Under the pieces are notes generated by a model. It ran no database searches. It was not told where the DNA came from and saw only the letters and a program-made list of their open reading frames with translations. The position numbers and the translations under genes are program-made. This document shows, one piece after another, positions 1 through 64,000 of a DNA stretch of 64,000 nt; positions within the stretch are counted from its first letter, which is position 1, and every line of letters starts with the position of its first letter. This stretch comes from Pseudoxanthomonas daejeonensis (GTDB taxonomy: Bacteria > Pseudomonadota > Gammaproteobacteria > Xanthomonadales > Xanthomonadaceae). The DNA is taken from assembly GCF_010093205.1 (NCBI RefSeq), contig NZ_PDWN01000008.1:124001-188000 (forward strand), read 5' to 3'.

Positions 1-1
1 T

Positions 2-187
2 GTCTATACGCGCGCATGGTGCAAGAATCCCGAGCACGGGCGTAGCCCAAGTGGTGGCTACGGATGGATTTCCCATGTGTTCGAAGGCTCCAACAGCGAC
101 GCATGCTGGAAGTTCGCGAGCGCGCACCGGCGGGACAACCATGAGACCGGGTGTTCCTATGTCCGTGCCGATGGCGAATACAACTGA
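2..187 (+). CDS. C-terminal end of a Cys-rich protein (partial)
   Basis: The second frame is open from the left edge to a TGA at 185-187 and gives 61 residues. The composition looks like real protein rather than a chance frame: it is rich in Gly, Ser, Trp and Tyr, and contains three cysteines (in AWCKN, DACWK and TGCSY) that could form disulfides in a secreted protein. The start lies outside the window, so length, signal peptide and family cannot be judged. I do not recognise the family. Confidence 0.5.
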   Translation, partial: VYTRAWCKNPEHGRSPSGGYGWISHVFEGSNSDACWKFASAHRRDNHETGCSYVRADGEYN

Positions 188-524
188 GAGCGGGCGAGGC
201 CTGGGGAATCCCGCGCCGCCCGGTGGGCATGCCGCTCGCCGGCTGAGTGGATGATGCGTGGCGCGGTACGGGCGGCGTATGGCCCGGAGGGTGTGTGCCG
301 GTCAGCCGCAGCGAGGGCGCCGACCTCGGCGCCCTCGCTGCGATGGGGCTGCCGCAGGACAGGGCTGGGCAAGGAAGTGCGGCAAGCTTCCGGGAGCGGT
401 GCCGCGGTGGCTTTCGGGCAACCCGCAGTGGTGGCACGGGCGAAGTCCGGCGCAGGTCACGATCGCGAGGGGCTCGCCATCGGAACGGCTGCATTCTGGC
501 GGGCCGCGCTTGAGGAAGAACTTG
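188..524. other. 337-bp intergenic stretch containing one strong hairpin
   Basis: No convincing coding frame lies between the partial gene ending at 187 and the start chosen at 525. The main content is the perfect inverted repeat at 308-341, listed separately. The rest is GC-rich sequence, and I see no promoter that I can defend. Confidence 0.5.
308..341. terminator. Perfect 15-bp hairpin, possible terminator without U tract
   Basis: The arms at 308-322 and 327-341 are perfectly complementary and leave the 4-nt loop ACCT. Neither side has a run of T, so it is not a classical intrinsic terminator. Its position between two same-strand genes fits transcript termination or 3'-end protection of the gene ending at 187. 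Confidence 0.45.
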
Positions 525-1469
525 ATGCTGCTCGATACCACCGACAAGGATGGGCCGCGCGTGGAGCCTGATCCCGGGAAGCCGGACGAGCGCGCCGGCA
601 GACGAGCGTCGAAGACGGACCTGGCCGGCTTCCGTGCACCGTTCGCTGCAATGGTCCTGGTCGCGCCGGTCGCGCATGGCGCGCTGCCGCCCGAGTATTA
701 CCAGGCCGCACGCGAGCAGGCGCCCCACCACCTGCAACTGCGGGTGGAGCGGGTAAAAATCCCGCGTGGGCGGGATTCGGGCAATTGCCAGGTGGAGGCA
801 TCGGTGCTGCGGGATTTCCGCGGCTCGCTGGCAGCAGGCACGCCACTGCACTTCCTACTGAATTGCAGGATGCCGGACGCGCGGCCGCGGCCCGGTGCCA
901 GTGCCTGGCACGGCTACGAGTCGCTGGAGTCCGCACGTTTCGCGGAGGGGTTCTTCCGCGGCACTGGAGCGACTGTTGTTCCGGTCTACGGGCAACTGGG
1001 TATCGTCGCCCATGAACGCGAATGGCCCTGGTGCGAGGCCGGGAGCGGTCGCTGCGACCTTCCGCCACCGGAGCCGCCCCAGGTGCTGGAGTGCGGAACG
1101 GTGGGGCTGGGCGGCACCGGCAAGCAGCTGCGCGGCGGCTGGGTCGTCAAGATTGCCGACTACCGGATGTGGTTCTGGAGCGACGTCGAGCACTTGTACA
1201 CAGGCGAAGGCAGGCACTGGCAACCGCATTTATGGGAGCCGCAACGCCTGCCGGTGCCATTGCGGATGGATGCGAGCCGTTACACGCAGGTGTCCCACCT
1301 GTACACGGAAGGTGGCGAACAGCTGCTGATGACGCGCAGCTTCAGCTATGACCGCTCGACGGGCCGTTTCGAGGAACGCACGATCACCCATCAAGGTGTC
1401 GGAGAAGACGTCGTCCATGGCGCGTGCCGGCCGATCGCCGACCCGGACACGATGACCGCCCCCGGTTGA
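525..1469 (+). CDS. Putative secreted protein of unknown function
   Basis: This frame encodes 314 residues. I chose ATG 525 because GAGGAA at 512-517 is a good ribosome-binding site 7 nt upstream; an internal ATG at 651 is the alternative. A hydrophobic stretch near residues 37-50 (APFAAMVLVAPVAHGA) followed by LPPEYY resembles a signal peptide and its cleavage region. This suits either start, because the charged segment before it could be an n-region. The mature part has about six cysteines (NCQVE, LNCRM, WCEAG, GRCDL, LECGT, GACRP) and many aromatics, as expected of a folded exported protein. I do not recognise the family. The stop is 36 bp from the stop of the convergent gene at 1506. Confidence 0.6.
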   Translation: MLLDTTDKDGPRVEPDPGKPDERAGRRASKTDLAGFRAPFAAMVLVAPVAHGALPPEYYQAAREQAPHHLQLRVERVKIPRGRDSGNCQVEASVLRDFRGSLAAGTPLHFLLNCRMPDARPRPGASAWHGYESLESARFAEGFFRGTGATVVPVYGQLGIVAHEREWPWCEAGSGRCDLPPPEPPQVLECGTVGLGGTGKQLRGGWVVKIADYRMWFWSDVEHLYTGEGRHWQPHLWEPQRLPVPLRMDASRYTQVSHLYTEGGEQLLMTRSFSYDRSTGRFEERTITHQGVGEDVVHGACRPIADPDTMTAPG

Positions 1470-1505
1470 CCGTCGTCGCCTGGAGCGGTCCTGCCTGGCC
1501 CGGTC

Positions 1506-2225
1506 CTACTCCCGGTCGAACGAATAGAGCACGCCCCAAGTGTGCTGCCGCTGCCGGCGCTCGCACCATTGCTCGAAACCAATGCCCTCGGGCTGCCGGC
1601 TCCAGTCCAGGAAATCGTCGACCAGCATCTGCTGTTGCGCCAGTGCCATGGCGTGTGCGTGCCTTTCCTCGCCTGCCGGCAGTTGCGCGAGAAGCTGCGT
1701 CGCTTCGCCAAGGCACTGGTGGACGAATGCGGTTTCGTACACCAGCCCGCCTTCGGGAAGGTGGTGGGTGGCGAAGGCCACGCAGTCGATCAGGTTGCGC
1801 AGCAGGTGGATGCGGGCGAGTACTTCGTTCGCGTCCAGTACGACAGCCGCGCGCAACGCAGCGCGATCGTTATGCAGGATTCCCCACCAGCGGTGGCCGG
1901 CGGCATCGTGCGGATGGTCGCGCAGCCATTCGGCCAGGACGGGTTCGATCAACCGCCTGGCCAGTGGTTGCGGAATGAGCTGGTGGACCTTTGGCGCGCG
2001 ACGCTGGCTATCCAGCAGCCACTCGACGAGCTGTTTGCGGACGGCGAAATCGAGCGTGGCAGCTTCGGCGAGGAATTCATCGAGTGCGACATGGGCGGGC
2101 TTGCGCAGGCCGGATGCCTTCAGCCGGCAGTAGCGGGCGAAGGCCTGCAGGTGCGGCAAGCCGTCGGCCTGCGCCGCAATGGCCTCCAGGCCCTCGAAGT
2201 TGTCCTGGTTCCAGTAACCCGGCAT
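1506..2225 (-). CDS. Hypothetical protein downstream of plsB
   Basis: The product is 239 residues, from MPGYWNQDNFEG to a C-terminal LYSFDRE. It looks soluble: no signal peptide or membrane segment is visible, and it is rich in Trp, His, Leu and Ala in amphipathic helices (for example GHRWWGILHNDRAALRAA). The ATG at 2225 lies 5 bp after the plsB stop, so the gene is very probably cotranscribed and perhaps coupled with plsB; GGAGG sits about 17 nt upstream of the start, too far to be ideal. I do not recognise a domain. A helical-repeat fold is possible, but this is a guess from composition. Confidence 0.65.
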   Translation of the reverse strand: MPGYWNQDNFEGLEAIAAQADGLPHLQAFARYCRLKASGLRKPAHVALDEFLAEAATLDFAVRKQLVEWLLDSQRRAPKVHQLIPQPLARRLIEPVLAEWLRDHPHDAAGHRWWGILHNDRAALRAAVVLDANEVLARIHLLRNLIDCVAFATHHLPEGGLVYETAFVHQCLGEATQLLAQLPAGEERHAHAMALAQQQMLVDDFLDWSRQPEGIGFEQWCERRQRQHTWGVLYSFDRE

Positions 2226-2230
2226 CGCAC

Positions 2231-4921
2231 TCAGTCCGACGTGGCCTCCGGCGGCTCGCTGCGCGCCGCCTCCGGGCTCACCCGCTCGATCGTGTGCCGC
2301 AGCTCGCGGCCCAGGATCATCTTGGCGTCCTTGGCCCATGTGTCCAGGCGGTCGTCGAACAGCAGCTTGCTGTTCTGGTCGGGCCATACCAGGCGCAGCT
2401 CGCGCAGTTTCTGGATGAAGCCGCGGAACAGGCTCTTGTCGAAGAACTCCGGCGCCGCTGGCGCGTACAGCAGGCTGAGCCGTTGCGCGGCCAGGTGGCA
2501 CAGGCTTTCCAGTTCGGCCGCGCCGAGCGTGCCGGGGCCGTTTTTCACCAGCACCGAGATGGCGATGTAATAGCGCTCGAACGCCTGCTGCAGGGTGTGG
2601 CCGATCGCGCGCAGGCGGAACACCTCGTCGCTCTGGCCCTGGTTGCGCTGCAGGATGCCGCCCTCGTCGTCGTTGATCTGCTGCAGCAGGCCCTCGCGCA
2701 CGAACACGTCGGCGATGCGGTCCACGCGCTCGGCGAACTCGTCCTCGCTCCATGGCAGGAACAGCTCGGCCTGCAGGAACGGGTAGACGGTGCGGCCCAG
2801 GCGGACGAGCGTGCGCCGGCTCATGCGCCGGTTGTGCTGGAAGCAGCAGGCGATCCACGACGAGGCGGTGAACAGGTGCACCACGTTGTTGCGGAAGTAC
2901 GACAGCAGCACCGCGGTGTCGTCGTCCACGCCCAGCACGTCGCCCAGTGGATGCGGGATGCGGTTGAGCACGCCGATCTCCTCGCCGTGGGCGATGATCT
3001 CCTCCGGCGTGTGCGGCGTGACGGTGAAGCGGTCCGAGTACGGCATCTCGGCCAGCAGGGTCTTGGACAGGGCGATCTGCGCCAGCAGGTCGCGTTCGCC
3101 CATGGCGTGCTTGGGCGTGGACAGGATCGCCAGCGCCAGCAGGTTGATCGGGTTCACGTCGGCGGCGCCGTTGATGTTGACGTGGATCTTCTGCGCCAGC
3201 GCATCGACCGTGTCGGCCAGCCAGGCCGGCTTTTCGTCCTCGTTCACCGGCTTGCCATCCCAGTCCGGCGCGCGTTCTGCCAGGACCTCGCCCAGCCGGA
3301 TCGGCTCGCCGAAGTTCACCACCACCTGGCCGTAGTTGGAGCGCAGCACCTTGGGGATGCCCCACAGCAAAGACCAGATCGATTCCTTCTGCTTGGCCTT
3401 GCCGGAGAGCTCGTCGAGGTAGCTGTTGCCCTCCATCAGCTTCTCGTAGCCGATGTAGACCGGCTGGAACAGCACCGGGCGGGTGGGCTGGCGCAGGAAC
3501 GCGCGCAGCGTCATCGCGATCATGCCGCCCTTGGGCTGCAGCAGCCGGCCGGTACGCGAGCGTCCACCCTCGATGAAGTACTCCAGCGAATAACCGCCGG
3601 ACACCAGTTGCGCGACGTACTCGGTGAACACCGCCGAATACAGCGGGTTGCCGCGGAAGCTGCGGCGCATGAAGAACGCGCCGCCCTTGCGCAGGATCGT
3701 GCCGACCACCGGCAGGTTGAGGTTGATGCCCGCCGCGATGTGCGGGGGCACGATGCCGCGCTCGTACAGCAGGTACGAAAGCAGCAGGTAGTCCATGTGG
3801 CTGCGGTGGCAGGGCACGTAGACCACTTCATGGCCCGGTGCGGCTTCCTTGAGCTTGTCCAGGTGGTGGACCAGCACGCCACGGTAGATCTTGTTCCAGA
3901 TGCCGGTCAGCAGGAAGCTGGCCGAACGCACCACCGGATGTGAATAGTCGGCGGCGATTTCCCACGCATAGGCGTGGGCCTTCTTCCAGGCCTCGGCAGG
4001 CTTGGAGTTGTCGCGCCGGGCCTGGTCGCTGATCGCCTCGCGCACGGTGTCGGCGGCCAGCACCTTGTCCACCAGCAGGCGCCGGGTCGACAGGTCGGGG
4101 CCGATGATCGCGGCGCGGATCCGGCGGAAATGCGCGCGCAGCACGCGCTGCAGCTTGCGCACGGTGCGCTCGGGCGGCAGGCCTTCGTCCACCGATTCGC
4201 GCAGCGACACTGGCTCGGCGAAGCGGACCAGGGTGTCGCGGCCGTTGAGCAGCAGCGCCAGCAGGCGGCGGAAGCGGCCGACCAGCGCCCAGTTTTCGGA
4301 GAACAGCACCGAGAACCAGCCGCTCTGCCGGTCCGGCGCGCGGCCGACGAAGATCGACACCGGCACCAGCCGCACGTCCAGCGCCGGATCGGCGCGATGC
4401 GCCTGCAGCAGGCGGGCCAGCGAATCGGAGTGGGTGCGCTTGGCGGGTCGCTGGTCCGGGATCAGCGGTGCGGCGTTGCGGCGCGAGAGGGCCACGTAGG
4501 CACGCTTGCGCCCGGTCGGGTCGCGCGGCAATGGCACCAGCGGCGAGGGCAGCCCGGCCTGGCGGCAGGCCTTGTCCAGGATCAGGGCGTTGGAAAGGCC
4601 GTAGTCCTCGAGCACGTAGCAGACCGGGCGCGGGTCGGCTTGGATGTCCAGGTCGGCCGGTTCGAGCTTGAGCTCCAGCCATGGATCGACCAGCCAGCCC
4701 ATGAAGCGGGCCCAGAGCGGGCGGCGCGGCGACGGTGGCGGTGCGCGGCCGGCGACCGGCACGGGCACCACCGCGCTGGCGGACGTTGCGGTCGCGTCCG
4801 CCGGGAGGGCCGCGTCGGCGGCGGGGGGCGGGGTCCCGGTGGCGACAGGCGCGCTCGTGCCCGTTGCAGGCTGCGTGCCGGGCGACGGCTCCGGGAACGG
4901 GAAGGAATTCTGTTCAGGCAT
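2231..4921 (-). CDS. plsB: Glycerol-3-phosphate 1-O-acyltransferase PlsB
   Basis: PlsB acylates position 1 of sn-glycerol-3-phosphate using acyl-ACP or acyl-CoA, the first committed step of phospholipid synthesis at the inner membrane. The 896-residue product carries the acyltransferase block I motif HRSHMD at residues 372-377 (H-x4-D), followed by the hydrophobic LLLSYLLY. The glycerol-phosphate-binding blocks FIEGGRSRTGR and PVYIGYEKL follow in the expected order. The E. coli enzyme is 807 residues; here the first 65 or so residues are a Pro/Ala/Thr-rich extension, probably disordered, that ends near RRPLWARFMGWLVDP. The gene lies 7 bp downstream of a lipoprotein gene and 5 bp upstream of an unknown gene, forming one minus-strand operon. 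Confidence 0.95.
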   Translation of the reverse strand: MPEQNSFPFPEPSPGTQPATGTSAPVATGTPPPAADAALPADATATSASAVVPVPVAGRAPPPSPRRPLWARFMGWLVDPWLELKLEPADLDIQADPRPVCYVLEDYGLSNALILDKACRQAGLPSPLVPLPRDPTGRKRAYVALSRRNAAPLIPDQRPAKRTHSDSLARLLQAHRADPALDVRLVPVSIFVGRAPDRQSGWFSVLFSENWALVGRFRRLLALLLNGRDTLVRFAEPVSLRESVDEGLPPERTVRKLQRVLRAHFRRIRAAIIGPDLSTRRLLVDKVLAADTVREAISDQARRDNSKPAEAWKKAHAYAWEIAADYSHPVVRSASFLLTGIWNKIYRGVLVHHLDKLKEAAPGHEVVYVPCHRSHMDYLLLSYLLYERGIVPPHIAAGINLNLPVVGTILRKGGAFFMRRSFRGNPLYSAVFTEYVAQLVSGGYSLEYFIEGGRSRTGRLLQPKGGMIAMTLRAFLRQPTRPVLFQPVYIGYEKLMEGNSYLDELSGKAKQKESIWSLLWGIPKVLRSNYGQVVVNFGEPIRLGEVLAERAPDWDGKPVNEDEKPAWLADTVDALAQKIHVNINGAADVNPINLLALAILSTPKHAMGERDLLAQIALSKTLLAEMPYSDRFTVTPHTPEEIIAHGEEIGVLNRIPHPLGDVLGVDDDTAVLLSYFRNNVVHLFTASSWIACCFQHNRRMSRRTLVRLGRTVYPFLQAELFLPWSEDEFAERVDRIADVFVREGLLQQINDDEGGILQRNQGQSDEVFRLRAIGHTLQQAFERYYIAISVLVKNGPGTLGAAELESLCHLAAQRLSLLYAPAAPEFFDKSLFRGFIQKLRELRLVWPDQNSKLLFDDRLDTWAKDAKMILGRELRHTIERVSPEAARSEPPEATSD

Positions 4922-4928
4922 GGACGGA

Positions 4929-5894
4929 TTATCGCGCAGCGGCCGGGTCTGACGGCGGCGGCGGTGCTGGCAGGCCCGGCAGGGCCGGTGCGGGTGGCGT
5001 GGACGGCTCGGCCAGCAAGGCGGCGGCGTGCAGGAGGTAGTCGGTGAGGTACCAGTGCCCGTCGCGCCGGGTCAGGCTGACGGTGGTGTCGATCTCGGTG
5101 CCGGCCAGCGGATAGTGGATGCGCACGGTGGCCTGGTCACCGCTCTCCTCGACCAGGCCGGTGCGCAGGTCCGAGAGGCTGCGGTCCAGGTCCAGGCCGT
5201 AGTCGGCCAGTACCGCCTTGGTCGCGGCGGCGAACGGCCCCAGCCGGCGCAGGCTTTCCTCCATGCCGGCGGCGTCCAGTGCCGCATCGCCGTCCAGTCC
5301 GGTGGCGCGCGCGGCGGCGGCCAGCTGGTCGATCGCGGCGTTGGCGCGCGCGCGGTCGCCCATCGGCGCGGTGGCCGTCCATGCGCCCAGTGCGGCGATG
5401 ACCTGCGCGTAATGGGCTTGTTCCTCTTCGCTGTAGCCCCCCTGGGTACGCACGTACTGGGTGCCGAACAGGGCCAGCGACCGCGTCGCGTCGCGCAGCG
5501 CGGCGTCCTGTCCGGCCATCTGCCGCTCGAACGAGCGGCGCAGCTCCTTCTCCGACCCCGGCGCGGACAGCACCGCCAGGAGCGGGCCGAGCTGTTCGTC
5601 CAGCGGCAGTTCGGTCAACGGCCAGCGGCTGTGGCCCTGCGACCAGGCCTCGGCCAGGTGCGCCCGTTCCGCCGCGGGCAGCGCGTCGCGGGCGAACGCT
5701 TCCAGGTCGTTGCGCTGCAGGTGCGTGGCCAGCTGGCGGACGGCACCGGCCGGTTCGCTGGCCGCGCCGGGCAGTTCCTCGGGAACCGGTTCGCGCCGGC
5801 AGCCAGCGATGGACACCAGCAGGGCAACGGTCAGCCACGCGGCGGCGATCGGGGCCAGCCGTATGCAGCGGCGCGAGGAAAGCATGGGCGGCAT
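4929..5894 (-). CDS. Predicted lipoprotein with C-terminal NTF2/DUF4878-like region
   Basis: From ATG 5894 the product has 321 residues (318 if the ATG at 5885 is used). It begins with basic residues, a hydrophobic stretch (APIAAAWLTVALLVSIAGC) and a lipobox (IAGC), so it should be a lipid-anchored envelope protein. The middle is Ala/Leu/Arg-rich and helical. The last third (ATVRIHYPLAG, then TTVSLTRRDGHWYLTDYLL) resembles small NTF2-like domains seen in bacterial lipoproteins. It is 7 bp upstream of plsB, which suggests an envelope or phospholipid-related role, but no function can be assigned. The frame stays open further upstream, but that part would put residues before a clear lipoprotein signal. 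Confidence 0.75.
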   Translation of the reverse strand: MPPMLSSRRCIRLAPIAAAWLTVALLVSIAGCRREPVPEELPGAASEPAGAVRQLATHLQRNDLEAFARDALPAAERAHLAEAWSQGHSRWPLTELPLDEQLGPLLAVLSAPGSEKELRRSFERQMAGQDAALRDATRSLALFGTQYVRTQGGYSEEEQAHYAQVIAALGAWTATAPMGDRARANAAIDQLAAAARATGLDGDAALDAAGMEESLRRLGPFAAATKAVLADYGLDLDRSLSDLRTGLVEESGDQATVRIHYPLAGTEIDTTVSLTRRDGHWYLTDYLLHAAALLAEPSTPPAPALPGLPAPPPPSDPAAAR

Positions 5895-5954
5895 CCGGAG
5901 GGTCCGCGCCGAGTGTGGCCGCAGCCCGGTGGGGTCGGCAAGGCGTCCGGGCAG

Positions 5955-5980
5955 AAAAAAGGGAGGCGCTGGGCCTCCCT
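5955..5980 (-). terminator. Rho-independent terminator downstream of pyrF
   Basis: Read on the minus strand, the sequence is GGGAGGC, a 5-nt loop and GCCTCCC (7 bp, extended to 8 by an A-T pair), followed by six T. It stands about 125 nt after the pyrF stop and before the lipoprotein gene at 5894. It therefore separates the phosphatase-pyrF unit from the lipoprotein-plsB unit. Confidence 0.85.
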
Positions 5981-6106
5981 GAATCCGGCCAAGGCCGGAG
6001 GACATCGTGTTGTGGCACGGTTCCGGCCACTGACCGGACGCCGGCATCCTATCGCCATGGCGAAGTTTAGGCAATACTTGAAATTGTATTGCGTAACTAT
6101 CTGATT

Positions 6107-6835
6107 TTATTTGGCTATCGCCAGCCCGATCTCGTGCTGGATCGCCGATGCGGCCGCGCGCGGGTCCGCCGCCTTTCGGATCGGTCGGCCGACCACGATC
6201 GCGTCGGCACCCGCGCGGAAGGCTTCGGCCACGCCCACACTGCGCTTCTGGTCATCGCCTGCCGGGCCGCCGGGGCGAATGCCGGGGCAGACAATCGAGA
6301 ATCCGCCGCCGGCAGCATGGCGGATCGGGCCTGCTTCCAGCCCCGAGCAGATGACGCCATCGATACCGGCCGCCTGCGCGGCGAGGGCGCGTTCGATGAC
6401 GATCGCTTCGGGTTCGCCGGAAATGCCCATCGATTTGAGGTCGTTGCCGTCCATCGAGGTCAGCACGGTGACCGCCAGCAGGCGCATGTCGGTCCCGGCA
6501 TTGGCCTCGGCGGCGGCCTGCATCATCGCCGGGTGCCAGCCGTGGATCGTGCAGTAGCTGACCGGCCAGCGTCCCAGTCCGCGGATCACGCCGGCCACGG
6601 TGGCCGGTATGTCGAAGAACTTCAGGTCGACGAAGATCCGCTTGTCGCGCGCGGCCAGGTCGTCGAGCACCTGGAAGTATTCGCCCGAGGCCAGCAGTTC
6701 CATGCCGATCTTGTAGAAGCGCACGCTGTCGCCAAGCCGGTCGATCCATTCCAGCGCCTGCGCGCGGCCGGGCACGTCCAGGGCGAAGATCAGCCGTTCG
6801 TCGGGGGCGAGCGCCAAGGGCGCGCGGCCGCTCAC
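6107..6835 (-). CDS. pyrF: Orotidine 5'-phosphate decarboxylase
   Basis: PyrF converts OMP to UMP, the last step of de novo pyrimidine synthesis. The 242-residue product shows the family signature: LIFALDVPG near the N-terminus, the K59-type lysine in FYKIGMELL, the catalytic [14 protein letters not shown] (D-x-K-x-x-D type), and the phosphate-binding CPGIRPGG and [11 protein letters not shown] segments. The start is GTG 6835. The frame is open further upstream, but GTG 6835 gives the expected N-terminus and overlaps the stop of the phosphatase gene in the 4-nt motif GTGA, which implies translational coupling. A strong terminator follows at 5955-5980. Confidence 0.93.
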
Positions 6836-7722
6836 GGCGCCACGTCCAGCGCGGCGCGCTTGGCGGCGCGTCGCACGTCGCGCGGCTGGCGCCAGTCGTT
6901 GTCGAACAGGGCCGGCTCCCAGCTGCCGTAGGTGGGGTTGGGCAGCATCCACCAGCGCTCGCCGAACCAGCCGTCGTAGCGGTCCAGCAAGGCCTGGCGG
7001 CCGGCCGGGCTGTTGTCCTGGATGCGGGCGAAGTCGCCCAGCTGGTCGCCGAACTGCATCAGCACGCGGTACGTGCGACCGGCCAGCTGGCGGCGGCAGT
7101 CCTTCTCCGAGCCGTCCTGTTCGCAGCCCTCGACCACGGTACCCAGGCCCAGGAACACGCCCTCGTCGGCCACCGGCAGGCCTTCGGCGCGCAGGTTGTC
7201 CAGGGTCGCCTGCTTCAGGTGCACGGCGCGGTTGGAGATGTAGACCAGGGTGATGCCCCTGGCGTTGGCGGCGCGGGCGAACTCGACCACGCCAGGAAGG
7301 GCCTTGGCCTTGCGCTCCTCCACCCAGGCGTCCCAGGTCGGATCGCTGTACTCGGCGCCGTCGCGGACCAGTCGCGCCTGGTAGGGCGAGTTGTCGAGCA
7401 CGGTCTCGTCGATGTCCAGCACCACCGCCGGCTTCAGGCCCCTGGCCGCGTTGCCGCGCTCCTCGGGCACCAGCGCATCCCAGTCGGCCTGCTTCAGCGC
7501 CACGTCGAGGTGGTCGGTGGCGGCGCGGTAGGCCTGCGCGGCGGCGGCACGGTACTCGGCCGAACGCTGCACCCAGAGCACGGCGTTCAGATTGTCGTCG
7601 GCGGGCACGGCGGGAGCCTGCGCGGCGGCGGGCGCTGTCGCGGGAGCCTCGGGGCGTACCGGCTGGCATGCGGAGGCCATGAGGCCGACGGCCAGCGCGA
7701 CGCAGAGCAGGGAAAGACGCAT
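6832..7722 (-). CDS. HAD-superfamily acid phosphatase / 5'-nucleotidase lipoprotein, e(P4) type
   Basis: The 296-residue product begins with a lipoprotein signal ([19 protein letters not shown], lipobox ASAC). The HAD nucleophile motif [12 protein letters not shown] follows, in the form typical of class C acid phosphatases and lipoprotein e(P4) 5'-nucleotidases. Other family features are [15 protein letters not shown], the motif II serine/asparagine in LVYISNR, and [10 protein letters not shown]. Such enzymes dephosphorylate nucleotides and other phosphomonoesters at the cell surface. The overlap with pyrF at GTGA links a nucleotide-salvage enzyme with UMP synthesis. The real substrate cannot be read from sequence. 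Confidence 0.88.
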
Positions 7723-7844
7723 CGAGCGCGATCTCGGAAACAGCAGGGGCGCCAGTTTACCGGCTTGCCGGCGGCGGCCGTGCTTCAAAGCGATGCCTCC
7801 AGGGGCGGACGGTGGCGCCGGGGTTGCAGCCGGTCCGGAAGCGC

Positions 7845-8384
7845 TCATTCCGGAACGGGCAGCCGCAGGAGCAGGTCGGTCGCGCCCACATCCACGCCGC
7901 ACTGGCTGAACAGCGTGGTCGCCTGGCCGCGATGGTGGGTCTGGTGATTGAAGAGATGCAGCAGCAGGTGGGAGAGCTGCCGGCGATGCGGATCGCCGCG
8001 CATGTTGCGGTATTCCACGATGCGTCCGGGGTCGTTCGCGTCGAGCTGGCCGATCCACGCGACGATCACCGCATCGAGCCGCTGCCGGCGCGACCACCAC
8101 GCGGCCAGGTCGGCGCAGGGCTGCGCGTCGAGGCGACCGGGCATTTCGATGTCGTCGAGGGCGTGCAGTGCGGTCCAGCGTCCGCCGGCCGGGTCGCTGG
8201 CGAAGCGCTTCAGCCATACCGTATCGGCCACGACCAGGTGATTGAGCGTGCCCAGGATCGAGCCGAAGAACGCACCACGCGGGGCCTCCAGTGCGCCCGC
8301 GGGCAGCCTGCCGGCGGCCTGGTGGAGGTTGTCGTTCATCCAGTGGTTGTAGTCGGCCAGCAGCACGAAATGGTCGAGCATCAT
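7845..8384 (-). CDS. DinB family protein
   Basis: The product is 179 residues, starting MMLDHFVLLADYNHWMN, a typical DinB/YfiT four-helix-bundle N-terminus. The putative metal-binding histidines are at NHLVVAD near residue 50 and HQTHHRGQ near residue 145. DinB-fold proteins include thiol-dependent metalloenzymes and many members with no known reaction, so no activity is assigned. The start codon ATG 8384 overlaps the stop of the GNAT gene (ATGA), making it the third gene of a rep-GNAT-DinB chain. A 122-bp gap follows before the phosphatase gene. Confidence 0.85.
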   Translation of the reverse strand: MMLDHFVLLADYNHWMNDNLHQAAGRLPAGALEAPRGAFFGSILGTLNHLVVADTVWLKRFASDPAGGRWTALHALDDIEMPGRLDAQPCADLAAWWSRRQRLDAVIVAWIGQLDANDPGRIVEYRNMRGDPHRRQLSHLLLHLFNHQTHHRGQATTLFSQCGVDVGATDLLLRLPVPE

Positions 8385-8908
8385 CCGGGCTCCGTGGTTT
8401 CGAACAGCAGGATCACCTCGTCCTTGCCCGGCAGCTGGATCGTGCCGGCATCGCGCAGGCCGAGCCGGCGCAGCAGCGCGATGGAGCGGTCGTTGCCGGG
8501 CGAGACGATCGCCAGCACGCGCGGCAACGACAGCGCGGTGCGCGCATGCGCGAGCGTCGCGCTGGCCGCCTCGAACGCATAGCCCTGGCCGTAGTACGCC
8601 GGCAGGAAGGCGAAGCCGATGTCGGGTCCCGGCAGGCCGTCGCGCACCACCAGGCCGCACAGCCCGATCGGTGCGCCGCCGGCGCGCGGCTCGACCAGGT
8701 ACATGCCCAAGCCATGGCGGGAATAGCTGGCGATCGGCCCGTCGCGAAGATAGCTGCGCGCCTGCTCGAGGTCGCGCACGCCGCGGTCGCCGATGAAGCG
8801 CAGGAAGTCGGGCTGGTTCAGCAGTTCGAGCATGAAGCCGGCGTCGTCCTCGACCAGTTCGCGCAGCCGCAGCCGCGTGGTGGTGGCGATGGACGTGCCG
8901 GCGCTCAT
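8381..8908 (-). CDS. GNAT family N-acetyltransferase (RimJ/RimL type)
   Basis: The 175-residue product begins TTRLRLRELVEDDAGFMLEL, the usual opening of RimJ/RimL-like acetyltransferases. It contains the expected core with IGLCGLVVRDGLPGPDIGF, then YYGQGYAFEAASATLAHA (acetyl-CoA-binding motif A, Q/R-x-x-G-x-G/A type) and the late helix NDRSIALLRRLGLRDAGT. It should transfer an acetyl group from acetyl-CoA to a protein N-terminus or small amine; the substrate is unknown. Both ends overlap their neighbours by 4 nt: the start with the rep stop, the stop with the DinB start. Confidence 0.88.
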   Translation of the reverse strand: MSAGTSIATTTRLRLRELVEDDAGFMLELLNQPDFLRFIGDRGVRDLEQARSYLRDGPIASYSRHGLGMYLVEPRAGGAPIGLCGLVVRDGLPGPDIGFAFLPAYYGQGYAFEAASATLAHARTALSLPRVLAIVSPGNDRSIALLRRLGLRDAGTIQLPGKDEVILLFETTEPG

Positions 8909-10878
8909 TCGCCCAGCAGCGCCTGGATCGCGGCGAAGCTCGCGTTCGCGCGTTCCTTCTTGGCCGCGGCATCGGCGATCGGGTCGGCCCCGTCGCGCTG
9001 CAGCTCGGCCGCGGGCAGTTCGTCGATGAAGCGGCTGGGCTTGAGCCGCACCTTTTCGCGGAAGCGCCGGGTCTCGCGGTTGTAGCTGAGCCACAGCTGG
9101 GTCTTGGCGCGGGTGATGCCGACATACATCAGCCGGCGCTCCTCCTCCAGCGAGCCTTCCTCCAGCGCGGCTTCGTGCGGCAGGGTGCCATCCTCGCAGC
9201 CGATGATGAACACGTAGCCGAACTCCAGGCCCTTGGCCGCATGCAGGCTCATCAGCCGCACCTGGTTGCCGCCGTCGTCCTTGTCGTTGCGCGACAGCAG
9301 CGCCAGCTGCGCGGCCAGGTCGCCGGCGCTGGCGCCACGCGGGCCGCCTTCGAACCATTCGGCCAGTTCGTCCATGTTGCCCTTGCGCCGCTGGAACGAG
9401 GCTTCGTCCTTGCATTGGCTGCGCAGGTCGGCGAGCAGTCCGGATTTCTCCGCCAGGCGCCGTACCAGGTCGGCAGCGCTGAGCTTGCTGGCGTGGTCCC
9501 GCAGGTCGGCGATGGCATTGTTGAATGCACCCAGGCCGTTCGCTGCGCGGGGCGCCAACTGCTGCAGCGCGCCCATCGACTGCGCGGCGCGCGACAGCGG
9601 CATGTGCTTGCTGGCCGCCAGTTCGGCGAGTTTCGCCAGCGAGGTCGCGCCCACCTCGCGCTTGGGCGACTGCACCGCGCGCAGGAAGGCCGCATCGTCC
9701 TCCGGATTGGCGATCACGCGCAGCCAGGAGAGCGCATCCTTCACTTCCTGGCGCTCCAGGAACGCGGTGCCGCCAGTGAGATGGTAGGGCACGCGCAGCA
9801 GCTGCAGTGCCTTTTCCAGCACGCGCGACTGGTGGTTGCCGCGGAACAGGATGCAGAACTCGCTCCAGGGGATCTTCTTAGACGTGCCCAGGAACGAGAT
9901 CTCGGCGGCGACCTTCTCGGCCTCGTGCTCGTTGTCGCGGCATTCCCACACGCGGATGCGTTCGCCGTCGGCCTGGTCGCTCCACAGGGTCTTCAGGTGC
10001 TGGTGGGGGTTGCGCGCGATCAGCGCGTTGGCCGCGCGCAGCACGCGATTGGAGCAGCGGTAGTTCTGTTCCAGCTTGACCACCTGCAAAGCCGGGTAGT
10101 CGCGCGCCATCTGGTCCAGGTTTTCAGGGTTGGCGCCACGCCAGGCGTAGATGCTCTGGTCGTCGTCGCCCACGCAGGTGAAGTTGCCGCGCGGGCCGGC
10201 GATCGCCTTGAGCAGGCGGTACTGGGCGTCGTTGGTGTCCTGGCACTCGTCCACCAGCAGGTAGCCGATGCGCTCGCGCCAGCCGGCGACGATCTCGGCG
10301 TTCTCCTCCAGGATCTGCACCGGCAGCCGGATCAGGTCGTCGAAGTCCACCGCGTTGAACGAAGTCAGCCGTGCCTGGTAGCGCGCGTACAGCTTCGCCG
10401 CCTCCATCTCGCGGGTGGAACGCGCCGCGGCCAGCGCCTGTTCCGGCGACAGGCCGGCGTTCTTGGCCCGCGAGATCAGGTTCTTCGTGTCGTCGATCGC
10501 ATCGGGTTTGGCGCCGGGCATCAGGTCCTTGACCTGGGCGGCGCTGTCGTCGGCGTCGAAGATCGAGAAGCCGCGCCGCAGTCCGGCGGACGCGTGTTCG
10601 ATCTGCAGGAACTTCAGGCCCAGCGCATGGAAGGTGCAGATCGTCAGCCCTTCGGCCGCGTCGCCCTTGATCCGCTTGGCCACGCGCTCGCGCATTTCCT
10701 TCGCCGACTTGTTGGTGAAGGTGATCGCGGCGATGCGCTTGGCCGGGTAGCGGCCGCTGCCGATCAGGTGGGCGATCTTCTCGACGATGACCCGGGTCTT
10801 GCCGCTGCCGGCGCCGGCCAGCACCAGCAGCGGGCCTTCGTCATGCAGCACGGCGGTGCGTTGGGGGGAATTGAGCAA
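8905..10878 (-). CDS. rep: ATP-dependent DNA helicase Rep
   Basis: Rep is a superfamily 1A 3'-5' helicase that removes proteins ahead of replication forks. Visible motifs are Walker A GAGSGKT, motif Ia AITFTNKSAKEM, motif II DECQD, motif III GDDDQSIYAWRGA, motif IV QNYRCSNRVL, and the late VRLMSLHAAKGLEF and YVGITRAK. DECQD stands where E. coli Rep has DEYQD. No ATG fits the N-terminus. I chose TTG 10878, which gives LNSPQRTAVLH, matching the usual Rep opening, and 657 residues (E. coli Rep 673). The longer open frame upstream has basic, non-Rep sequence. I prefer Rep to UvrD because of length and the DECQDTN motif. The stop overlaps the GNAT start. Confidence 0.9.
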   Translation of the reverse strand: MLNSPQRTAVLHDEGPLLVLAGAGSGKTRVIVEKIAHLIGSGRYPAKRIAAITFTNKSAKEMRERVAKRIKGDAAEGLTICTFHALGLKFLQIEHASAGLRRGFSIFDADDSAAQVKDLMPGAKPDAIDDTKNLISRAKNAGLSPEQALAAARSTREMEAAKLYARYQARLTSFNAVDFDDLIRLPVQILEENAEIVAGWRERIGYLLVDECQDTNDAQYRLLKAIAGPRGNFTCVGDDDQSIYAWRGANPENLDQMARDYPALQVVKLEQNYRCSNRVLRAANALIARNPHQHLKTLWSDQADGERIRVWECRDNEHEAEKVAAEISFLGTSKKIPWSEFCILFRGNHQSRVLEKALQLLRVPYHLTGGTAFLERQEVKDALSWLRVIANPEDDAAFLRAVQSPKREVGATSLAKLAELAASKHMPLSRAAQSMGALQQLAPRAANGLGAFNNAIADLRDHASKLSAADLVRRLAEKSGLLADLRSQCKDEASFQRRKGNMDELAEWFEGGPRGASAGDLAAQLALLSRNDKDDGGNQVRLMSLHAAKGLEFGYVFIIGCEDGTLPHEAALEEGSLEEERRLMYVGITRAKTQLWLSYNRETRRFREKVRLKPSRFIDELPAAELQRDGADPIADAAAKKERANASFAAIQALLGE

Positions 10879-11053
10879 GGTGGCGGAACGGATCGAGCGG
10901 GCCCGGCATTCTACCCGGTGCCGGCGGCCTGCCCGCCGCCCCGGCCGCCGTGCGCGGCGTGTGACTTGTGTCCCAGTGACGAAGGATATGCGACGGTCCG
11001 CGCGGCCGGGGCGTACCTTCAGCGACACCCCGCCATGGAATGGAGCGCGCGTC

Positions 11054-11878
11054 GTGAATCCGAATCCGTTCGAACGGTCCGGTCCGGGACTGGGACTGCG
11101 ACGCAACCCGCGCGCGGGCTGGATCCTGGCCGCGCTGCTGCCGCTGGGCTTTCCACTGGCCGCCAGCACCGGGCCGTCCGGCCCGGTGCGCGTGCTGCAA
11201 TGGGAGGGCGAGGTCGAGCGCCCGACCTTCGGCAGTTATGTCGGTGAACCGGACATCGCCCCGGAGCTGCTGACCGAAGGCTTCCTCGCCGCCCATCCCG
11301 ACATCCGCTGGCGTCGCGAGGGCCTGCACGCGTTCCACCACAAGCGCTACGACGAGGCGCACACGATGTTCCGCCGCGCCGCCAGCTATGCCGACAAGGC
11401 ATCGATGGCGATGCTGGCGGAGATGTACTGGAAGGGCCTGGGCGTGGCCCAGGACAAGCCGATGGGCTATGTCTGGATGGACCTGGCCGCCGAGCGCCTG
11501 TATCCGAACTTCACCATCCTGCGCGAGAGCTACTGGGGCCAGCTGAGCAAGGCCGAGCAGGACGCGGCGATCGACCGCGGCCAGGCGCTGCTGGCCGAGT
11601 TCGGCGACGACGCAGCCAAGCCGCGGCTGGAGCGGATCCTGCGCACCGAGGGCCGCAAGGTCACCGGCAGTCGCACCGGTTCGGTCGGCTTCGTGCGGAT
11701 CATCCCGATGACCGGGCCGATGGCCGGCAAGGGCACCACCCTGCGTGCCGACGACTACTACCGGAAGGACTACTGGGAGCCGGCGCGCTACTGGGTCTGG
11801 CAGGACGAGGTCTGGAAGGCGCCGCAGAAGGAGAACGTGGACGTGGGCGATGTCGAGCCGGTGAAGGCGGGCGACTGA
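11054..11878 (+). CDS. Sel1-like repeat exported protein
   Basis: GTG 11054 follows GGAG (11042-11045) with good spacing and gives 274 residues. A signal peptide is visible (NPRAGWILAALLPLGFPLAAS). The middle holds a Sel1/TPR-like helical pair: GLHAFHHKRYDEAHTMFRRA, then AMLAEMYWKGLGVAQDKPMG and VWMDLAAER, the classic Sel1 pattern of G-x-x-Y-x-x-G-x-G-V. The C-terminal part (YWEPARYWVWQDEVWKAP) recurs in broken form in the next locus. Sel1 proteins are usually protein-interaction scaffolds, often in the periplasm; no partner can be named. An upstream ATG near 10988 would add a less plausible basic leader. Confidence 0.82.
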   Translation: MNPNPFERSGPGLGLRRNPRAGWILAALLPLGFPLAASTGPSGPVRVLQWEGEVERPTFGSYVGEPDIAPELLTEGFLAAHPDIRWRREGLHAFHHKRYDEAHTMFRRAASYADKASMAMLAEMYWKGLGVAQDKPMGYVWMDLAAERLYPNFTILRESYWGQLSKAEQDAAIDRGQALLAEFGDDAAKPRLERILRTEGRKVTGSRTGSVGFVRIIPMTGPMAGKGTTLRADDYYRKDYWEPARYWVWQDEVWKAPQKENVDVGDVEPVKAGD

Positions 11879-11901
11879 CGGAGCAAGGGGCGCTCCTGGG
11901 C

Positions 11902-12282
11902 GTGCGGACATGCAGGACGCCGAACCGGGCCGCCATCGCAGGAGTGGCGGCGGCGCTGTCATGGCGGCCTGTCATGGCTGCAGCCCAGGTCATCACGCCG
12001 GGGCAGGTGTCCGGTCCGGTCGACATCCGTGCCGAGCAGCCCCGCCAGGACCTGCCGATCATCCCGCCCTCAGGCGCCGGCCGCGATTCGATCACGCTGA
12101 GCGGCAGCGAGTAATTCGACGACACGTCCTGGGAGCCGGATGCCTACTTCGCCTGGCAGGACACGACCTGGAAAACCCTGCTGAACACCGGCCGCGTCGA
12201 GGTGGGCGAACCGCGTGCGGTGGAGCAGCCGGTCGCGGAACAGGGCAGCGCAGTGGCGCCAGCGGCTTTAGAATCTGCGCCC
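11902..12282 (+). pseudogene. Broken paralogue of the Sel1 protein C-terminus, read into tdk
   Basis: From GTG 11902 a 70-residue frame with a signal-like start (AAIAGVAAALSWRPVMAAAQ) ends at TAA 12112. The same frame continues after the stop with [19 protein letters not shown], clearly homologous to YYRKDYWEPARYWVWQDEVW of the upstream Sel1 protein. Before the stop, PIIPPSGAGRDSITL aligns with RIIPMTGPMAGKGTTL. A single G-to-T change (GAA to TAA) would explain the break. No further stop occurs before the tdk start, and the frame is the same as tdk. It is either a decayed duplicate, a real 70-residue protein, or a sequencing error. Confidence 0.55.
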
Positions 12283-12903
12283 ATGGCCAAGCTCTACTTC
12301 TACTACTCGGCGATGAACGCCGGGAAGACCACGACGCTGTTGCAGTCGGCGTACAACTACCGCGAACGCGGCATGCGCACGCTGATCCTCACCCCGCGGC
12401 TGGACGACCGGGGTGGGCAGGGGGGCGTGGTCGCTTCCCGGATCGGGTTGCGTGCCGAGGGCACGGCGTTCGATCGCGACACCGACCTGGAGCGGAAGGT
12501 GGAGGCGGACCTGGCCGAGCACGGACCACTGGACTGCGTGCTGGTGGACGAGGCGCAGTTCCTCAGTCGGGCCCAGGTCTGGCAGTTGAGCGAGGTGGTC
12601 GACCGGCTGCGGATCCCGGTGCTGTGCTACGGCCTGCGCACGGATTTCCGCGGCGAGCTGTTCGAGGGCAGCCAGTACCTGCTGGCCTGGGCCGACGAAC
12701 TGGACGAGATCAAGACGATCTGCCACAGCGGCAAGAAGGCGACGATGAACCTGCGCGTGGATGCGCAGGGGCGCGCGGTGCATGACGGTCCCCAGGTGGA
12801 GATCGGCGGCAACGAGCGCTACGTCTCGGTCAGCCGCCAGGAATTCAAGAAGGTCATGCGTGGCGAGGGCGCGATCGAGCCTTTGCAGGCGCCGTTGCTC
12901 TGA
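12283..12903 (+). CDS. tdk: Thymidine kinase (type II)
   Basis: Tdk phosphorylates thymidine to dTMP with ATP in the pyrimidine salvage pathway. The 206-residue product begins [20 protein letters not shown], nearly the E. coli sequence, with its P-loop (MNAGKTT). It keeps the DEAQFL segment containing the catalytic acidic residue, [19 protein letters not shown] and [11 protein letters not shown]. coli Tdk is 205 residues. The C-terminal metal site looks degraded: [10 protein letters not shown] and YVSVSRQEF stand where related enzymes have Cys/His ligands. I use ATG 12283 because homology begins exactly there, although the frame is open further upstream through the broken paralogue. Confidence 0.93.
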
Positions 12904-13092
12904 TCCCGCGCGGCAGCGGCGCCAGTCCCCGGACCGACCGGATCGGGCGAGGGCTGCCGGCATTGCCCGCCGACGACATTCCGCGGCCTCCGGTGGGAAG
13001 TCCGTCCGGGTGCGTCCCGGTGGCCACCACCTTGTCCGCTTCGGGTATCCCGCCTGCGTTACTGTCCCGTATACCAGACCGGGGAAGTCGCG

Positions 13093-14769
13093 ATGATCCG
13101 ACAGTCCTTGCTCCTGCCGCTGCTGGCGGTCCTGCTGCTGGGATGCGATCGGGGGCAGAAGGCGCCCGCCGACGCCACCTCCGCCAGCGGGGTTCCGGCT
13201 ACCGACCTGCCGCTGTTCGAGACGTTCGGCGACCTGCACCGCGACGTCGCCACGCGCGCGCCGCAGGCGCAGCGCTACTTCGACCAGGGCCTGCGCATGG
13301 CGTACGGCTTCAACCACGAGGCCGCCGGCCGTGCCTTCGCCGAAGCAGCCAGGCTGGATCCGCAGTGCGCCATGTGCGTATGGGGCCAGGCGCTGGTGCT
13401 GGGCCCCAACATCAACCTGCCCATGGATCCGGCGCTGGCCAAGGATGCCGCGACCCTCGCCGCGCGCGCGCTGGAACTGGCCGGATCGGCGCGCCCGGCC
13501 GACCGGGCGTTGATCCAGGCGCTGCAGGCGCGGTACGCCGATCCGGCACCCGAAGATCGCGCTCCGCTGGATCGGGCCTACGCCGATGCGATGGCGAAGG
13601 TGGTCGCGCAGTTCCCGGATGACGACGACGCGGCCACGCTGTATGCGGAGGCGCTGATGGATCTGTCGCCGTGGGCGTACTGGCAGCAGGACGGCACCCC
13701 GGCCCAGTTCACCCCGGCGCTGCTCGGTGAACTGGAACGCGTGCTGGCGCGCAACCCGCGCCATATCGGCGCGATGCACTACTACATCCATGCCACCGAA
13801 GCTTCGCCCGAGCCGCAGCGCGCCATTCCCTATGCCGACGCGTTGGCCGCACTGGCCCCCGGCTCGGGCCACCTGGTCCATATGCCTGCGCACACCTACA
13901 TCCGCGTCGGCCGGTACAACGACGCGACCCTGGCCAACTTCGCCGCCACCACCGCGGACAAGGATTTCCTGGCGGTGTGCCGCGGCAGCAACGGCGTGTA
14001 CCCGCTGGGCTACGTGCCGCACAACTGGCACTTCGCCACGATGACGACCGGGCTGACCGGATCGCGCACGCTGGCCCTGCAGTCGGCGGCGCAGACCGCC
14101 CAGCGCGCCGACCAGGCCGCGATGGGCGAGGCGCCGATGCAGTTCATGCAGCAGTTCGTGGTCGCACCGCTGCTGACCCAGGTCCGCTTCGGCGACTGGG
14201 ACGCGATCCTGGCCGACACTGCCGCGCCGCCGGCGCTGCCGTATCCGGCCGCGATCCGGCACTTCGCCCGCGGCATGGCCCACCTGCGCAAGGGCGCCCT
14301 GGACGAGGCCGCGCGCGAGGCCGACGCCCTGCATGCCCTCGCCGGCGATCCGGCGATGGCGCAGGTGAGCTTCTTCGACATCAACCACGCCGATGGCGTG
14401 CTGCGCGTCGCCGACGGGCTGCTGCGTGGGGAGCTGCTGCGTGCGCAGGGAAAACATGCCGAAGCCATCGCCACGCTGCGTGAAGCGGCGGTCGCCGAGG
14501 GCGCGCTGGCCTACAACGAGCCGGCCGACTGGCCGCTTCCGGTCCATCCCTACCTGGGCGCCGCGCTGCTCGAATCGGGCGACGCGCAGGGCGCCGCGGA
14601 CGCGTTCGCCCAGGACCTGAAGGCCTATCCGGCCAACGGATGGTCGCTGTTCGGTCTGGCCCAGGCGCAGCAGGCGCTCGGACAGGCCGAAGCCGCGGGC
14701 GAAACCTCGCGCCAGCAGGCCGCCGCCTGGCAATGGGCGGACGCGCCGCTGACCGCCGCGCGCTACTGA
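13093..14769 (+). CDS. TPR-repeat lipoprotein
   Basis: The 558-residue product starts with a lipoprotein signal (SLLLPLLAVLLLGC), so it is probably anchored in the outer or inner membrane facing the periplasm. It then carries helical repeats of TPR type: YFDQGLRMAYGFNHEAAGRA near residue 60, ALVLGPNINLPMDPAL, HYYIHATEASPEPQRAI, VHMPAHTYIRVGRYNDA, RGELLRAQGKHAEAIATL and PYLGAALLESGDAQGAA. GGGGAAG about 10 nt upstream serves as ribosome-binding site. The closing residues overlap the convergent YgjP gene by 7 bp. Its partner is unknown. Confidence 0.85.
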   Translation: MIRQSLLLPLLAVLLLGCDRGQKAPADATSASGVPATDLPLFETFGDLHRDVATRAPQAQRYFDQGLRMAYGFNHEAAGRAFAEAARLDPQCAMCVWGQALVLGPNINLPMDPALAKDAATLAARALELAGSARPADRALIQALQARYADPAPEDRAPLDRAYADAMAKVVAQFPDDDDAATLYAEALMDLSPWAYWQQDGTPAQFTPALLGELERVLARNPRHIGAMHYYIHATEASPEPQRAIPYADALAALAPGSGHLVHMPAHTYIRVGRYNDATLANFAATTADKDFLAVCRGSNGVYPLGYVPHNWHFATMTTGLTGSRTLALQSAAQTAQRADQAAMGEAPMQFMQQFVVAPLLTQVRFGDWDAILADTAAPPALPYPAAIRHFARGMAHLRKGALDEAAREADALHALAGDPAMAQVSFFDINHADGVLRVADGLLRGELLRAQGKHAEAIATLREAAVAEGALAYNEPADWPLPVHPYLGAALLESGDAQGAADAFAQDLKAYPANGWSLFGLAQAQQALGQAEAAGETSRQQAAAWQWADAPLTAARY

Positions 14770-15257
14770 TCGGCCTCCAGGCACGTCAGGTAGAGCCGCA
14801 GGTCGAATTCGAGCTGGTGGTAGTCGGGCGTCATGTGGGTGCACAGCTGGTAGAAGGCCTTGTTGTGCTCGGCTTCCTTCAGGTGCGCCAGTTCATGCAC
14901 CACGATCATCTCCAGGAACGGGGCGGGTGCATCGCGGAACACGCTGGCGATGCGGATCTCTCGACTGGCCCTGAGCCTGCCGCCGTGCGCGCGCGCGATC
15001 GCCGTGTGGGTGCCGAGTGCGTGCTTCATCACCTGCAGCTTGCCGTCGTACACCACCTTGCCCAGCGGCACCGACCGGCGCAGGTGCAGGTCCTTGAGCG
15101 CCTGCACGTAGTCGTACAGCTGGCCGTCGCTGCGCACGTCGTGGGCCTGGTCGTACTTTGCGGCCAGCATCGCGCCCAGCCGACCCTGCCTGATCAGCTC
15201 GCGCGCACGGGCCTGCAGGGGAGCGGGGTAGCCGGCGAGGTACTTCAGGGGTTCCAT
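14763..15257 (-). CDS. YgjP-like zinc metalloprotease domain protein (DUF45/M48 type)
   Basis: The product is 164 residues. It has the zinc motif HELAHLKEAEHN (HExxH with a further histidine) at about residues 121-132, followed by FYQLCTHMTPDYHQLEFDLRLYL, the standard ending of YgjP/DUF45 proteins. Homologues are cytosolic predicted metallopeptidases without an established substrate. ATG 15257 gives MEPLKYLAGYPAPLQ; the frame upstream is open but not protein-like. It is divergent from the DUF2058 gene 67 bp away and convergent with the TPR lipoprotein gene, sharing 7 bp of their ends. Confidence 0.85.
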   Translation of the reverse strand: MEPLKYLAGYPAPLQARARELIRQGRLGAMLAAKYDQAHDVRSDGQLYDYVQALKDLHLRRSVPLGKVVYDGKLQVMKHALGTHTAIARAHGGRLRASREIRIASVFRDAPAPFLEMIVVHELAHLKEAEHNKAFYQLCTHMTPDYHQLEFDLRLYLTCLEADQ

Positions 15258-15324
15258 GGACAGGAAGCGGGGCAGGGGGGTCGGCGGGTATGATGACCCG
15301 GAAATCCCGGCAAGAAGCAGCGAC

Positions 15325-15879
15325 ATGGCGAAAGGGAATCCGCTCCAGGAACAGTTGCTCAAGGCGGGCCTGGTCAAGAAATCCAAGCTGGCCGAGGTCG
15401 CGCGCGAGCAGAACAAGGCCCGGCACGCCAAGGTCCCGTCCGGCCCCAGCGAAATCCAGCGGGAAGCAGAACGTGCGCGTGCCGAAAAGGCCGAACGCGA
15501 CCGCGTCCTGGAAGCGGAGCGCAAGGCGCTGGCGCGGACCGCCGAACTGCGTGCGCAGGCACGGCAGATCATCCAGGACCGCAAGGTGCCGCGTTCGGGC
15601 GAAGGCGAGTACCGCTTCACCGCCGATGGCGCGATCCGTACCGTCCTGGTCAGCGAGGACCTGCGCAAGAAGCTGTCGTCGGGCGCACTGGTGATCGCTC
15701 GCCTCGACGATCGGTATGAACTGTTGCCGCGCGTCGCCGCGGACAAGGTGCGTGAACGCGACCCCGGCATGATCGTGCTCGACCATGGCCAGGGTGCGGG
15801 CAACGAGGCCGCGTCCGCGACCTCCGAGGACGATGCGTACTACGCGCAGTTCAAGGTGCCGGACGATCTTGTGTGGTAG
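15325..15879 (+). CDS. DUF2058 family protein (YaiL-like)
   Basis: The 184-residue product has the N-terminal MAKGNPLQEQLLKAGLVKKS typical of DUF2058 proteins. A highly charged Arg/Glu/Lys/Ala coiled coil follows at about residues 25-90, then a C-terminal globular part with YRFTADGAIRTVLVSEDLR and ELLPRVAADKVRERD. Family members are nucleoid- or nucleic-acid-associated proteins of uncertain role. A TATGAT box at 15289-15294 is a possible -10 element for this gene, but I find no convincing -35. The neighbouring divergent gene is the YgjP-like protease. Confidence 0.85.
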   Translation: MAKGNPLQEQLLKAGLVKKSKLAEVAREQNKARHAKVPSGPSEIQREAERARAEKAERDRVLEAERKALARTAELRAQARQIIQDRKVPRSGEGEYRFTADGAIRTVLVSEDLRKKLSSGALVIARLDDRYELLPRVAADKVRERDPGMIVLDHGQGAGNEAASATSEDDAYYAQFKVPDDLVW

Positions 15880-16010
15880 CCGCGGTATCGCCGGCGCGGG
15901 TTGCCGCCCGGCGGGTACGGGCATCGTGGTTTGTGTTTGATTCGCCGTACGTCCGGGAGCGGCCATCCCGTCCGCGGACGCAACCAGAACCCATCGAGGG
16001 GAGAGATGCA

Positions 16011-16760
16011 ATGAGGCTGGGAATCCGTTTGGCGAGCGTCACGATCACACTGTCGGCGCTTTGCATGCCTTTCGCGTCCAGCGCGGCGGAAGCCGATGAC
16101 TGGGAGTGGATGGTGGAGCCCTACATCTGGGCGGCCAGCATCGGCACCGACATGCGCACGTTCACTCCGCCGACCGATGCCGAAAGCGATTCGTCGTTCT
16201 CCGACATCATCGACAAGCTCGATGGCGTGTTCATGGGCAGGGTCGAAGGCCGCAACGAACGATTCGGGGTTTTCGCCGATTTCATCTACCTCGGACTGGC
16301 GGACGACAGCCAGCGCCGGTTCCTCGACACGAGTTCGGACCTGGATACGCGCCTGCTCGACGTGGCCTTCTCGATGCGTTTCGGCGGCCAGCGCGACAGT
16401 GGCCTGGACCTGTACGGCGGCGCCCGCTACATCGACGTGGACCTGACGACCGGATTCGTTCCCCACAACCCGGCCTTCGCGCCGCGCACGCTGGACGTGG
16501 GTAGCAGCTACCTCGATTTCCTGTTCGGCGCGCGCTACGCGTGGCCGCTGTCGGAGCGCTGGAACCTCACCCTGCGCGCGGACGGCTCGGTGGGCGAGAG
16601 CGACGGCACCTGGGGCGCCTCGGCGATGGCGGGCTATCGCACCGGCAATGGCGCATGGCTGGTCGGCTATCGCCACATGCAGGCCGATCTCGGCAACCGC
16701 AACGGTGACATTTCGCTGAGCCTGACCGGGCCGGTATTCGGTTACGGCTTCAGGTTCTGA
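16011..16760 (+). CDS. Outer-membrane beta-barrel protein of unknown function
   Basis: ATG 16011 follows a strong GAGGGGAGAG ribosome-binding site. The 249-residue product starts with a signal peptide (RLASVTITLSALCMPFASSAAE). It continues with alternating amphipathic strands separated by polar turns, such as WMVEPYIWAASIG, FGVFADFIYLGLAD, GLDLYGGARYIDVDL, NLTLRADGSVGES and GAWLVGYRHMQADLG. It ends in VFGYGFRF; a terminal Phe is the usual signal for BAM-mediated insertion. The length suggests a barrel of 8-10 strands. No transport or enzyme motif is visible. It is convergent with opgD and separated by a strong hairpin. Confidence 0.8.
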   Translation: MRLGIRLASVTITLSALCMPFASSAAEADDWEWMVEPYIWAASIGTDMRTFTPPTDAESDSSFSDIIDKLDGVFMGRVEGRNERFGVFADFIYLGLADDSQRRFLDTSSDLDTRLLDVAFSMRFGGQRDSGLDLYGGARYIDVDLTTGFVPHNPAFAPRTLDVGSSYLDFLFGARYAWPLSERWNLTLRADGSVGESDGTWGASAMAGYRTGNGAWLVGYRHMQADLGNRNGDISLSLTGPVFGYGFRF

Positions 16761-16863
16761 GCCCGCGCCGGCGGTCAGGCCACGCCGGCGGATAAACAAC
16801 ATGTTGCCGATGCGATGGCGAGGGTTCGCCGGACCGGCAGGATTGCGCCCGCTCCACCCTCCA

Positions 16864-16897
16864 GCCGGCTGCGACGTCGACGGGCGACGCAGCCGGC
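16864..16897. terminator. Hairpin between convergent genes, probable bidirectional terminator
   Basis: GCCGGCTGCG at 16864-16873 pairs perfectly with CGCAGCCGGC at 16888-16897, and the stem extends inward with one mismatch. It lies between the stop of the outer-membrane protein gene (16760, plus) and the stop of opgD (16923, minus). There is no long T run on either side. Confidence 0.5.
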
Positions 16898-16922
16898 GTG
16901 CGGGACCTGCGCGCACGGCCGC

Positions 16923-18512
16923 TCAGTACAGTCGGCGCTCGCTTGGCGGCGGCGGGTTCCACTGGTACAGCCAGGTCTCGCTGAGCGCGCGGCCTTCATG
17001 GCGCAGGTACAGGCGCAGGTCGATCTGGCGGGTAGAGTCGTCGTCGGGATAGACGTCGAACATTGCCCGGTAACCTTCGATGGCATGCAGCGGACGCGCC
17101 GAGACGGTGTCGATGCGGCCGCGACTGGTCTCGACCACGGCCTCGACCGTCGCGTTGCGCTTGGCCAGCGCCGCCAGTTCACCGCCAGCGAAGTCCACCG
17201 CGAAGCGCTGCGAGAAATGGTCGCGCTTGAAGCCGATCACGCCGCCCAGGCCGGTGCGCGTGGCCACGGTCTGCGCCAGCGTCGGCTGCACGGGCGGTTG
17301 CTCGCCCCAGTAGAGGCGATAGCCGTACAGCAGCTCCTGGCCGGCCTGCGGCTTGGACTCCGGGTTCCAGAACGCGACGATGTTGTCGAAGGTCTCGTCG
17401 ATGGTGGGGATCTCCACCAGCTGCACCGAGCCGCGGCCCCAGCCGTGCTTGGGCTCGACCCACAGGCTCGGGCGCTTCTCGTAGAACACGCCGTCGTCCT
17501 GGTAATGGTCGAAGTTGCGGTCGCGCTGCAGCAGGCCGAAGCCGCGCGGATTCTCGTCGGCGAACGCGTTGTAGCGCAGGTGCGCCGGATTGCCGAGCGG
17601 GCGCCAGATCCATTCGCCGCTGCCGCTGTGCATGGCCAGGCCGTCGGTGTCGTGGATCTCGGCGCGCCAGTCCCAGTCCATGCGCCGGTCGTTCTCGCCG
17701 ACCTGGTACATGCTGGTGGCAGGAGCGATACCGATGCGTTCGATTTCCTTGCGTGGATACAGCGCCGCGTCGATGTCCATGACCAGCGGCTCGCCCTTGG
17801 TGATCGCGAAGCGGTAGGCGCCGGCGACGCTGGGCGAATCCAGCAGCGCGTAGATCACCACCGTCTCCGAACCCGGCGCCGGGCGCTCGAGCCAGAACGC
17901 GGTGAAGTCGGGAAATTCTTCCGGCCGCGGCATGCCGGTGTCGATCGCCAGGCCGCGCGCGGACAGGCCGTACTGCATGCTCGAACCGACCGCGCGGAAA
18001 TAGCTGGCGCCCAGGAACGCGGCCCAGTCGCGACGGATGTCGTCGGGCGAGTTGAGGCGGAAGCCGGCGAAGCCCAGGTCGCTGGGCAGCTTCTTGCCCT
18101 TCAGTCCGCTCTTGCCGAAGTCGAACATCGCCGGGTCGTAGGCCAGTTCCTGCGCCTGGCCTGACGCCACTTCGAACATGCGCACCGGGCGCTTGAAGTA
18201 GATGCCCAGGTGGAAGAACTTGGCCTGGAACTTCGAGCCGGCCATGTCGCCCCACAACGCGTGGTCCTGGCGGAAGCCGATCGACTGGTACTGGTCCCAG
18301 TTGAGGGCGGCGATCGGCGGAGGCAGCACGTCGCTGCGCGGCGTGAACGGGCGGGTGGCCAGCGCGCGGGCATGGCCCTTGAGCCATGCATAGTCGAACG
18401 GATGGCGTTCGCCCAGCGGCAGCGGGCTGGCGACGGCTTCCAGCAGGGGCAGGGGCAGGCCGAGCGCCGCCAAGGCGGCGGAAGCACGGATCAGGAACTG
18501 GCGTCGTTGCAT
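16923..18512 (-). CDS. opgD: Periplasmic glucan biosynthesis protein OpgD/MdoD
   Basis: OpgD acts in the periplasm in synthesis of osmoregulated periplasmic glucans, setting backbone structure. The product has 529 residues. It starts with a twin-arginine signal (QRRQFLIRASAALAALGLPLP), consistent with Tat export known for OpgD. The OpgG/OpgD core follows: NWDQYQSIGFRQDHALW, FFHLGIYFKRPVRMFEV, FAGFRLNSPDDIRRDW, GASYFRAVGSSMQYGLSARG, and near the end VIGFKRDHFSQRFAVDFAGG with LYQWNPPPPSERRLY. I chose OpgD over OpgG because of the Tat signal. No opgH membrane glucosyltransferase gene lies next to it in this window. Confidence 0.92.
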   Translation of the reverse strand: MQRRQFLIRASAALAALGLPLPLLEAVASPLPLGERHPFDYAWLKGHARALATRPFTPRSDVLPPPIAALNWDQYQSIGFRQDHALWGDMAGSKFQAKFFHLGIYFKRPVRMFEVASGQAQELAYDPAMFDFGKSGLKGKKLPSDLGFAGFRLNSPDDIRRDWAAFLGASYFRAVGSSMQYGLSARGLAIDTGMPRPEEFPDFTAFWLERPAPGSETVVIYALLDSPSVAGAYRFAITKGEPLVMDIDAALYPRKEIERIGIAPATSMYQVGENDRRMDWDWRAEIHDTDGLAMHSGSGEWIWRPLGNPAHLRYNAFADENPRGFGLLQRDRNFDHYQDDGVFYEKRPSLWVEPKHGWGRGSVQLVEIPTIDETFDNIVAFWNPESKPQAGQELLYGYRLYWGEQPPVQPTLAQTVATRTGLGGVIGFKRDHFSQRFAVDFAGGELAALAKRNATVEAVVETSRGRIDTVSARPLHAIEGYRAMFDVYPDDDSTRQIDLRLYLRHEGRALSETWLYQWNPPPPSERRLY

Positions 18513-18555
18513 GGCGCGGCGGGCGAGGGTGGGCGCGTCATCTTACGCACAGCGG

Positions 18556-21402
<2,847 letters not shown>

Positions 21403-21423
21403 GCGGGCGGACGGCTTGCGCCG

Positions 21424-22002
21424 TCAGTCCTCGCGCATGGCCGCGTGCAGGAACAGGCGCGCCTTCTGCCAGTCGCGGCGAACGCTGCGTTCCGAGCGCT
21501 CCAGCAGCTCGGCGATCTCCTGCTCCGACAGCCCGGCGAAGTAGCGCAGCTCCACCACCTTGGCCAGACGCGCGTCGACCGCGGTCAGCCGTTCCAGCGC
21601 GGTGTCCAAGGCGAGCAGGTTCTCGTCCAGGCGCAGGCTGCTTTCGGCCTCCTCGGGGATCTCGGCCACGCGCTTGAGGTCGCCGCCACGCTTGCGCGCC
21701 ATCCGGTTGCGCGCGTAGTCGACCACCACGCTGCGCATGGCCGAGGCGGCATAGGCGAAGAAGTGGGCGCGGTCCTCGAAGCGGGCGCCGTTGCTGGCGC
21801 CGATCAGCTTGAGGTAGGACTCGTGGACCAGCGAGGTCGGGTCCAGGGTGTTGTTCTGCTGGCCCGACAGCTGTCGCCGCGCCAGCGTGTGCAGCTCCTG
21901 GTACAGCGTGCCCAGCACGCGATCGAGCGCCTCGCGGTCTCCGCCGCGCGCGGCATCCAGCCACACGGTGATCTCGGGGGAACTCTCGGGAGCATCAGCC
22001 AT
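21424..22002 (-). CDS. ECF-type RNA polymerase sigma factor (kinase-associated, TIGR02999-like)
   Basis: The 192-residue product has sigma region 2 (LYQELHTLARRQLSG, then SLVHESYLKLIGAS, FFAYAASAMRSVVVDYARNR) and region 4 with a helix-turn-helix (VVELRYFAGLSEQEIAELLE, then SERSVRRDWQKARLFL). VDYARNRMARKRGG is typical of the TIGR02999/ECF43-type group. I prefer ATG 22002 to 22008 because GGAG ends directly before 22008 and is properly spaced only for 22002. No anti-sigma factor gene is adjacent; instead a Ser/Thr kinase gene follows in the same operon, which points to activation by phosphorylation. Confidence 0.9.
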   Translation of the reverse strand: MADAPESSPEITVWLDAARGGDREALDRVLGTLYQELHTLARRQLSGQQNNTLDPTSLVHESYLKLIGASNGARFEDRAHFFAYAASAMRSVVVDYARNRMARKRGGDLKRVAEIPEEAESSLRLDENLLALDTALERLTAVDARLAKVVELRYFAGLSEQEIAELLERSERSVRRDWQKARLFLHAAMRED

Positions 22003-22305
22003 CGTCATCTCCGTGACCGCGGCAAGGGGCCGAATATAGCGACTTTTGGCGTTGCGGACTGCTGCTGGCGCCGGCGCTGCGGTTGGCATGATGTATGCCG
22101 GGACTGAGGGCGGGCCGGCAGGGTGGCTACGGCGAGCCCAACGGTCGGGCGTGTTCCAGCCTGGCGCTGGCGGGGCGGGCTTTTGCTGGCGGGTGGACGG
22201 TCTCCTCCGCGATGAGGAGCGGGTCAGCCTGCACCTCTCTTCGCCTTTGCCGTATCGGTGCTGCCCGGTTGCCTGCGGCTGCATCATGGCGGCCGAGCGT
22301 TGCGC
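22003..22305 (-). other. 303-bp intergenic region upstream of the sigma-kinase operon
   Basis: No coding frame is convincing here. On the minus strand TATATT (complement of 22033-22038) could be a -10 box for the sigma-kinase operon, about 30 nt before the start; the sequence at the -35 position (CAGTCC with 17-nt spacing) is weak. Downstream of the mutM start side I see no clear terminator. Confidence 0.35.
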
Positions 22306-23121
22306 TCAGCGCTGGCAGCGCGGGCACCACACGCTGGCGCGCTGGCCGATGCTGGCTTCGCGCAGGGGGCCGCCGCAGGCTGGGCAGGGCAGTCCGCCGC
22401 GCCCGTAAACCGCCAGTTCCTGTTCGAAGTAACCCGGCGCGCCGTCCGGATTGAGGAAGTCGCGCAGGGTCGTGCCGCCGCGGGTGATGGCGTAGGCCAG
22501 GATCTCGCGGGCGGCCAGGGCCAGGGCGGCGTAGCGTTCCCGCGACACCTTGCCGGCTGCGCGCGTGGGCGAGATGCCGGCGCGGAACAGGCTCTCGGCC
22601 GCGTAGATGTTGCCCACCCCGACCACGATCCGCTGGTCCATCAGGAAGGTCTTCACCGGCGCGGAGCGGCCGCGGCTGCGGGCGAACAGGTAGTCGCCGT
22701 CGAAGGCGTCCGACAGCGGCTCGGGGCCGAGGCCGCGCAGCAGTTCGTGCTCGGTCCCGGCCGGTTGCCACAGCAGGCTGCCGAAGCGGCGCGGATCGGT
22801 GAAGCGCAGCACGCGGCCCGAATCCAGCCCCAGGTCGACATGGTCGTGGGCGGCGACCGGCGTGTCGGCCGGCAGTACCCGCAGCATGCCGGACATGCCC
22901 AGGTGCAGCAGCGCGCTGTCGCCGGCCTCGGTGTCCAGCAAAAGGTACTTGGCCCTGCGCCGGACCGCGGCGATGCGCTGGCCGGGCAACTCCCGGCTGA
23001 TCTCCGCAGGGATCGGCCAGCGCAGGTCGGGCCGGCGCAGGGTCACCCCGGTGATGCGCCGGCCCTCCACGTGCGGGGCCAGGCCGCGGCGGGTGGTTTC
23101 GACCTCGGGCAGCTCGGGCAT
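22306..23121 (-). CDS. mutM: Formamidopyrimidine-DNA glycosylase (Fpg)
   Basis: MutM removes 8-oxoguanine and formamidopyrimidines from DNA and nicks the strand by beta,delta-elimination. The 271-residue product begins with the invariant catalytic PELPEVET (P1 nucleophile after Met removal, E2). It keeps the K57-type lysine in RRAKYLLL, the H2TH region ([20 protein letters not shown]) and the C-terminal zinc finger CPACGG ... WCPRCQR. Length is standard. It is 3 bp downstream of an ABC ATPase gene and therefore probably cotranscribed with it. Confidence 0.97.
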
Positions 23122-23124
23122 GGC

Positions 23125-23958
23125 TCAGCCCGCCGTGGCCAGGTAGCTGTCACGCTCCTGCCAGACCCGGAGCGGCCCGGCGAACGCCTGCGACAGCCGC
23201 TCGCCGGTCAGCACCGCCGCGCGCGGCCCGTCGGCCAGCACCCGGCCGGCCTGCAGCAGGAGCACCCGTTCGATCTCCGGCACGATTTCCTCTATGTGGT
23301 GGGTCACCAGCACCAGGGTGACGCCCTGCCGCGCCAGCGCGCGCAGCATCGCCAGCAGGTGGCCACGGGCGACCAGGTCCAGGCCGGTGCCCGGTTCGTC
23401 CAGCAGCAGTGCCTGCGGGCGGTTGACCAGGGCGCGCGCGATCAGGACCCGGCGCGCCTCGCCGGTGGACAGCTCGGCGTACAGGCGCCGGCGCAGCGGC
23501 AGGGCATGGGCGCGATCGAGCGCCTCGGCGGCGCGGGTGCGCATGTCCTCGGTGATCTCGCGGAATGGCGGGAGCACGAAACTGGCGAACAGTCCGCTCA
23601 GCACGGCGTCCTCGACGGTCAGGGCATGCATGTCGGCCAGGGTGGCGCCGAAGTCGCCGGTCACGATCCCCAGCTGGGATCGCAGCCGGTCCACCTGCCA
23701 GCGCGACTGGCCGAGCACCTGCACTGGCGGCCCGCCCTCGCTGCGGGCGAGCGGGTACAGCTCGCGTGTGATCAGCTTGATCAGGGTCGACTTGCCGCAG
23801 CCGTTGGCGCCCAGGATCGCGGTGTGCTGGCCCTGGTCGATCCGCAGCGACAGGTCGTGCAGCACCCGCACCTGCCCCCGGGTGACGCTGGCGCGGTCCA
23901 GTTCGATCAGTGGCGGGCGGTTGCGACCGGGCGCGGCCAGGGGTTCGGGTGGGGACAT
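23125..23958 (-). CDS. ABC transporter-like ATP-binding protein (YjjK/ModF-like single ATPase)
   Basis: The 277-residue product has a full nucleotide-binding domain: Walker A GANGCGKST, Q-loop LGIVTGDF, signature LSTGEARRVLIARAL, Walker B ALLLDEPGTGLD and the switch histidine in LVTHHIEEI. No membrane-domain gene is next to it. The signature motif reads LSTGE rather than LSGGQ. FREITEDMRTRAAEALDRA and THHIEEIVPEI resemble stand-alone ATPases of the molybdenum/iron type, but the substrate, if any, cannot be told. It is 3 bp upstream of mutM and divergent from the desaturase gene. Confidence 0.85.
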   Translation of the reverse strand: MSPPEPLAAPGRNRPPLIELDRASVTRGQVRVLHDLSLRIDQGQHTAILGANGCGKSTLIKLITRELYPLARSEGGPPVQVLGQSRWQVDRLRSQLGIVTGDFGATLADMHALTVEDAVLSGLFASFVLPPFREITEDMRTRAAEALDRAHALPLRRRLYAELSTGEARRVLIARALVNRPQALLLDEPGTGLDLVARGHLLAMLRALARQGVTLVLVTHHIEEIVPEIERVLLLQAGRVLADGPRAAVLTGERLSQAFAGPLRVWQERDSYLATAG

Positions 23959-24102
23959 CGCGCGGACATTCCTGGGCGGAGCCGCGGATGAACACAGTAC
24001 GCGGCCGATGGGTGAAGTTTGCCGGATCAGGCCCCATCATGTCCCCACGCCGGCACGCCCCCTGCATGCCGGTGGTCTCCGTCCCCGCTACGAGTTCCCG
24101 AC

Positions 24103-25302
24103 ATGCCCGACGCGCTGCTTGATTTCCTCACCTCCGGACTGGCCGGCGTGGGCTGGCTCGGGATGGGGGTTGTGCTGCTGGTCTTCACCCAGCTGACCAT
24201 CTTCTCGGTGACCCTCTACCTGCATCGCAGCCAGGCCCATCGGGGCGTCGATTTCCACCCGGTCCTGAACCACTTCTTCCGCTTCTGGACCTGGCTGACC
24301 ACCTCGATGATCACGCGGGAGTGGGTCGCCATCCACCGCAAGCACCACGCCAAGGTGGAAACCGAAGAAGACCCGCACAGCCCGCAGACCCGTGGCATCG
24401 GCAAGGTGTTCTGGGAAGGCGTGGAGCTGTACCGCGAGGCGCGCGCCGATCGTCCCTCGATCGAGCAGTACGGCAAGGGTGCGCCGGATGACTGGATCGA
24501 GCGCCACCTGTACACGCCGCATGCCAACCTCGGCCCGGTCGCCCTGCTGTTCGTGAACTTCGCCGTGTTCGGCCTGCCGGGCATCGCGCTGTGGGCGATC
24601 CAGATGGCGTGGATCCCGTTCTGGGCCGCCGGCGTGGTCAACGGCCTGGGCCACTGGTGGGGCTACCGCAACTTCGAATCGGCCGACACCTCGACCAATC
24701 TGACCCCGTGGGCCGTGTGGATCGGCGGCGAGGAGCTCCACAACAACCACCACGCGTTCCCGAGCTCGGCGCGCTTCTCGATGCGGCGCTGGGAGTTCGA
24801 CATCGGCTGGGCCGCGATCAAGGGCCTGGAGAAGGTCGGCCTGGCCAAGGTGCTGCGCGTGGCCCCGAGCCTGGACGTCCGCCCCAATATCGCCGTGCCC
24901 GATACCGAAACGCTGCGCGCGCTGCTCTCGCACCGCTTCCAGGCCATGACCGACTACCAGCGCAACGTGTTCACGCCGGCGCTGCGCGAGGAAGCCGCCG
25001 CCGCCGGCGCCCGGCTGCGCGAGCTGCTGCCGCGGCGTATGCGTCGTGGCCTGGTCGACGACGGTCGCTGGCTCAAGCCCGATGCGCGCGAGCAGTTGCA
25101 CGCCTGGGTGTCGCAGCGTCCGCGGATCCAGGCGCTGGTCGAGCACCGCGCGCGCCTGTCGGCGCTGCTGGAAGCCCGCACCCATGACGCGTCCGAGCGC
25201 CTGCGCCAGCTGCAGGCCTGGTGCCAGGAAGCCGAAGCCAGCGGCATCCGCGCGCTGCAGGAGTATTCGATGCGGCTCAAGGGCTACGCGTTGGCGCACT
25301 GA
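24103..25302 (+). CDS. Membrane fatty acid (acyl-CoA delta-9 type) desaturase
   Basis: The 399-residue product has the three histidine boxes of membrane di-iron desaturases: HRSQAH near residue 43, HRKHH near residue 80 and HNNHH near residue 212. Hydrophobic segments between them (WLGMGVVLLVFTQLTIFSV; GPVALLFVNFAVFGLPGIAL) should cross the membrane. It would introduce a double bond into acyl chains for membrane-fluidity control, needing an electron donor not encoded nearby. After about residue 265 a long, charged, helical tail of roughly 130 residues extends beyond the catalytic part. The stop codon overlaps the start of the next gene (TGATG). Confidence 0.88.
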   Translation: MPDALLDFLTSGLAGVGWLGMGVVLLVFTQLTIFSVTLYLHRSQAHRGVDFHPVLNHFFRFWTWLTTSMITREWVAIHRKHHAKVETEEDPHSPQTRGIGKVFWEGVELYREARADRPSIEQYGKGAPDDWIERHLYTPHANLGPVALLFVNFAVFGLPGIALWAIQMAWIPFWAAGVVNGLGHWWGYRNFESADTSTNLTPWAVWIGGEELHNNHHAFPSSARFSMRRWEFDIGWAAIKGLEKVGLAKVLRVAPSLDVRPNIAVPDTETLRALLSHRFQAMTDYQRNVFTPALREEAAAAGARLRELLPRRMRRGLVDDGRWLKPDAREQLHAWVSQRPRIQALVEHRARLSALLEARTHDASERLRQLQAWCQEAEASGIRALQEYSMRLKGYALAH

Positions 25303-25682
25303 TGCACGGCACCCGCCGCCAGGCACCGCATCCGCACAGGCCCGGGCGTCCGCGTCCGGGCCTGCTGCTTTGCGCGGGCCTGCTGCTGGCGGGTGCTGCC
25401 GCCGCGCAGGTCGAGCGCACCGGCGATTACCTGCAGCGGATGGACACCGACGGCGACGGACGCATTTCCCAGGACGAGTACGTCGCCTGGATGAGCTACG
25501 CGTTCGAGCGCATGGATGCCGACGGCGACGGCGTGCTGTCGACCGCCGAGCTGCCGGGCGGCAGGGGCAAGCCGATCACGATCGAAGAGCATCGCCGGCG
25601 CCTGGCCGAACGCTTCGTGCGCCAGGATGCCGACAAGAGCGGCCATCTCGACGCGCGCGAACTGGCGGCGCCGCCGCTGTAG
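25302..25682 (+). CDS. Exported EF-hand calcium-binding protein
   Basis: The 126-residue product has a basic N-terminus, a hydrophobic signal (GLLLCAGLLLAGAAAAQ) and three EF-hand loops: DTDGDGRISQDE, DADGDGVLSTAE and DADKSGHLDARE. Each has Asp or Asn at positions 1, 3 and 5 and Glu at 12, so all should bind Ca2+. It would act in the periplasm or outside the cell. ATG 25302 shares one base with the desaturase stop (TGATG), implying coupled translation. Why a calcium-binding protein is coupled to a desaturase is unknown. Confidence 0.85.
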   Translation: MHGTRRQAPHPHRPGRPRPGLLLCAGLLLAGAAAAQVERTGDYLQRMDTDGDGRISQDEYVAWMSYAFERMDADGDGVLSTAELPGGRGKPITIEEHRRRLAERFVRQDADKSGHLDARELAAPPL

Positions 25683-25726
25683 CGCCGGCGGCCGATCCGC
25701 CAACCGGCGCCCGCTCTACGCGGGCG
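25682..25726. terminator. Overlapping hairpins between convergent genes
   Basis: CGCCCGC (25708-25714) pairs with GCGGGCG (25720-25726) around a 5-nt loop. An alternative stem uses GCGCCGG (25682-25688) with CCGGCGC (25704-25710). There is no T run. The position just after the EF-hand gene and before the convergent glycosyltransferase gene suggests a termination role. Confidence 0.3.
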
Positions 25727-25801
25727 ATCGGAAGCCGCTCCCCTTGCGCACCCTCACGGAATCGCCGGGCCGCCCAGTAGCGAGGCAACGGCGCCGCGGC
25801 G

Positions 25802-26668
25802 TCAAGGCGCCGCGTTGTGGTCGCGTCGCGACCGCGGCGGATCGACCAGCGGCTGCCCGTTCTGCAGCAGCCACAGCATGATCGTCTTCTGTCGCACGTA
25901 ATTGGCGCTGACGAAGGACTCGATCAGCCCGGGCCAACCGTCGAGGAACCCGGCCTTGAGCACGAAGCCACGGAAGAAGCGCCAGGCCGGCGCCAGCACC
26001 AGCTTGCCCAGGGTTGCGCGCTTGCCGCGCGCGAAATCGTGTTCGGCCATCATCCGTGCGTAGCGCTGCTTCTTGTCGAGCAGTTGCATGAAGGAGCGGA
26101 ACGGATGGTGCAGCAGGTCGCCGGGCAACAGGGCGACCGGACCTTCGACCGAGACCGCTTCGTGGATCTCGCGATCACCGTGCCAGCCGCCGCGGCGCCG
26201 GTCGAACAGGCGCAGCACCCGGTCCGGATAGGCGGTGCCATGGCGCAGGAAGCGACCGTAGTACTCCGACATGCGCGCAAAACGATACCCGGCCGCGCGC
26301 TGGAAGCCGCCGTCGCGCTCGGCCTCGATCGCCGCGCGCAGTCGGGCATCGACGCGCTCGTCCGCATCCAGGCTCAGGATCCAGTCGTGCGCGCACTGCT
26401 GGATGGCGAACTGCTTCTGGCTGCGGAAGCCGTCGAAGGCGCGTTCGAACACGCGCGCGCCCGCGGCACGCGCCACCTCGCGCGTGCCGTCGGTGGAGCC
26501 GGAGTCGACCACCACGATCTCGTCGCAGAACGCCAGCGAGGCCAGGCATTCGCCGATCCGGTCGGCTTCGTTGAAGGCGATGACGCACGCAGACAGCGGC
26601 ACCCGGCCCGGCGTGGCGGCGGGCATTGCGGAGGGAGCTTGGCGGTCGGCGGTCATGCGGCGATGCAC
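25802..26668 (-). CDS. Family 2 glycosyltransferase, LPS core type (WaaE/KdtX-like)
   Basis: The 288-residue product has the GT-A fold signature of family 2: LSACVIAFNEADRIGECLASL, EIVVVDSGSTDGTREVA and WILSLDADERVD, the last being the DxD metal site. Later segments (GGWHGDREIHEAVSVEG, HPFRSFMQLLDKKQRYA, WRFFRGFVLKAGFLDGWPG) match the group that adds a beta-linked glucose to the inner LPS core. It likely works at the cytoplasmic face of the inner membrane. Alternative starts (MTADRQ, MPAATPG) are possible because no clear ribosome-binding site decides. It is divergent from the CDP-glycerol-type transferase gene. Confidence 0.87.
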   Translation of the reverse strand: MHRRMTADRQAPSAMPAATPGRVPLSACVIAFNEADRIGECLASLAFCDEIVVVDSGSTDGTREVARAAGARVFERAFDGFRSQKQFAIQQCAHDWILSLDADERVDARLRAAIEAERDGGFQRAAGYRFARMSEYYGRFLRHGTAYPDRVLRLFDRRRGGWHGDREIHEAVSVEGPVALLPGDLLHHPFRSFMQLLDKKQRYARMMAEHDFARGKRATLGKLVLAPAWRFFRGFVLKAGFLDGWPGLIESFVSANYVRQKTIMLWLLQNGQPLVDPPRSRRDHNAAP

Positions 26669-26703
26669 GGCATGGGAGGTGCGGGAAGCCTAGCAGGGGC
26701 TGG

Positions 26704-26731
26704 CTGACCCGGCGTGCGCCGGTGCGATAAT
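26704..26731 (+). promoter_or_regulatory. Sigma-70-type promoter for the CDP-glycerol-type transferase gene
   Basis: CTGACC (26704-26709) is separated by 16 bp from GATAAT (26726-26731). The -10 box is preceded by TG at 26723-26724, giving an extended -10 form. The predicted transcript starts near 26738, 26 nt before the GTG start at 26764, with GGAG at 26754-26757 as ribosome-binding site. Confidence 0.6.
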
Positions 26732-26763
26732 CGCCGTCATCCCTGCGCACCCTGGAGTGCGAC

Positions 26764-27795
26764 GTGCCCAAGCACTACCTGCTCTACGGTTCCGAGCGTT
26801 ATGCGCTGGCGATCCTGCGCCCGATCCAGGCCGCGATCCGCGCGCGTGGCGATGAGACGGCCTGGTTCTTCGACGGCCCCGGTGCCGCCGACCTCGCGCC
26901 GGACGAACGCCTGCTGACCGTGCAGGAAGTGCGGCAATGGAACCCGTACGCGGTGATCACCTCCAGCAACGCGGTGCCGCACTTCTTCCCCGGGGTGAAG
27001 GTCGAGACCTTCCACGGCTTCGACGCCGGCAAGCCGCGGCACATCTATATCCGCGGTTTCTTCGACCTGTACTGCACCACCGGCCCGCGCGACACCGCCG
27101 CCTTCGGCGAACTGTCGAGGGAGCTTGGCCACTTCGCGGTCGCCGAAACCGGGTTCCCCAAGATCGATCCGTTCATGGCCGGGCTGGGCGACGCGCCCGA
27201 GCCGGTGCGGCAGCCGCCGGTGATCCTCTACCACTCCACCTTCTCGCCCTCGTGGAGCGCGGCACCCGTGCTGTACGACGAGATCGCGCGACTGTCGCGC
27301 AGTGGCGAGTGGCGCTGGATCGTCACCTTCCATCCGAAAATGGACCCGGAGGTGGTGGCCAAGTACAAGGCGCTGCAGAACGAGTACCTGACGTTCGCCG
27401 AGAACGACAACATCCTCGACCTGTTCGGCCAGGTGGACATGATGTGCTCGGACACGTCCTCGGCGCTCAACGAGTTCCTGCTCACCTACAAGCCGGTGGT
27501 GACCTTCAAGAACCGTCGCCCCGGGCCGCAGTTGATCGACATCGACGACCCGTCGCAGTTCGAGCCGGCGATCCGCCGCGCGCTGTCGCGGCCGCCGGAA
27601 CTGATGGCCGCGGTGCGCGAATTCGCCGACCAGCTGCATCCCTATCGCGATGGGCGCTCCAGCGAGCGCGTGCTCGATGCGATCGACGCGTTCGTCGCCG
27701 CAGGCGGGCGCAGCCGCAAGCCCAAGCCGATGAACCTGTGGCGCAAGCTGAAGCTGCGCAAGCGGATCGGTTACTGGGGTCCGGCCAGGGTCTGA
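26764..27795 (+). CDS. CDP-glycerol glycerophosphotransferase family protein
   Basis: The 343-residue product starts at GTG 26764. It shows the TagB/TagF-type GT-B fold: VEVETFHG-like VKVETFHGFDAGKPRHIYIRG, GFPKIDPFMAG, ILYHSTFSPSW, WIVTFHPKMDPEV, and the nucleotide-binding MMCSDTSSALNEFL with KPVVTFKN. In Gram-positives such enzymes polymerise glycerol phosphate. In Gram-negatives they occur in surface polysaccharide or LPS gene sets with various acceptors. The divergent neighbour is an LPS-core-type glycosyltransferase, so a role in LPS or capsule decoration is likely; donor and acceptor are unknown. Confidence 0.85.
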   Translation: MPKHYLLYGSERYALAILRPIQAAIRARGDETAWFFDGPGAADLAPDERLLTVQEVRQWNPYAVITSSNAVPHFFPGVKVETFHGFDAGKPRHIYIRGFFDLYCTTGPRDTAAFGELSRELGHFAVAETGFPKIDPFMAGLGDAPEPVRQPPVILYHSTFSPSWSAAPVLYDEIARLSRSGEWRWIVTFHPKMDPEVVAKYKALQNEYLTFAENDNILDLFGQVDMMCSDTSSALNEFLLTYKPVVTFKNRRPGPQLIDIDDPSQFEPAIRRALSRPPELMAAVREFADQLHPYRDGRSSERVLDAIDAFVAAGGRSRKPKPMNLWRKLKLRKRIGYWGPARV

Positions 27796-27829
27796 GGCGG
27801 CCGATCGCCGGCTTCCACCGGCGGCGCCA

Positions 27830-29356
27830 TCACCAGCGCAGCCGCCGCGACGCGAGGGTGCTGCCCAGTCGTGCGTACAAGGCGCGTGCCTCGGCCTCGG
27901 GCAGGAAACGGATCCGCAAGGGTGGCGACATCGCGCCGGCGCCGGCGGTATCCATCCACAGCGATGCGGTGCCCAGCCAGCGGTCCAGCGGCGAGCGCTG
28001 CAGACGCAGTGCCTGCAGCTTGTCGACCTCGGCGAAACGCCACCAGCGTGACCACCAGCCGCCGCGCACCGCGACCAGGCGCGCATCGATCGAGTAACCC
28101 AGCCGGCCGGCCTGGCGCCACGCGGCATATGCCGACCACGGCAACCACAGCAGCACCAGCAGGCCCCAGGCGCCCAGCTGCCAGGCCAGCACGCCGGCCA
28201 GCAGCAGGGTCCATGGCGCACCGGAGGCGAACACGCGCCACCATGCATTGCGCGGCAACGGGTGCCAGTGCGCCGGCGGCCAGGCCACGCCCGGCAGCAG
28301 GTGCGCGGCCAGGGCGTCGCAGGCCTCTGGCGTGGCGATCGGCGCCAGTTCGCGCAGCTTGCGCGGATCGTTCTCCTGGCCGCCGGTGGCCGTGTCGATG
28401 CGCAGGCTCCTGCGACCGAACCAGCGATGCAGCAGCGTTTCCTGCAGGAACCAGGCCTGGATCCTGCGCGGCGCCACGCTGGTGCGCATCCGCGCGAACA
28501 GCCCGCGCTCGACGGTGAGCCGGCGTTGCATCTCGCTCAGGCGGAAGCCGTGGTACTGGCTCAGCGCCAGGGCGACCGACAGCACGCGCAACAGGAAGAC
28601 GAACACGCCGATGGCCACCAGCGCCGCGCTGGCCGTGCCCATCCAGCCCAGGTGCAGGTCGCCGGCGTAACCAGCTGCTTCGCGGAACGAATCCTCGGCG
28701 TAGCGCGCGATCAGGCGCTCGTCAGGGAACAGCTGCCAGAACAGGCCGAAGCCGGCGGCGAACACGATCATGCCGCGGTTGGACACCAGGCCCAGGCGCA
28801 CCACCTCGGCGGTGGACAGGGCCAGCAACGCGTGGCTGTCGTCGGCTGGCGCGATCGAAGCATCAGTGCTATCGGGGTTGGCCGGTTCCGCGCCGCGATG
28901 CCTTACCAGTCGCTCCAGCGCCAGTGCCTCGTCCATGCCGAGCACGCGCATCTGCGCCTCGGGCTTCTGCCCACCGGCCGATTCCAGGCGCACCTCGGCG
29001 ACCTTGAAAACCCGGTGCAGCAACGACTGGTGCAGGCCGACGTTGTGGATCCTGGCGAACGGGATTTCGCGCTGCGAGCGCTGCAGCAGTCCGCTGCGGA
29101 TGGTGATGCCATCGCGGCCGATGCGGTAGCGATAGGTGAAGTACTGCAGCAACGACACCGCGACCAGCGCGCCGACGCCGATCAGCGGCGCCAGTTCCCA
29201 CCAGCCCTCGGTGTTGCCGCGGCGACCGGCGAACAGCAAAACGACCAGCGGCACGATGAACTGCCGGAGCTGCTGCAGCAGCACGAACAGCCATGACCAC
29301 GGATGCAGGCGGTGTTCGCCTGGAGCAACGGCGACGGAGGCGGGGGCGTCGCTCAC
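27830..29356 (-). CDS. bPH2 (DUF304) membrane protein, YdbT-like
   Basis: The 508-residue product contains repeated units of paired membrane helices followed by a bacterial PH-like (bPH2) domain. The first unit is WSWLFVLLQQLRQFIVPLVV with YRIGRDGITIRSGLLQRSQR, IPFARIHNV and LLHRVFKVAEVRLESAGG. The second is around GLFARMRTSVAPRRIQAW, and the third is around WWSRWWRFAEVDKLQALRLQ. This is the layout of Bacillus YdbT. The GTG start at 29356 overlaps the stop of the smaller bPH2 gene (GTGA), so the two are coupled. YdbS/YdbT-type proteins have been linked to defence against antimicrobial compounds, but the molecular activity is not known. Confidence 0.85.
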   Translation of the reverse strand: MSDAPASVAVAPGEHRLHPWSWLFVLLQQLRQFIVPLVVLLFAGRRGNTEGWWELAPLIGVGALVAVSLLQYFTYRYRIGRDGITIRSGLLQRSQREIPFARIHNVGLHQSLLHRVFKVAEVRLESAGGQKPEAQMRVLGMDEALALERLVRHRGAEPANPDSTDASIAPADDSHALLALSTAEVVRLGLVSNRGMIVFAAGFGLFWQLFPDERLIARYAEDSFREAAGYAGDLHLGWMGTASAALVAIGVFVFLLRVLSVALALSQYHGFRLSEMQRRLTVERGLFARMRTSVAPRRIQAWFLQETLLHRWFGRRSLRIDTATGGQENDPRKLRELAPIATPEACDALAAHLLPGVAWPPAHWHPLPRNAWWRVFASGAPWTLLLAGVLAWQLGAWGLLVLLWLPWSAYAAWRQAGRLGYSIDARLVAVRGGWWSRWWRFAEVDKLQALRLQRSPLDRWLGTASLWMDTAGAGAMSPPLRIRFLPEAEARALYARLGSTLASRRLRW

Positions 29357-29883
29357 AGCGCGTCGTCGGCTTCGACCTGGCGGGCCAGGTGCGCGCGCAG
29401 CGCTTCGGCATCGTCCAGTGCCAGCAGCGGCAGCTTCACCGCGGCCATGCGCGTGCCGGCGGTATGCACCACCAGCGTGGCCAGGCCGAGTTTTCGTTCC
29501 AGCGGACCGCGTTCCAGGTCCAGGTGCTGCACGCGCGAAACCGGTACCAGCGTTTCGGTGCGCCACAGGCCGCCGCGGCGGGTGGCGAAGCCGTCGGCAT
29601 CGAGCTTCCAGCCGATGCGACGATGCCGCAGCAGGCCCACGTACACGCCCAGCAACAGGCCCGCGACGCCGGCGGCGATGGCGGTCGGGATGCGGGGTGT
29701 GTCGGCCAGCCCCGAGACAAGCATGCCGATACCGAAACCGGACGGGATGGCGAACGCGAAGCCCGCGCCGATGGCATACAGCAGGGCGCCGCGCCGGGGC
29801 AGTGGCTGCCAGTCGGCGGTGGCGATGGCGTCGTGGAGGTTCGTATCCAGCGCAGGAGGCGCAACAGCCGGCGATTCGGTCAC
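29353..29883 (-). CDS. bPH2 (DUF304) membrane protein, YdbS-like
   Basis: The product is 176 residues with two membrane helices (LLYAIGAGFAFAIPSGFGIG and AIAAGVAGLLLGVYVGLL), followed by one bPH2 domain: WKLDADGFATRRGGLWRTE, LVPVSRVQHLDLERGPLERKL and ATLVVHTAG. This matches YdbS, the usual partner of YdbT. Start is GTG 29883; no ATG fits the beginning. It is translated just ahead of the larger gene with a 4-nt overlap. The two probably form one membrane complex. Confidence 0.85.
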   Translation of the reverse strand: MTESPAVAPPALDTNLHDAIATADWQPLPRRGALLYAIGAGFAFAIPSGFGIGMLVSGLADTPRIPTAIAAGVAGLLLGVYVGLLRHRRIGWKLDADGFATRRGGLWRTETLVPVSRVQHLDLERGPLERKLGLATLVVHTAGTRMAAVKLPLLALDDAEALRAHLARQVEADDAL

Positions 29884-29983
29884 GGAGTCTTCAAGGTCGA
29901 TGGACTGACCGGATCGTAAGCGTTCGCGCGCCGGGATGCGCACCCGGACGCGACCTGGCGACGCGGTGATGCTTCGCGGACGG

Positions 29984-30910
29984 CTAGGCCGGGCGCTTGG
30001 CCCACTCGCGGCGTTCGTACGGATTGATCTCGCCACTGCCCGGCGGGCGCAGGGTGTAGCGCTTGTACGTCCACTGGTACTGGGATGGATCGCGCCGGGT
30101 GATGCGCTCGACCTCGGCATTGAGGCAGGTCACGGCGGCGACCGGGTTGGCATCGGCGATCGCCGCCGGTGCGGCCTCGACATGCAGGGCGAACCCCGGG
30201 CCGTCGCCGATCCGTTCGCACCACGCCATCAGCACCGGCGCGCCGGTGCGTTCGGCCAGTCGCGACAGCAGGGTCATGGTCAGCGCCTGCACGCCGAAGA
30301 ACGGGGCGAACTCGCCATCCCCGGCCTTGGGCTGCTGGTCGGGCAGGATGCCGACCGCACCGCCTTCCTTGAGCATTTTCCAGAGCTGGCGCACCGCGGC
30401 GCCCTCGGCACGGACCTGGCGCACGTTGTCGACGCCGCGGACCTGCTGCAGGAATTCGTCGCCCACGGCCGAGTCGGGCGGCCGGTACACGATCGCGATC
30501 TGCCCGCGCGAGGCCAGCCACTGGTTCAGCAGCTCCCAGTTGCCGAAATGCGGCGCGGCCACGATCACGCCGCGGCCGGCGGCCAGGGCCTGGTCGTAGA
30601 GGTCTGCCCCGTGGATCTCGCGGAGCAGGGCCAGGTTCTCGGCCGGGGGGCGGGTCCAGAGCTTCAGGGTTTCCAGCGCCTGCCGGGCCGTGGTCCGCAG
30701 GATGCGCCGGTGCAGGGCGTCGCGTTCGGCGCCGGTCACCTGCGGGAATGCCAGCTCGAGGTTGCGCCGGGCGACCCGGCTTTCGCGGGCGCCGCCCAGT
30801 CGCCACAGCGCGGCGATGCCGTCGCCAAGCCGGTAGACGACCGACCAGGGAAGAGCGCCGAGCAAGCGGGTGGCGGTGACGAGGAGGCGGGCCTGGCGTT
30901 GGGCGGACAT
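29984..30910 (-). CDS. lpxL: Lipid A biosynthesis acyltransferase (LpxL/HtrB family)
   Basis: These inner-membrane enzymes add a secondary acyl chain from acyl-ACP to Kdo-lipid A. The 308-residue product has the catalytic HFGNWE motif (H-x4-E) in GVIVAAPHFGNWELLNQW, the downstream GILPDQQPKAGDGEFAPFFG, and the conserved ending YQWTYKRYTLRP with NPYERRE. The N-terminal region VTATRLLGALPWSVVYRLG is the usual membrane-proximal part. Substrate (lauroyl, myristoyl or other chain) cannot be decided. The ATG at 30910 is 124 bp from the divergent dtd start. Confidence 0.92.
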   Translation of the reverse strand: MSAQRQARLLVTATRLLGALPWSVVYRLGDGIAALWRLGGARESRVARRNLELAFPQVTGAERDALHRRILRTTARQALETLKLWTRPPAENLALLREIHGADLYDQALAAGRGVIVAAPHFGNWELLNQWLASRGQIAIVYRPPDSAVGDEFLQQVRGVDNVRQVRAEGAAVRQLWKMLKEGGAVGILPDQQPKAGDGEFAPFFGVQALTMTLLSRLAERTGAPVLMAWCERIGDGPGFALHVEAAPAAIADANPVAAVTCLNAEVERITRRDPSQYQWTYKRYTLRPPGSGEINPYERREWAKRPA

Positions 30911-31034
30911 GGAGCAAGTCTAGCGGCCGGGCGTGCAAAGCTGCCGGTGTCACCCGGTCCGCGCCTCCGCATGGGATGACAAACCCGGAGCCGCCGCCGA
31001 TGCTGGCGCATCTTCACCGCGCGGTGTCCCGTCC

Positions 31035-31475
31035 ATGCTTGCCCTGATCCAGCGTGTCGCCCGGGCCTCTGTCGAGGTCGATGGCCAGGTGGTCGGCCAG
31101 GTCGGGGATGGCCTGCTTGCCCTGGTCGGGGTCCAGCCCGGCGATGACGCGAGCAAGGTGAAGCGAATGACCGAAAGGCTGCTCGGTTATCGGGTTTTCG
31201 CCGACGATGCCGGCAAGATGAATCGTTCGCTGGCCGATACCGGCGGTGGACTGTTGCTGGTCAGCCAGTTCACCCTGGTCGCCGATACCGATGCCGGGAT
31301 GCGCCCCAGCTTCAGTACCGCCGCGCCGCCCGATGCCGCTGAACGGGTTTTCAGCCAGCTGGTCGAAAGCTGTCGCAACCAGCATGCCGGCGGGGTGGAA
31401 ACCGGGCGGTTCGGCGCCCATATGGTAGTCAGCCTGGTCAATGACGGCCCGGTCACCTTCCTGCTTCGGGCCTGA
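31035..31475 (+). CDS. dtd: D-aminoacyl-tRNA deacylase
   Basis: Dtd hydrolyses D-amino acids (and glycine from tRNA-Ala) from mischarged tRNA, a proofreading step in the cytosol. The 146-residue product starts MLALIQRVARASVEVDGQVV and keeps the two active-site signatures: GLLLVSQFTLVADTD and the Gly-cisPro region in VSLVNDGPVTFLL. Length matches E. coli Dtd (145). It is followed by the rpoD promoter region; its own promoter is not obvious. Confidence 0.95.
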   Translation: MLALIQRVARASVEVDGQVVGQVGDGLLALVGVQPGDDASKVKRMTERLLGYRVFADDAGKMNRSLADTGGGLLLVSQFTLVADTDAGMRPSFSTAAPPDAAERVFSQLVESCRNQHAGGVETGRFGAHMVVSLVNDGPVTFLLRA

Positions 31476-31545
31476 AGGCCGCTGAACGCGAGCCGCCCGC
31501 AAGTGGTTGACGCATAAGGAATGTCCGGCTTTCCGGCCGGCCCCC

Positions 31546-31554
31546 TGTTATAAT
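31546..31554 (+). promoter_or_regulatory. Extended -10 promoter of rpoD
   Basis: TGTTATAAT contains a perfect TATAAT at 31549-31554 preceded by TG at 31546-31547, the extended -10 form. No good -35 stands at the right distance: TTGACG at 31507-31512 is 36 nt away. The predicted transcript starts near 31561, about 37 nt before the rpoD ATG. Confidence 0.75.
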
Positions 31555-31597
31555 GCTAGGTTCTCTTCACCAACCTGATCCCGGTGGCGCGCCGCAC

Positions 31598-33454
<1,857 letters not shown>

Positions 33455-33480
33455 CCGGGCTGTTCGACGTCACGCGACAC

Positions 33481-33514
33481 CGGAAGGCCCCGCATGCGGG
33501 GCCTTCCGCTTTTC
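33481..33514 (+). terminator. Rho-independent terminator of rpoD
   Basis: CGGAAGGCCCCGC and its exact reverse complement form a 28-nt perfect palindrome at 33481-33508, followed by CTTTT. It lies 27 nt after the rpoD stop and upstream of the tRNA gene. Confidence 0.85.
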
Positions 33515-33574
33515 CGGTCCGGGAGCCGGCGGCTGGGCGCGGATGCGTGCGCTCCACTACACTTTCCCTGCTAC

Positions 33575-33647
<73 letters not shown>

Positions 33648-33832
33648 TGTCCCGGCGCCATCGCCTCGCGCGCAGGTCTGCCCCGAAAAGGGGCTCGCCT
33701 TGCAGAGGCATCCTGTCGTCGGCACTCCCGGTGGTACGTTAGGCACAACCCGCAGTGGACGCCGTCCTCGTCCAGCCAGCGGGTCGGATGCAGTTCCGTC
33801 CCAACCCGGAAACGAACATCAGGAGTGGAACC

Positions 33833-34171
33833 ATGAACAGCAGTGCCAGCAGGGCAGTACTGGTTTCGATCGTCGTGGCCGCCGCCGCGATTTCAGGATG
33901 TGCGAGCACGCCCAGGGACGCCGACACCTTCGGGCGCGGTGTCTCGGGCGAGGTGCAAAGCGTGGAGTGGGGCACCATCCAGGCGTTGCGCCCCGTGGCG
34001 ATCGAGAGCGGCCGCAGGCTCACCAGCGATACCAGTGCGGTCGAATTCACCGTGCGCCTTGAGTCGGGGAAATCCATCGTGGTCGTGCAGCCGGGCACGG
34101 TCGGGGACTACCGGGTCGGCGACCGCGTCCGCGTCACCAACGACGGCACGCAGACCCGCGTCGCGCGCTGA
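33833..34171 (+). CDS. Small lipoprotein of unknown function
   Basis: ATG 33833 follows AGGAGTGG, a strong ribosome-binding site. The 112-residue product has a lipoprotein signal (RAVLVSIVVAAAAISGC) and then a compact beta-rich domain: GVSGEVQSVEWGTIQALRPV, VEFTVRLESGKSIVVVQPG and YRVGDRVRVTNDGTQTRVAR. The pattern recalls the C-terminal domain of SlyB/Pcp-type outer-membrane lipoproteins, but without the glycine-zipper membrane part. It is convergent with copB, separated by a hairpin. Confidence 0.8.
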   Translation: MNSSASRAVLVSIVVAAAAISGCASTPRDADTFGRGVSGEVQSVEWGTIQALRPVAIESGRRLTSDTSAVEFTVRLESGKSIVVVQPGTVGDYRVGDRVRVTNDGTQTRVAR

Positions 34172-34204
34172 GTCCCGCCCGCTCCGACGGTGGTGCGGTT
34201 ACCG

Positions 34205-34239
34205 GGCGCGTGGCTGGCTTTCGCAGCCGGCCACGCGCC
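34205..34239. terminator. Hairpin between convergent lipoprotein and copB genes
   Basis: GGCGCGTGGC (34205-34214) pairs perfectly with GCCACGCGCC (34230-34239), and TGGCT/AGCCG extends it inward, leaving loop TTCGC. It sits between two stop codons on opposite strands and probably ends both transcripts. There is no T run longer than three. Confidence 0.6.
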
Positions 34240-34273
34240 TGTCCGTTTCCGTGCAAGGCGACGCGCGCAACCG

Positions 34274-35317
34274 CTAGAACCACCAGCGCACGCCGGCGAC
34301 CCAGCGCGTTTCATGTGCCGCCTCGCCCGCGCCTCGACGGTGATCGGCGGTGCCGCCATAAGTGCGCTCGTACGCGAGCCCGACATACGGGGCGAACTGG
34401 CGGTCGACCTCGTAACGCAGCCGTAATCCGGCTTCGACCGAGGACAGGCCCGAGCCAGTACCACGCTCCGGATCGGCACGGCCCATGAACTCCACTTCCA
34501 CCAGCGGCTGCAGGATGAGGCGGCTGGTGAACAGCAGTTCGTACTCGATCTCGGCGGTAAACATGCTTTGCCCGCCCGCGCCGAGGTATGCGGTGGCCGC
34601 GACTTCGAACTTGTATGGGGCCATGCCCTGCACGCCGACCGCCGCCCAGGTCTGCGAGGGCCCAGGATTGAAGTCGTGGCGTACGCCGGCCAGGAAGTCC
34701 CACCACGGGCTGATGCCGCGCCCGTAGAGCGCTTCCAGGTCGGCAGATGCGGTGCGGCCGTGCTCGCGCTCGCCTTCGCTGCGCAGCCACAGGCGCCGGA
34801 CGTCGCCGCCGATCCAGGCCTTGCCTTCCCACGCCTGGCCGGTGCCGGGGTCGGCATCCCATGCCTCGAAGCGGTTGAAGCGCACCAGGCTGTGGATGTC
34901 GCCGCCGTGCGCGTGGCCATGCTGCAGCGGAGCGAAGGCGGCGGCGCGGTCGGCTTCGGTAGGGATGGGAATGGGCTCGCGTGGTGCCTGCTCCCGCACC
35001 TGCGCGCGCGGGCTGCGTGGCGTGCAATGCCCCATCGCGGCGTGTTCGGGAGGGCAGGCCGGGTCGTTCGCATCGAATGCCGCGGAGCCGGCCTGTGGAC
35101 GCTTGCAGTGACCCATGGCGGCATGCTCTGCCGTGCAGTCGTCGACGGCTTGTGCAGAAGGCGCCTTGGCTGGAACTGCGGCGGGCACCGGCGCGGACGC
35201 GGGCAACGTGCAGTGGCCCATCGCCGCATGCTCCGCCGTGCAGCCGGCCTGCGCCTGCGCGAACGCGGGCGCGCCGAGGGCCAGCACCATGGCAATGCGG
35301 AGTGTCGCGCGGCTCAT
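34274..35317 (-). CDS. copB: Copper resistance outer-membrane protein CopB
   Basis: The 347-residue product has a signal peptide (RIAMVLALGAPAFAQAQA), then three near-identical Cys/His/Met motifs, C-x-x-EHAAMGHC, at about residues 26-92. These are likely Cu(I)-binding sites. The rest is the PcoB/CopB barrel: FNRFEAWDADPGTGQAWEGK, ISPWWDFLAGVRHDFNPGP, FEVAATAYLGAGGQSMFTAE, LRYEVDRQFAPYVGLAYERT, ending VAGVRWWF with terminal Phe for outer-membrane insertion. CopB acts with CopA in copper sequestration or export. ATG 35317 overlaps the copA stop (ATGA), so the two are coupled. Confidence 0.93.
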   Translation of the reverse strand: MSRATLRIAMVLALGAPAFAQAQAGCTAEHAAMGHCTLPASAPVPAAVPAKAPSAQAVDDCTAEHAAMGHCKRPQAGSAAFDANDPACPPEHAAMGHCTPRSPRAQVREQAPREPIPIPTEADRAAAFAPLQHGHAHGGDIHSLVRFNRFEAWDADPGTGQAWEGKAWIGGDVRRLWLRSEGEREHGRTASADLEALYGRGISPWWDFLAGVRHDFNPGPSQTWAAVGVQGMAPYKFEVAATAYLGAGGQSMFTAEIEYELLFTSRLILQPLVEVEFMGRADPERGTGSGLSSVEAGLRLRYEVDRQFAPYVGLAYERTYGGTADHRRGAGEAAHETRWVAGVRWWF

Positions 35318-37116
35318 GCGCTTTCCTCCACGCGCACTTCGCGCATCATCCCGGCTTCCATGTGGTAGAGCAGGTGGCAGTGGTAAGCCCAGCGGCCGAG
35401 AACGTCGGCGCGCACGCGGTAGCTGCGACGCGTGCCGGGCGGCATGTCGACGGTGTGCTTGCGCACCTGGAACGCACCATCGGCATCTTCCAGGTCGCTC
35501 CACATTCCGTGCAGGTGGATCGGGTGCTGCATCATCGTGTCGTTGACCAGCACGATGCGCAGGCGCTCGCCGTAGTTGAGCCGGAGCGGTTCGGCGCCGG
35601 CAAACAGAATGCCGTCGAAGGACCAGGCGAACTTCTCCATGTGCCCGGTGAGGTGAAGCTCGACTTCGCGTCCAGGTTCGCGGCCGTCGGGATCGTCGAA
35701 GACACTTTTCAGGTCGGCGTAGGCGAGCACGCGGCGGCCGTTGTCGCGCAGGCCGATGCCCGGGTCGTCCAGTCGCGGGCCGCCGGGCGAGGACTGCATG
35801 TCTACCAGCGGATTGCCGCGTTCGCTGTCCGGATGGGTGACGGATGCAGCCGCGTGGCCGTCGTGACCGCCGCCGTGCATGGTCGCGCCGCAACCGCCCT
35901 CGGTGCCGTGCCGCATCATCGCACCGCAGCCGCCTTCGACAGGCGCCACCGCACCGCCGTGCGCACCGTGGCCCATGTCATCCATGGTCAGCAGCGGTCG
36001 CGGGTCGTTGCCGGGGACCGGCGCGGCCAGGCCGTGGCGAACGGCCAGCGTGCCGCGGGCGAAGCCGGTGCGGCCCATGTCCTGGGCGAAGATGGTGTAC
36101 GCGTCCTGGCCCGCGGGCTCGACGATGACGTCATAGGTTTCGGCAGCGGCGATGCGTAGCTCGTCCACCGTCACCGGGTGCACGTACTGGCCGTCGGCCG
36201 CGACCACGGTCATCTTCAGGCCCGGGATGCGCACGTCGAAATAGGTCATCGCTCCGGCGTTGACCAGTCGCAGCAACACCTTCTCGCCGGGCTGGAACAG
36301 CCCGGTCCAATTGCCCGCCGGTGGCAGGCCGTTGAGCAGGTAGGTGTAGGTGTGGCCATTGACGTCGGACAGGTCGCTGGGTGTCATCCGCATCCGGCCC
36401 CACATGCCGCGATCGGCGAGCGTGGCGCGCAGGCCGCCTTCGCCGGCATCGCGGGCGAAGTCGCCGACGGTGCGCTTGTAGTGGTTGTCGTAGGACGGGG
36501 CCTTCTTCAGCCGGCGGAACAGCGCGTCCGGCGCCAGGTCGGTCCAGTCCGAGAGCAGCAGCACGTGTTCGCGGTCGTAGTGGAACGGCGGCGGCTGCGA
36601 AGGCTCGACGATAATCGCGCCGTAGAGGCCGGCCTGTTCCTGGAACATCGAGTGGCTGTGGTACCAGTAGGTGCCGGACTGCCTGAGGGTGAAGCGGTAC
36701 AGCCAGCTCTCGCCGGGCGCGATGCCGTCGAAGCTCATGCCCGGCACGCCATCCATGTTGGCCGGCAGCAGGATGCCGTGCCAGTGGATGGAGGTCGGTG
36801 CGTCGGCGAGGCGGTTGGCGACGCGTACGGTGACCGTGTCGCCCTCGCGCCAGCGCAGCAGCGGGGCGGGCAGGCTGCCGTTGACGGTGATCGCCTGGCG
36901 CGCGCGGCCGGTGATGTTGACCTCGCGGGCACCGATGGCCAGGTCGAACGTGGTGCCGCGCAGCACCTGCGGTGACGTGCCGGGCGCGGCGAGCGCCGGC
37001 GTGCGAAGCAGGCCGCTGCCGCCGGCGAGGCCGGCGAAGGCGAGGCCCTGGACGAAACGGCGACGCGGCAGCGAAGCCACGCCGGGAGAGTGGGGGAAGC
37101 GGGTATGACGGCTCAT
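35314..37116 (-). CDS. copA: Copper resistance multicopper oxidase CopA (PcoA family)
   Basis: The 600-residue periplasmic enzyme should oxidise Cu(I) to Cu(II) and bind copper. A twin-arginine signal is present (RRRFVQGLAFAGLAGG), as in other CopA proteins that fold with copper before export. Copper-site motifs appear in order: SIHWHGI, YWYHSHSMFQEQAGL, HPIHLHGMW and the T1/T2/T3 cluster WAYHCHLLYHMEAGMM. Between domains, around residues 380-430, lies a Met/His/Cys/Gly-rich stretch (GGCGAMMRHGTEGGCGATM) that probably binds extra copper. ATG 37116 gives the shortest sensible leader before the Tat signal; the frame remains open further upstream. Confidence 0.95.
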   Translation of the reverse strand: MSRHTRFPHSPGVASLPRRRFVQGLAFAGLAGGSGLLRTPALAAPGTSPQVLRGTTFDLAIGAREVNITGRARQAITVNGSLPAPLLRWREGDTVTVRVANRLADAPTSIHWHGILLPANMDGVPGMSFDGIAPGESWLYRFTLRQSGTYWYHSHSMFQEQAGLYGAIIVEPSQPPPFHYDREHVLLLSDWTDLAPDALFRRLKKAPSYDNHYKRTVGDFARDAGEGGLRATLADRGMWGRMRMTPSDLSDVNGHTYTYLLNGLPPAGNWTGLFQPGEKVLLRLVNAGAMTYFDVRIPGLKMTVVAADGQYVHPVTVDELRIAAAETYDVIVEPAGQDAYTIFAQDMGRTGFARGTLAVRHGLAAPVPGNDPRPLLTMDDMGHGAHGGAVAPVEGGCGAMMRHGTEGGCGATMHGGGHDGHAAASVTHPDSERGNPLVDMQSSPGGPRLDDPGIGLRDNGRRVLAYADLKSVFDDPDGREPGREVELHLTGHMEKFAWSFDGILFAGAEPLRLNYGERLRIVLVNDTMMQHPIHLHGMWSDLEDADGAFQVRKHTVDMPPGTRRSYRVRADVLGRWAYHCHLLYHMEAGMMREVRVEESA

Positions 37117-37210
37117 CTGGATTCCAGCGGAGGTCGAAGCCGCAAGCCGCGGCATCGATACAGGCAGGCACTGCGCGCAGACATCGCGCGACGCGGAGGA
37201 TTGCGTCCCC

Positions 37211-37648
37211 TCAGCCGATCGGGGGGCGCCTGGGCGGTCCTTCGGCGAAGCGGTCACGGCCTTGAAACCCTACGGCCTGCCACCGCTGCTGCAACATCGG
37301 GTCCGATGCGCTGGGGGACGAAAGCGGCAGCGCCGCGAGCGCCGTCGGGCACGGACAGGCACCCGAGCAGCTGTCCTTGGCGTCGGCATCGCCGCAGCAT
37401 TCACCGGCGTGCGTCGCACCGCTGGCGGGCCCGGGGTGATGGCCCGCGTCCACTGTGTCGGTAGACGGCGGCATGGACATCGCCTGGTGACAATCGCCGG
37501 TCGCTACCGTCGACGAAATCGCAACAGCATCACGCACCGACGTCGATGACATCTGCGCCTGCAGCGTCGCCCCCGGCAACAGGGCCAGGGCGAGCAGGCA
37601 AAGCGAAAGGCGGCGGATCAGGGTCATCGTGCGGATATCGGCAGGCAT
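37211..37648 (-). CDS. copL: CopL-type metal-binding regulatory protein
   Basis: The product is 145 residues from ATG 37648 (138 from ATG 37627). It has a signal peptide (LIRRLSLCLLALALLPGATLQAQ) and a Cys/His/Met-rich middle: DCHQAMSMPPS, GECCGDADAKDSCSGACPCP. In Xanthomonas, copL is the first gene of copLAB and is required for copper-inducible expression of copA and copB. Here it lies 94 bp upstream of copA on the same strand. A MerR-type promoter is about 67 nt upstream of the start. The C-terminal half is low in motifs. Confidence 0.85.
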   Translation of the reverse strand: MPADIRTMTLIRRLSLCLLALALLPGATLQAQMSSTSVRDAVAISSTVATGDCHQAMSMPPSTDTVDAGHHPGPASGATHAGECCGDADAKDSCSGACPCPTALAALPLSSPSASDPMLQQRWQAVGFQGRDRFAEGPPRRPPIG

Positions 37649-37714
37649 CGCCACGTTAAGCGACGAATGGCGGCGGTTCAACGGATGGTGGATGAACGCC
37701 GGGTGCGGCACGTG

Positions 37715-37745
37715 ATTGCACACCCTGGAGTCAGCCCAGGGTCAA
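37715..37745 (-). promoter_or_regulatory. MerR/CueR-type copper-responsive promoter of copLAB
   Basis: Read on the minus strand: -35 TTGACC (complement of 37740-37745), a 19-bp spacer, and -10 TGCAAT (complement of 37715-37720). Across the -35 and spacer lies a perfect dyad ACCCTGG-N7-CCAGGGT (37722-37742). The 19-bp spacing, the TTGACC box and the 7-7-7 dyad are the same layout as the E. coli copA promoter controlled by CueR. The half-site sequence differs from ACCTTCC. The transcript would begin about 60 nt before copL. Confidence 0.75.
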
Positions 37746-37775
37746 GTCATGCCATTACCGGGCCAAGGGGGAGTC

Positions 37776-40700
37776 CTAGGGCTCGGCACGCTCGGCCGCC
37801 GGCACCTGCGCGGCCAGCCAGGCGCGCAACGAAGCCGGCTTCACCGGCTTGGTCAGCAGGCGGTAGCCGCGCTGGCGCGCCAGCCGCTTGAGTTCGTCGC
37901 GGCCATCGGCGGTGAGCAGCGCGCCGGGAATCCGCCCGCCCGCATCGCGCAAAGCATCGAGCGTGTCCAGGCCATCGAGGCGATCGTGCAGGTGGTAGTC
38001 GACCAGCATCGCCTGCGGCGCGCTGTCGGCCATCCGCGCCAGGGCATCGTCCACGGTGCTGGCGGTGATCGCGGTCGCATGCCAGCGCGTGAGCAGCACG
38101 CGCATGCCGTCGAGGATCTCCTGGTCGTTGTCCACGCACAGCACGCGCAGGCCGGCCAGCGAACCGGAGTCGGGCAGGAAGGTGGCTGGCCGTTCGATCG
38201 GCGTCGGCAAGGCCGCGGCGCGCGGCACGGTGATCGAGAACATGCTGCCGCGACCCACCGAGCTGCGCGCATCCAGCCCATGGTCGAGCAGGCGCGAGAT
38301 GCGCTGGCAGATCGACAGGCCCAGGCCCAGGCCGCGCTCGCCCCAGTCGAATGGCTGCTGGTAGCGATGGAACTCGTCGTAGATCTGGCGCATGTGCTGG
38401 AGCGGGATGCCCGGGCCGGTGTCCCACACCTGCAGCGCGACGGCGTCGCCGTGCGCGCGCATGCCCAGCACGATCCGCCCCTGCCGGGTGTAGCGCAGCG
38501 CGTTGGCGAGGAAGTTCTGCAGCACCCGGCGCAGCAGGCGGCGGTCGCTGCGTACCGGCCACGGGCGCGCGTACACCCGCAGGTCCAGGCCGCGGCCGGC
38601 TGCCACCGGGGCGTACTGCGCGGCGAGTTCGCGCAGAAGTTCGCCCGCATCGAACTCGCGGACGTCGGCCTGCAGGGCGCCGGTATCCAGCCTCGAGACG
38701 TCGAGCAGTCCGTCGAGCAGTTCTTCGGCCGCGCGCAGCGACGCATCCACGCGTTCGGCCAGGTGCTGCTGTTCCTGCGGTTCGCCGCTGTCGCGCAGGG
38801 CCGAGGCGAACAGCCGCGCGGCATTGAGCGGCTGCAGCACGTCATGGCTGATCGCCGCCAGGAAACGGGTGCGCGACTGCTGCGCTTCCTCCGCCTCGCG
38901 GGTGCGCTCGGCCACGCGCTGCTCCAGCGTCTCATTGGCTTCCCGCAAGGCCTGCTCGGCATGCTTGTAGGCGGTGATGTCGTTGTAGCTGGTGACGTAG
39001 CCGCCGCCGGGCAGGGCTTGCCCGCGCATCTCGATCACGCTGCCGTCGGCGCGCACGCGCTCGAACACATGCGGGTTGCCGGCGCGCATGTGTTCGATGC
39101 GCTTGCCGACCTGTTCGTCGGTGTTGCCGTCGCCCAGTTCGCCGCGCTCGGCGTTGTAGCGGATCAGGTCGGCGACCGGACGGCCGACATAGAGCATGCC
39201 GGCCGGATAGCCGAACATCTTCTGGTAGCGGCGGTTCCACGCGACCAGGCGCATGTCCGGGTCGACCACGCTGACCCCGGCGCTGATGTTCTCCAGCGTG
39301 GTGGAAAGGATGCCGCGATTGAAGCGCAGCTCCTGTCCCGCTTCGTCCAGCAGCGCCATGACCTCGCTCAGGTGCATGCCCGAGCCGCGCAGCACGCTGG
39401 TCAGCACCAGTCGCGCGGACGCCGCGCCGATCGAGGCGGCCAGCAGGCGCTCGGTGAACTGGATCCAGGCGCGGTCCGCCGCTGCGGCCGGCTGCAGTTC
39501 GCGACCCAGCGAGATGGCCTGCTCGGAGAACGCGCGCCGTGCATGGCGCTCGCCGACGATGCGCACTGCGAGCGCCAGCAGGTCGCCGACACTGACATTG
39601 CCCGGCCACTCGCCCTGCGCCAGGGTCTGGCGCTCCGCGTACGGGTCCAGGAACGGGGCGATGCGCAGGCGCTCGTCCACGCCCGGCCGCCAGCGCGCCG
39701 AGACCAGCATCATCACCGAGCCGTTGAGCAGCAAGGACCAGAACGTGCCGTGGGTGAGCGAATCCCAGCCGCTGAGGCCGAACAGCTGCTGTGGCCGCAG
39801 CCAGTGCAGGCCGAACGGGCCCTCGTGCATCCACGCCGGATCGAAATGCCCGGAACTGGACAGTGCCGGCAGCAGCAGCGTGTAGATCCAGGTGATGAAA
39901 CCGACCAGCAGGCCGATCTCCACGCCGCGGCGGCTGGCCCCGCGCCAGTACAGGCCGCCGATCAGGCCGGGCGCGAACTGCGCGACCGCGACGAAGGCCA
40001 TCAGCCCGTAGGCGGCCAGCGTGGTGTCGCCGCCGATCCAGCGGTAGTAGGTGTAGGCGACCAGCGCCAGCAGCAGGATCGCTACGCGGCGCACCCACAG
40101 CACCATCGAGGCCACGTCGGCCGCCGCGTGACGCTCGCCCCAGCCGCGTCGCAGCAGCACCGGCATCACCAGGTCGTTGCTGACCATCGTCGCCAGCGCG
40201 ATGCTGGCCACGATGACCATGCCGGTAGCCGCGGAAAAGCCACCCACGTAAGCGGCCAGCGCGAGCGCGTCGCGGCCCTCGGCCAGCGGCAGGGCCAGCA
40301 CGAAGGTGTCGCTGGCCACGTCGCCCGAGGTCCCGAACAAGGCCACGCCGGCGCCGGCGATCGGCACCACCATCACCGAGATCACCAGCAGGTAGGCGCC
40401 GAACAGCCAGCGCGCCTTGCGGATGTCGGCCACGTCGCCGCACTCGACCACCGCCACCTGAAACTGGCGCGGCAGGCAGACGATGGCCAGGAAGCCGAGC
40501 AGGGTCTGGGCCACGAAGCCCATCGGCGGCGATGCCTGGAACAGGGTCCGCGCCGAGTCGGCGATGCGGATCTGGTGCCCGCCCAGCCAGGCCCACGCGA
40601 ACACGCCCACGGCAATCATCGCCACCAGCTTGACCAGCGATTCCAGCGCGATGGCCAGCATCATGCCGTGGTGGTGCTCGGTGGCATCGACCTGGCGGGT

Positions 40701-41243
40701 GCCGAACAGCGCCGCGAACAGGGCCATCAGCAGCGCCACGTACAGCGCCGGGTCGGCCATCACCCCGACCTGCCCGGCGTCCTGTCCGGACAGCACGGTC
40801 AGGCTCATCGCCACCGCCTTGTATTGCAGGGCCACGTACGGCACCACGCCCACCAGCGCGATCACCGTGACCAGCGCGGCCAGCCGGCGCGAACGGCCGT
40901 AGCGCGCCGAGATGAAGTCGGCGATTGAAACCGTGTTCTGGCTGCGCGCGATCAGCGCCAGGCGCTCGATGATCCGCCAGCCGAACAGGAACAGCAGCAA
41001 GGGGCCCAGGTAGATCGGCAGGTAGCCGATCCCGTTGCGCACCGCGCTGCCGACGGCGCCATAGAACGTCCACGACGAGCAGTAGACGGCCAGCGCCAGG
41101 CTGTACACGGCCGGGCGCAGCCACGGACGGTCGGGGTACATCGGACGGCGGTCACCCCACCACGCCACCGCGAACAGCAGTGCGGCGTAGCCGACCGATA
41201 CCAGCAGCAGGATCCAGCTCGGGACCAAGGCGGCCCTCCTCAT
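37776..41243 (-). CDS. Hybrid sensor histidine kinase fused to an SLC5 (sodium/solute symporter) domain
   Basis: The 1155-residue product has an N-terminal transporter-like region of about 550 residues with a dozen membrane helices of the sodium/solute symporter family (WTFYGAVGSAVRNGIGYLPI; NTVSIADFISARYGRSRR; ATGMVIVASIALATMVSNDL), as in CbrA-type sensors. A PAS domain follows at about 650-770 (ENISAGVSVVDPDMRLVAWN), then the phospho-acceptor His in FLAAISHDVLQPLNAARLF near 799. The ATPase domain has DTGPGIP near 943 and GLGLGLSICQRI. A receiver domain with Asp in MLVDYHLHD lies near 1081. It may sense or transport a small nutrient. It is divergent from the cellobionate operon by 171 bp. 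Confidence 0.92.
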   Translation of the reverse strand: MRRAALVPSWILLLVSVGYAALLFAVAWWGDRRPMYPDRPWLRPAVYSLALAVYCSSWTFYGAVGSAVRNGIGYLPIYLGPLLLFLFGWRIIERLALIARSQNTVSIADFISARYGRSRRLAALVTVIALVGVVPYVALQYKAVAMSLTVLSGQDAGQVGVMADPALYVALLMALFAALFGTRQVDATEHHHGMMLAIALESLVKLVAMIAVGVFAWAWLGGHQIRIADSARTLFQASPPMGFVAQTLLGFLAIVCLPRQFQVAVVECGDVADIRKARWLFGAYLLVISVMVVPIAGAGVALFGTSGDVASDTFVLALPLAEGRDALALAAYVGGFSAATGMVIVASIALATMVSNDLVMPVLLRRGWGERHAAADVASMVLWVRRVAILLLALVAYTYYRWIGGDTTLAAYGLMAFVAVAQFAPGLIGGLYWRGASRRGVEIGLLVGFITWIYTLLLPALSSSGHFDPAWMHEGPFGLHWLRPQQLFGLSGWDSLTHGTFWSLLLNGSVMMLVSARWRPGVDERLRIAPFLDPYAERQTLAQGEWPGNVSVGDLLALAVRIVGERHARRAFSEQAISLGRELQPAAAADRAWIQFTERLLAASIGAASARLVLTSVLRGSGMHLSEVMALLDEAGQELRFNRGILSTTLENISAGVSVVDPDMRLVAWNRRYQKMFGYPAGMLYVGRPVADLIRYNAERGELGDGNTDEQVGKRIEHMRAGNPHVFERVRADGSVIEMRGQALPGGGYVTSYNDITAYKHAEQALREANETLEQRVAERTREAEEAQQSRTRFLAAISHDVLQPLNAARLFASALRDSGEPQEQQHLAERVDASLRAAEELLDGLLDVSRLDTGALQADVREFDAGELLRELAAQYAPVAAGRGLDLRVYARPWPVRSDRRLLRRVLQNFLANALRYTRQGRIVLGMRAHGDAVALQVWDTGPGIPLQHMRQIYDEFHRYQQPFDWGERGLGLGLSICQRISRLLDHGLDARSSVGRGSMFSITVPRAAALPTPIERPATFLPDSGSLAGLRVLCVDNDQEILDGMRVLLTRWHATAITASTVDDALARMADSAPQAMLVDYHLHDRLDGLDTLDALRDAGGRIPGALLTADGRDELKRLARQRGYRLLTKPVKPASLRAWLAAQVPAAERAEP

Positions 41244-41334
41244 CCGGAGGCGGCCAGTGTACTGCGGCGCATGGTCTGGCCGCGTCCGCCACATGCGCTG
41301 CACGCTTGCCTGCGCGGCCCCATGCCGGCAAGCT

Positions 41335-41348
41335 CGACAACGCTGTCA
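41335..41348. promoter_or_regulatory. Candidate LacI-family operator upstream of the symporter gene
   Basis: CGACAACGCTGTCA is a 14-bp near-palindrome centred on CG. It matches the general LacI-family consensus TGnnAnCGnTnnCA at all fixed positions but one (C for the first T). It lies 67 bp before the start of the symporter gene, in the region shared with the divergent kinase gene. No LacI-type gene is in the window, so this is only a candidate. Confidence 0.3.
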
Positions 41349-41414
41349 ACCAGGCGCCGGGCCGGGTGTGGCCCGGTGGCCACGCGCGCTTGCGCCCCAT
41401 CTCGAGGCGAAGGC

Positions 41415-42803
41415 ATGCAGCACCCCGTACAGGCCGGTCATCCAGGTGCGCGCGAGGCCGATGCGCGACTGCCACTCCGCGAAAAGGTCGGCTACGGCAT
41501 CGGCGATTTCGGCTTCAACCTCTACTGGGCCAATATCTCGGCGTTCCTGCTGATCTTCTACACCGACGTGATGGGCCTGGCGGCGGGCGCAGTCGGGACC
41601 ATGATGCTGGTGACCAAGCTGGTCGACGCGGCGACAGATCCGTTCATGGGCGCGGTCGCCGATCGCACGCGCAGCCGCTGGGGACGCTTCCGCCCGTGGA
41701 TGCTGTGGGGCGCTTTGCCGCTGGCCTTCGCCGGCGTGCTGACCTGGACGGTGCCCGACCTGGATGGCGGCGGCAAGCTGCTGTGGGCCTATGCCACCTT
41801 CACCCTGATGATGCTCGCCTACACCGTGCTGAGCATGCCGTATTCGGCGCTGTCGGGCGTCATGACCGCCGACAGCCAGCAGCGCACCACGCTGATCAGC
41901 TTCCGCTTCATCGCCGCCTTCGCCGGCACCACGGTGGTCAACTGGTTCACCCTGGACCTGGTGCGCTGGCTCGGCCGCGGCGACGAGCCGCTGGGCTGGC
42001 AGCTGACCCTGGGCCTGTACGGCATCGTCGCGGTCGCCTGCTTCGCGGTCGTGTTCGCGACCACGCGCGAGCGCATCCAGCCGCAACTCCAGCACCAGGG
42101 CACGATGCGCCAGGACGTGGCCGACCTGCTGGACAACCGCCCGTGGCTGGTGCTGTTCGCACTGGCGCTGATCATCATGGTCACGATCGTGATGCGCAGC
42201 GGTTCGCTGGTGTACTACCTCAAGTACTACGTTGCGCGTCCTGAACTGACGGGGCTGTTCCTGGGCAGCTACTCGGTGGCACTGGCGGTGGGTGCGGCAT
42301 CGACCCCGCTGCTGACCCGGTTCGTGGAGAAGAAGCGCCTGCTGATGTGGCTGATGGCGGCGGTCGGCGTGCTCAGCTGCGCGATGTACTTCATCCCGCG
42401 CGAGCAGATCTGGACCATGCTCGCGCTGAACATCCTCATCGGACTTCTGCTCGGACCCAAGTCGCCGCTGGCGTTCTCGATGTACGCGGACTGCGCCGAC
42501 TACACCGAGTGGAAGACCGGGCGCCGCGCCACCGCGATGACCTTCGCCGCCGCGGCCTTCTCGCAGAAGTTCGGTGGTGCGCTGGCCTCGGCGGCGATCG
42601 CCTGGATGCTGGCCGGAATGGGCTACGTGGCCAACCAGGCCCAGTCCGACGCGTCGCAGCTGGGGATCGTGCTGCTGCTGACGGTCATTCCCGGCGTAGT
42701 GGCGTTGCTTGCCGCCTGGGTGATGCGCTTCTATCCGCTCGATGATGCGGCCCTGGGCCAAGTGCAGGCCGAACTGCAGGCGCGCCGCGAGGCCGCGGCA
42801 TGA
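41415..42803 (+). CDS. GPH-family sugar/glycoside cation symporter
   Basis: The 462-residue product is a 12-helix transporter of the glycoside-pentoside-hexuronide family (MelB type). The family signature is clear: [20 protein letters not shown], the cation-site region [15 protein letters not shown], and [19 protein letters not shown]. Later helices include [19 protein letters not shown] and [20 protein letters not shown], also conserved in the family. It should import a sugar or sugar acid with H+ or Na+. ATG 41415 follows GAGGCGAAGG. Its stop overlaps the phosphorylase start (ATGA), so the likely cargo is the phosphorylase substrate, cellobionate or a related aldobionic acid. Confidence 0.9.
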
Positions 42804-45172
42804 GCCAGGCCTGCTGGGGTTTCGAGGAGCAGGGGCGTCGCTTCGTCCTGCACAGCCCGCTTGCCATGCCACAGGCGTCGACGTTCCTGTGGAACCGCAA
42901 GCTGCTGCTCCAGCTCAACTGCCGCGGCTACGCCACCGCCCAGTTCATGCAGCCGGAGCCGGCGAAATACGCGCATGCGCCGACGCTGGAGGCCAGGACC
43001 TTCATGCAACCGGAGCAGCCGTACTACGCGCACCACCCGGGTCGCTTCTGCTACGTGAAGGACGAGGAGAGCGGCCTGCTCTTCTCCGCCCCGCACGCGC
43101 CGGTGAACCATGCGCCGGATGAATTCGCCTTCTCGGTCGGCCGGGGTGACGTGGCCTGGACGGTGTGCCGCGACGGCATCGAAGTCCAGTGGCAGGTATC
43201 GCTGCCGCTCGATGACGCCGCCGAGCTGTGGACGCTGCGCGTACGCAACCGCTCGGGCCGCGAACGCAGGGTCAGCCTGTATCCGTACTTCCCGGTCGGC
43301 TACATGTCGTGGATGAACCAGTCCGGCGCCTGGCGCGCCGACCTGGGCGGGATCGTGTGCGACAGCGTCACGCCCTATCAGAAGGTGCAGGACTACTTCC
43401 GCAACCGCGAATTCAAGGATCGCACCGTGCTGCTGCACGAACGCGAGCCGCATGCCTGGGAGGCGAACCAGGCTGCGTTCGAGGGCGAGGGTGGCCTGCA
43501 GGCGCCGGACGCGATCATGGGCCGTGAGCGGCTTGCATGCGGCGATGCGCTTTACGAGATGCCGGTCGCCGCCCTGCAGTACCGCGCCACCCTCGCCGCC
43601 GATGCGGTCGAGGAATACCGCTTCGTGTTCGCTCCGGCGCGCGACGATGCGGAGGTACTGGCCCTGCGCGCACGGCTGCTCTCCGCCACCGGCTTCGCGA
43701 TGGCGCGCACGGACTATGCCGCCTATCTCGACGAAGGGGGTGGCTGCCTCCGGATCCAGACCCCGGATCCGTGGCTGGACGACTTCGCCAACCACTGGCT
43801 GCCGCGCCAGGTCTACTACCACGGCGACTCCAACCGCCTGACCACCGATCCGCAGACGCGCAATTACCTGCAGGACCACATGGGCATGGCCTACCTGCGG
43901 CCGGCGACGGCACGCGCAGCGTTCCTGCATGCGCTGTCGCAGCAGGAAGCCAGCGGCGCGATGCCCGACGGCATCCTGCTGCTGGAGGGCGCGGAACTGA
44001 AGTACATCAACCAGGTGCCGCACACCGACCATTGCGTGTGGCTCCCGGTGTGCCTGCAGGCCTACCTGGACGAGACTGGCGACGACGCACTGCTCGACGT
44101 CCAGGTCGGCGACCGCGAGGGCGTGCGCGCCAGCGTCGCCGAACGCATCGATCGCGCGATGGAATGGCTGCTGGCGCAACGCGACGGACGCGGCCTGAGC
44201 TACATCGCCCAGGGCGATTGGTGCGATCCGATGAACATGGTCGGGTGGCAGGGGCGCGGCGTATCGGGCTGGCTGTCGCTGGCCAGCGCGCATGCGCTGT
44301 CGTTGTGGGCCGGAATCTGCGAGCGCCGGGGCCGGGCGCGGCAGGCGTCCGCCTTCCGCGAAGGCGCCGCGGCTTTCAACGACGCGGTCAACCGGCACCT
44401 GTGGGATGGCGACTGGTACGGCCGCGGCATCACCGACGATGGCGTCGTGTTCGGCGTGCGTGCCGACGGCGAGGGTCGCATCTATCTCAATCCGCAGAGC
44501 TGGTCGATGCTCAGTGGCGCCGCCGATGCGGACCGGCGCGACAGGCTGCTTGCATCGATCGATGCGCAGCTGGTCTCGCCCTCCGGCGTGGCCATGCTCG
44601 ATCCCCCGTACACCGGCATGCGCGAGGACGTCGGCCGTCTGACCCAGAAGTTCCCCGGTTCGGCCGAGAACGGCGCGGTCTACAACCATGCCGCCGCGTT
44701 CTACCTGCACAGTCTGTATGCGGTGGGCGAGTCGGACCGCGCCTGGCAGGTCATGCGCGCGATGCTGACCGGCCCCGATCCTGCGGACGGCCTGCAGCGC
44801 GGCCAGCTGCCGGTGTTCGTGCCCAACTACTACCGCGGGGCCTGGCGGTCGCACCCGCGCACCGCTGGCCGGTCCAGCCAGCTGTTCAACACCGGCACCG
44901 CGGCCTGGCTGTATCGCTGCATGGTCGAGTCCCTGTTCGGCCTGCGCGGAGACGGCGACGGACTTCGCATCGCGCCGCAGCTGCCTTCGCACTGGCCGCG
45001 CGCATGCGCATCGCGGCAGTTCCGCGGCGCGGTGTTCGAGGTGGGGATCGAGCGTGTCGAAGGACTCCGTGAGCGCCGCATCCTGGTGGACGGGACGCCG
45101 CTGCAGGGCGAGGTGATCGCCGCGGTCGAGGCCGGGCGCCACTACCAGGTACGCGTGGAGTTGCCGGCGTGA
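42800..45172 (+). CDS. GH94 phosphorylase, probable cellobionic acid phosphorylase
   Basis: The 790-residue product is a glycoside hydrolase family 94 phosphorylase. The catalytic acid region reads QGDWCDPMN (D476), followed by the (alpha/alpha)6 barrel segments [33 protein letters not shown] and [19 protein letters not shown]. From memory, cellobionic acid phosphorylase of Saccharophagus uses D472 as catalyst and Q190, R609 and K613 for the gluconate end. Here Q194, D476, R613 and K617 all match with the same +4 offset. The reaction would be cellobionate plus phosphate giving glucose 1-phosphate and gluconate, in the cytosol. The start overlaps the symporter stop and the stop overlaps the gluconokinase start. 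Confidence 0.85.
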
Positions 45173-45696
45173 ATGGCGGCGTCCGCGTCGCCGTGGTGAT
45201 GGGCGTGTCCGGCAGCGGCAAGACCACGCTCGCACGCGCGCTGGCCGATACCTGGCCGGCGACCTTCCTCGATGCCGACGACTTCCACAGCGCCGAGGCG
45301 AAGGCGCACATGGCCAGCGGGCAACCGCTCACCGATGCGATGCGCCAGCCGTGGGTGGAACGCATCGCGAGCGATCTGGTGCGCCGCGTGGAGGCGGGCG
45401 AACGCATCGCCCTGGCGTTCTCCGGCCTGCGCCGGCGGCATCGCGATGCGCTGCGCGTCACGGGGCTGCCGCTGCGCTTCGTCTACCTGCAGGGCGAGGC
45501 TCGCCTCATCGCCGCCCGGATGCGCGCGCGCAGCGGCCATTACATGCCGGTGTCGCTGCTGGACAGCCAGTTCGCCACCCTCGAGGATCCACGCGGTGAG
45601 CCGGACGTTGTCGCACTGCCGGTCGATCTCGCGCCGGAGGCGCAACTGCAGCGGGCCCTGGCCACGCTGGTGCCGGGAGCGCGCGCCGACGCCTAG
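45169..45696 (+). CDS. gntK: Gluconokinase
   Basis: The 175-residue product phosphorylates gluconate to 6-phosphogluconate for the pentose phosphate or Entner-Doudoroff route. It has the P-loop GVSGSGKTT at about residues 12-20, the family motif [20 protein letters not shown] with [12 protein letters not shown], and ACSGLRR-type [14 protein letters not shown], then the late [22 protein letters not shown] 45169 overlaps the phosphorylase stop (GTGA). It would consume the gluconate released by the preceding enzyme. Its stop overlaps that of the convergent FAD protein gene by 3 nt. Confidence 0.94.
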
Positions 45697-47081
45697 GGCG
45701 ATGCGTGCGCGCCGTCGCCGAACCAGTCGCAGGCGATGGCTTCGGCCTGGACCCGCAGTTCCGGCACCGCGATGCTTTCCCAGGCTTCACCGATGCGCAG
45801 GCTGCCGATCACGCGCAGCGCATCCTGCGCATGGCCGCTTGCATCGACCAGGCGGCCCGAGGCATCGGTAGCCACCCCGATGCCGTGCGCGCCCGGGCCT
45901 GCGAGGCCGTCGCCCAGCAACTGCACGAGCAGCGCACTGCGCATGGCCTGCACGCGCATCTCCACGCCGGTGGCATTGACCACGTGGTCGACGTCCAGGG
46001 CGAGGATGCGCTGGTCGTGGGTCCGCGCGGTCAGTTGCACGCAGCGCTGGCCGGCGGTGGCCATGTCCAGCCGCGCGCGGTGCACGTGCAGGCGCCCGCT
46101 GTCGCGCAGGTCCTGCAGCACGTCCCGCACCGCGGGGGCGATGCGATGCCGGTGGATATCCCAGTGCCGCACGGCGTGGCGCAGGAACCGACGCTGCTCG
46201 ATGGTGGGCATCGAACGCCAGAGGGCCTGCACGTGCGGGCGCAGCCTTTCCATCACCGCTTGCCACGGCAGGCCGCGCGCCGCCGCGTCGCGCGCCTGCC
46301 GGCGCAGCTGTCGCAACCGTCCGCGCACGCCCAGCACCTTCAGGCCGTCGACATCGAGCTGGTCGTCCACCTCGTGGACGGGCTCATGCGCCAACGGCAG
46401 CAGCGCATGCCGCGACAGCAGGTGGATCCGACCCCGGTGGCCGTTGGCCTCCAGGGTCAGTACCGCATCGACCATGCTCAGGCCCGTGCCTACGATGCAT
46501 ACGTCGGCTTCCGGCCCGATCGCCGCGACGCCTGCGTAGTCCCAGGCGTCGACCAGGCGCGGCCGGGTCAGCGCACCCGAACCGCGCAGCGGCAAGGGCC
46601 GTGGCGCGTTGCCGACCGCCAGCAGCACGCGTCGTGCGCGTGCCTGTCCGTCGTTCCAGGAAAGGCGCCAGTCGTCGTCGTCGCGTGCGAGCGCATCGAT
46701 CCGCAGCGGCACCACGTCCAGCGTCGCCACGCTGCCTGCGCGCGCCTGCTCCAGGCGATCGCGAAGGTAGTGCGCGTACTCGCGGCGCGGCGCATAACTG
46801 CGCGCCAGCGCTTCGCGTGCGGTGTCGCGGTGGCCGTCCCGAAGCGCAAGCCAGTCCAGGAAATCAGCGGGACTTCCCGGCAACGCGCTCATGCGGCCGG
46901 TCGGAACGTTGAGCAGGTGCTCGGGGCGGTCGGTCGCGTAGGCCACGCCTTCGGCCAGGCGCGGCGCCGGCTCGAACAGGGCGATCCGCACGGGCTCGCG
47001 CGCCTGGCGCAGGCACTGGATCGCCGCCAGCGTGCCGGCGGCGCCGCCGCCGATGATCGCGATGTCGAAGCGGGACTGCAT
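45693..47081 (-). CDS. FAD/NAD(P)-binding protein (COG4529/HpyO type)
   Basis: The 462-residue product begins with a dinucleotide-binding fold, FDIAIIGGGAAGTLAAIQCL. It continues with the family motif GVAYATDRPEHLLNVPTGRM and SYAPRREYAHYLRDRLEQA, and a second Rossmann site VCIVGTGLSMVDAVLTL. DHVVNATGVEMRVQAM and AWESIAVPELRVQAEAIA close the protein. Such proteins are predicted flavin-dependent oxidoreductases or monooxygenase-like enzymes; the substrate is unknown. ATG 47081 fits the glycine-rich motif position. Its stop shares a CTAG with the gluconokinase stop. Upstream is the cardiolipin synthase gene, 38 bp away, so the two are likely cotranscribed. Confidence 0.85.
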   Translation of the reverse strand: MQSRFDIAIIGGGAAGTLAAIQCLRQAREPVRIALFEPAPRLAEGVAYATDRPEHLLNVPTGRMSALPGSPADFLDWLALRDGHRDTAREALARSYAPRREYAHYLRDRLEQARAGSVATLDVVPLRIDALARDDDDWRLSWNDGQARARRVLLAVGNAPRPLPLRGSGALTRPRLVDAWDYAGVAAIGPEADVCIVGTGLSMVDAVLTLEANGHRGRIHLLSRHALLPLAHEPVHEVDDQLDVDGLKVLGVRGRLRQLRRQARDAAARGLPWQAVMERLRPHVQALWRSMPTIEQRRFLRHAVRHWDIHRHRIAPAVRDVLQDLRDSGRLHVHRARLDMATAGQRCVQLTARTHDQRILALDVDHVVNATGVEMRVQAMRSALLVQLLGDGLAGPGAHGIGVATDASGRLVDASGHAQDALRVIGSLRIGEAWESIAVPELRVQAEAIACDWFGDGAHASP

Positions 47082-47119
47082 GGATGCGATTCTACCCGGC
47101 CGCCGTCGCCGGGCCGCGC

Positions 47120-48535
47120 TCACATGAACGAATCGGCCAGTCGCGACAGGCCTTCCAGGCTGCGCCGCCACGAAGGGCGCCGTTGCCATTGCTCCAGGGA
47201 CAGCATCTGCGAATGGGCGAGGTAGTCGGTTTCGATCTCGTGCATGCGCGCCACCACGTCGCGGTCGTAGCACAGCAGGCCGATCTCGGCGTTGAGCGCG
47301 AAGGAGCGGATGTCCAGGTTGATCGAACTTACCAGCGCGACCGAATCGTCCACGCTCAGGTGCTTGGCGTGCATGAAGTGCGGCTGGTACAGCGCGATCT
47401 TGACTCCGGCCTGGAGCAGTTCCTCGTAGTAGGACTGCTGGGCCAGCAGCAGCACGCGCTTGTTGTTGGTCGCCGACAGGACCAGCTGCACGTCCACGCC
47501 CGACAGCGCGGCGATGCGCAGCGCGCTCATGGTCGCGTCGTCGGGCACGAAGTAGGGCGTGGTCAGCACCAGCCGGTGCTGGGCCAGGTGGATCAGCGAG
47601 TTGACCGTCTCGCCGGCGTTTCCGAACGGATACGCCGGACCGCTGGGCAGCAGCTGCGCGGCCACGTCCTCGTCGTGCACCGGCCGCGCCGGCGAGACCT
47701 CCAGCATCTGCCCGGTTTCCAGGTACCAGTCGCTGGCGAACACCGCTTCCATGTGCGAAACGATCGGCCCGCGCACGCGCGCGACCAGTTCGCGGTTGGG
47801 GTGGCCGCGCACGAAGACCGCGTCGGCCAGGTTCTGCGAACCGACGTACCCGACGTGGTCGTCGATCACAGCGATCTTGCGGTGGTTGCGCAGGTCCATG
47901 CGGCTGCTGCGCCGCCAGCGCAGGCCGCCAGGCATCATCCGCTGGACCTCGACCCCGGCGGCACGCAGCGGGCCGGCGAAGCGCCGGTAGCCGCGCTTGG
48001 CGCCGACCGCGTCCAGCAGCAGCCGGCAGCGCACGCCGCGTCCGGCCGCGCGCACGAGCGCAGCCGCGACCGCCTGGCCCACGGCGTCGTCGAACATCAG
48101 GTAGTACAGCAGGTGCACGCGTTCGCGTGCGGAATCGATGTCGGCGATGAGGGCGGCGATGGATCCGTCGTAGTCGTCGAGCAGCTCGACCGCGTTGCCG
48201 CGCACCGGCATGAAGTCGCCCATCCGCTCCACCAGCGGCACGGTCTCGGCGGCAGGGCCGATGGGCGGCGGCTGCCAGCGCAGCGCGCTCTGCGGGATCT
48301 GGCCTTCGCGGACGGCGAGCGAGGCCCGGTCCTGGCGCCGCCGCCGCTGGCCGGAGATCCATGGCTGGCCGACCAGCAGGTACAGCGGCAGCCCCAGCAG
48401 CGGCAGGAAGAACACCAGCAGCAGCCAGCTGCGCGCGGCGGCCGGCACCGAGCGGCTGGGGATCCACCACAGGGCGGCCAGCCGGATCGTCCAGTCCAGG
48501 GCCAGCAGGGTGGTGCCGATCGTCCAGTAGTCCAT
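47120..48535 (-). CDS. cls: Cardiolipin synthase (phospholipase D family)
   Basis: The 471-residue product makes cardiolipin from phosphatidylglycerol at the inner membrane. It has two N-terminal membrane helices (WTIGTTLLALDWTIRLAALW; SWLLLVFFLPLLGLPLYLLV) and the two HKD active-site motifs of the phospholipase D family: HRKIAVIDDHVGYVGSQN and HAKHLSVDDSVALVSSIN. YPFGNAGETVNSLIHLAQHR and the ending RRSLEGLSRLADSFM are typical of bacterial Cls. ATG 48535 places the first helix right after the start; the open frame upstream is not protein-like. Confidence 0.93.
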   Translation of the reverse strand: MDYWTIGTTLLALDWTIRLAALWWIPSRSVPAAARSWLLLVFFLPLLGLPLYLLVGQPWISGQRRRRQDRASLAVREGQIPQSALRWQPPPIGPAAETVPLVERMGDFMPVRGNAVELLDDYDGSIAALIADIDSARERVHLLYYLMFDDAVGQAVAAALVRAAGRGVRCRLLLDAVGAKRGYRRFAGPLRAAGVEVQRMMPGGLRWRRSSRMDLRNHRKIAVIDDHVGYVGSQNLADAVFVRGHPNRELVARVRGPIVSHMEAVFASDWYLETGQMLEVSPARPVHDEDVAAQLLPSGPAYPFGNAGETVNSLIHLAQHRLVLTTPYFVPDDATMSALRIAALSGVDVQLVLSATNNKRVLLLAQQSYYEELLQAGVKIALYQPHFMHAKHLSVDDSVALVSSINLDIRSFALNAEIGLLCYDRDVVARMHEIETDYLAHSQMLSLEQWQRRPSWRRSLEGLSRLADSFM

Positions 48536-48602
48536 GGCGCTGCCGGGTCCGTTCGCTGAACCGGATTCTGCACGGTTTCCGCATGGCGCCGGCGCCACAA
48601 CG

Positions 48603-48626
48603 CAAAAGCCCGCCGGAAGGCGGGCT
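48603..48626 (-). terminator. Rho-independent terminator of rpmB-rpmG
   Basis: On the minus strand AGCCCGCC, loop TTCC and GGCGGGCT form an 8-bp stem followed by TTTGCG; with the last stem T this gives a four-T run. It stands about 50 nt after the rpmG stop and before the cls gene. Confidence 0.8.
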
Positions 48627-48676
48627 CTGCGGATCTTCGTCCTTGCATCCCGGGGCGGACCCCGGAGGCGGAAGGC

Positions 48677-48841
48677 TTACTTGATCTTGCCTTCCTTGTA
48701 GATCACGTGCTTGCGGATGGTGGGATCGTACTTCTTGATCTCCATCTTGGCAGGCGTGTTCTTCTTGTTCTTGTCGGTGGTGTAGAAGTGGCCGGTACCG
48801 GCCGAGGAGATCAGGCGGATCTTGTCGCGCTTGGAAGCCAT
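48677..48841 (-). CDS. rpmG: 50S ribosomal protein L33
   Basis: This short gene encodes 54 residues beginning [20 protein letters not shown] and ending [11 protein letters not shown], the standard L33 of the cysteine-free (zinc-independent) type. The typical [17 protein letters not shown] segment is present. It follows rpmB after 13 bp, the usual bacterial rpmB-rpmG pair, and is followed by a terminator. L33 lies near the E site of the 50S subunit. Confidence 0.97.
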
Positions 48842-48854
48842 GGTCGATTACTCC

Positions 48855-49091
48855 TCAGATCTTTTCGCCGCGTGCACGCAGCTCGGCCAGGACGGTATCG
48901 ATACCGTTCTTGTCGATGGTGCGCAGCGCAGCAGCGGAAACACGCAGCTTCACCCAACGGTTCTCGGAGGCCACCCAGAAGCGGCGCTCGTGCAGGTTGG
49001 GGAGGAAACGGCGGCGGGTCTTGTTGTTCGCGTGCGAGACGTTGTTGCCGCTCTGCACGCCCTTGCCGGTTACTTGGCAAACTCGGGACAT
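48855..49091 (-). CDS. rpmB: 50S ribosomal protein L28
   Basis: The 78-residue product begins [20 protein letters not shown] and contains [19 protein letters not shown] and [17 protein letters not shown], the normal L28 sequence; length equals that of E. coli L28. ATG 49091 is chosen because homology begins there. It is transcribed with rpmG from a promoter about 160 nt upstream. Confidence 0.97.
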
Positions 49092-49260
49092 ACGCACCTC
49101 GAAAGGTCTGGTGTCGCCCATAGCCCGGGAGACGGCGGCCCCGCGGCCTTTCCATGTGGACGGGCCGTACGCGATGCGGGAAGGGATTCGACCGCGAAGG
49201 CAGCCCCGGATCGCGCTCCCGGGCTACCGATCCGGACATGCCGGACGCAGCGAGCCGCGC

Positions 49261-49289
49261 ATTATGCCGGGGCAAGTAGCTGATTGCAA
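49261..49289 (-). promoter_or_regulatory. Sigma-70 promoter of rpmB-rpmG
   Basis: On the minus strand TTGCAA (complement of 49284-49289) and CATAAT (complement of 49261-49266) are separated by exactly 17 bp. The predicted transcript starts near 49254, leaving a leader of roughly 160 nt before rpmB. Confidence 0.65.
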
Positions 49290-49327
49290 CCGGGTTTGAC
49301 CCTTCAGGGCGGGCGTCCGCCCCCCGC

Positions 49328-51142
49328 TCAGGGCGCCCGGGAAGCCCCGCCTGCCGGGCCGGCGACCCTGGCCGCGTCGATGAACGCCCCGATCCTGGCC
49401 TCCAGCACCGGCAGCGGCACCGAGCCCTCGGCCAGGACCGCGTCATGGAAGGCGCGGATGTCGAACCGGTCGCCCAGCTCGGCCTCGGCCCGGCCGCGCA
49501 GGCGCACGATGGCGATCTCGCCCAGCTTGTAGCTCAACGCCTGGCCCGGCCAGGAGATGTAGCGGTCGACCTCGGTGGTGATCTCGTGCTCGGACAGGGC
49601 GGTGCGCTCGCGCAGGTAGGCCAGCGCCCGGTCGCGGCTCCAGCCGTAGTGGTGCAGGCCGGTATCGATGACCAGCCGGCTGGCCCGCCACATCTCGTAG
49701 GTCAGCCGGCCGAAGTCCTCGTACGGCGTCTCGTAGACGCCCATCTCCTTGCCCAGCTTCTCGGTGTACAGCGCCCAGCCCTCGCCATAGGCGGAGATGT
49801 AGCTGTCGCGGCGGAACGCCGGCAACGCCTTCTGCTCCTGGCTCAGTGCCGCCTGCAGCGCGTGGCCGGGCGAGGACTCGTGCAGGGTCAGCGCCGGCAG
49901 GTTGTACAGCGGCCGCGAGGGCAGGTCGTACGTGTTGACCCAGTAGGTGCCCAGCCCGCCACGGCCGGCGGTCCAGAACGGGGCGATGTCGTCGGGCACC
50001 GGCACGATGGTGAAGCGGCCGCGCGGCAGGGTGCCAATGTAGCGGCCGATCTGGCCGTCCACGCGCTTGGAGATCCAGGCGGCGCGATCGAGCAGCTCCT
50101 GCGGCTGGGTCACGTAGAACTGCGGGTCGGTGCGCAGGAAATGCAGGAAGTCCTGGAACCGGGTCTGCTCGCTTCCGCCCTTGAAGCCGACCCGGTCGAT
50201 GATCGCGTCCATCTCGCCCTGGATCCGCGCCACCTCGGCCATGCCGATCCGATGGATCTCCTGCGGGGTCAGGTCCAGCGTGGTGTAGCGGCGGATCTGC
50301 TGGCGGTAGTAGGCCTTGCCGTCGGGCATCGCGTTGGCGGCCAGGGTGGTCCGCGCCTGCGGTACGTATTCGTCGCGGAAGAACCCCTGCAGCCGGGCGA
50401 ACGCGGGAATCACCGCATCGCCGATCGCCGCCTGCGCCGCTTCGCGCAACGCCTGCTGCTCGGTGGCCGGAATCTGCGCCGGCATGTCCTTGAACGGGGC
50501 GTAGAGCGCCGACGCAGTCGGATCCTCAAGGCCAGCGACGGCGGCGATCGAGCCTTCGCGTCCTTCCAGTACTGCGCGCGGCACGCTGAAGCCCCGCGCC
50601 AGGCCCGCGCGCATGTTGTCGGTCTGCTGGTCGAAGTAGCGCGGCACGTCGTTCAATCGCGCGATGTACGCGCGATAGGCGGCGGCGGTGTGCATCGGCC
50701 GCCGCGCCATGAAGTTGAGGTTGGCCCAGAACGAGCTGTCGGAGTTGAACGGCATCTCGTAGCCGCGCAGCCGGGTCTCGTCGGCCAGGTCCTGGACCTG
50801 GGCGCGATAGATCGCCAGGTTGACCTGGTTGGCGGCGGACAGCTGCGCCGGATCCAGCGCGTCGAGCTGGCGCAGCACGTCGTTCCAGGCCGCGAGCCGG
50901 CCGTGCTGCGCGGCCGGCGATACGTCGGGCAGGTCCGGATTGAGGTTGCCTTCCGTGGCGGCGCTGTCCTCGTCGCCCAGCCCGTTCTGTGCCTGCCGCC
51001 AGGTCCATTCCTTCTCGTAGATCGCCTGGAAACGCTTGTCCGCGTCACTGGCGACGGCCACCGGAGCGGTATCGGCGAATGCCGCGCCGGCGATGGGCAG
51101 GGACAGGGCGAGCAGCAGGGCGACGGAAAGTGGACGACTCAT
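49328..51142 (-). CDS. DUF885 family predicted exported metallopeptidase
   Basis: The 604-residue product has a signal peptide (PLSVALLLALSLPIAGAAFA) and the DUF885 core. The zinc-binding motif is LTLHESSPGHALQAAL (HExxPGH form), with a distal ligand region SAYGEGWALYTEKLGKEMGV and later WPGQALSYKLGEIAIVRLR. FWTAGRGGLGTYWVNTYDL is also usual for the family. These proteins are predicted zinc-dependent carboxypeptidase-like enzymes of the periplasm; the natural substrate is unknown. It stands alone, with rpmB upstream and the LAB_N gene beyond its start. Confidence 0.88.
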   Translation of the reverse strand: MSRPLSVALLLALSLPIAGAAFADTAPVAVASDADKRFQAIYEKEWTWRQAQNGLGDEDSAATEGNLNPDLPDVSPAAQHGRLAAWNDVLRQLDALDPAQLSAANQVNLAIYRAQVQDLADETRLRGYEMPFNSDSSFWANLNFMARRPMHTAAAYRAYIARLNDVPRYFDQQTDNMRAGLARGFSVPRAVLEGREGSIAAVAGLEDPTASALYAPFKDMPAQIPATEQQALREAAQAAIGDAVIPAFARLQGFFRDEYVPQARTTLAANAMPDGKAYYRQQIRRYTTLDLTPQEIHRIGMAEVARIQGEMDAIIDRVGFKGGSEQTRFQDFLHFLRTDPQFYVTQPQELLDRAAWISKRVDGQIGRYIGTLPRGRFTIVPVPDDIAPFWTAGRGGLGTYWVNTYDLPSRPLYNLPALTLHESSPGHALQAALSQEQKALPAFRRDSYISAYGEGWALYTEKLGKEMGVYETPYEDFGRLTYEMWRASRLVIDTGLHHYGWSRDRALAYLRERTALSEHEITTEVDRYISWPGQALSYKLGEIAIVRLRGRAEAELGDRFDIRAFHDAVLAEGSVPLPVLEARIGAFIDAARVAGPAGGASRAP

Positions 51143-51256
51143 GCGGGGCCGGGATGCTCGGGGGAAACGCCGATCATCCCATCCCGGCGCGCCCGGTCCA
51201 TGTCCCGGAAGTCGGGTCGGCCCGTGACGACGGTCGCGGCGCCGCGCCGAACGTCG

Positions 51257-51598
51257 TCAGTGCGTGGCCCGGTCGCGTCGCCAGCCGCGGTGGCGGATGT
51301 CCAGCACCAGGTTGTAGAGCGCGACGAAGGTCGGGAACAGGTTCTGCAGCACGCCCACCGAATCCTGCTTGGCCGAGAACAGGAAGTAGCTCAGCGTCAT
51401 CAGGCTGCCGAGCACGCTCATGTACCAGAACAGGCGCGGGATCACCGGCCTGCCGGCGCGGCGCGTGGCCACGAACTGGACCAGCCAGCGGCCACCGAAC
51501 ATCAGCGCGCCGGTATAGCCGATGAGTTTCCAGCCGGTGACATGCAGGCCGGTCCAGGCCAGCCATTCCAGCTGCCGGTTGAGCTCGAAGAATTCCAT
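51257..51598 (-). CDS. Small membrane protein with lipid-A-biosynthesis N-terminal (LAB_N) domain
   Basis: The 113-residue product is mostly three hydrophobic helices: GWKLIGYTGALMFGGRWLVQFVA, LFWYMSVLGSLMTLSYFLF and LQNLFPTFVALYNLVLDI, each quoted only in part as the helices run on. This is the LAB_N domain, also found at the N-terminus of some lipid A disaccharide synthases and as a small partner of GT2 enzymes that charge polyprenyl phosphate. It begins 1 bp after the stop of the GT2 gene, so it is probably the membrane partner of that enzyme. Confidence 0.85.
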   Translation of the reverse strand: MEFFELNRQLEWLAWTGLHVTGWKLIGYTGALMFGGRWLVQFVATRRAGRPVIPRLFWYMSVLGSLMTLSYFLFSAKQDSVGVLQNLFPTFVALYNLVLDIRHRGWRRDRATH

Positions 51599-51599
51599 C

Positions 51600-52322
51600 T
51601 CAGCGCTCCTCGACCGCCGTCCGGCGGCTGCGGGTGATCAGCCAGGCCACCCCGCGCAGGTCGCGGATGCCGACCAGCGCGCGGTCCAGGTTGTTGTACT
51701 TGGACACGCCCGCGGTGCGTGGCCGGTGCGCGACCGGCACGCTGACCGTCTTCCAGCCCGCGCGCTGGACCAGCGCCGGCAGGTAGCGGTGCATGTGGTC
51801 GAAGTAGGGCAGGTCGAGGAACACGGCGCGCTCGAACAGCTTGATCCCGCAGCCGGTATCGGGGGTGTCGTCGCGCAGCATCCGGGCGCGGATCGCGTTG
51901 GCCCAGCGGCTGGCCCAGCGCTTGGAACCGGAGTCGCGCCGGTCCACGCGCCAGCCGGCGAACAGCTTCACCTCCGGTGCGGCCGCATCGCGCGCGGCCA
52001 GCAGCTTCGGGATGTCGGCCGGGTCGTTCTGGCCGTCGCCGTCGAGGGTGGCGATCCACGCCCCGCGCGCCGCCTTGACCCCGTTGCGCACCGCGGTGCT
52101 CTGCCCGCTCTGGGTCACGTGGCGCAGCACGCGCAGTTCCGGCACCTGCGCCTTGAGCGATTGCAGGACCGCCAGCGAGTCGTCGCGCGACTGGTCGTCG
52201 ACGTAGACGATCTCGAACGGCGTGCGGCCACGCAGCGCGGCGACGATCTCGCCGACCAGCGGGGGAATGTTGTCGCGTTCGTTGAAGACCGGGACGACGA
52301 CGGAAAGCTCGGGTGGGATCAT
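51600..52322 (-). CDS. Family 2 glycosyltransferase, polyprenyl-phosphate type
   Basis: The 240-residue product has the DPM1/ArnC-like GT-A fold: LSVVVPVFNERDNIPPLVG, EIVYVDDQSRDDSLAVL, WIATLDGDGQNDPADIP (DxD site), then RDDTPDTGCGIKLFERAVF and HRPRTAGVSKYNNLDRAL. Enzymes of this type transfer a sugar from a nucleotide to polyprenyl phosphate on the inner face of the inner membrane. It lacks the large C-terminal membrane domain of ArnC, which may be supplied by the adjacent LAB_N protein. The upstream epimerase, 30 bp away, suggests galacturonate as the sugar. Confidence 0.88.
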   Translation of the reverse strand: MIPPELSVVVPVFNERDNIPPLVGEIVAALRGRTPFEIVYVDDQSRDDSLAVLQSLKAQVPELRVLRHVTQSGQSTAVRNGVKAARGAWIATLDGDGQNDPADIPKLLAARDAAAPEVKLFAGWRVDRRDSGSKRWASRWANAIRARMLRDDTPDTGCGIKLFERAVFLDLPYFDHMHRYLPALVQRAGWKTVSVPVAHRPRTAGVSKYNNLDRALVGIRDLRGVAWLITRSRRTAVEER

Positions 52323-52352
52323 GGCGTCGTTCGCAAGGTGGGAATCAGGGGG

Positions 52353-53318
52353 TCAGGCCGCGTCCCCGAAATAGTCGCGGCACCAGTGCACCACCGGCGG
52401 CAGTCCGGTTTCGATCGGGGTGTGCGGCTCGAAGCCGAACGCCGCCTTCGCCCGCGCGGTATCGGCCATGGTCTCGACCATGTCGCCCGGCTGCATCGGC
52501 CGGTACTGCCTGCGCGCCGGCTGGCCGGCGGCCTGCTCGATGACCGCGATGAAATGCTCGAGTTCGACCGGGGTGTGGTTGCCCAGGTTGAAGACCCGGT
52601 GCGGCACCGTCCCGGCCGGCGGATGGTCGAGCGCGCCGAGGATGCCGGACACGATGTCGGAAACATGTGTGAAATCGCGGCGCATGCGGCCCTGGTTGAA
52701 CACCTCGATCTCGCGCCCGGCCAGCACCGCGCGCGCGAACAGCAGCGGCGCCATGTCCGGGCGGCCCCACGGGCCGTACACGGTGAAGAAGCGCAGGCCG
52801 GTCGCGGGCAGCTCGTACAGCTGGGCGTAGGTGTAGGCCATCAGTTCGTTGGCGGCCTTGGTCGCGGCGTACAGCGAGCGCGGCTTGTCGATGCGCTGGT
52901 CTTCGGAGAACGGTGGCGTCGCCGAGTCGCCATACACCGAGCTGCTCGAGGCGTAGACCAGGTGGCCGATGCCGCGATGCCGGCACAACTCGAGCATATT
53001 GACGAAGCCATCAAGGTTGCTGGCGACATAGGCGTGCGGATTCTGCAGGGAGTAGCGCACGCCGGCCTGCGCGGCGAGGTGGACGACGCGATCAGGCTTC
53101 ACCTCGTCGAACAGCGCGGCCAGTCCGTCGCGATCCACCAGGTCCAGCGCGCGGATGTCGATGCCCGGGCACAGCGCGGCTACGCGGTCGCGCTTGATCG
53201 CCGGGTCGTAATAGGCGTTGTAGTTGTCCAGGCCGACGACGCGTTCGCCGCGAGCGGCCAGCGCCTGGCAGGTGTAGGCACCGATGAAGCCGGCGGCGCC
53301 GGTGACGAGGACGGTCAT
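52353..53318 (-). CDS. NAD-dependent epimerase, probable UDP-glucuronate 4-epimerase
   Basis: The 321-residue product is an extended short-chain dehydrogenase: NAD site TGAAGFIGAYTCQALAARG, LDNYNAYYDPAIKRDR, HLAAQAGVRYSLQNP, the catalytic S/Y-x3-K in YASSSSVYGDS and SLYAATKAANELMA, and TVYGPWGRPDMAPLLFARAV. NYNAYYDPAIKRDR and YGPWGRPDMA are typical of the UDP-glucuronate 4-epimerase group rather than GalE. It would make UDP-galacturonate. It is the first gene of a cassette with the GT2 and LAB_N genes. Confidence 0.88.
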   Translation of the reverse strand: MTVLVTGAAGFIGAYTCQALAARGERVVGLDNYNAYYDPAIKRDRVAALCPGIDIRALDLVDRDGLAALFDEVKPDRVVHLAAQAGVRYSLQNPHAYVASNLDGFVNMLELCRHRGIGHLVYASSSSVYGDSATPPFSEDQRIDKPRSLYAATKAANELMAYTYAQLYELPATGLRFFTVYGPWGRPDMAPLLFARAVLAGREIEVFNQGRMRRDFTHVSDIVSGILGALDHPPAGTVPHRVFNLGNHTPVELEHFIAVIEQAAGQPARRQYRPMQPGDMVETMADTARAKAAFGFEPHTPIETGLPPVVHWCRDYFGDAA

Positions 53319-53451
53319 GGGGGAGCCCGTGTCAGCTGGCGGCATTGTCGCAAGCGCCGGGTGAACAGGGAATCGCCGCCCGGCACGCCGTCGTCGACCG
53401 GCCTGGGCCATCTCGCGTTGGCCGGCATGCGTCGCCGGCCGCGGCCCGATA

Positions 53452-54369
53452 CTAGGACGGACGGACCCGCAGCCGCTCCAGCACGCCTTCCAGCGAGTCC
53501 AGGTCGGCGTAATGGATCACCAGCTTGCCCTTGCCGCCCTTGCCGTGGGCGATGGCGACCTTGGCGCCGAGCGACTCGGACAGTTCGGTTTCCAGCGAGG
53601 CGATGTCGGGCTGCTGCGCGCGCGCGGTGGCGGCCTTGCGCGCGGCATTGCCGCTGGCCGGCACCTTGCCGGCGGCGAACTGCTGGGCGCGGTGTTCGAC
53701 CTCGCGCACAGACCAGCCGTGTTCGGCGGCCTCGTAGGCCAGCTTGCTGGCCAGCTCCGGCGACAGGGTCAGCAGAGCGCGGGCGTGGCCCATCTCCAGC
53801 CGGCGCGACTCGAGCAGCGCGCGTATCGCGGGTGGCAGGTCGAGCAGGCGCAGCAGGTTGGACACCGCCGCGCGCGAACGGCCGACCGCGGCGGCGGCCT
53901 CGGCGTGGGTCAGCGAGAATTCGTCGATCAGCCGCTGCAGCGCCTGCGCTTCTTCCAGCGGGTTGAGGTCTTCGCGCTGGATGTTCTCGATCAGCGCCAT
54001 GGCGATGACGGTGCGGTCGTCCAGCTCGCGCAGGACCACCGGCACTTCGCTCAGGCCGGCCAGTTGCGAGGCGCGCCAGCGGCGCTCGCCGGCGACGATC
54101 TCGTACTGCCCGGGTGCCAGTTCGCGCACGACGATCGGCTGGATCACGCCCTGCGCCTGGATCGAGGCCGACAGCTCCTCGAGCTTGGCCGGGTCCATGT
54201 CGCGCCGCGGCTGGTACTTGCCCGGCTGCAGCTGGCCCACCGGCAGGGTGCGCATCACGTCGCCCGGCTGCGGCTGGTCGGCCTGCTCGGGCGGGGTGGC
54301 CGCCGCGCCCTTGGGGCCGAGCAGGGCTTCCAGGCCGCGGCCCAGGCCGCGCTTCTTCGCCGTGCTCAT
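53452..54369 (-). CDS. parB: Chromosome partitioning protein ParB
   Basis: ParB binds parS sites and spreads as a CTP-dependent clamp for chromosome segregation. The 305-residue product begins STAKKRGLGRGLEALLG, followed by the ParB/Srx domain (YQPRRDMDPAKLEELSASI; the CTP-binding YEIVAGERRWRASQLAGL; ALIENIQREDLNPLEEA) and a helix-turn-helix (LTHAEAAAAVGRSRAAVSN). The C-terminal dimer domain ends in LVIHYADLDSLEGVLERL. ATG 54369 overlaps the parA stop (ATGA). I saw no parS-like GTTTCACGTGAAAC in the window. Confidence 0.97.
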   Translation of the reverse strand: MSTAKKRGLGRGLEALLGPKGAAATPPEQADQPQPGDVMRTLPVGQLQPGKYQPRRDMDPAKLEELSASIQAQGVIQPIVVRELAPGQYEIVAGERRWRASQLAGLSEVPVVLRELDDRTVIAMALIENIQREDLNPLEEAQALQRLIDEFSLTHAEAAAAVGRSRAAVSNLLRLLDLPPAIRALLESRRLEMGHARALLTLSPELASKLAYEAAEHGWSVREVEHRAQQFAAGKVPASGNAARKAATARAQQPDIASLETELSESLGAKVAIAHGKGGKGKLVIHYADLDSLEGVLERLRVRPS

Positions 54370-55163
54370 GCGGCCTCCACCGGGCGCAGGCCGCGTTCGC
54401 GTTCGTGCTGGCGCCGGATCACTTCGCCGGCCAGGCCCAGGTAGGCGACGCCGCCGCGCGAGGCGGCATCGTAGCCGACGATGCTCTGGCCATGGCTGGG
54501 CGCCTCGGCCAGGCGCACGTTGCGCGGCACGATGGTCCGGAACACGCGGTCGCCGAAGTGTTCGGTCAGTTCGGCCGACACCGCATTGGCCAGGTTGTTG
54601 CGCACGTCGAACATGGTCCGCAGCACCCCTTCGATCTCCAGTCCCGGGTTCAGGCGCTGGCGCAGCGCCTCGATGGTTTCCACCAGCGCGCTCAGGCCTT
54701 CCAGCGCGTAGTACTCGCACTGCATCGGCACGATCACCGAGTCGGCCGCGGTCAGCGCGTTGAGGGTCAGCAGCGACAATGCCGGCGGGCAGTCGATGAT
54801 GATGAAGTCGTACTCGCCGCGCAGCGGTTCCAGCGCGATCTTCAGCTTCTGCTCGCGGCCGTCGACGTCCATCAGCTGGATCTCGGCGGCGGTCAGGTCG
54901 ATGTTGCCCGGCAGCAGGTCGAAACCTTCGGCGGTGGTGTGGAGGATGGAGCGCGCATCGCGCTCGCCCAGCAGCACGTCGCAGGTCGATGCCTCCAGCT
55001 CGCGCTTGTCCACGCCGCTGCCCATGGTCGCGTTGCCCTGCGCATCCAGGTCCACCAGCAGCACGCGCTTGGGAGTACGCGCCAGCGCGGCGGCCAGGTT
55101 GACCGCCGTGGTGGTCTTGCCCACGCCTCCCTTCTGGTTGGCGACGGCGATGATGCGAGCCAT
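54366..55163 (-). CDS. parA: Chromosome partitioning ATPase ParA
   Basis: The 265-residue product is a deviant Walker-type ATPase that works with ParB to move chromosome origins. It begins MARIIAVANQKGGVGKTTTA (Walker A with the signature lysine), and has VLLVDLDAQGNATMGSG, DFIIIDCPPALSLLT (Walker B) and VIVPMQCEYYALEGLSAL. ATG 55163 fits homologues; the frame upstream is open but adds a non-conserved tail. Gene order rsmG-parA-parB is classical near bacterial origins. Confidence 0.97.
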   Translation of the reverse strand: MARIIAVANQKGGVGKTTTAVNLAAALARTPKRVLLVDLDAQGNATMGSGVDKRELEASTCDVLLGERDARSILHTTAEGFDLLPGNIDLTAAEIQLMDVDGREQKLKIALEPLRGEYDFIIIDCPPALSLLTLNALTAADSVIVPMQCEYYALEGLSALVETIEALRQRLNPGLEIEGVLRTMFDVRNNLANAVSAELTEHFGDRVFRTIVPRNVRLAEAPSHGQSIVGYDAASRGGVAYLGLAGEVIRRQHERERGLRPVEAA

Positions 55164-55221
55164 GCGGGAACTGCCTTGGTTGCGGGACGCCGAGGGTCCG
55201 GAACGGGCCATTATGCGTATT

Positions 55222-55860
55222 TCAAGTCGCCCGGCCCACCTCGACCAGGTGCCGCTCCGCGTCCAGTCCCGGCACGGCGAGCGGGTGTACTGCCAGCGAG
55301 GTCCAGCCAGCCGGCAGCGCGGCGATTTCCTCGACCGGGTTCACGCCTTTCATCGCCAGCAGGCGGCCGTGCGGGGCGAGCAGGTGGCCCCCGACCTCGA
55401 GGATCCCGGCCAGGGTATCGAGCGCGCGGGCGGTGATCTGGGCATAGGCACCCGGTTCGGCGACCGCCTCGGCGCGTGATTCGGCCACCCGCGCGTTGCC
55501 CAGCTTGAGCTGGCGCACGGCCTCGCGCAGGAAGCGCGCCTTCTTGCCGTTGCTCTCGACCAGGGTCACCTGCAGGTCCGGGCGCACGATCGCCAGCGGG
55601 ATGCCGGGCAGCCCCGGCCCGGTACCCAGGTCGGCCAGCGCGCCGGGCTGCACGAACGGGTGCATGGCCAGCGAATCGAGCAGGTGGCGCACCACCATCT
55701 CGTCGGGATCGCGGATCGCGGTGAGGTTGTAGGTCCGGTTCCAGCGCAGCAGCAGGGCCAGGTAGTCGAGCAGGGGCCTGGCCAGGGCGCGGTCCAGGTC
55801 GAGCGTGGCCAGGCCGTCGTCCAGGCGCTGGCGCAGGGCGGGGGAGAAGGGAGTGTCCAT
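55222..55860 (-). CDS. rsmG: 16S rRNA (guanine-527-N7) methyltransferase
   Basis: RsmG methylates G527 in the decoding region of 16S rRNA using SAM. The 212-residue product carries the N-terminal [20 protein letters not shown], the SAM site [18 protein letters not shown], the acidic [14 protein letters not shown] and [16 protein letters not shown] chose ATG 55860 over an upstream TTG at 55866. parA follows after 58 bp on the same strand, and the three genes probably form one transcript. Confidence 0.96.
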
Positions 55861-55929
55861 GGGCAAAGTATCGCCGATGGTGCGTCCTCGCCCGCGATCC
55901 GTTTCCAGGAACGCCGGGGCGACCGCAGC

Positions 55930-56526
55930 CTATGTGCCGCGCGGGTACCAGGCCACTGCGGCGTGGTAGCCGGGTTCGGGGGTCCATTCGCGCAGCTGCC
56001 ATTCCGCGGCGATGCCCAGTGCCGGATCGCAGGCGAGCAGGCGCACCGGCGCGCCGTCTTCGTCGATGCCGAACTCCAGGCGGTCCAGGCCGAAGGCCAG
56101 GCCACGTCCATGCGCCTTGAGCAGCGCCTCCTTGGCGCACCACAGGCGCAGGAACGTCGCTTCGCGCTGCGCCGGTGCGGTCGCGCGCAGGCGCGCGGCT
56201 TCAGCCGGGGCGAAGTAGCGTTCCGCCAGCTCCAATGCACGCGGTCGTGGCCGCAACCGCTCCAGGTCCACGCCCAGGGTGATATCGCGGCCCATCGCCA
56301 GCAGCAGGCGTTCGCCGCTGTGGCTCCAGCCGGCATCGCGATCCTCGTAGGGCGCCAGCAGGCGCGGCCGCCCCCACGCATCGCGGGCCAGGATCGTCGC
56401 GGCATCGGTTTCGCCGAGCCAACCGGCGAGCAGTCCACGGACCTGGGGTTCGCCGCGCAGCCCCGGCACATGCGGCAACGCCTGCACCTGGACCGGGCCG
56501 AACTGCCAGCGCACGGGCGTGCTCAT
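55930..56526 (-). CDS. 4'-phosphopantetheinyl transferase (Sfp type)
   Basis: The 198-residue product transfers 4'-phosphopantetheine from CoA to acyl or peptidyl carrier proteins. It has the Mg/CoA-binding motif LGVDLERLRPR and the second signature FLRLWCAKEALLKAHGRG, spaced as in Sfp/HetI/AcpT enzymes. Length fits a short two-lobe enzyme. No polyketide or nonribosomal peptide genes are in the window, so the target carrier protein is unknown. The gene is divergent from the GlsB-type gene. Confidence 0.88.
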   Translation of the reverse strand: MSTPVRWQFGPVQVQALPHVPGLRGEPQVRGLLAGWLGETDAATILARDAWGRPRLLAPYEDRDAGWSHSGERLLLAMGRDITLGVDLERLRPRPRALELAERYFAPAEAARLRATAPAQREATFLRLWCAKEALLKAHGRGLAFGLDRLEFGIDEDGAPVRLLACDPALGIAAEWQLREWTPEPGYHAAVAWYPRGT

Positions 56527-56652
56527 GGTGCCCGTCGGGTGGGTCGCGCGACGGCCGCGAGGTATACGGCCGCTTCACGCCATGGCGGGTCTGATGGCCC
56601 GGCCCACCCCGGGTATGGGGGTGACAATCGTGGACCTGAGGAGACACAGAGC

Positions 56653-56904
56653 ATGGGCATCATCATCTGGTTGATCGTGGGCGGCATCGTCGGCTGGCTG
56701 GCCAGCCTGATCATGAGGCGCGACGGACAGCAGGGCATCCTGTTGAACATCATCGTCGGCATCGTCGGCGCGCTGCTGGCCGGCTGGATCTTCGGCGGCG
56801 GCATCAATGAAGCCATCACCATCCGTACCTTCCTGTTCTCGATCATCGGTGCAGTGATCCTGCTTGCGATCGTGAATCTGTTCACCCGCGGCCGGGTGCG
56901 CTGA
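56653..56904 (+). CDS. GlsB/YeaQ/YmgE family stress-response membrane protein
   Basis: The 83-residue product is almost entirely three membrane helices with glycine zippers: GIIIWLIVGGIVGWLASLIM, GILLNIIVGIVGALLAGWIF and FLFSIIGAVILLAIVNLF. This is the classic transglycosylase-associated/GlsB family pattern of small inner-membrane proteins induced in stress or stationary phase. Its function is not established. ATG 56653 follows GAGGAGA at a suitable distance. A terminator hairpin follows at 56939. Confidence 0.9.
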   Translation: MGIIIWLIVGGIVGWLASLIMRRDGQQGILLNIIVGIVGALLAGWIFGGGINEAITIRTFLFSIIGAVILLAIVNLFTRGRVR

Positions 56905-56938
56905 CGCGCCCCGGAAGCGCCGTGCGACGAGGAGACGG

Positions 56939-56967
56939 GGCCCGGCCATCGCCGGGCCTTCGTCTTT
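56939..56967 (+). terminator. Probable terminator of the GlsB-type gene
   Basis: GGCCCGGC (56939-56946) pairs with GCCGGGCC (56951-56958) around loop CATC and is followed by the T-rich TTCGTCTTT. It stands 34 nt after the stop codon. Confidence 0.65.
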
Positions 56968-56996
56968 CCGGCAGTCGCTGCGGAGCAGCACGCGAC

Positions 56997-57767
56997 TCAG
57001 GGCGCCAGTTCGATCCATGCCGGCGCATGGTCGCTCGGCCGTTCCCAGGTGCGCGGTTCGCGATCGATGCCGGCCGCGACCGTGCGCGCGCGCAACGCCT
57101 CCGAGACCAAGGTCAGGTCGATGCGCAGGCCGAGGTTGCGACGGAACGCGGCCTGCCGGTAGTCCCACCAGCTGAATTGCCCGCCTTCCTCGTGCAGCAG
57201 GCGATAGCCGTCGTGCAGGCCGAGCGCGAGCAGGTCGCGCAGCGCGGCGCGCTCGGGGGCCGAGGTCAGGATGTGGGTGTCGTTCCACACGGCCGGGTCG
57301 TGCACGTCGCGCTCGTCGGGGGCGATGTTGAAGTCGCCCAGCACCACCAGGTGCGGATGCGCGCGCGCTTCCTCGCGCAGCCATTCGTGCACCGCGGCCA
57401 GCCATTGCAGCTTGAGCTCGTACTTGTCGGTGCCGACATCCTGGCCGTTGACCACGTACAGGTTGATGATGCGCGTGCCACCGATCGTGGCGCTGATCGC
57501 GCGCCGGTGCTCGTGCTCGAAGCCGGGCACGCCGACCAGCACGTCGCGCGGCTCCTCGCGCGCAAGGATCGCCACGCCGTTGTAGGTCTTCTGGCCGGAG
57601 AACACGCTGCGGTAGCCGAGCCCGGCCAGGGCCGTGTCCGGGAACTTGTGGTCCTCGAGCTTGGTTTCCTGCAGGCCGACCACGTCCGGGCCGAACGCGC
57701 GCAGCCACTGTTCCAGGTGCGGCAGGCGCACGTTGAGCGAGTTGACGTTCCAGCTGGCGATCTTCAT
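56997..57767 (-). CDS. xth: Exodeoxyribonuclease III
   Basis: The 256-residue product belongs to the ExoIII/AP endonuclease 1 family, which cleaves DNA at abasic sites and degrades 3' ends during base-excision repair. Conserved parts are MKIASWNVNSLNVRLPHLEQ, VVGLQETKLEDHKFP (metal-binding Glu), the catalytic LVVLGDFNIAPDERDVHDP, GLRIDLTLVSEALR, and the terminal RPSDHAPAWIEL with the catalytic Asp-His. Length is standard (E. coli XthA 268). It is convergent with the GlsB-type gene. Confidence 0.95.
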   Translation of the reverse strand: MKIASWNVNSLNVRLPHLEQWLRAFGPDVVGLQETKLEDHKFPDTALAGLGYRSVFSGQKTYNGVAILAREEPRDVLVGVPGFEHEHRRAISATIGGTRIINLYVVNGQDVGTDKYELKLQWLAAVHEWLREEARAHPHLVVLGDFNIAPDERDVHDPAVWNDTHILTSAPERAALRDLLALGLHDGYRLLHEEGGQFSWWDYRQAAFRRNLGLRIDLTLVSEALRARTVAAGIDREPRTWERPSDHAPAWIELAP

Positions 57768-57843
57768 CGGGCGGTCTTCATGGGAAGCGGTGCGCCGGGT
57801 GACGGCCGCATAGCATAGCCCCGCGCCGGCGCAGCGCCCCCGG

Positions 57844-59391
57844 TCAACGCAGCAGCAGGTCGATCATCCGGCGGATGCGCGGATACGGCGGATGCAGCAG
57901 GTCGGTCGCGCTGCGCCGTGCCTGCCACAGCACCGGCAATGGTTTGGACAGCGCGTCGAATCCGGCGCGGCCGTGGTAGGCGCCCATGCCGCTGGCACCT
58001 ACGCCGCCGAACGGCAGGTTCTCGGCCGCGAAATGCAGCAGCGTGTCGTTGACGGTGACGCCGCCGGCCAGGGTGGAGCGCAGGATCGTCTCGACCTGGC
58101 CGCGCTCGTGGCTGAAGGGGTACAGCGCCAGCGGCCGCGAACGCGCGTTGACGAAGGCGATCGCCTGCTCCAGCGAATCCACGCAGACCAGCGGCAGGAT
58201 CGGGCCGAAGATCTCCTCGCGCATCAGCGCCAGGTCATCCGGTGGATCCAGCACGAGGACCGGCGCGAACAGGCGCTGCGCCCGCCCATGCGTGGGCGCC
58301 AGCGGCAGCACCTCGCAGCCGCGCGCGCGCGCTTCGTCGAGCCAGCCCTGCAGCCGGTCGAACTGCGCGTCGTTGACGATACGGCTGTAATCCGGCGCGC
58401 CGTCGCCCAGGTCGCCGTAACGGGCCGCCACTTCCGTGCGCAGCGCCTGCACCAGCGCATCGCGGCGTGCGCGGCCGACCAGCAGTACATAGTCGGGGGC
58501 CACGCAGGTCTGGCCGGCGTTGAACCACTTGCCAGTGGCCAGCCGCGCCGCGGCACGCTCGATCGGATAGTCGGCGCAGACGATCGCCGGCGACTTGCCG
58601 CCCAGTTCCAGGGTCAGCGGGGTGAGGTTGGCCGCGGCGGCCGCCATGACCTTGCGTCCGACCGCGGTCGATCCGGTGAACACCAGATGGTCGAAGGGCA
58701 GCGCGGCGAACGCGCCGGCCAGTTCGGCCCCGCCGTCGGCCACCGCCACGCGCGAGGCGGGGAACACCTCGGCCAGCAGTTCCTGCAGGAAGCGCGTGGT
58801 CCGCGGCGTATGTTCGGAAGGCTTGAGGAAGACGTGGTTGCCGGCGGCGATCGCGGTGGCCAGCGGGATCAGCGCCAGGTTCACCGGGTAGTTCCAGGGC
58901 GCGATCACCCCGACCACGCCCAGCGGCACGTGGCGCAGCTGCGCGCGCGCCGGCCACAGGCGCCAGCCGGCACCGACGTTGCGCGGCTTCATCCAGCCGC
59001 GCAGGTGGCGCAGCAGGTGGTCGATGCCGGCCAGCACGGTCATGCCGTCGGCAAGCAGGCTTTCATCGTGCGAGCGGTGGCCGAAATCGGCGGCGATGGT
59101 GCGGGCCATTTCCGGCAGTCGGCGCTTCAGGGCCGCACGCAGCCGCAGCAGGTCGGCGCGCCGCTGCGCATACCCGGGCGGCTGCGCCTGCCAGGCTTCG
59201 CGCAGGCGGTGCAGGGTCGGTGCCAGGGCGGCGACGGTGGTCACGGCTTCGTGCGCCGTGCCATTGCCGGGGTCCTCCCCGGCGGAGTCCGCCTTGGCTG
59301 TGGCCGCGGCGATCGCGGCATTGGCGGCGGTGATCGTCGCGTTCGCGGCGATGGTGGCCGCGGTGGCGGCAGTGATGGCAGGCGTCGTCAT
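57844..59391 (-). CDS. Aldehyde dehydrogenase, coniferyl-aldehyde-dehydrogenase-like
   Basis: The 515-residue product oxidises an aldehyde to an acid with NAD(P). It has IAPWNYPVNLALIPLATAIA, HVFLKPSEHTPRTTRFLQEL, VFTGSTAVGRKVMAAAAANL, the catalytic Glu in LELGGKSPAI and nucleophile Cys in WFNAGQTCVAPDYVL, then EEIFGPILPLV. The GMTVLAGIDHLLRHLRGWMK segment and the late FAAENLPFGGVGASGMGAYH match coniferyl aldehyde dehydrogenases, though fatty aldehydes are also possible substrates. The first 45 or so residues are a repetitive Ala/Thr/Ile/Asn stretch not seen in the core family. It is divergent from the carbonic anhydrase gene by 48 bp. Confidence 0.88.
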   Translation of the reverse strand: MTTPAITAATAATIAANATITAANAAIAAATAKADSAGEDPGNGTAHEAVTTVAALAPTLHRLREAWQAQPPGYAQRRADLLRLRAALKRRLPEMARTIAADFGHRSHDESLLADGMTVLAGIDHLLRHLRGWMKPRNVGAGWRLWPARAQLRHVPLGVVGVIAPWNYPVNLALIPLATAIAAGNHVFLKPSEHTPRTTRFLQELLAEVFPASRVAVADGGAELAGAFAALPFDHLVFTGSTAVGRKVMAAAAANLTPLTLELGGKSPAIVCADYPIERAAARLATGKWFNAGQTCVAPDYVLLVGRARRDALVQALRTEVAARYGDLGDGAPDYSRIVNDAQFDRLQGWLDEARARGCEVLPLAPTHGRAQRLFAPVLVLDPPDDLALMREEIFGPILPLVCVDSLEQAIAFVNARSRPLALYPFSHERGQVETILRSTLAGGVTVNDTLLHFAAENLPFGGVGASGMGAYHGRAGFDALSKPLPVLWQARRSATDLLHPPYPRIRRMIDLLLR

Positions 59392-59439
59392 CGCCGCAGT
59401 CTACGGCCAGGTATGGAGGGGAATTCAATACAATGGGCC

Positions 59440-59994
59440 ATGACCGGATTTCCCCCCTTGCTGCGCCCCTACCTCGACCAGGCTCCCCGCCTGGGCGAGC
59501 GCGTCTATGTCGATCCGGCCGCCACCGTCATCGGCGATGTCGAACTGGCCGACGATGCCTCGGTCTGGCCGGGCTGCGTGCTGCGCGGCGACGTCAACTA
59601 CATCCGCGTCGGCGCACGCACCAACGTGCAGGACGGCACCATCGTCCACGTCAGCCACCACAGCCCGTTCAACAAGGCCGGGTATCCGACCCTGATCGGC
59701 GCGGACGTGACCATCGGCCACGGCACGATCATCCACGCCTGCACGATCGAGGACCTGTGCCTGATCGGCATGGGTGCGTGCATCCTCGATGGCGCCACGG
59801 TGCGCAAGTACGGGTTCCTCGGCGCTGGCGCCGTGCTCGGGCCGGGCAAGGTCGTCGGCGAGGCGGAGCTGTGGCTGGGCAATCCGGCGCGTTTTGCCCG
59901 CAAGCTGACCGATCGCGAGATCGAGAGCCTGCACTACTCGGCGGCGCACTACGTGCGGTTGAAGGACCAGTACCTGGGCATGGCCGGCGCCTGA
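59440..59994 (+). CDS. Gamma-class carbonic anhydrase-like hexapeptide protein (YrdA/CaiE family)
   Basis: The 184-residue product is a left-handed beta-helix built from hexapeptide repeats (VYVDPAATVIGDVELADDAS; GATVRKYGFLGAGAVLGPGK). The three metal-binding histidines expected in the gamma class can be placed in IVHVSHHSPF, and in TIGHGTIIHACTI. Length matches YrdA (184). Such proteins form trimers that may bind zinc or iron and hydrate CO2, though many have no measured activity. The start ATG 59440 gives the standard beginning, and 7 bp separate its stop from that of the convergent YkgJ-type gene. Confidence 0.92.
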   Translation: MTGFPPLLRPYLDQAPRLGERVYVDPAATVIGDVELADDASVWPGCVLRGDVNYIRVGARTNVQDGTIVHVSHHSPFNKAGYPTLIGADVTIGHGTIIHACTIEDLCLIGMGACILDGATVRKYGFLGAGAVLGPGKVVGEAELWLGNPARFARKLTDREIESLHYSAAHYVRLKDQYLGMAGA

Positions 59995-60001
59995 CGGGCG
60001 C

Positions 60002-60283
60002 TCAAGGCGCGGTCGCCGCTTCGAGCGCGGCCAGGATCGTCATCGCCTCGGTGCGGCTGGCCCCGCACATCTCCGGGCCCGGCTTGAGCGAGGCGCAGAA
60101 CGGCGGCCGCTCGGGTTTTCCGAACAGGCGGCAGCGCAGCGTGTCGTCCAGCTGCACGCAGGGCACGCCGGCGGGTTTGCCATGGGGCATGCCCGGTATC
60201 GGCGAGGTGATCGACGGAGCCGTGCAGCAGGCAGCGCAGCCGGCGCGGCAGGCGAACGGGCGGTGGTCGGAACGTGCATCCAT
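60002..60283 (-). CDS. YkgJ-family cysteine-cluster protein
   Basis: The 93-residue product contains the family motif [14 protein letters not shown] (CxxCxxCC), then [35 protein letters not shown]. The eight conserved cysteines probably bind a metal or an Fe-S cluster. The molecular role of the family is unknown. The gene is divergent from the RDD-protein gene and convergent with the carbonic anhydrase gene. Confidence 0.88.
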
Positions 60284-60469
60284 GCGCGCAGTCTAGGCCC
60301 AGCCTCCTGGCTGCGGTTGCGCTGCTGCAGGCGCCGCACGCGCTGGGCAAGCGCGGGCACGGCCGCTAAAGTCGGTGCGGGGAAGGACCACGAGGACCGC
60401 ATGCCGCCACGGGAGGTTGCCTGGCAGGAACGCCAGTCGCGCGCCGCCGCGGATGCACCGACGGCGGGG

Positions 60470-61150
60470 ATGCTCGATACCTATCGCGAAGTGCTGACGC
60501 CGGAGGGCGTGGCCCTGCACCTGCCGGCCGCCGGTCCGGTGCCGCGCGCGCTGGCCTGGCTGCTGGACCTGGTCGTGCGCCTGGGCGTGCTGCTGGCGCT
60601 GGCGATGGTGCTCGGCATGCTCGGTGGCCTGGGCGAGGGCCTGTACAGCGTCGGCCTGTTCCTGGTGTTCTGGGCCTACCCGATCGTGCTGGAGGCGGCC
60701 TGGAACGGGCAGACGCCCGGCAAGCGCGCGCTCGGCTTGCGCGTGGTGGCCGGCGACGGCGCGCCGGTGGGCTGGTTGCCCGCGGTGGTGCGCAACCTCA
60801 TGCGGGCGGTGGACATGCTGCCGTTCGGCTACGCGACCGGGCTGGCCAGCTGCCTGTACGACCGCCACAGCCGCCGCCTCGGTGACCTGGTCGCCGACAC
60901 CGTCGTGGTGCACGTGCTGCCGCGGCAGCTCGATCCGCAGCTGCCGCCGGCGACGCCATTGGCCCCGGCGCAGGCGCTGCTGCCGGACGAGCAGGCCGCG
61001 ATCGTCGCCTTCGGCGAACGCGCGCCGCGGCTGTCGGCCGGGCGCCAGGCCGAACTCGCCGCGCTGGCGTATCCGCTGACCGGCAGCGCCGGGGGCGAGG
61101 GCGTGCGCAGGCTGTACGGCATGGCCAACTGGCTGCTGGGGCGGCGCTGA
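60470..61150 (+). CDS. RDD family membrane protein
   Basis: From ATG 60470 the product has 226 residues and begins MLDTYREVLTPEGVALHLPA, the usual opening of this group; ATG 60401 would add 23 residues. It has three membrane helices (LAWLLDLVVRLGVLLALAMV; YSVGLFLVFWAYPIVLEAAW; and around MRAVDMLPFGYATGLASCLY). The RDD domain contains NGQTPGKRALGLRVV and DRHSRRLGDLVADTVVVHV. It heads a plus-strand operon with SpoIIM-, DUF4129- and DUF4350-type genes. Function is unknown; some RDD proteins are ion transporters. Confidence 0.88.
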   Translation: MLDTYREVLTPEGVALHLPAAGPVPRALAWLLDLVVRLGVLLALAMVLGMLGGLGEGLYSVGLFLVFWAYPIVLEAAWNGQTPGKRALGLRVVAGDGAPVGWLPAVVRNLMRAVDMLPFGYATGLASCLYDRHSRRLGDLVADTVVVHVLPRQLDPQLPPATPLAPAQALLPDEQAAIVAFGERAPRLSAGRQAELAALAYPLTGSAGGEGVRRLYGMANWLLGRR

Positions 61151-61175
61151 TGTCGGGTCGAAGCGGGGTGCGCCG

Positions 61176-62189
61176 ATGAAGCAGGAGCAGTTCGTCGCCC
61201 GCCACCAGGCCGAATGGGATGCCTTCGAATTGTGGCTGAAAGCCTGCGGCGGCGTGCGCGTGACGGCGCGCTCGAGAGCCGCGCCGATCGGGCTGGACGA
61301 CGGCGACGTGCCGGCCCGCTATCGCCGGCTGTGCCAGCAGCTGGCCCTGGCGCGGCGCCGCGGCTACAGCACGCCGCTGCTGCAGCGCTTGCAGGCGCTG
61401 ATGCAGCAGGGCCATGCCGTGCTCTACCGGGCGCCACCGCCGCGCTGGCACCGGGCCGCCGAATTCCTGGTCGCCGGCTTCCCGCAGCTGGTGCGCAGCC
61501 AGGCCGGCTGCATGACTGCCGCGCTGGTGCTGTTCGCGTTGCCCTTGGTCACCCTGTTCGTGCTGCTGCAGTTCCGCCCGGAGCTGGTCCACCAGGTGCT
61601 CGACCCGGGCCAGATCGCGCAGATGGAGGCGATGTACGACCCGGCCGATCCGCGCCAGGCGCTCGGACGCGACAGCGGCAGCGACTGGCAGATGTTCGGC
61701 CACTACGTGATGAACAACATCAGCATCGGCCTGCGCACCTTTGCCGGCGGATTGCTCGCCGGCGTCGGCACGATCCTGGTGCTGGTCTTCAACGGCGTGA
61801 GCATCGGCGCGGTGGCCGGGCACCTGCACGCGATCGGATACGGCGAGACGTTCTGGCGCTTCGTCGCCGGCCATGCGCCGCTGGAGCTGACCGCGATCGT
61901 CATCGCCGGCGGCGCCGGATTGCGCCTGGGCCTGGACCTGATCGCGCCGGGCCGGTACCGGCGGCGCGATGCGCTGGTCCGCGCGGGCCGCATCGGCGCA
62001 CGACTATGCCTGGGCGTGGTGGTGATGCTGCTGCTGGCGGCGTTCGTCGAGGCGTTCTGGTCGTCCACCCATTCGATCCCTGCCTGGGCCAAGTACGCGT
62101 TCTCGGCCGCGATGTGGACGCTGGTGCTGGGCTGGTTGTGGCGTGGCGGCCGCGGTGCCGCGAGCGCGGAGGGCGACGATGCGTCCTGA
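61176..62189 (+). CDS. Stage II sporulation protein M family membrane protein
   Basis: The 337-residue product has a cytosolic N-terminal helical part (QFVARHQAEWDAFELWLKAC). Several membrane helices follow, with the SpoIIM-family motif FGHYVMNNISIGLRTFAGGL and LVLVFNGVSIGAVAGHLHAI, then ELTAIVIAGGAGLRLGLDLI. In sporulating bacteria SpoIIM holds peptidoglycan hydrolases; this organism group does not sporulate, so the role differs and is unknown. It starts 25 bp after the RDD gene and overlaps the next gene by 11 bp. Confidence 0.88.
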   Translation: MKQEQFVARHQAEWDAFELWLKACGGVRVTARSRAAPIGLDDGDVPARYRRLCQQLALARRRGYSTPLLQRLQALMQQGHAVLYRAPPPRWHRAAEFLVAGFPQLVRSQAGCMTAALVLFALPLVTLFVLLQFRPELVHQVLDPGQIAQMEAMYDPADPRQALGRDSGSDWQMFGHYVMNNISIGLRTFAGGLLAGVGTILVLVFNGVSIGAVAGHLHAIGYGETFWRFVAGHAPLELTAIVIAGGAGLRLGLDLIAPGRYRRRDALVRAGRIGARLCLGVVVMLLLAAFVEAFWSSTHSIPAWAKYAFSAAMWTLVLGWLWRGGRGAASAEGDDAS

Positions 62190-63693
62190 AGACCTGGACG
62201 TGGCCCTGCGCCCGCGCTCGTCGTGGGAAGCGATGGAGCTGGGTACCGCCCTGCTGCGTCGCCATGCCGGCGCGGTGTGGCGCCCGTGGTTGCTGGCGAC
62301 GCTGCCGGTGCTGGTCGTGCTCAATGCCGCCGCGTGGATGCTCGACCGGGTGTGGCTGGCGGCGCTGCTGATGTGGTGGCTCAAGCCGCTGTTCGACCGG
62401 ATCCCGCTGTACGTGCTTTCGCGCGGCGTGTTCGGCCACACGCCGGGCACCGTCGAAACCCTGCGCGCGCAGTGGAGCTTCGGCCGCGGTGCGATGCCGG
62501 CCCACCTGCTCTGGCGCCGCTTGTCGCCGGCGCGCTCCCTGCTGATGCCGGTGGACCTGCTCGAAGGCTCCGCCGCGGCGCAACGCCGCGCGCGGCGTCG
62601 CGTGGTCGGCGGCCCGGCCTACGGGCAGGCGGCGCTGCTGACCTGGACCTGCTGGCACTTCGAGCTGGCGCTGGCGCTGGGCGTGGTCGCGGCGGTGTTC
62701 CTGGCGGTCCCGCCGGAGCTGCTGCCCGATTCGCTCAATTCGTTCTGGATGCTGCTGCGCGCCGGACCGCCACCGTGGCTGGAACTGGCGTTCAACGGGG
62801 TCGCCTGGCTGGCGGTGTCGGTGGTCGGACCGTTCTACGTGGCCGCCGGCTTCGGCCTCTACCTCAACCGGCGTACCGAAACCGAAGCCTGGGACGTGGA
62901 GCTGGCGTTCCGGCGCCTGCGCGAACGCCTGCTCGCCCAGGCCGCCGCGCCACTGGCCCTGCTGCTGGCATGCATGCTGCTGTCGCCCGCGGAGGTGCTA
63001 GCGCAGCAGCAGGGCGAAGACGACGCAAGGCCGGCAACACTGGAGCAGGTGTTCGGCCAGGACCATGCCGATGACGCGCGCTTTCGCGATGCGGTCGCGC
63101 GCACCTATCGCGATCCGCTGCTGGGCGGCGAACGCACCGTGGTGGAGTGGCGCCTCAAGTCGCCGCCCAGGGAAAGGACCGGCGACGCGCCGGACCTGTC
63201 CGTCCTGGCCGCGCTGCTGTCGCGCATCGGCGAATGGATGCTGTGGATCGCGGTCGCCGTGCTGGTATTGCTGGTCCTGGTGACCGCGCCGCGCTGGCTG
63301 CCGTGGCTGGGGGGCTCTGCACGGCGCAAGCGCGCCGAAGCACCGGCAGCGGCGGCCACGCTGCTGGCCATGCCCGAGGCATCGCCCGAGGACATCGCCG
63401 CGGCGGCGCGCCGCCTCTGGCAGTCCGGCCATCCGCGTGATGCCTTGGCCCTGGTCTACCGCGGCAGCGTCGAGGCGATGGCCCGCGACGCGCAGGTCGA
63501 ACTTCCGCCCGGTGCGACCGAAGCCCAGTGCCTGCGCGCGTCACGCAAGCTGCCGCTGCCTGCCGCGCGCGAACTGTTCGCGCAGGTGGTGCGGGTGTGG
63601 CAGTACGCCGCCTATGCCGGACGCCTGCCCGCCGAGAGCGAGTTCGACAGCCTGCTGGACGCGGCGCGGACGCAATGGGCGTGGCGCGGATGA
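62179..63693 (+). CDS. DUF4129 domain-containing membrane protein
   Basis: The 504-residue product has an N-terminal membrane part with several helices (WLLATLPVLVVLNAAAWMLD; LALALGVVAAVFLAVPPELL; ELAFNGVAWLAVSVVGPFYV), then a periplasm-facing stretch and a further helix (GEWMLWIAVAVLVLLVLVTA). The C-terminal DUF4129 domain is recognised by RRLWQSGHPRDALALVYRGS, ATEAQCLRASRKLP and VRVWQYAAYAGRLPAESEF. The same domain is found beside transglutaminase genes and in MoxR/DUF58 operons. ATG 62179 overlaps the SpoIIM gene by 11 nt; the stop overlaps the next start (ATGA). Confidence 0.87.
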   Translation: MRPEDLDVALRPRSSWEAMELGTALLRRHAGAVWRPWLLATLPVLVVLNAAAWMLDRVWLAALLMWWLKPLFDRIPLYVLSRGVFGHTPGTVETLRAQWSFGRGAMPAHLLWRRLSPARSLLMPVDLLEGSAAAQRRARRRVVGGPAYGQAALLTWTCWHFELALALGVVAAVFLAVPPELLPDSLNSFWMLLRAGPPPWLELAFNGVAWLAVSVVGPFYVAAGFGLYLNRRTETEAWDVELAFRRLRERLLAQAAAPLALLLACMLLSPAEVLAQQQGEDDARPATLEQVFGQDHADDARFRDAVARTYRDPLLGGERTVVEWRLKSPPRERTGDAPDLSVLAALLSRIGEWMLWIAVAVLVLLVLVTAPRWLPWLGGSARRKRAEAPAAAATLLAMPEASPEDIAAAARRLWQSGHPRDALALVYRGSVEAMARDAQVELPPGATEAQCLRASRKLPLPAARELFAQVVRVWQYAAYAGRLPAESEFDSLLDAARTQWAWRG

Positions 63694-64000
63694 AGCCCAG
63701 GGCACGCACGGGCCTGATCGCTGCGTTGGTCGCGCTTGCGGCATGCGCGCTGGTCGCCGCGCTGGTGGCGTGGTTCCTGCACACCCACGAACGGATCGAG
63801 CACAAGCAGCCGCTTCCGCCGCAGGGCGAAGCGGCGTGGAACCCGCTGTACGCACTGCGCGAGAGCCTGCGCGCGGACAAGGTGCCCGCACAGACACGGC
63901 AACGGCTGGAGCCGGCGCTGTTCGTATCCGCACCGGGCGACACCGTGCTGCTCGACGGCGACCCGGCGCGGCTGCGCGCCGCCGAAGTGGACGCGCTGCT
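63690..64000 (+). CDS. DUF4350 domain-containing protein (partial)
   Basis: The frame runs from ATG 63690 to the end of the window without a stop and gives 103 residues. It starts with a basic N-terminus and one membrane helix (LIAALVALAACALVAALVAW), then AWNPLYALRESLRADKVPAQ and PGDTVLLDGDPARLRAAEVD, which fits the start of a DUF4350 protein. Its start overlaps the DUF4129 stop, so it is the fourth gene of the operon. MoxR ATPase and DUF58 genes often follow in related genomes and would be expected just outside. Confidence 0.8.
   Translation, partial: MKPRARTGLIAALVALAACALVAALVAWFLHTHERIEHKQPLPPQGEAAWNPLYALRESLRADKVPAQTRQRLEPALFVSAPGDTVLLDGDPARLRAAEVDAL

Follow-up and report, generated by a model that had tools for sequence, protein, structure and literature searches.

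A predicted three-gene operon for cellobionate use in Pseudoxanthomonas daejeonensis, with a GPH-family symporter, a cellobionic acid phosphorylase and a gluconokinase

Cellobionic acid phosphorylases (CBAPs) have been characterised from Xanthomonas campestris (XCC4077), Saccharophagus degradans (Sde_0906) and Neurospora crassa (NCU09425) (PMC8950772). In N. crassa the transporter CBT-1, the phosphorylase CAP (NCU09425) and a gluconokinase act together; in yeast, cellobionate was not used with CBT-1 and CAP alone and was used once a gluconokinase was added (PMC4537572).

Here we describe a locus with the same three functions in a 64,000-nucleotide stretch of Pseudoxanthomonas daejeonensis DNA (the window; positions 124,001 to 188,000 of contig NZ_PDWN01000008.1). 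It is very probably a three-gene operon for the use of cellobionate (4-O-beta-D-glucosyl-D-gluconate), probably with translational coupling between its genes, and other organisms or an oxidase outside the families searched are the probable source of the cellobionate. The GPH symporter would carry cellobionate across the inner membrane together with a cation; the GH94 enzyme, as its homology to characterised enzymes strongly indicates, would phosphorolyse cellobionate with inversion, yielding alpha-glucose 1-phosphate and gluconate; and the kinase, judged by its family, would phosphorylate gluconate to 6-phosphogluconate, which could then enter the Entner-Doudoroff route. The N. crassa system differs in that its transporter is a fungal MFS protein rather than a GPH symporter and in that a secreted beta-glucosidase acts in parallel (PMC4537572). 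The closest enzyme of known structure, that of S. degradans (SdCBAP; Sde_0906; PDB 4ZLE/4ZLF/4ZLG/4ZLI; GH94, EC 2.4.1.321), has its clade and four key residues in common with the window enzyme, and the sole difference between the two is ordinary sequence divergence; XCC4077 is the same kind of enzyme from a related bacterium (PMC8950772). The operon described here is a well-ordered new example of the established cellobionate route, with nothing in its sequence that demands a new category, and it confirms at the sequence level a bacterial pathway, predicted and complete, by which an oxidised part of cellulose would be used. A literature search, with coverage that excluded most subscription journals, found no description of such an operon. 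An account of the gene neighbourhood in X. campestris may already exist in Nihira 2013.

The three genes lie in a row on the plus strand (Table 1). A preliminary description made from the sequence alone had read them as a GPH-family symporter, a GH94 phosphorylase and a gluconokinase joined by 4-nt overlaps, and both junctions, ATGA and GTGA, are as it stated. The symporter start at 41415 was picked by a simple gene caller, and the same frame extends without a stop as far upstream as an ATG at 41271. The upstream flank is a divergent gene for a hybrid histidine kinase/response regulator (37776-41228, minus strand), and the downstream flank is a convergent gene for a FAD-NAD(P)-binding protein (45693-47081, minus strand), the end of which overlaps the end of the kinase gene.

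Table 1. Features of the predicted cellobionate operon, in window coordinates
Feature	Position	Strand	Details and evidence
GPH-family (MelB-like) sugar:cation symporter, presumed cellobionate importer	41415..42803	+	462 aa counted from 41415; PF13347, TIGR00792, MelB
GH94 cellobionic acid phosphorylase (by sequence)	42800..45172	+	790 aa; SdCBAP identity, PF17167 + PF06165, tree, Q194/D476/R613/K617
GntK/IdnK-type gluconokinase	45169..45696	+	175 aa; GTG start; P-loop GVSGSGKT; TIGR01313, PDB matches
ATGA start-stop overlap, symporter/phosphorylase	42800..42803	+	23/24 three-gene loci have a start codon at this offset
GTGA start-stop overlap, phosphorylase/gluconokinase	45169..45172	+	24/24 three-gene loci have a start codon at this offset

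By its sequence, the window GH94 enzyme is a cellobionic acid phosphorylase, a known kind of enzyme. It has 62% BLAST identity to SdCBAP (PDB 4ZLE) over 780 columns, and in a comparison with the PDB (15 distinct sequences at E <=1e-10) SdCBAP scored 1173 bits, followed by a Vibrio chitobiose phosphorylase (179), a cyclic beta-1,2-glucan synthase (165), a second chitobiose phosphorylase (143), and the cellobiose phosphorylases together with a "lactose phosphorylase" form (<=136). Its supersandwich and catalytic domains both exceed their cut-offs (PF06165, 82.5 bits; PF17167, 182.6 bits), and the NCBIfam models gave no match to it at E <=0.001. In a tree of the catalytic domain with 25 rows, the 16 CBAP rows, with SdCBAP as the sole characterised member, are separated by a branch with 100/100 support from six NdvB-like rows and three rows of chitobiose and cellobiose phosphorylases (ChBP/CBP), whose long branches limit the use of the tree to separation; the comparison was set up without beta-1,2-oligoglucan phosphorylases. 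The alignment and tree check proposed in the preliminary description therefore places the enzyme with SdCBAP and apart from CBP, ChBP and NdvB, and neither sequence nor tree showed the opposite outcome, in which it would group with cellobiose or chitobiose phosphorylases. The closest named loci (L003-L020) belong mostly to Pseudoxanthomonas and Luteimonas, with CBAP identities of 75-82%, and the members of these two genera are labelled Lysobacteraceae, like Xanthomonas, in the tree output. Since XCC4077 and XAC4195 of the same clade also carry the name NdvB (PMC8950772, PMC6337780), the assignment may serve as an aid to annotation. The window genome also encodes a second GH94 protein (G000:C5:92784-94952, minus strand), which is NdvB-like (cyclic beta-1,2-glucan synthase type) and lies in an open frame of 2952 aa.

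The four residues said to be kept, Q194, D476, R613 and K617, are present, align to Q190, D472, R609 and K613 in the SdCBAP structure 4ZLE, and show no variation across an alignment of 81 rows (80 loci plus the window). The claim of a constant +4 offset holds at these four residues and not throughout, since the window protein has one extra residue near 241, which shifts the offset to +5 until a compensating SdCBAP insertion near 442. We take D476 to be the general acid and Q194, R613 and K617 to form the gluconate site, as in SdCBAP. In the alignments the R613/K617 columns hold F/V in the Vibrio chitobiose phosphorylase (VpChBP), Y/Y in NdvB and E/Y in one cellobiose phosphorylase.

The assignment of the two other genes agrees with the first reading as well. 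The symporter scores 312.5 bits with PF13347 and 396.6 bits with TIGR00792 (gph; cut-off 231.35), and its best PDB match is MelB. The kinase carries the P-loop GVSGSGKT, reaches 151.3 bits with TIGR01313 (cut-off 113.75) and matches 4EUN, 3T61 and 1KNQ in the PDB; among the three TIGR01313 matches in the window genome, it alone exceeds the cut-off. An edd gene is present elsewhere in the genome (915 bits, cut-off 708), and so 6-phosphogluconate has an onward route.

To place the locus among its relatives, we scanned a collection of genome contigs for relatives of the GH94 enzyme and kept the best 80 of 546 stretches. In 77 of these 80 loci the CBAP gene is immediately preceded on its own strand by a symporter gene (75, and in addition L011 and L012, which were added on coordinates and where a long open frame continues into that of CBAP), and the pairing includes one locus from Verrucomicrobiota and one from Planctomycetota. 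L057 and L073 have room upstream and no symporter there, and L043, at a contig end, has almost no upstream room. A kinase homologue was found inside the fetched flanks of at least 63 of the 80 loci, where some contigs end early; the 17 loci without one likewise include flanks shortened by contig ends. Two layouts recur: 25 loci, mostly named Pseudoxanthomonas and Luteimonas, have the kinase on the same strand downstream of the symporter-CBAP pair, and 30 loci, Xanthomonas and Cellvibrio among others, have a divergent kinase upstream. The Xanthomonas-named loci have 66-69% identity to the window CBAP, except L018 (Xanthomonas sp. XNM01) with 77%, in a set that does not contain XCC4077 itself; their kinase is divergent and upstream, whereas in the window and in L018 it is the third gene of the operon. 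The overlap test covered 24 of the 25 loci with the first layout (L049 left out), and the recurrence of the overlaps in relatives (Table 1) indicates an arrangement that is more than chance. In Luteimonas kalidii (L014) the cassette is flanked by a gene for DNA polymerase III alpha and, at its opposite end, by lpxB, from which one small gene separates it; it is not beside the hybrid kinase and FAD genes, and thus the unit keeps together at different places.

The same linkage appears at the level of whole genomes. Among 198 genomes of the family, CBAP is present in 36 (a match of >=55% identity, partial or interrupted in three of them), and the remaining matches have <=36% identity and lie mostly inside very long NdvB-like frames. 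A GntK-type kinase above the cut-off occurs in 36/36 genomes with CBAP and in 14/162 without it (P = 2e-28, computed without phylogenetic correction). On the basis of synteny, overlaps and co-occurrence, the three genes are a real unit. Some members of the group carry lesions: the CBAP matches of two genomes of one genus have in-frame stops (G175:C45, G092:C59), and in Xanthomonas hortorum pv. cynarae (L035:4322-5917) the linked symporter is split over two frames. These are apparent cases of pathway decay in some lineages, or sequencing errors.

The cellobionate specificity of the symporter is inferred from this linkage. N83, R205, R212 and R309 are invariant in CBAP-linked symporters wherever the column is filled, and K318 is present in 72/78; the positions of MelB D19 and D124, to which we ascribe functional roles, hold N83 and S188, and the S188 column has N or A in other rows. 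As markers for cellobionate these residues were rejected: both R309 and K318 are shared by 6 of the 11 symporters (<50% identity) used for comparison, and N83 by 9 of them, a set taken by sequence irrespective of gene neighbourhood. Because the residues are this common, we make no claim of specificity from them, and one may ask if the symporter imports another substrate, such as a neutral beta-glucoside or gluconate, while cellobionate enters by a different route. This reading gains something from the lack of a substrate marker and from L073, where a GntP permease lies near CBAP and a GPH symporter was not found, but we regard it as unlikely in view of the position of the symporter next to CBAP in nearly all loci, Verrucomicrobiota and Planctomycetota included.

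The two other departures from the cellobionate route concern the enzyme and are less probable still. It could be a CBAP by sequence whose natural substrate is another acidic disaccharide, for instance 3-O-beta-glucosyl-glucuronate: the CBAPs of N. crassa and X. campestris can glucosylate glucuronate at its 3 position as well (PMC4336185), and the window genome has no match for an AA10 LPMO or GH5. A gluconokinase in every CBAP genome of the family fits gluconate and not glucuronate, however, which leaves this option very improbable. That the enzyme is instead a phosphorylase of cellobiose, chitobiose or beta-1,2-glucan is scarcely credible; the GH94 domains are common to all of these, but in a comparison that covered cellobiose and chitobiose phosphorylases and NdvB-like proteins both tree and bit scores set the window enzyme apart, and neither R613 nor K617 is conserved in the cellobiose and chitobiose enzymes or in NdvB.

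The preliminary description had looked to lytic polysaccharide monooxygenases (LPMOs) as a source of cellobionate, a suggestion that receives no support from the window genome's own genes or from the family, where CBAP and AA10 have no positive association. In the window genome there was no match to the AA10 profile LPMO_10, to the GH5 profile or to TIGR03074 (PQQ membrane dehydrogenase), these three being the families covered by the supply searches, with GMC/cellobiose dehydrogenase families, GH6, GH9 and GH48 outside them, and so we do not claim that the organism is non-cellulolytic. As an oxidase candidate, PF07995 (glucose/sorbosone dehydrogenase) was uninformative, being present in 189/198 genomes. 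Across the family, LPMO_10 occurs in 24/198 genomes, 1/36 with CBAP versus 23/162 without (two-sided Fisher P = 0.086, without phylogenetic correction), which we read as no positive association. With no AA10 LPMO or GH5 match in the genome, cellobionate probably derives from other organisms or another oxidase, and scavenging looks likelier than self-supply within searches that leave GMC, GH6, GH9 and GH48 aside. The failure to find an AA10 LPMO in 35 of the 36 sampled CBAP genomes raises the question of who makes the cellobionate. We suggest tentatively, and at somewhat less than even chances, that the family's operon is a scavenging or cross-feeding trait of bacteria without AA10 LPMOs, which would live partly on oxidised cellulose ends from fungi and other microbes and carry a portable cassette at unrelated chromosomal sites. 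In Rhodanobacter fulvus (L030:333-2834, minus strand) a GH9-family gene lies upstream of the symporter-CBAP pair on the opposite strand, the sole cellulase-family match among 24 CBAP-near genes of relatives scanned with Pfam.

A consensus search of 41200-41500 for promoters and terminators found none, and none or almost none would be expected by chance. No LacI regulator was found among the Pfam-scanned neighbours of the window operon; LacI-type genes lie beside CBAP in Cellvibrio (L072 and L081), Pseudoduganella (L045) and Marinimicrobium (L073). The C-terminal part of the hybrid kinase is NahK/ErcS-like (398.8 bits, cut-off 400), and homologues of this protein above 1000 bits occur in the fetched CBAP flanks of 33/80 loci. 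In 13 of these, mostly Pseudoxanthomonas, the homologue is divergent and lies upstream; in the other 20, from Xanthomonas and one Stenotrophomonas, it lies downstream and shares the strand of CBAP. The hybrid kinase is a candidate regulator of the operon, or merely part of a shared neighbourhood. For XAC4195 of Xanthomonas citri (ndvB/celAP), a table on DSF/Rpf quorum sensing gives a value of -1.23 (PMC6337780), which hints at quorum-linked regulation of CBAP in Xanthomonas. Downstream of the hybrid kinase gene and on the same strand lie genes for CopB and a CopA-like multicopper oxidase, a copper-resistance pair, at 34274-37080 (minus strand), and a ParB gene at 53452-54369 (minus strand) suggests that the window is near the chromosome origin.
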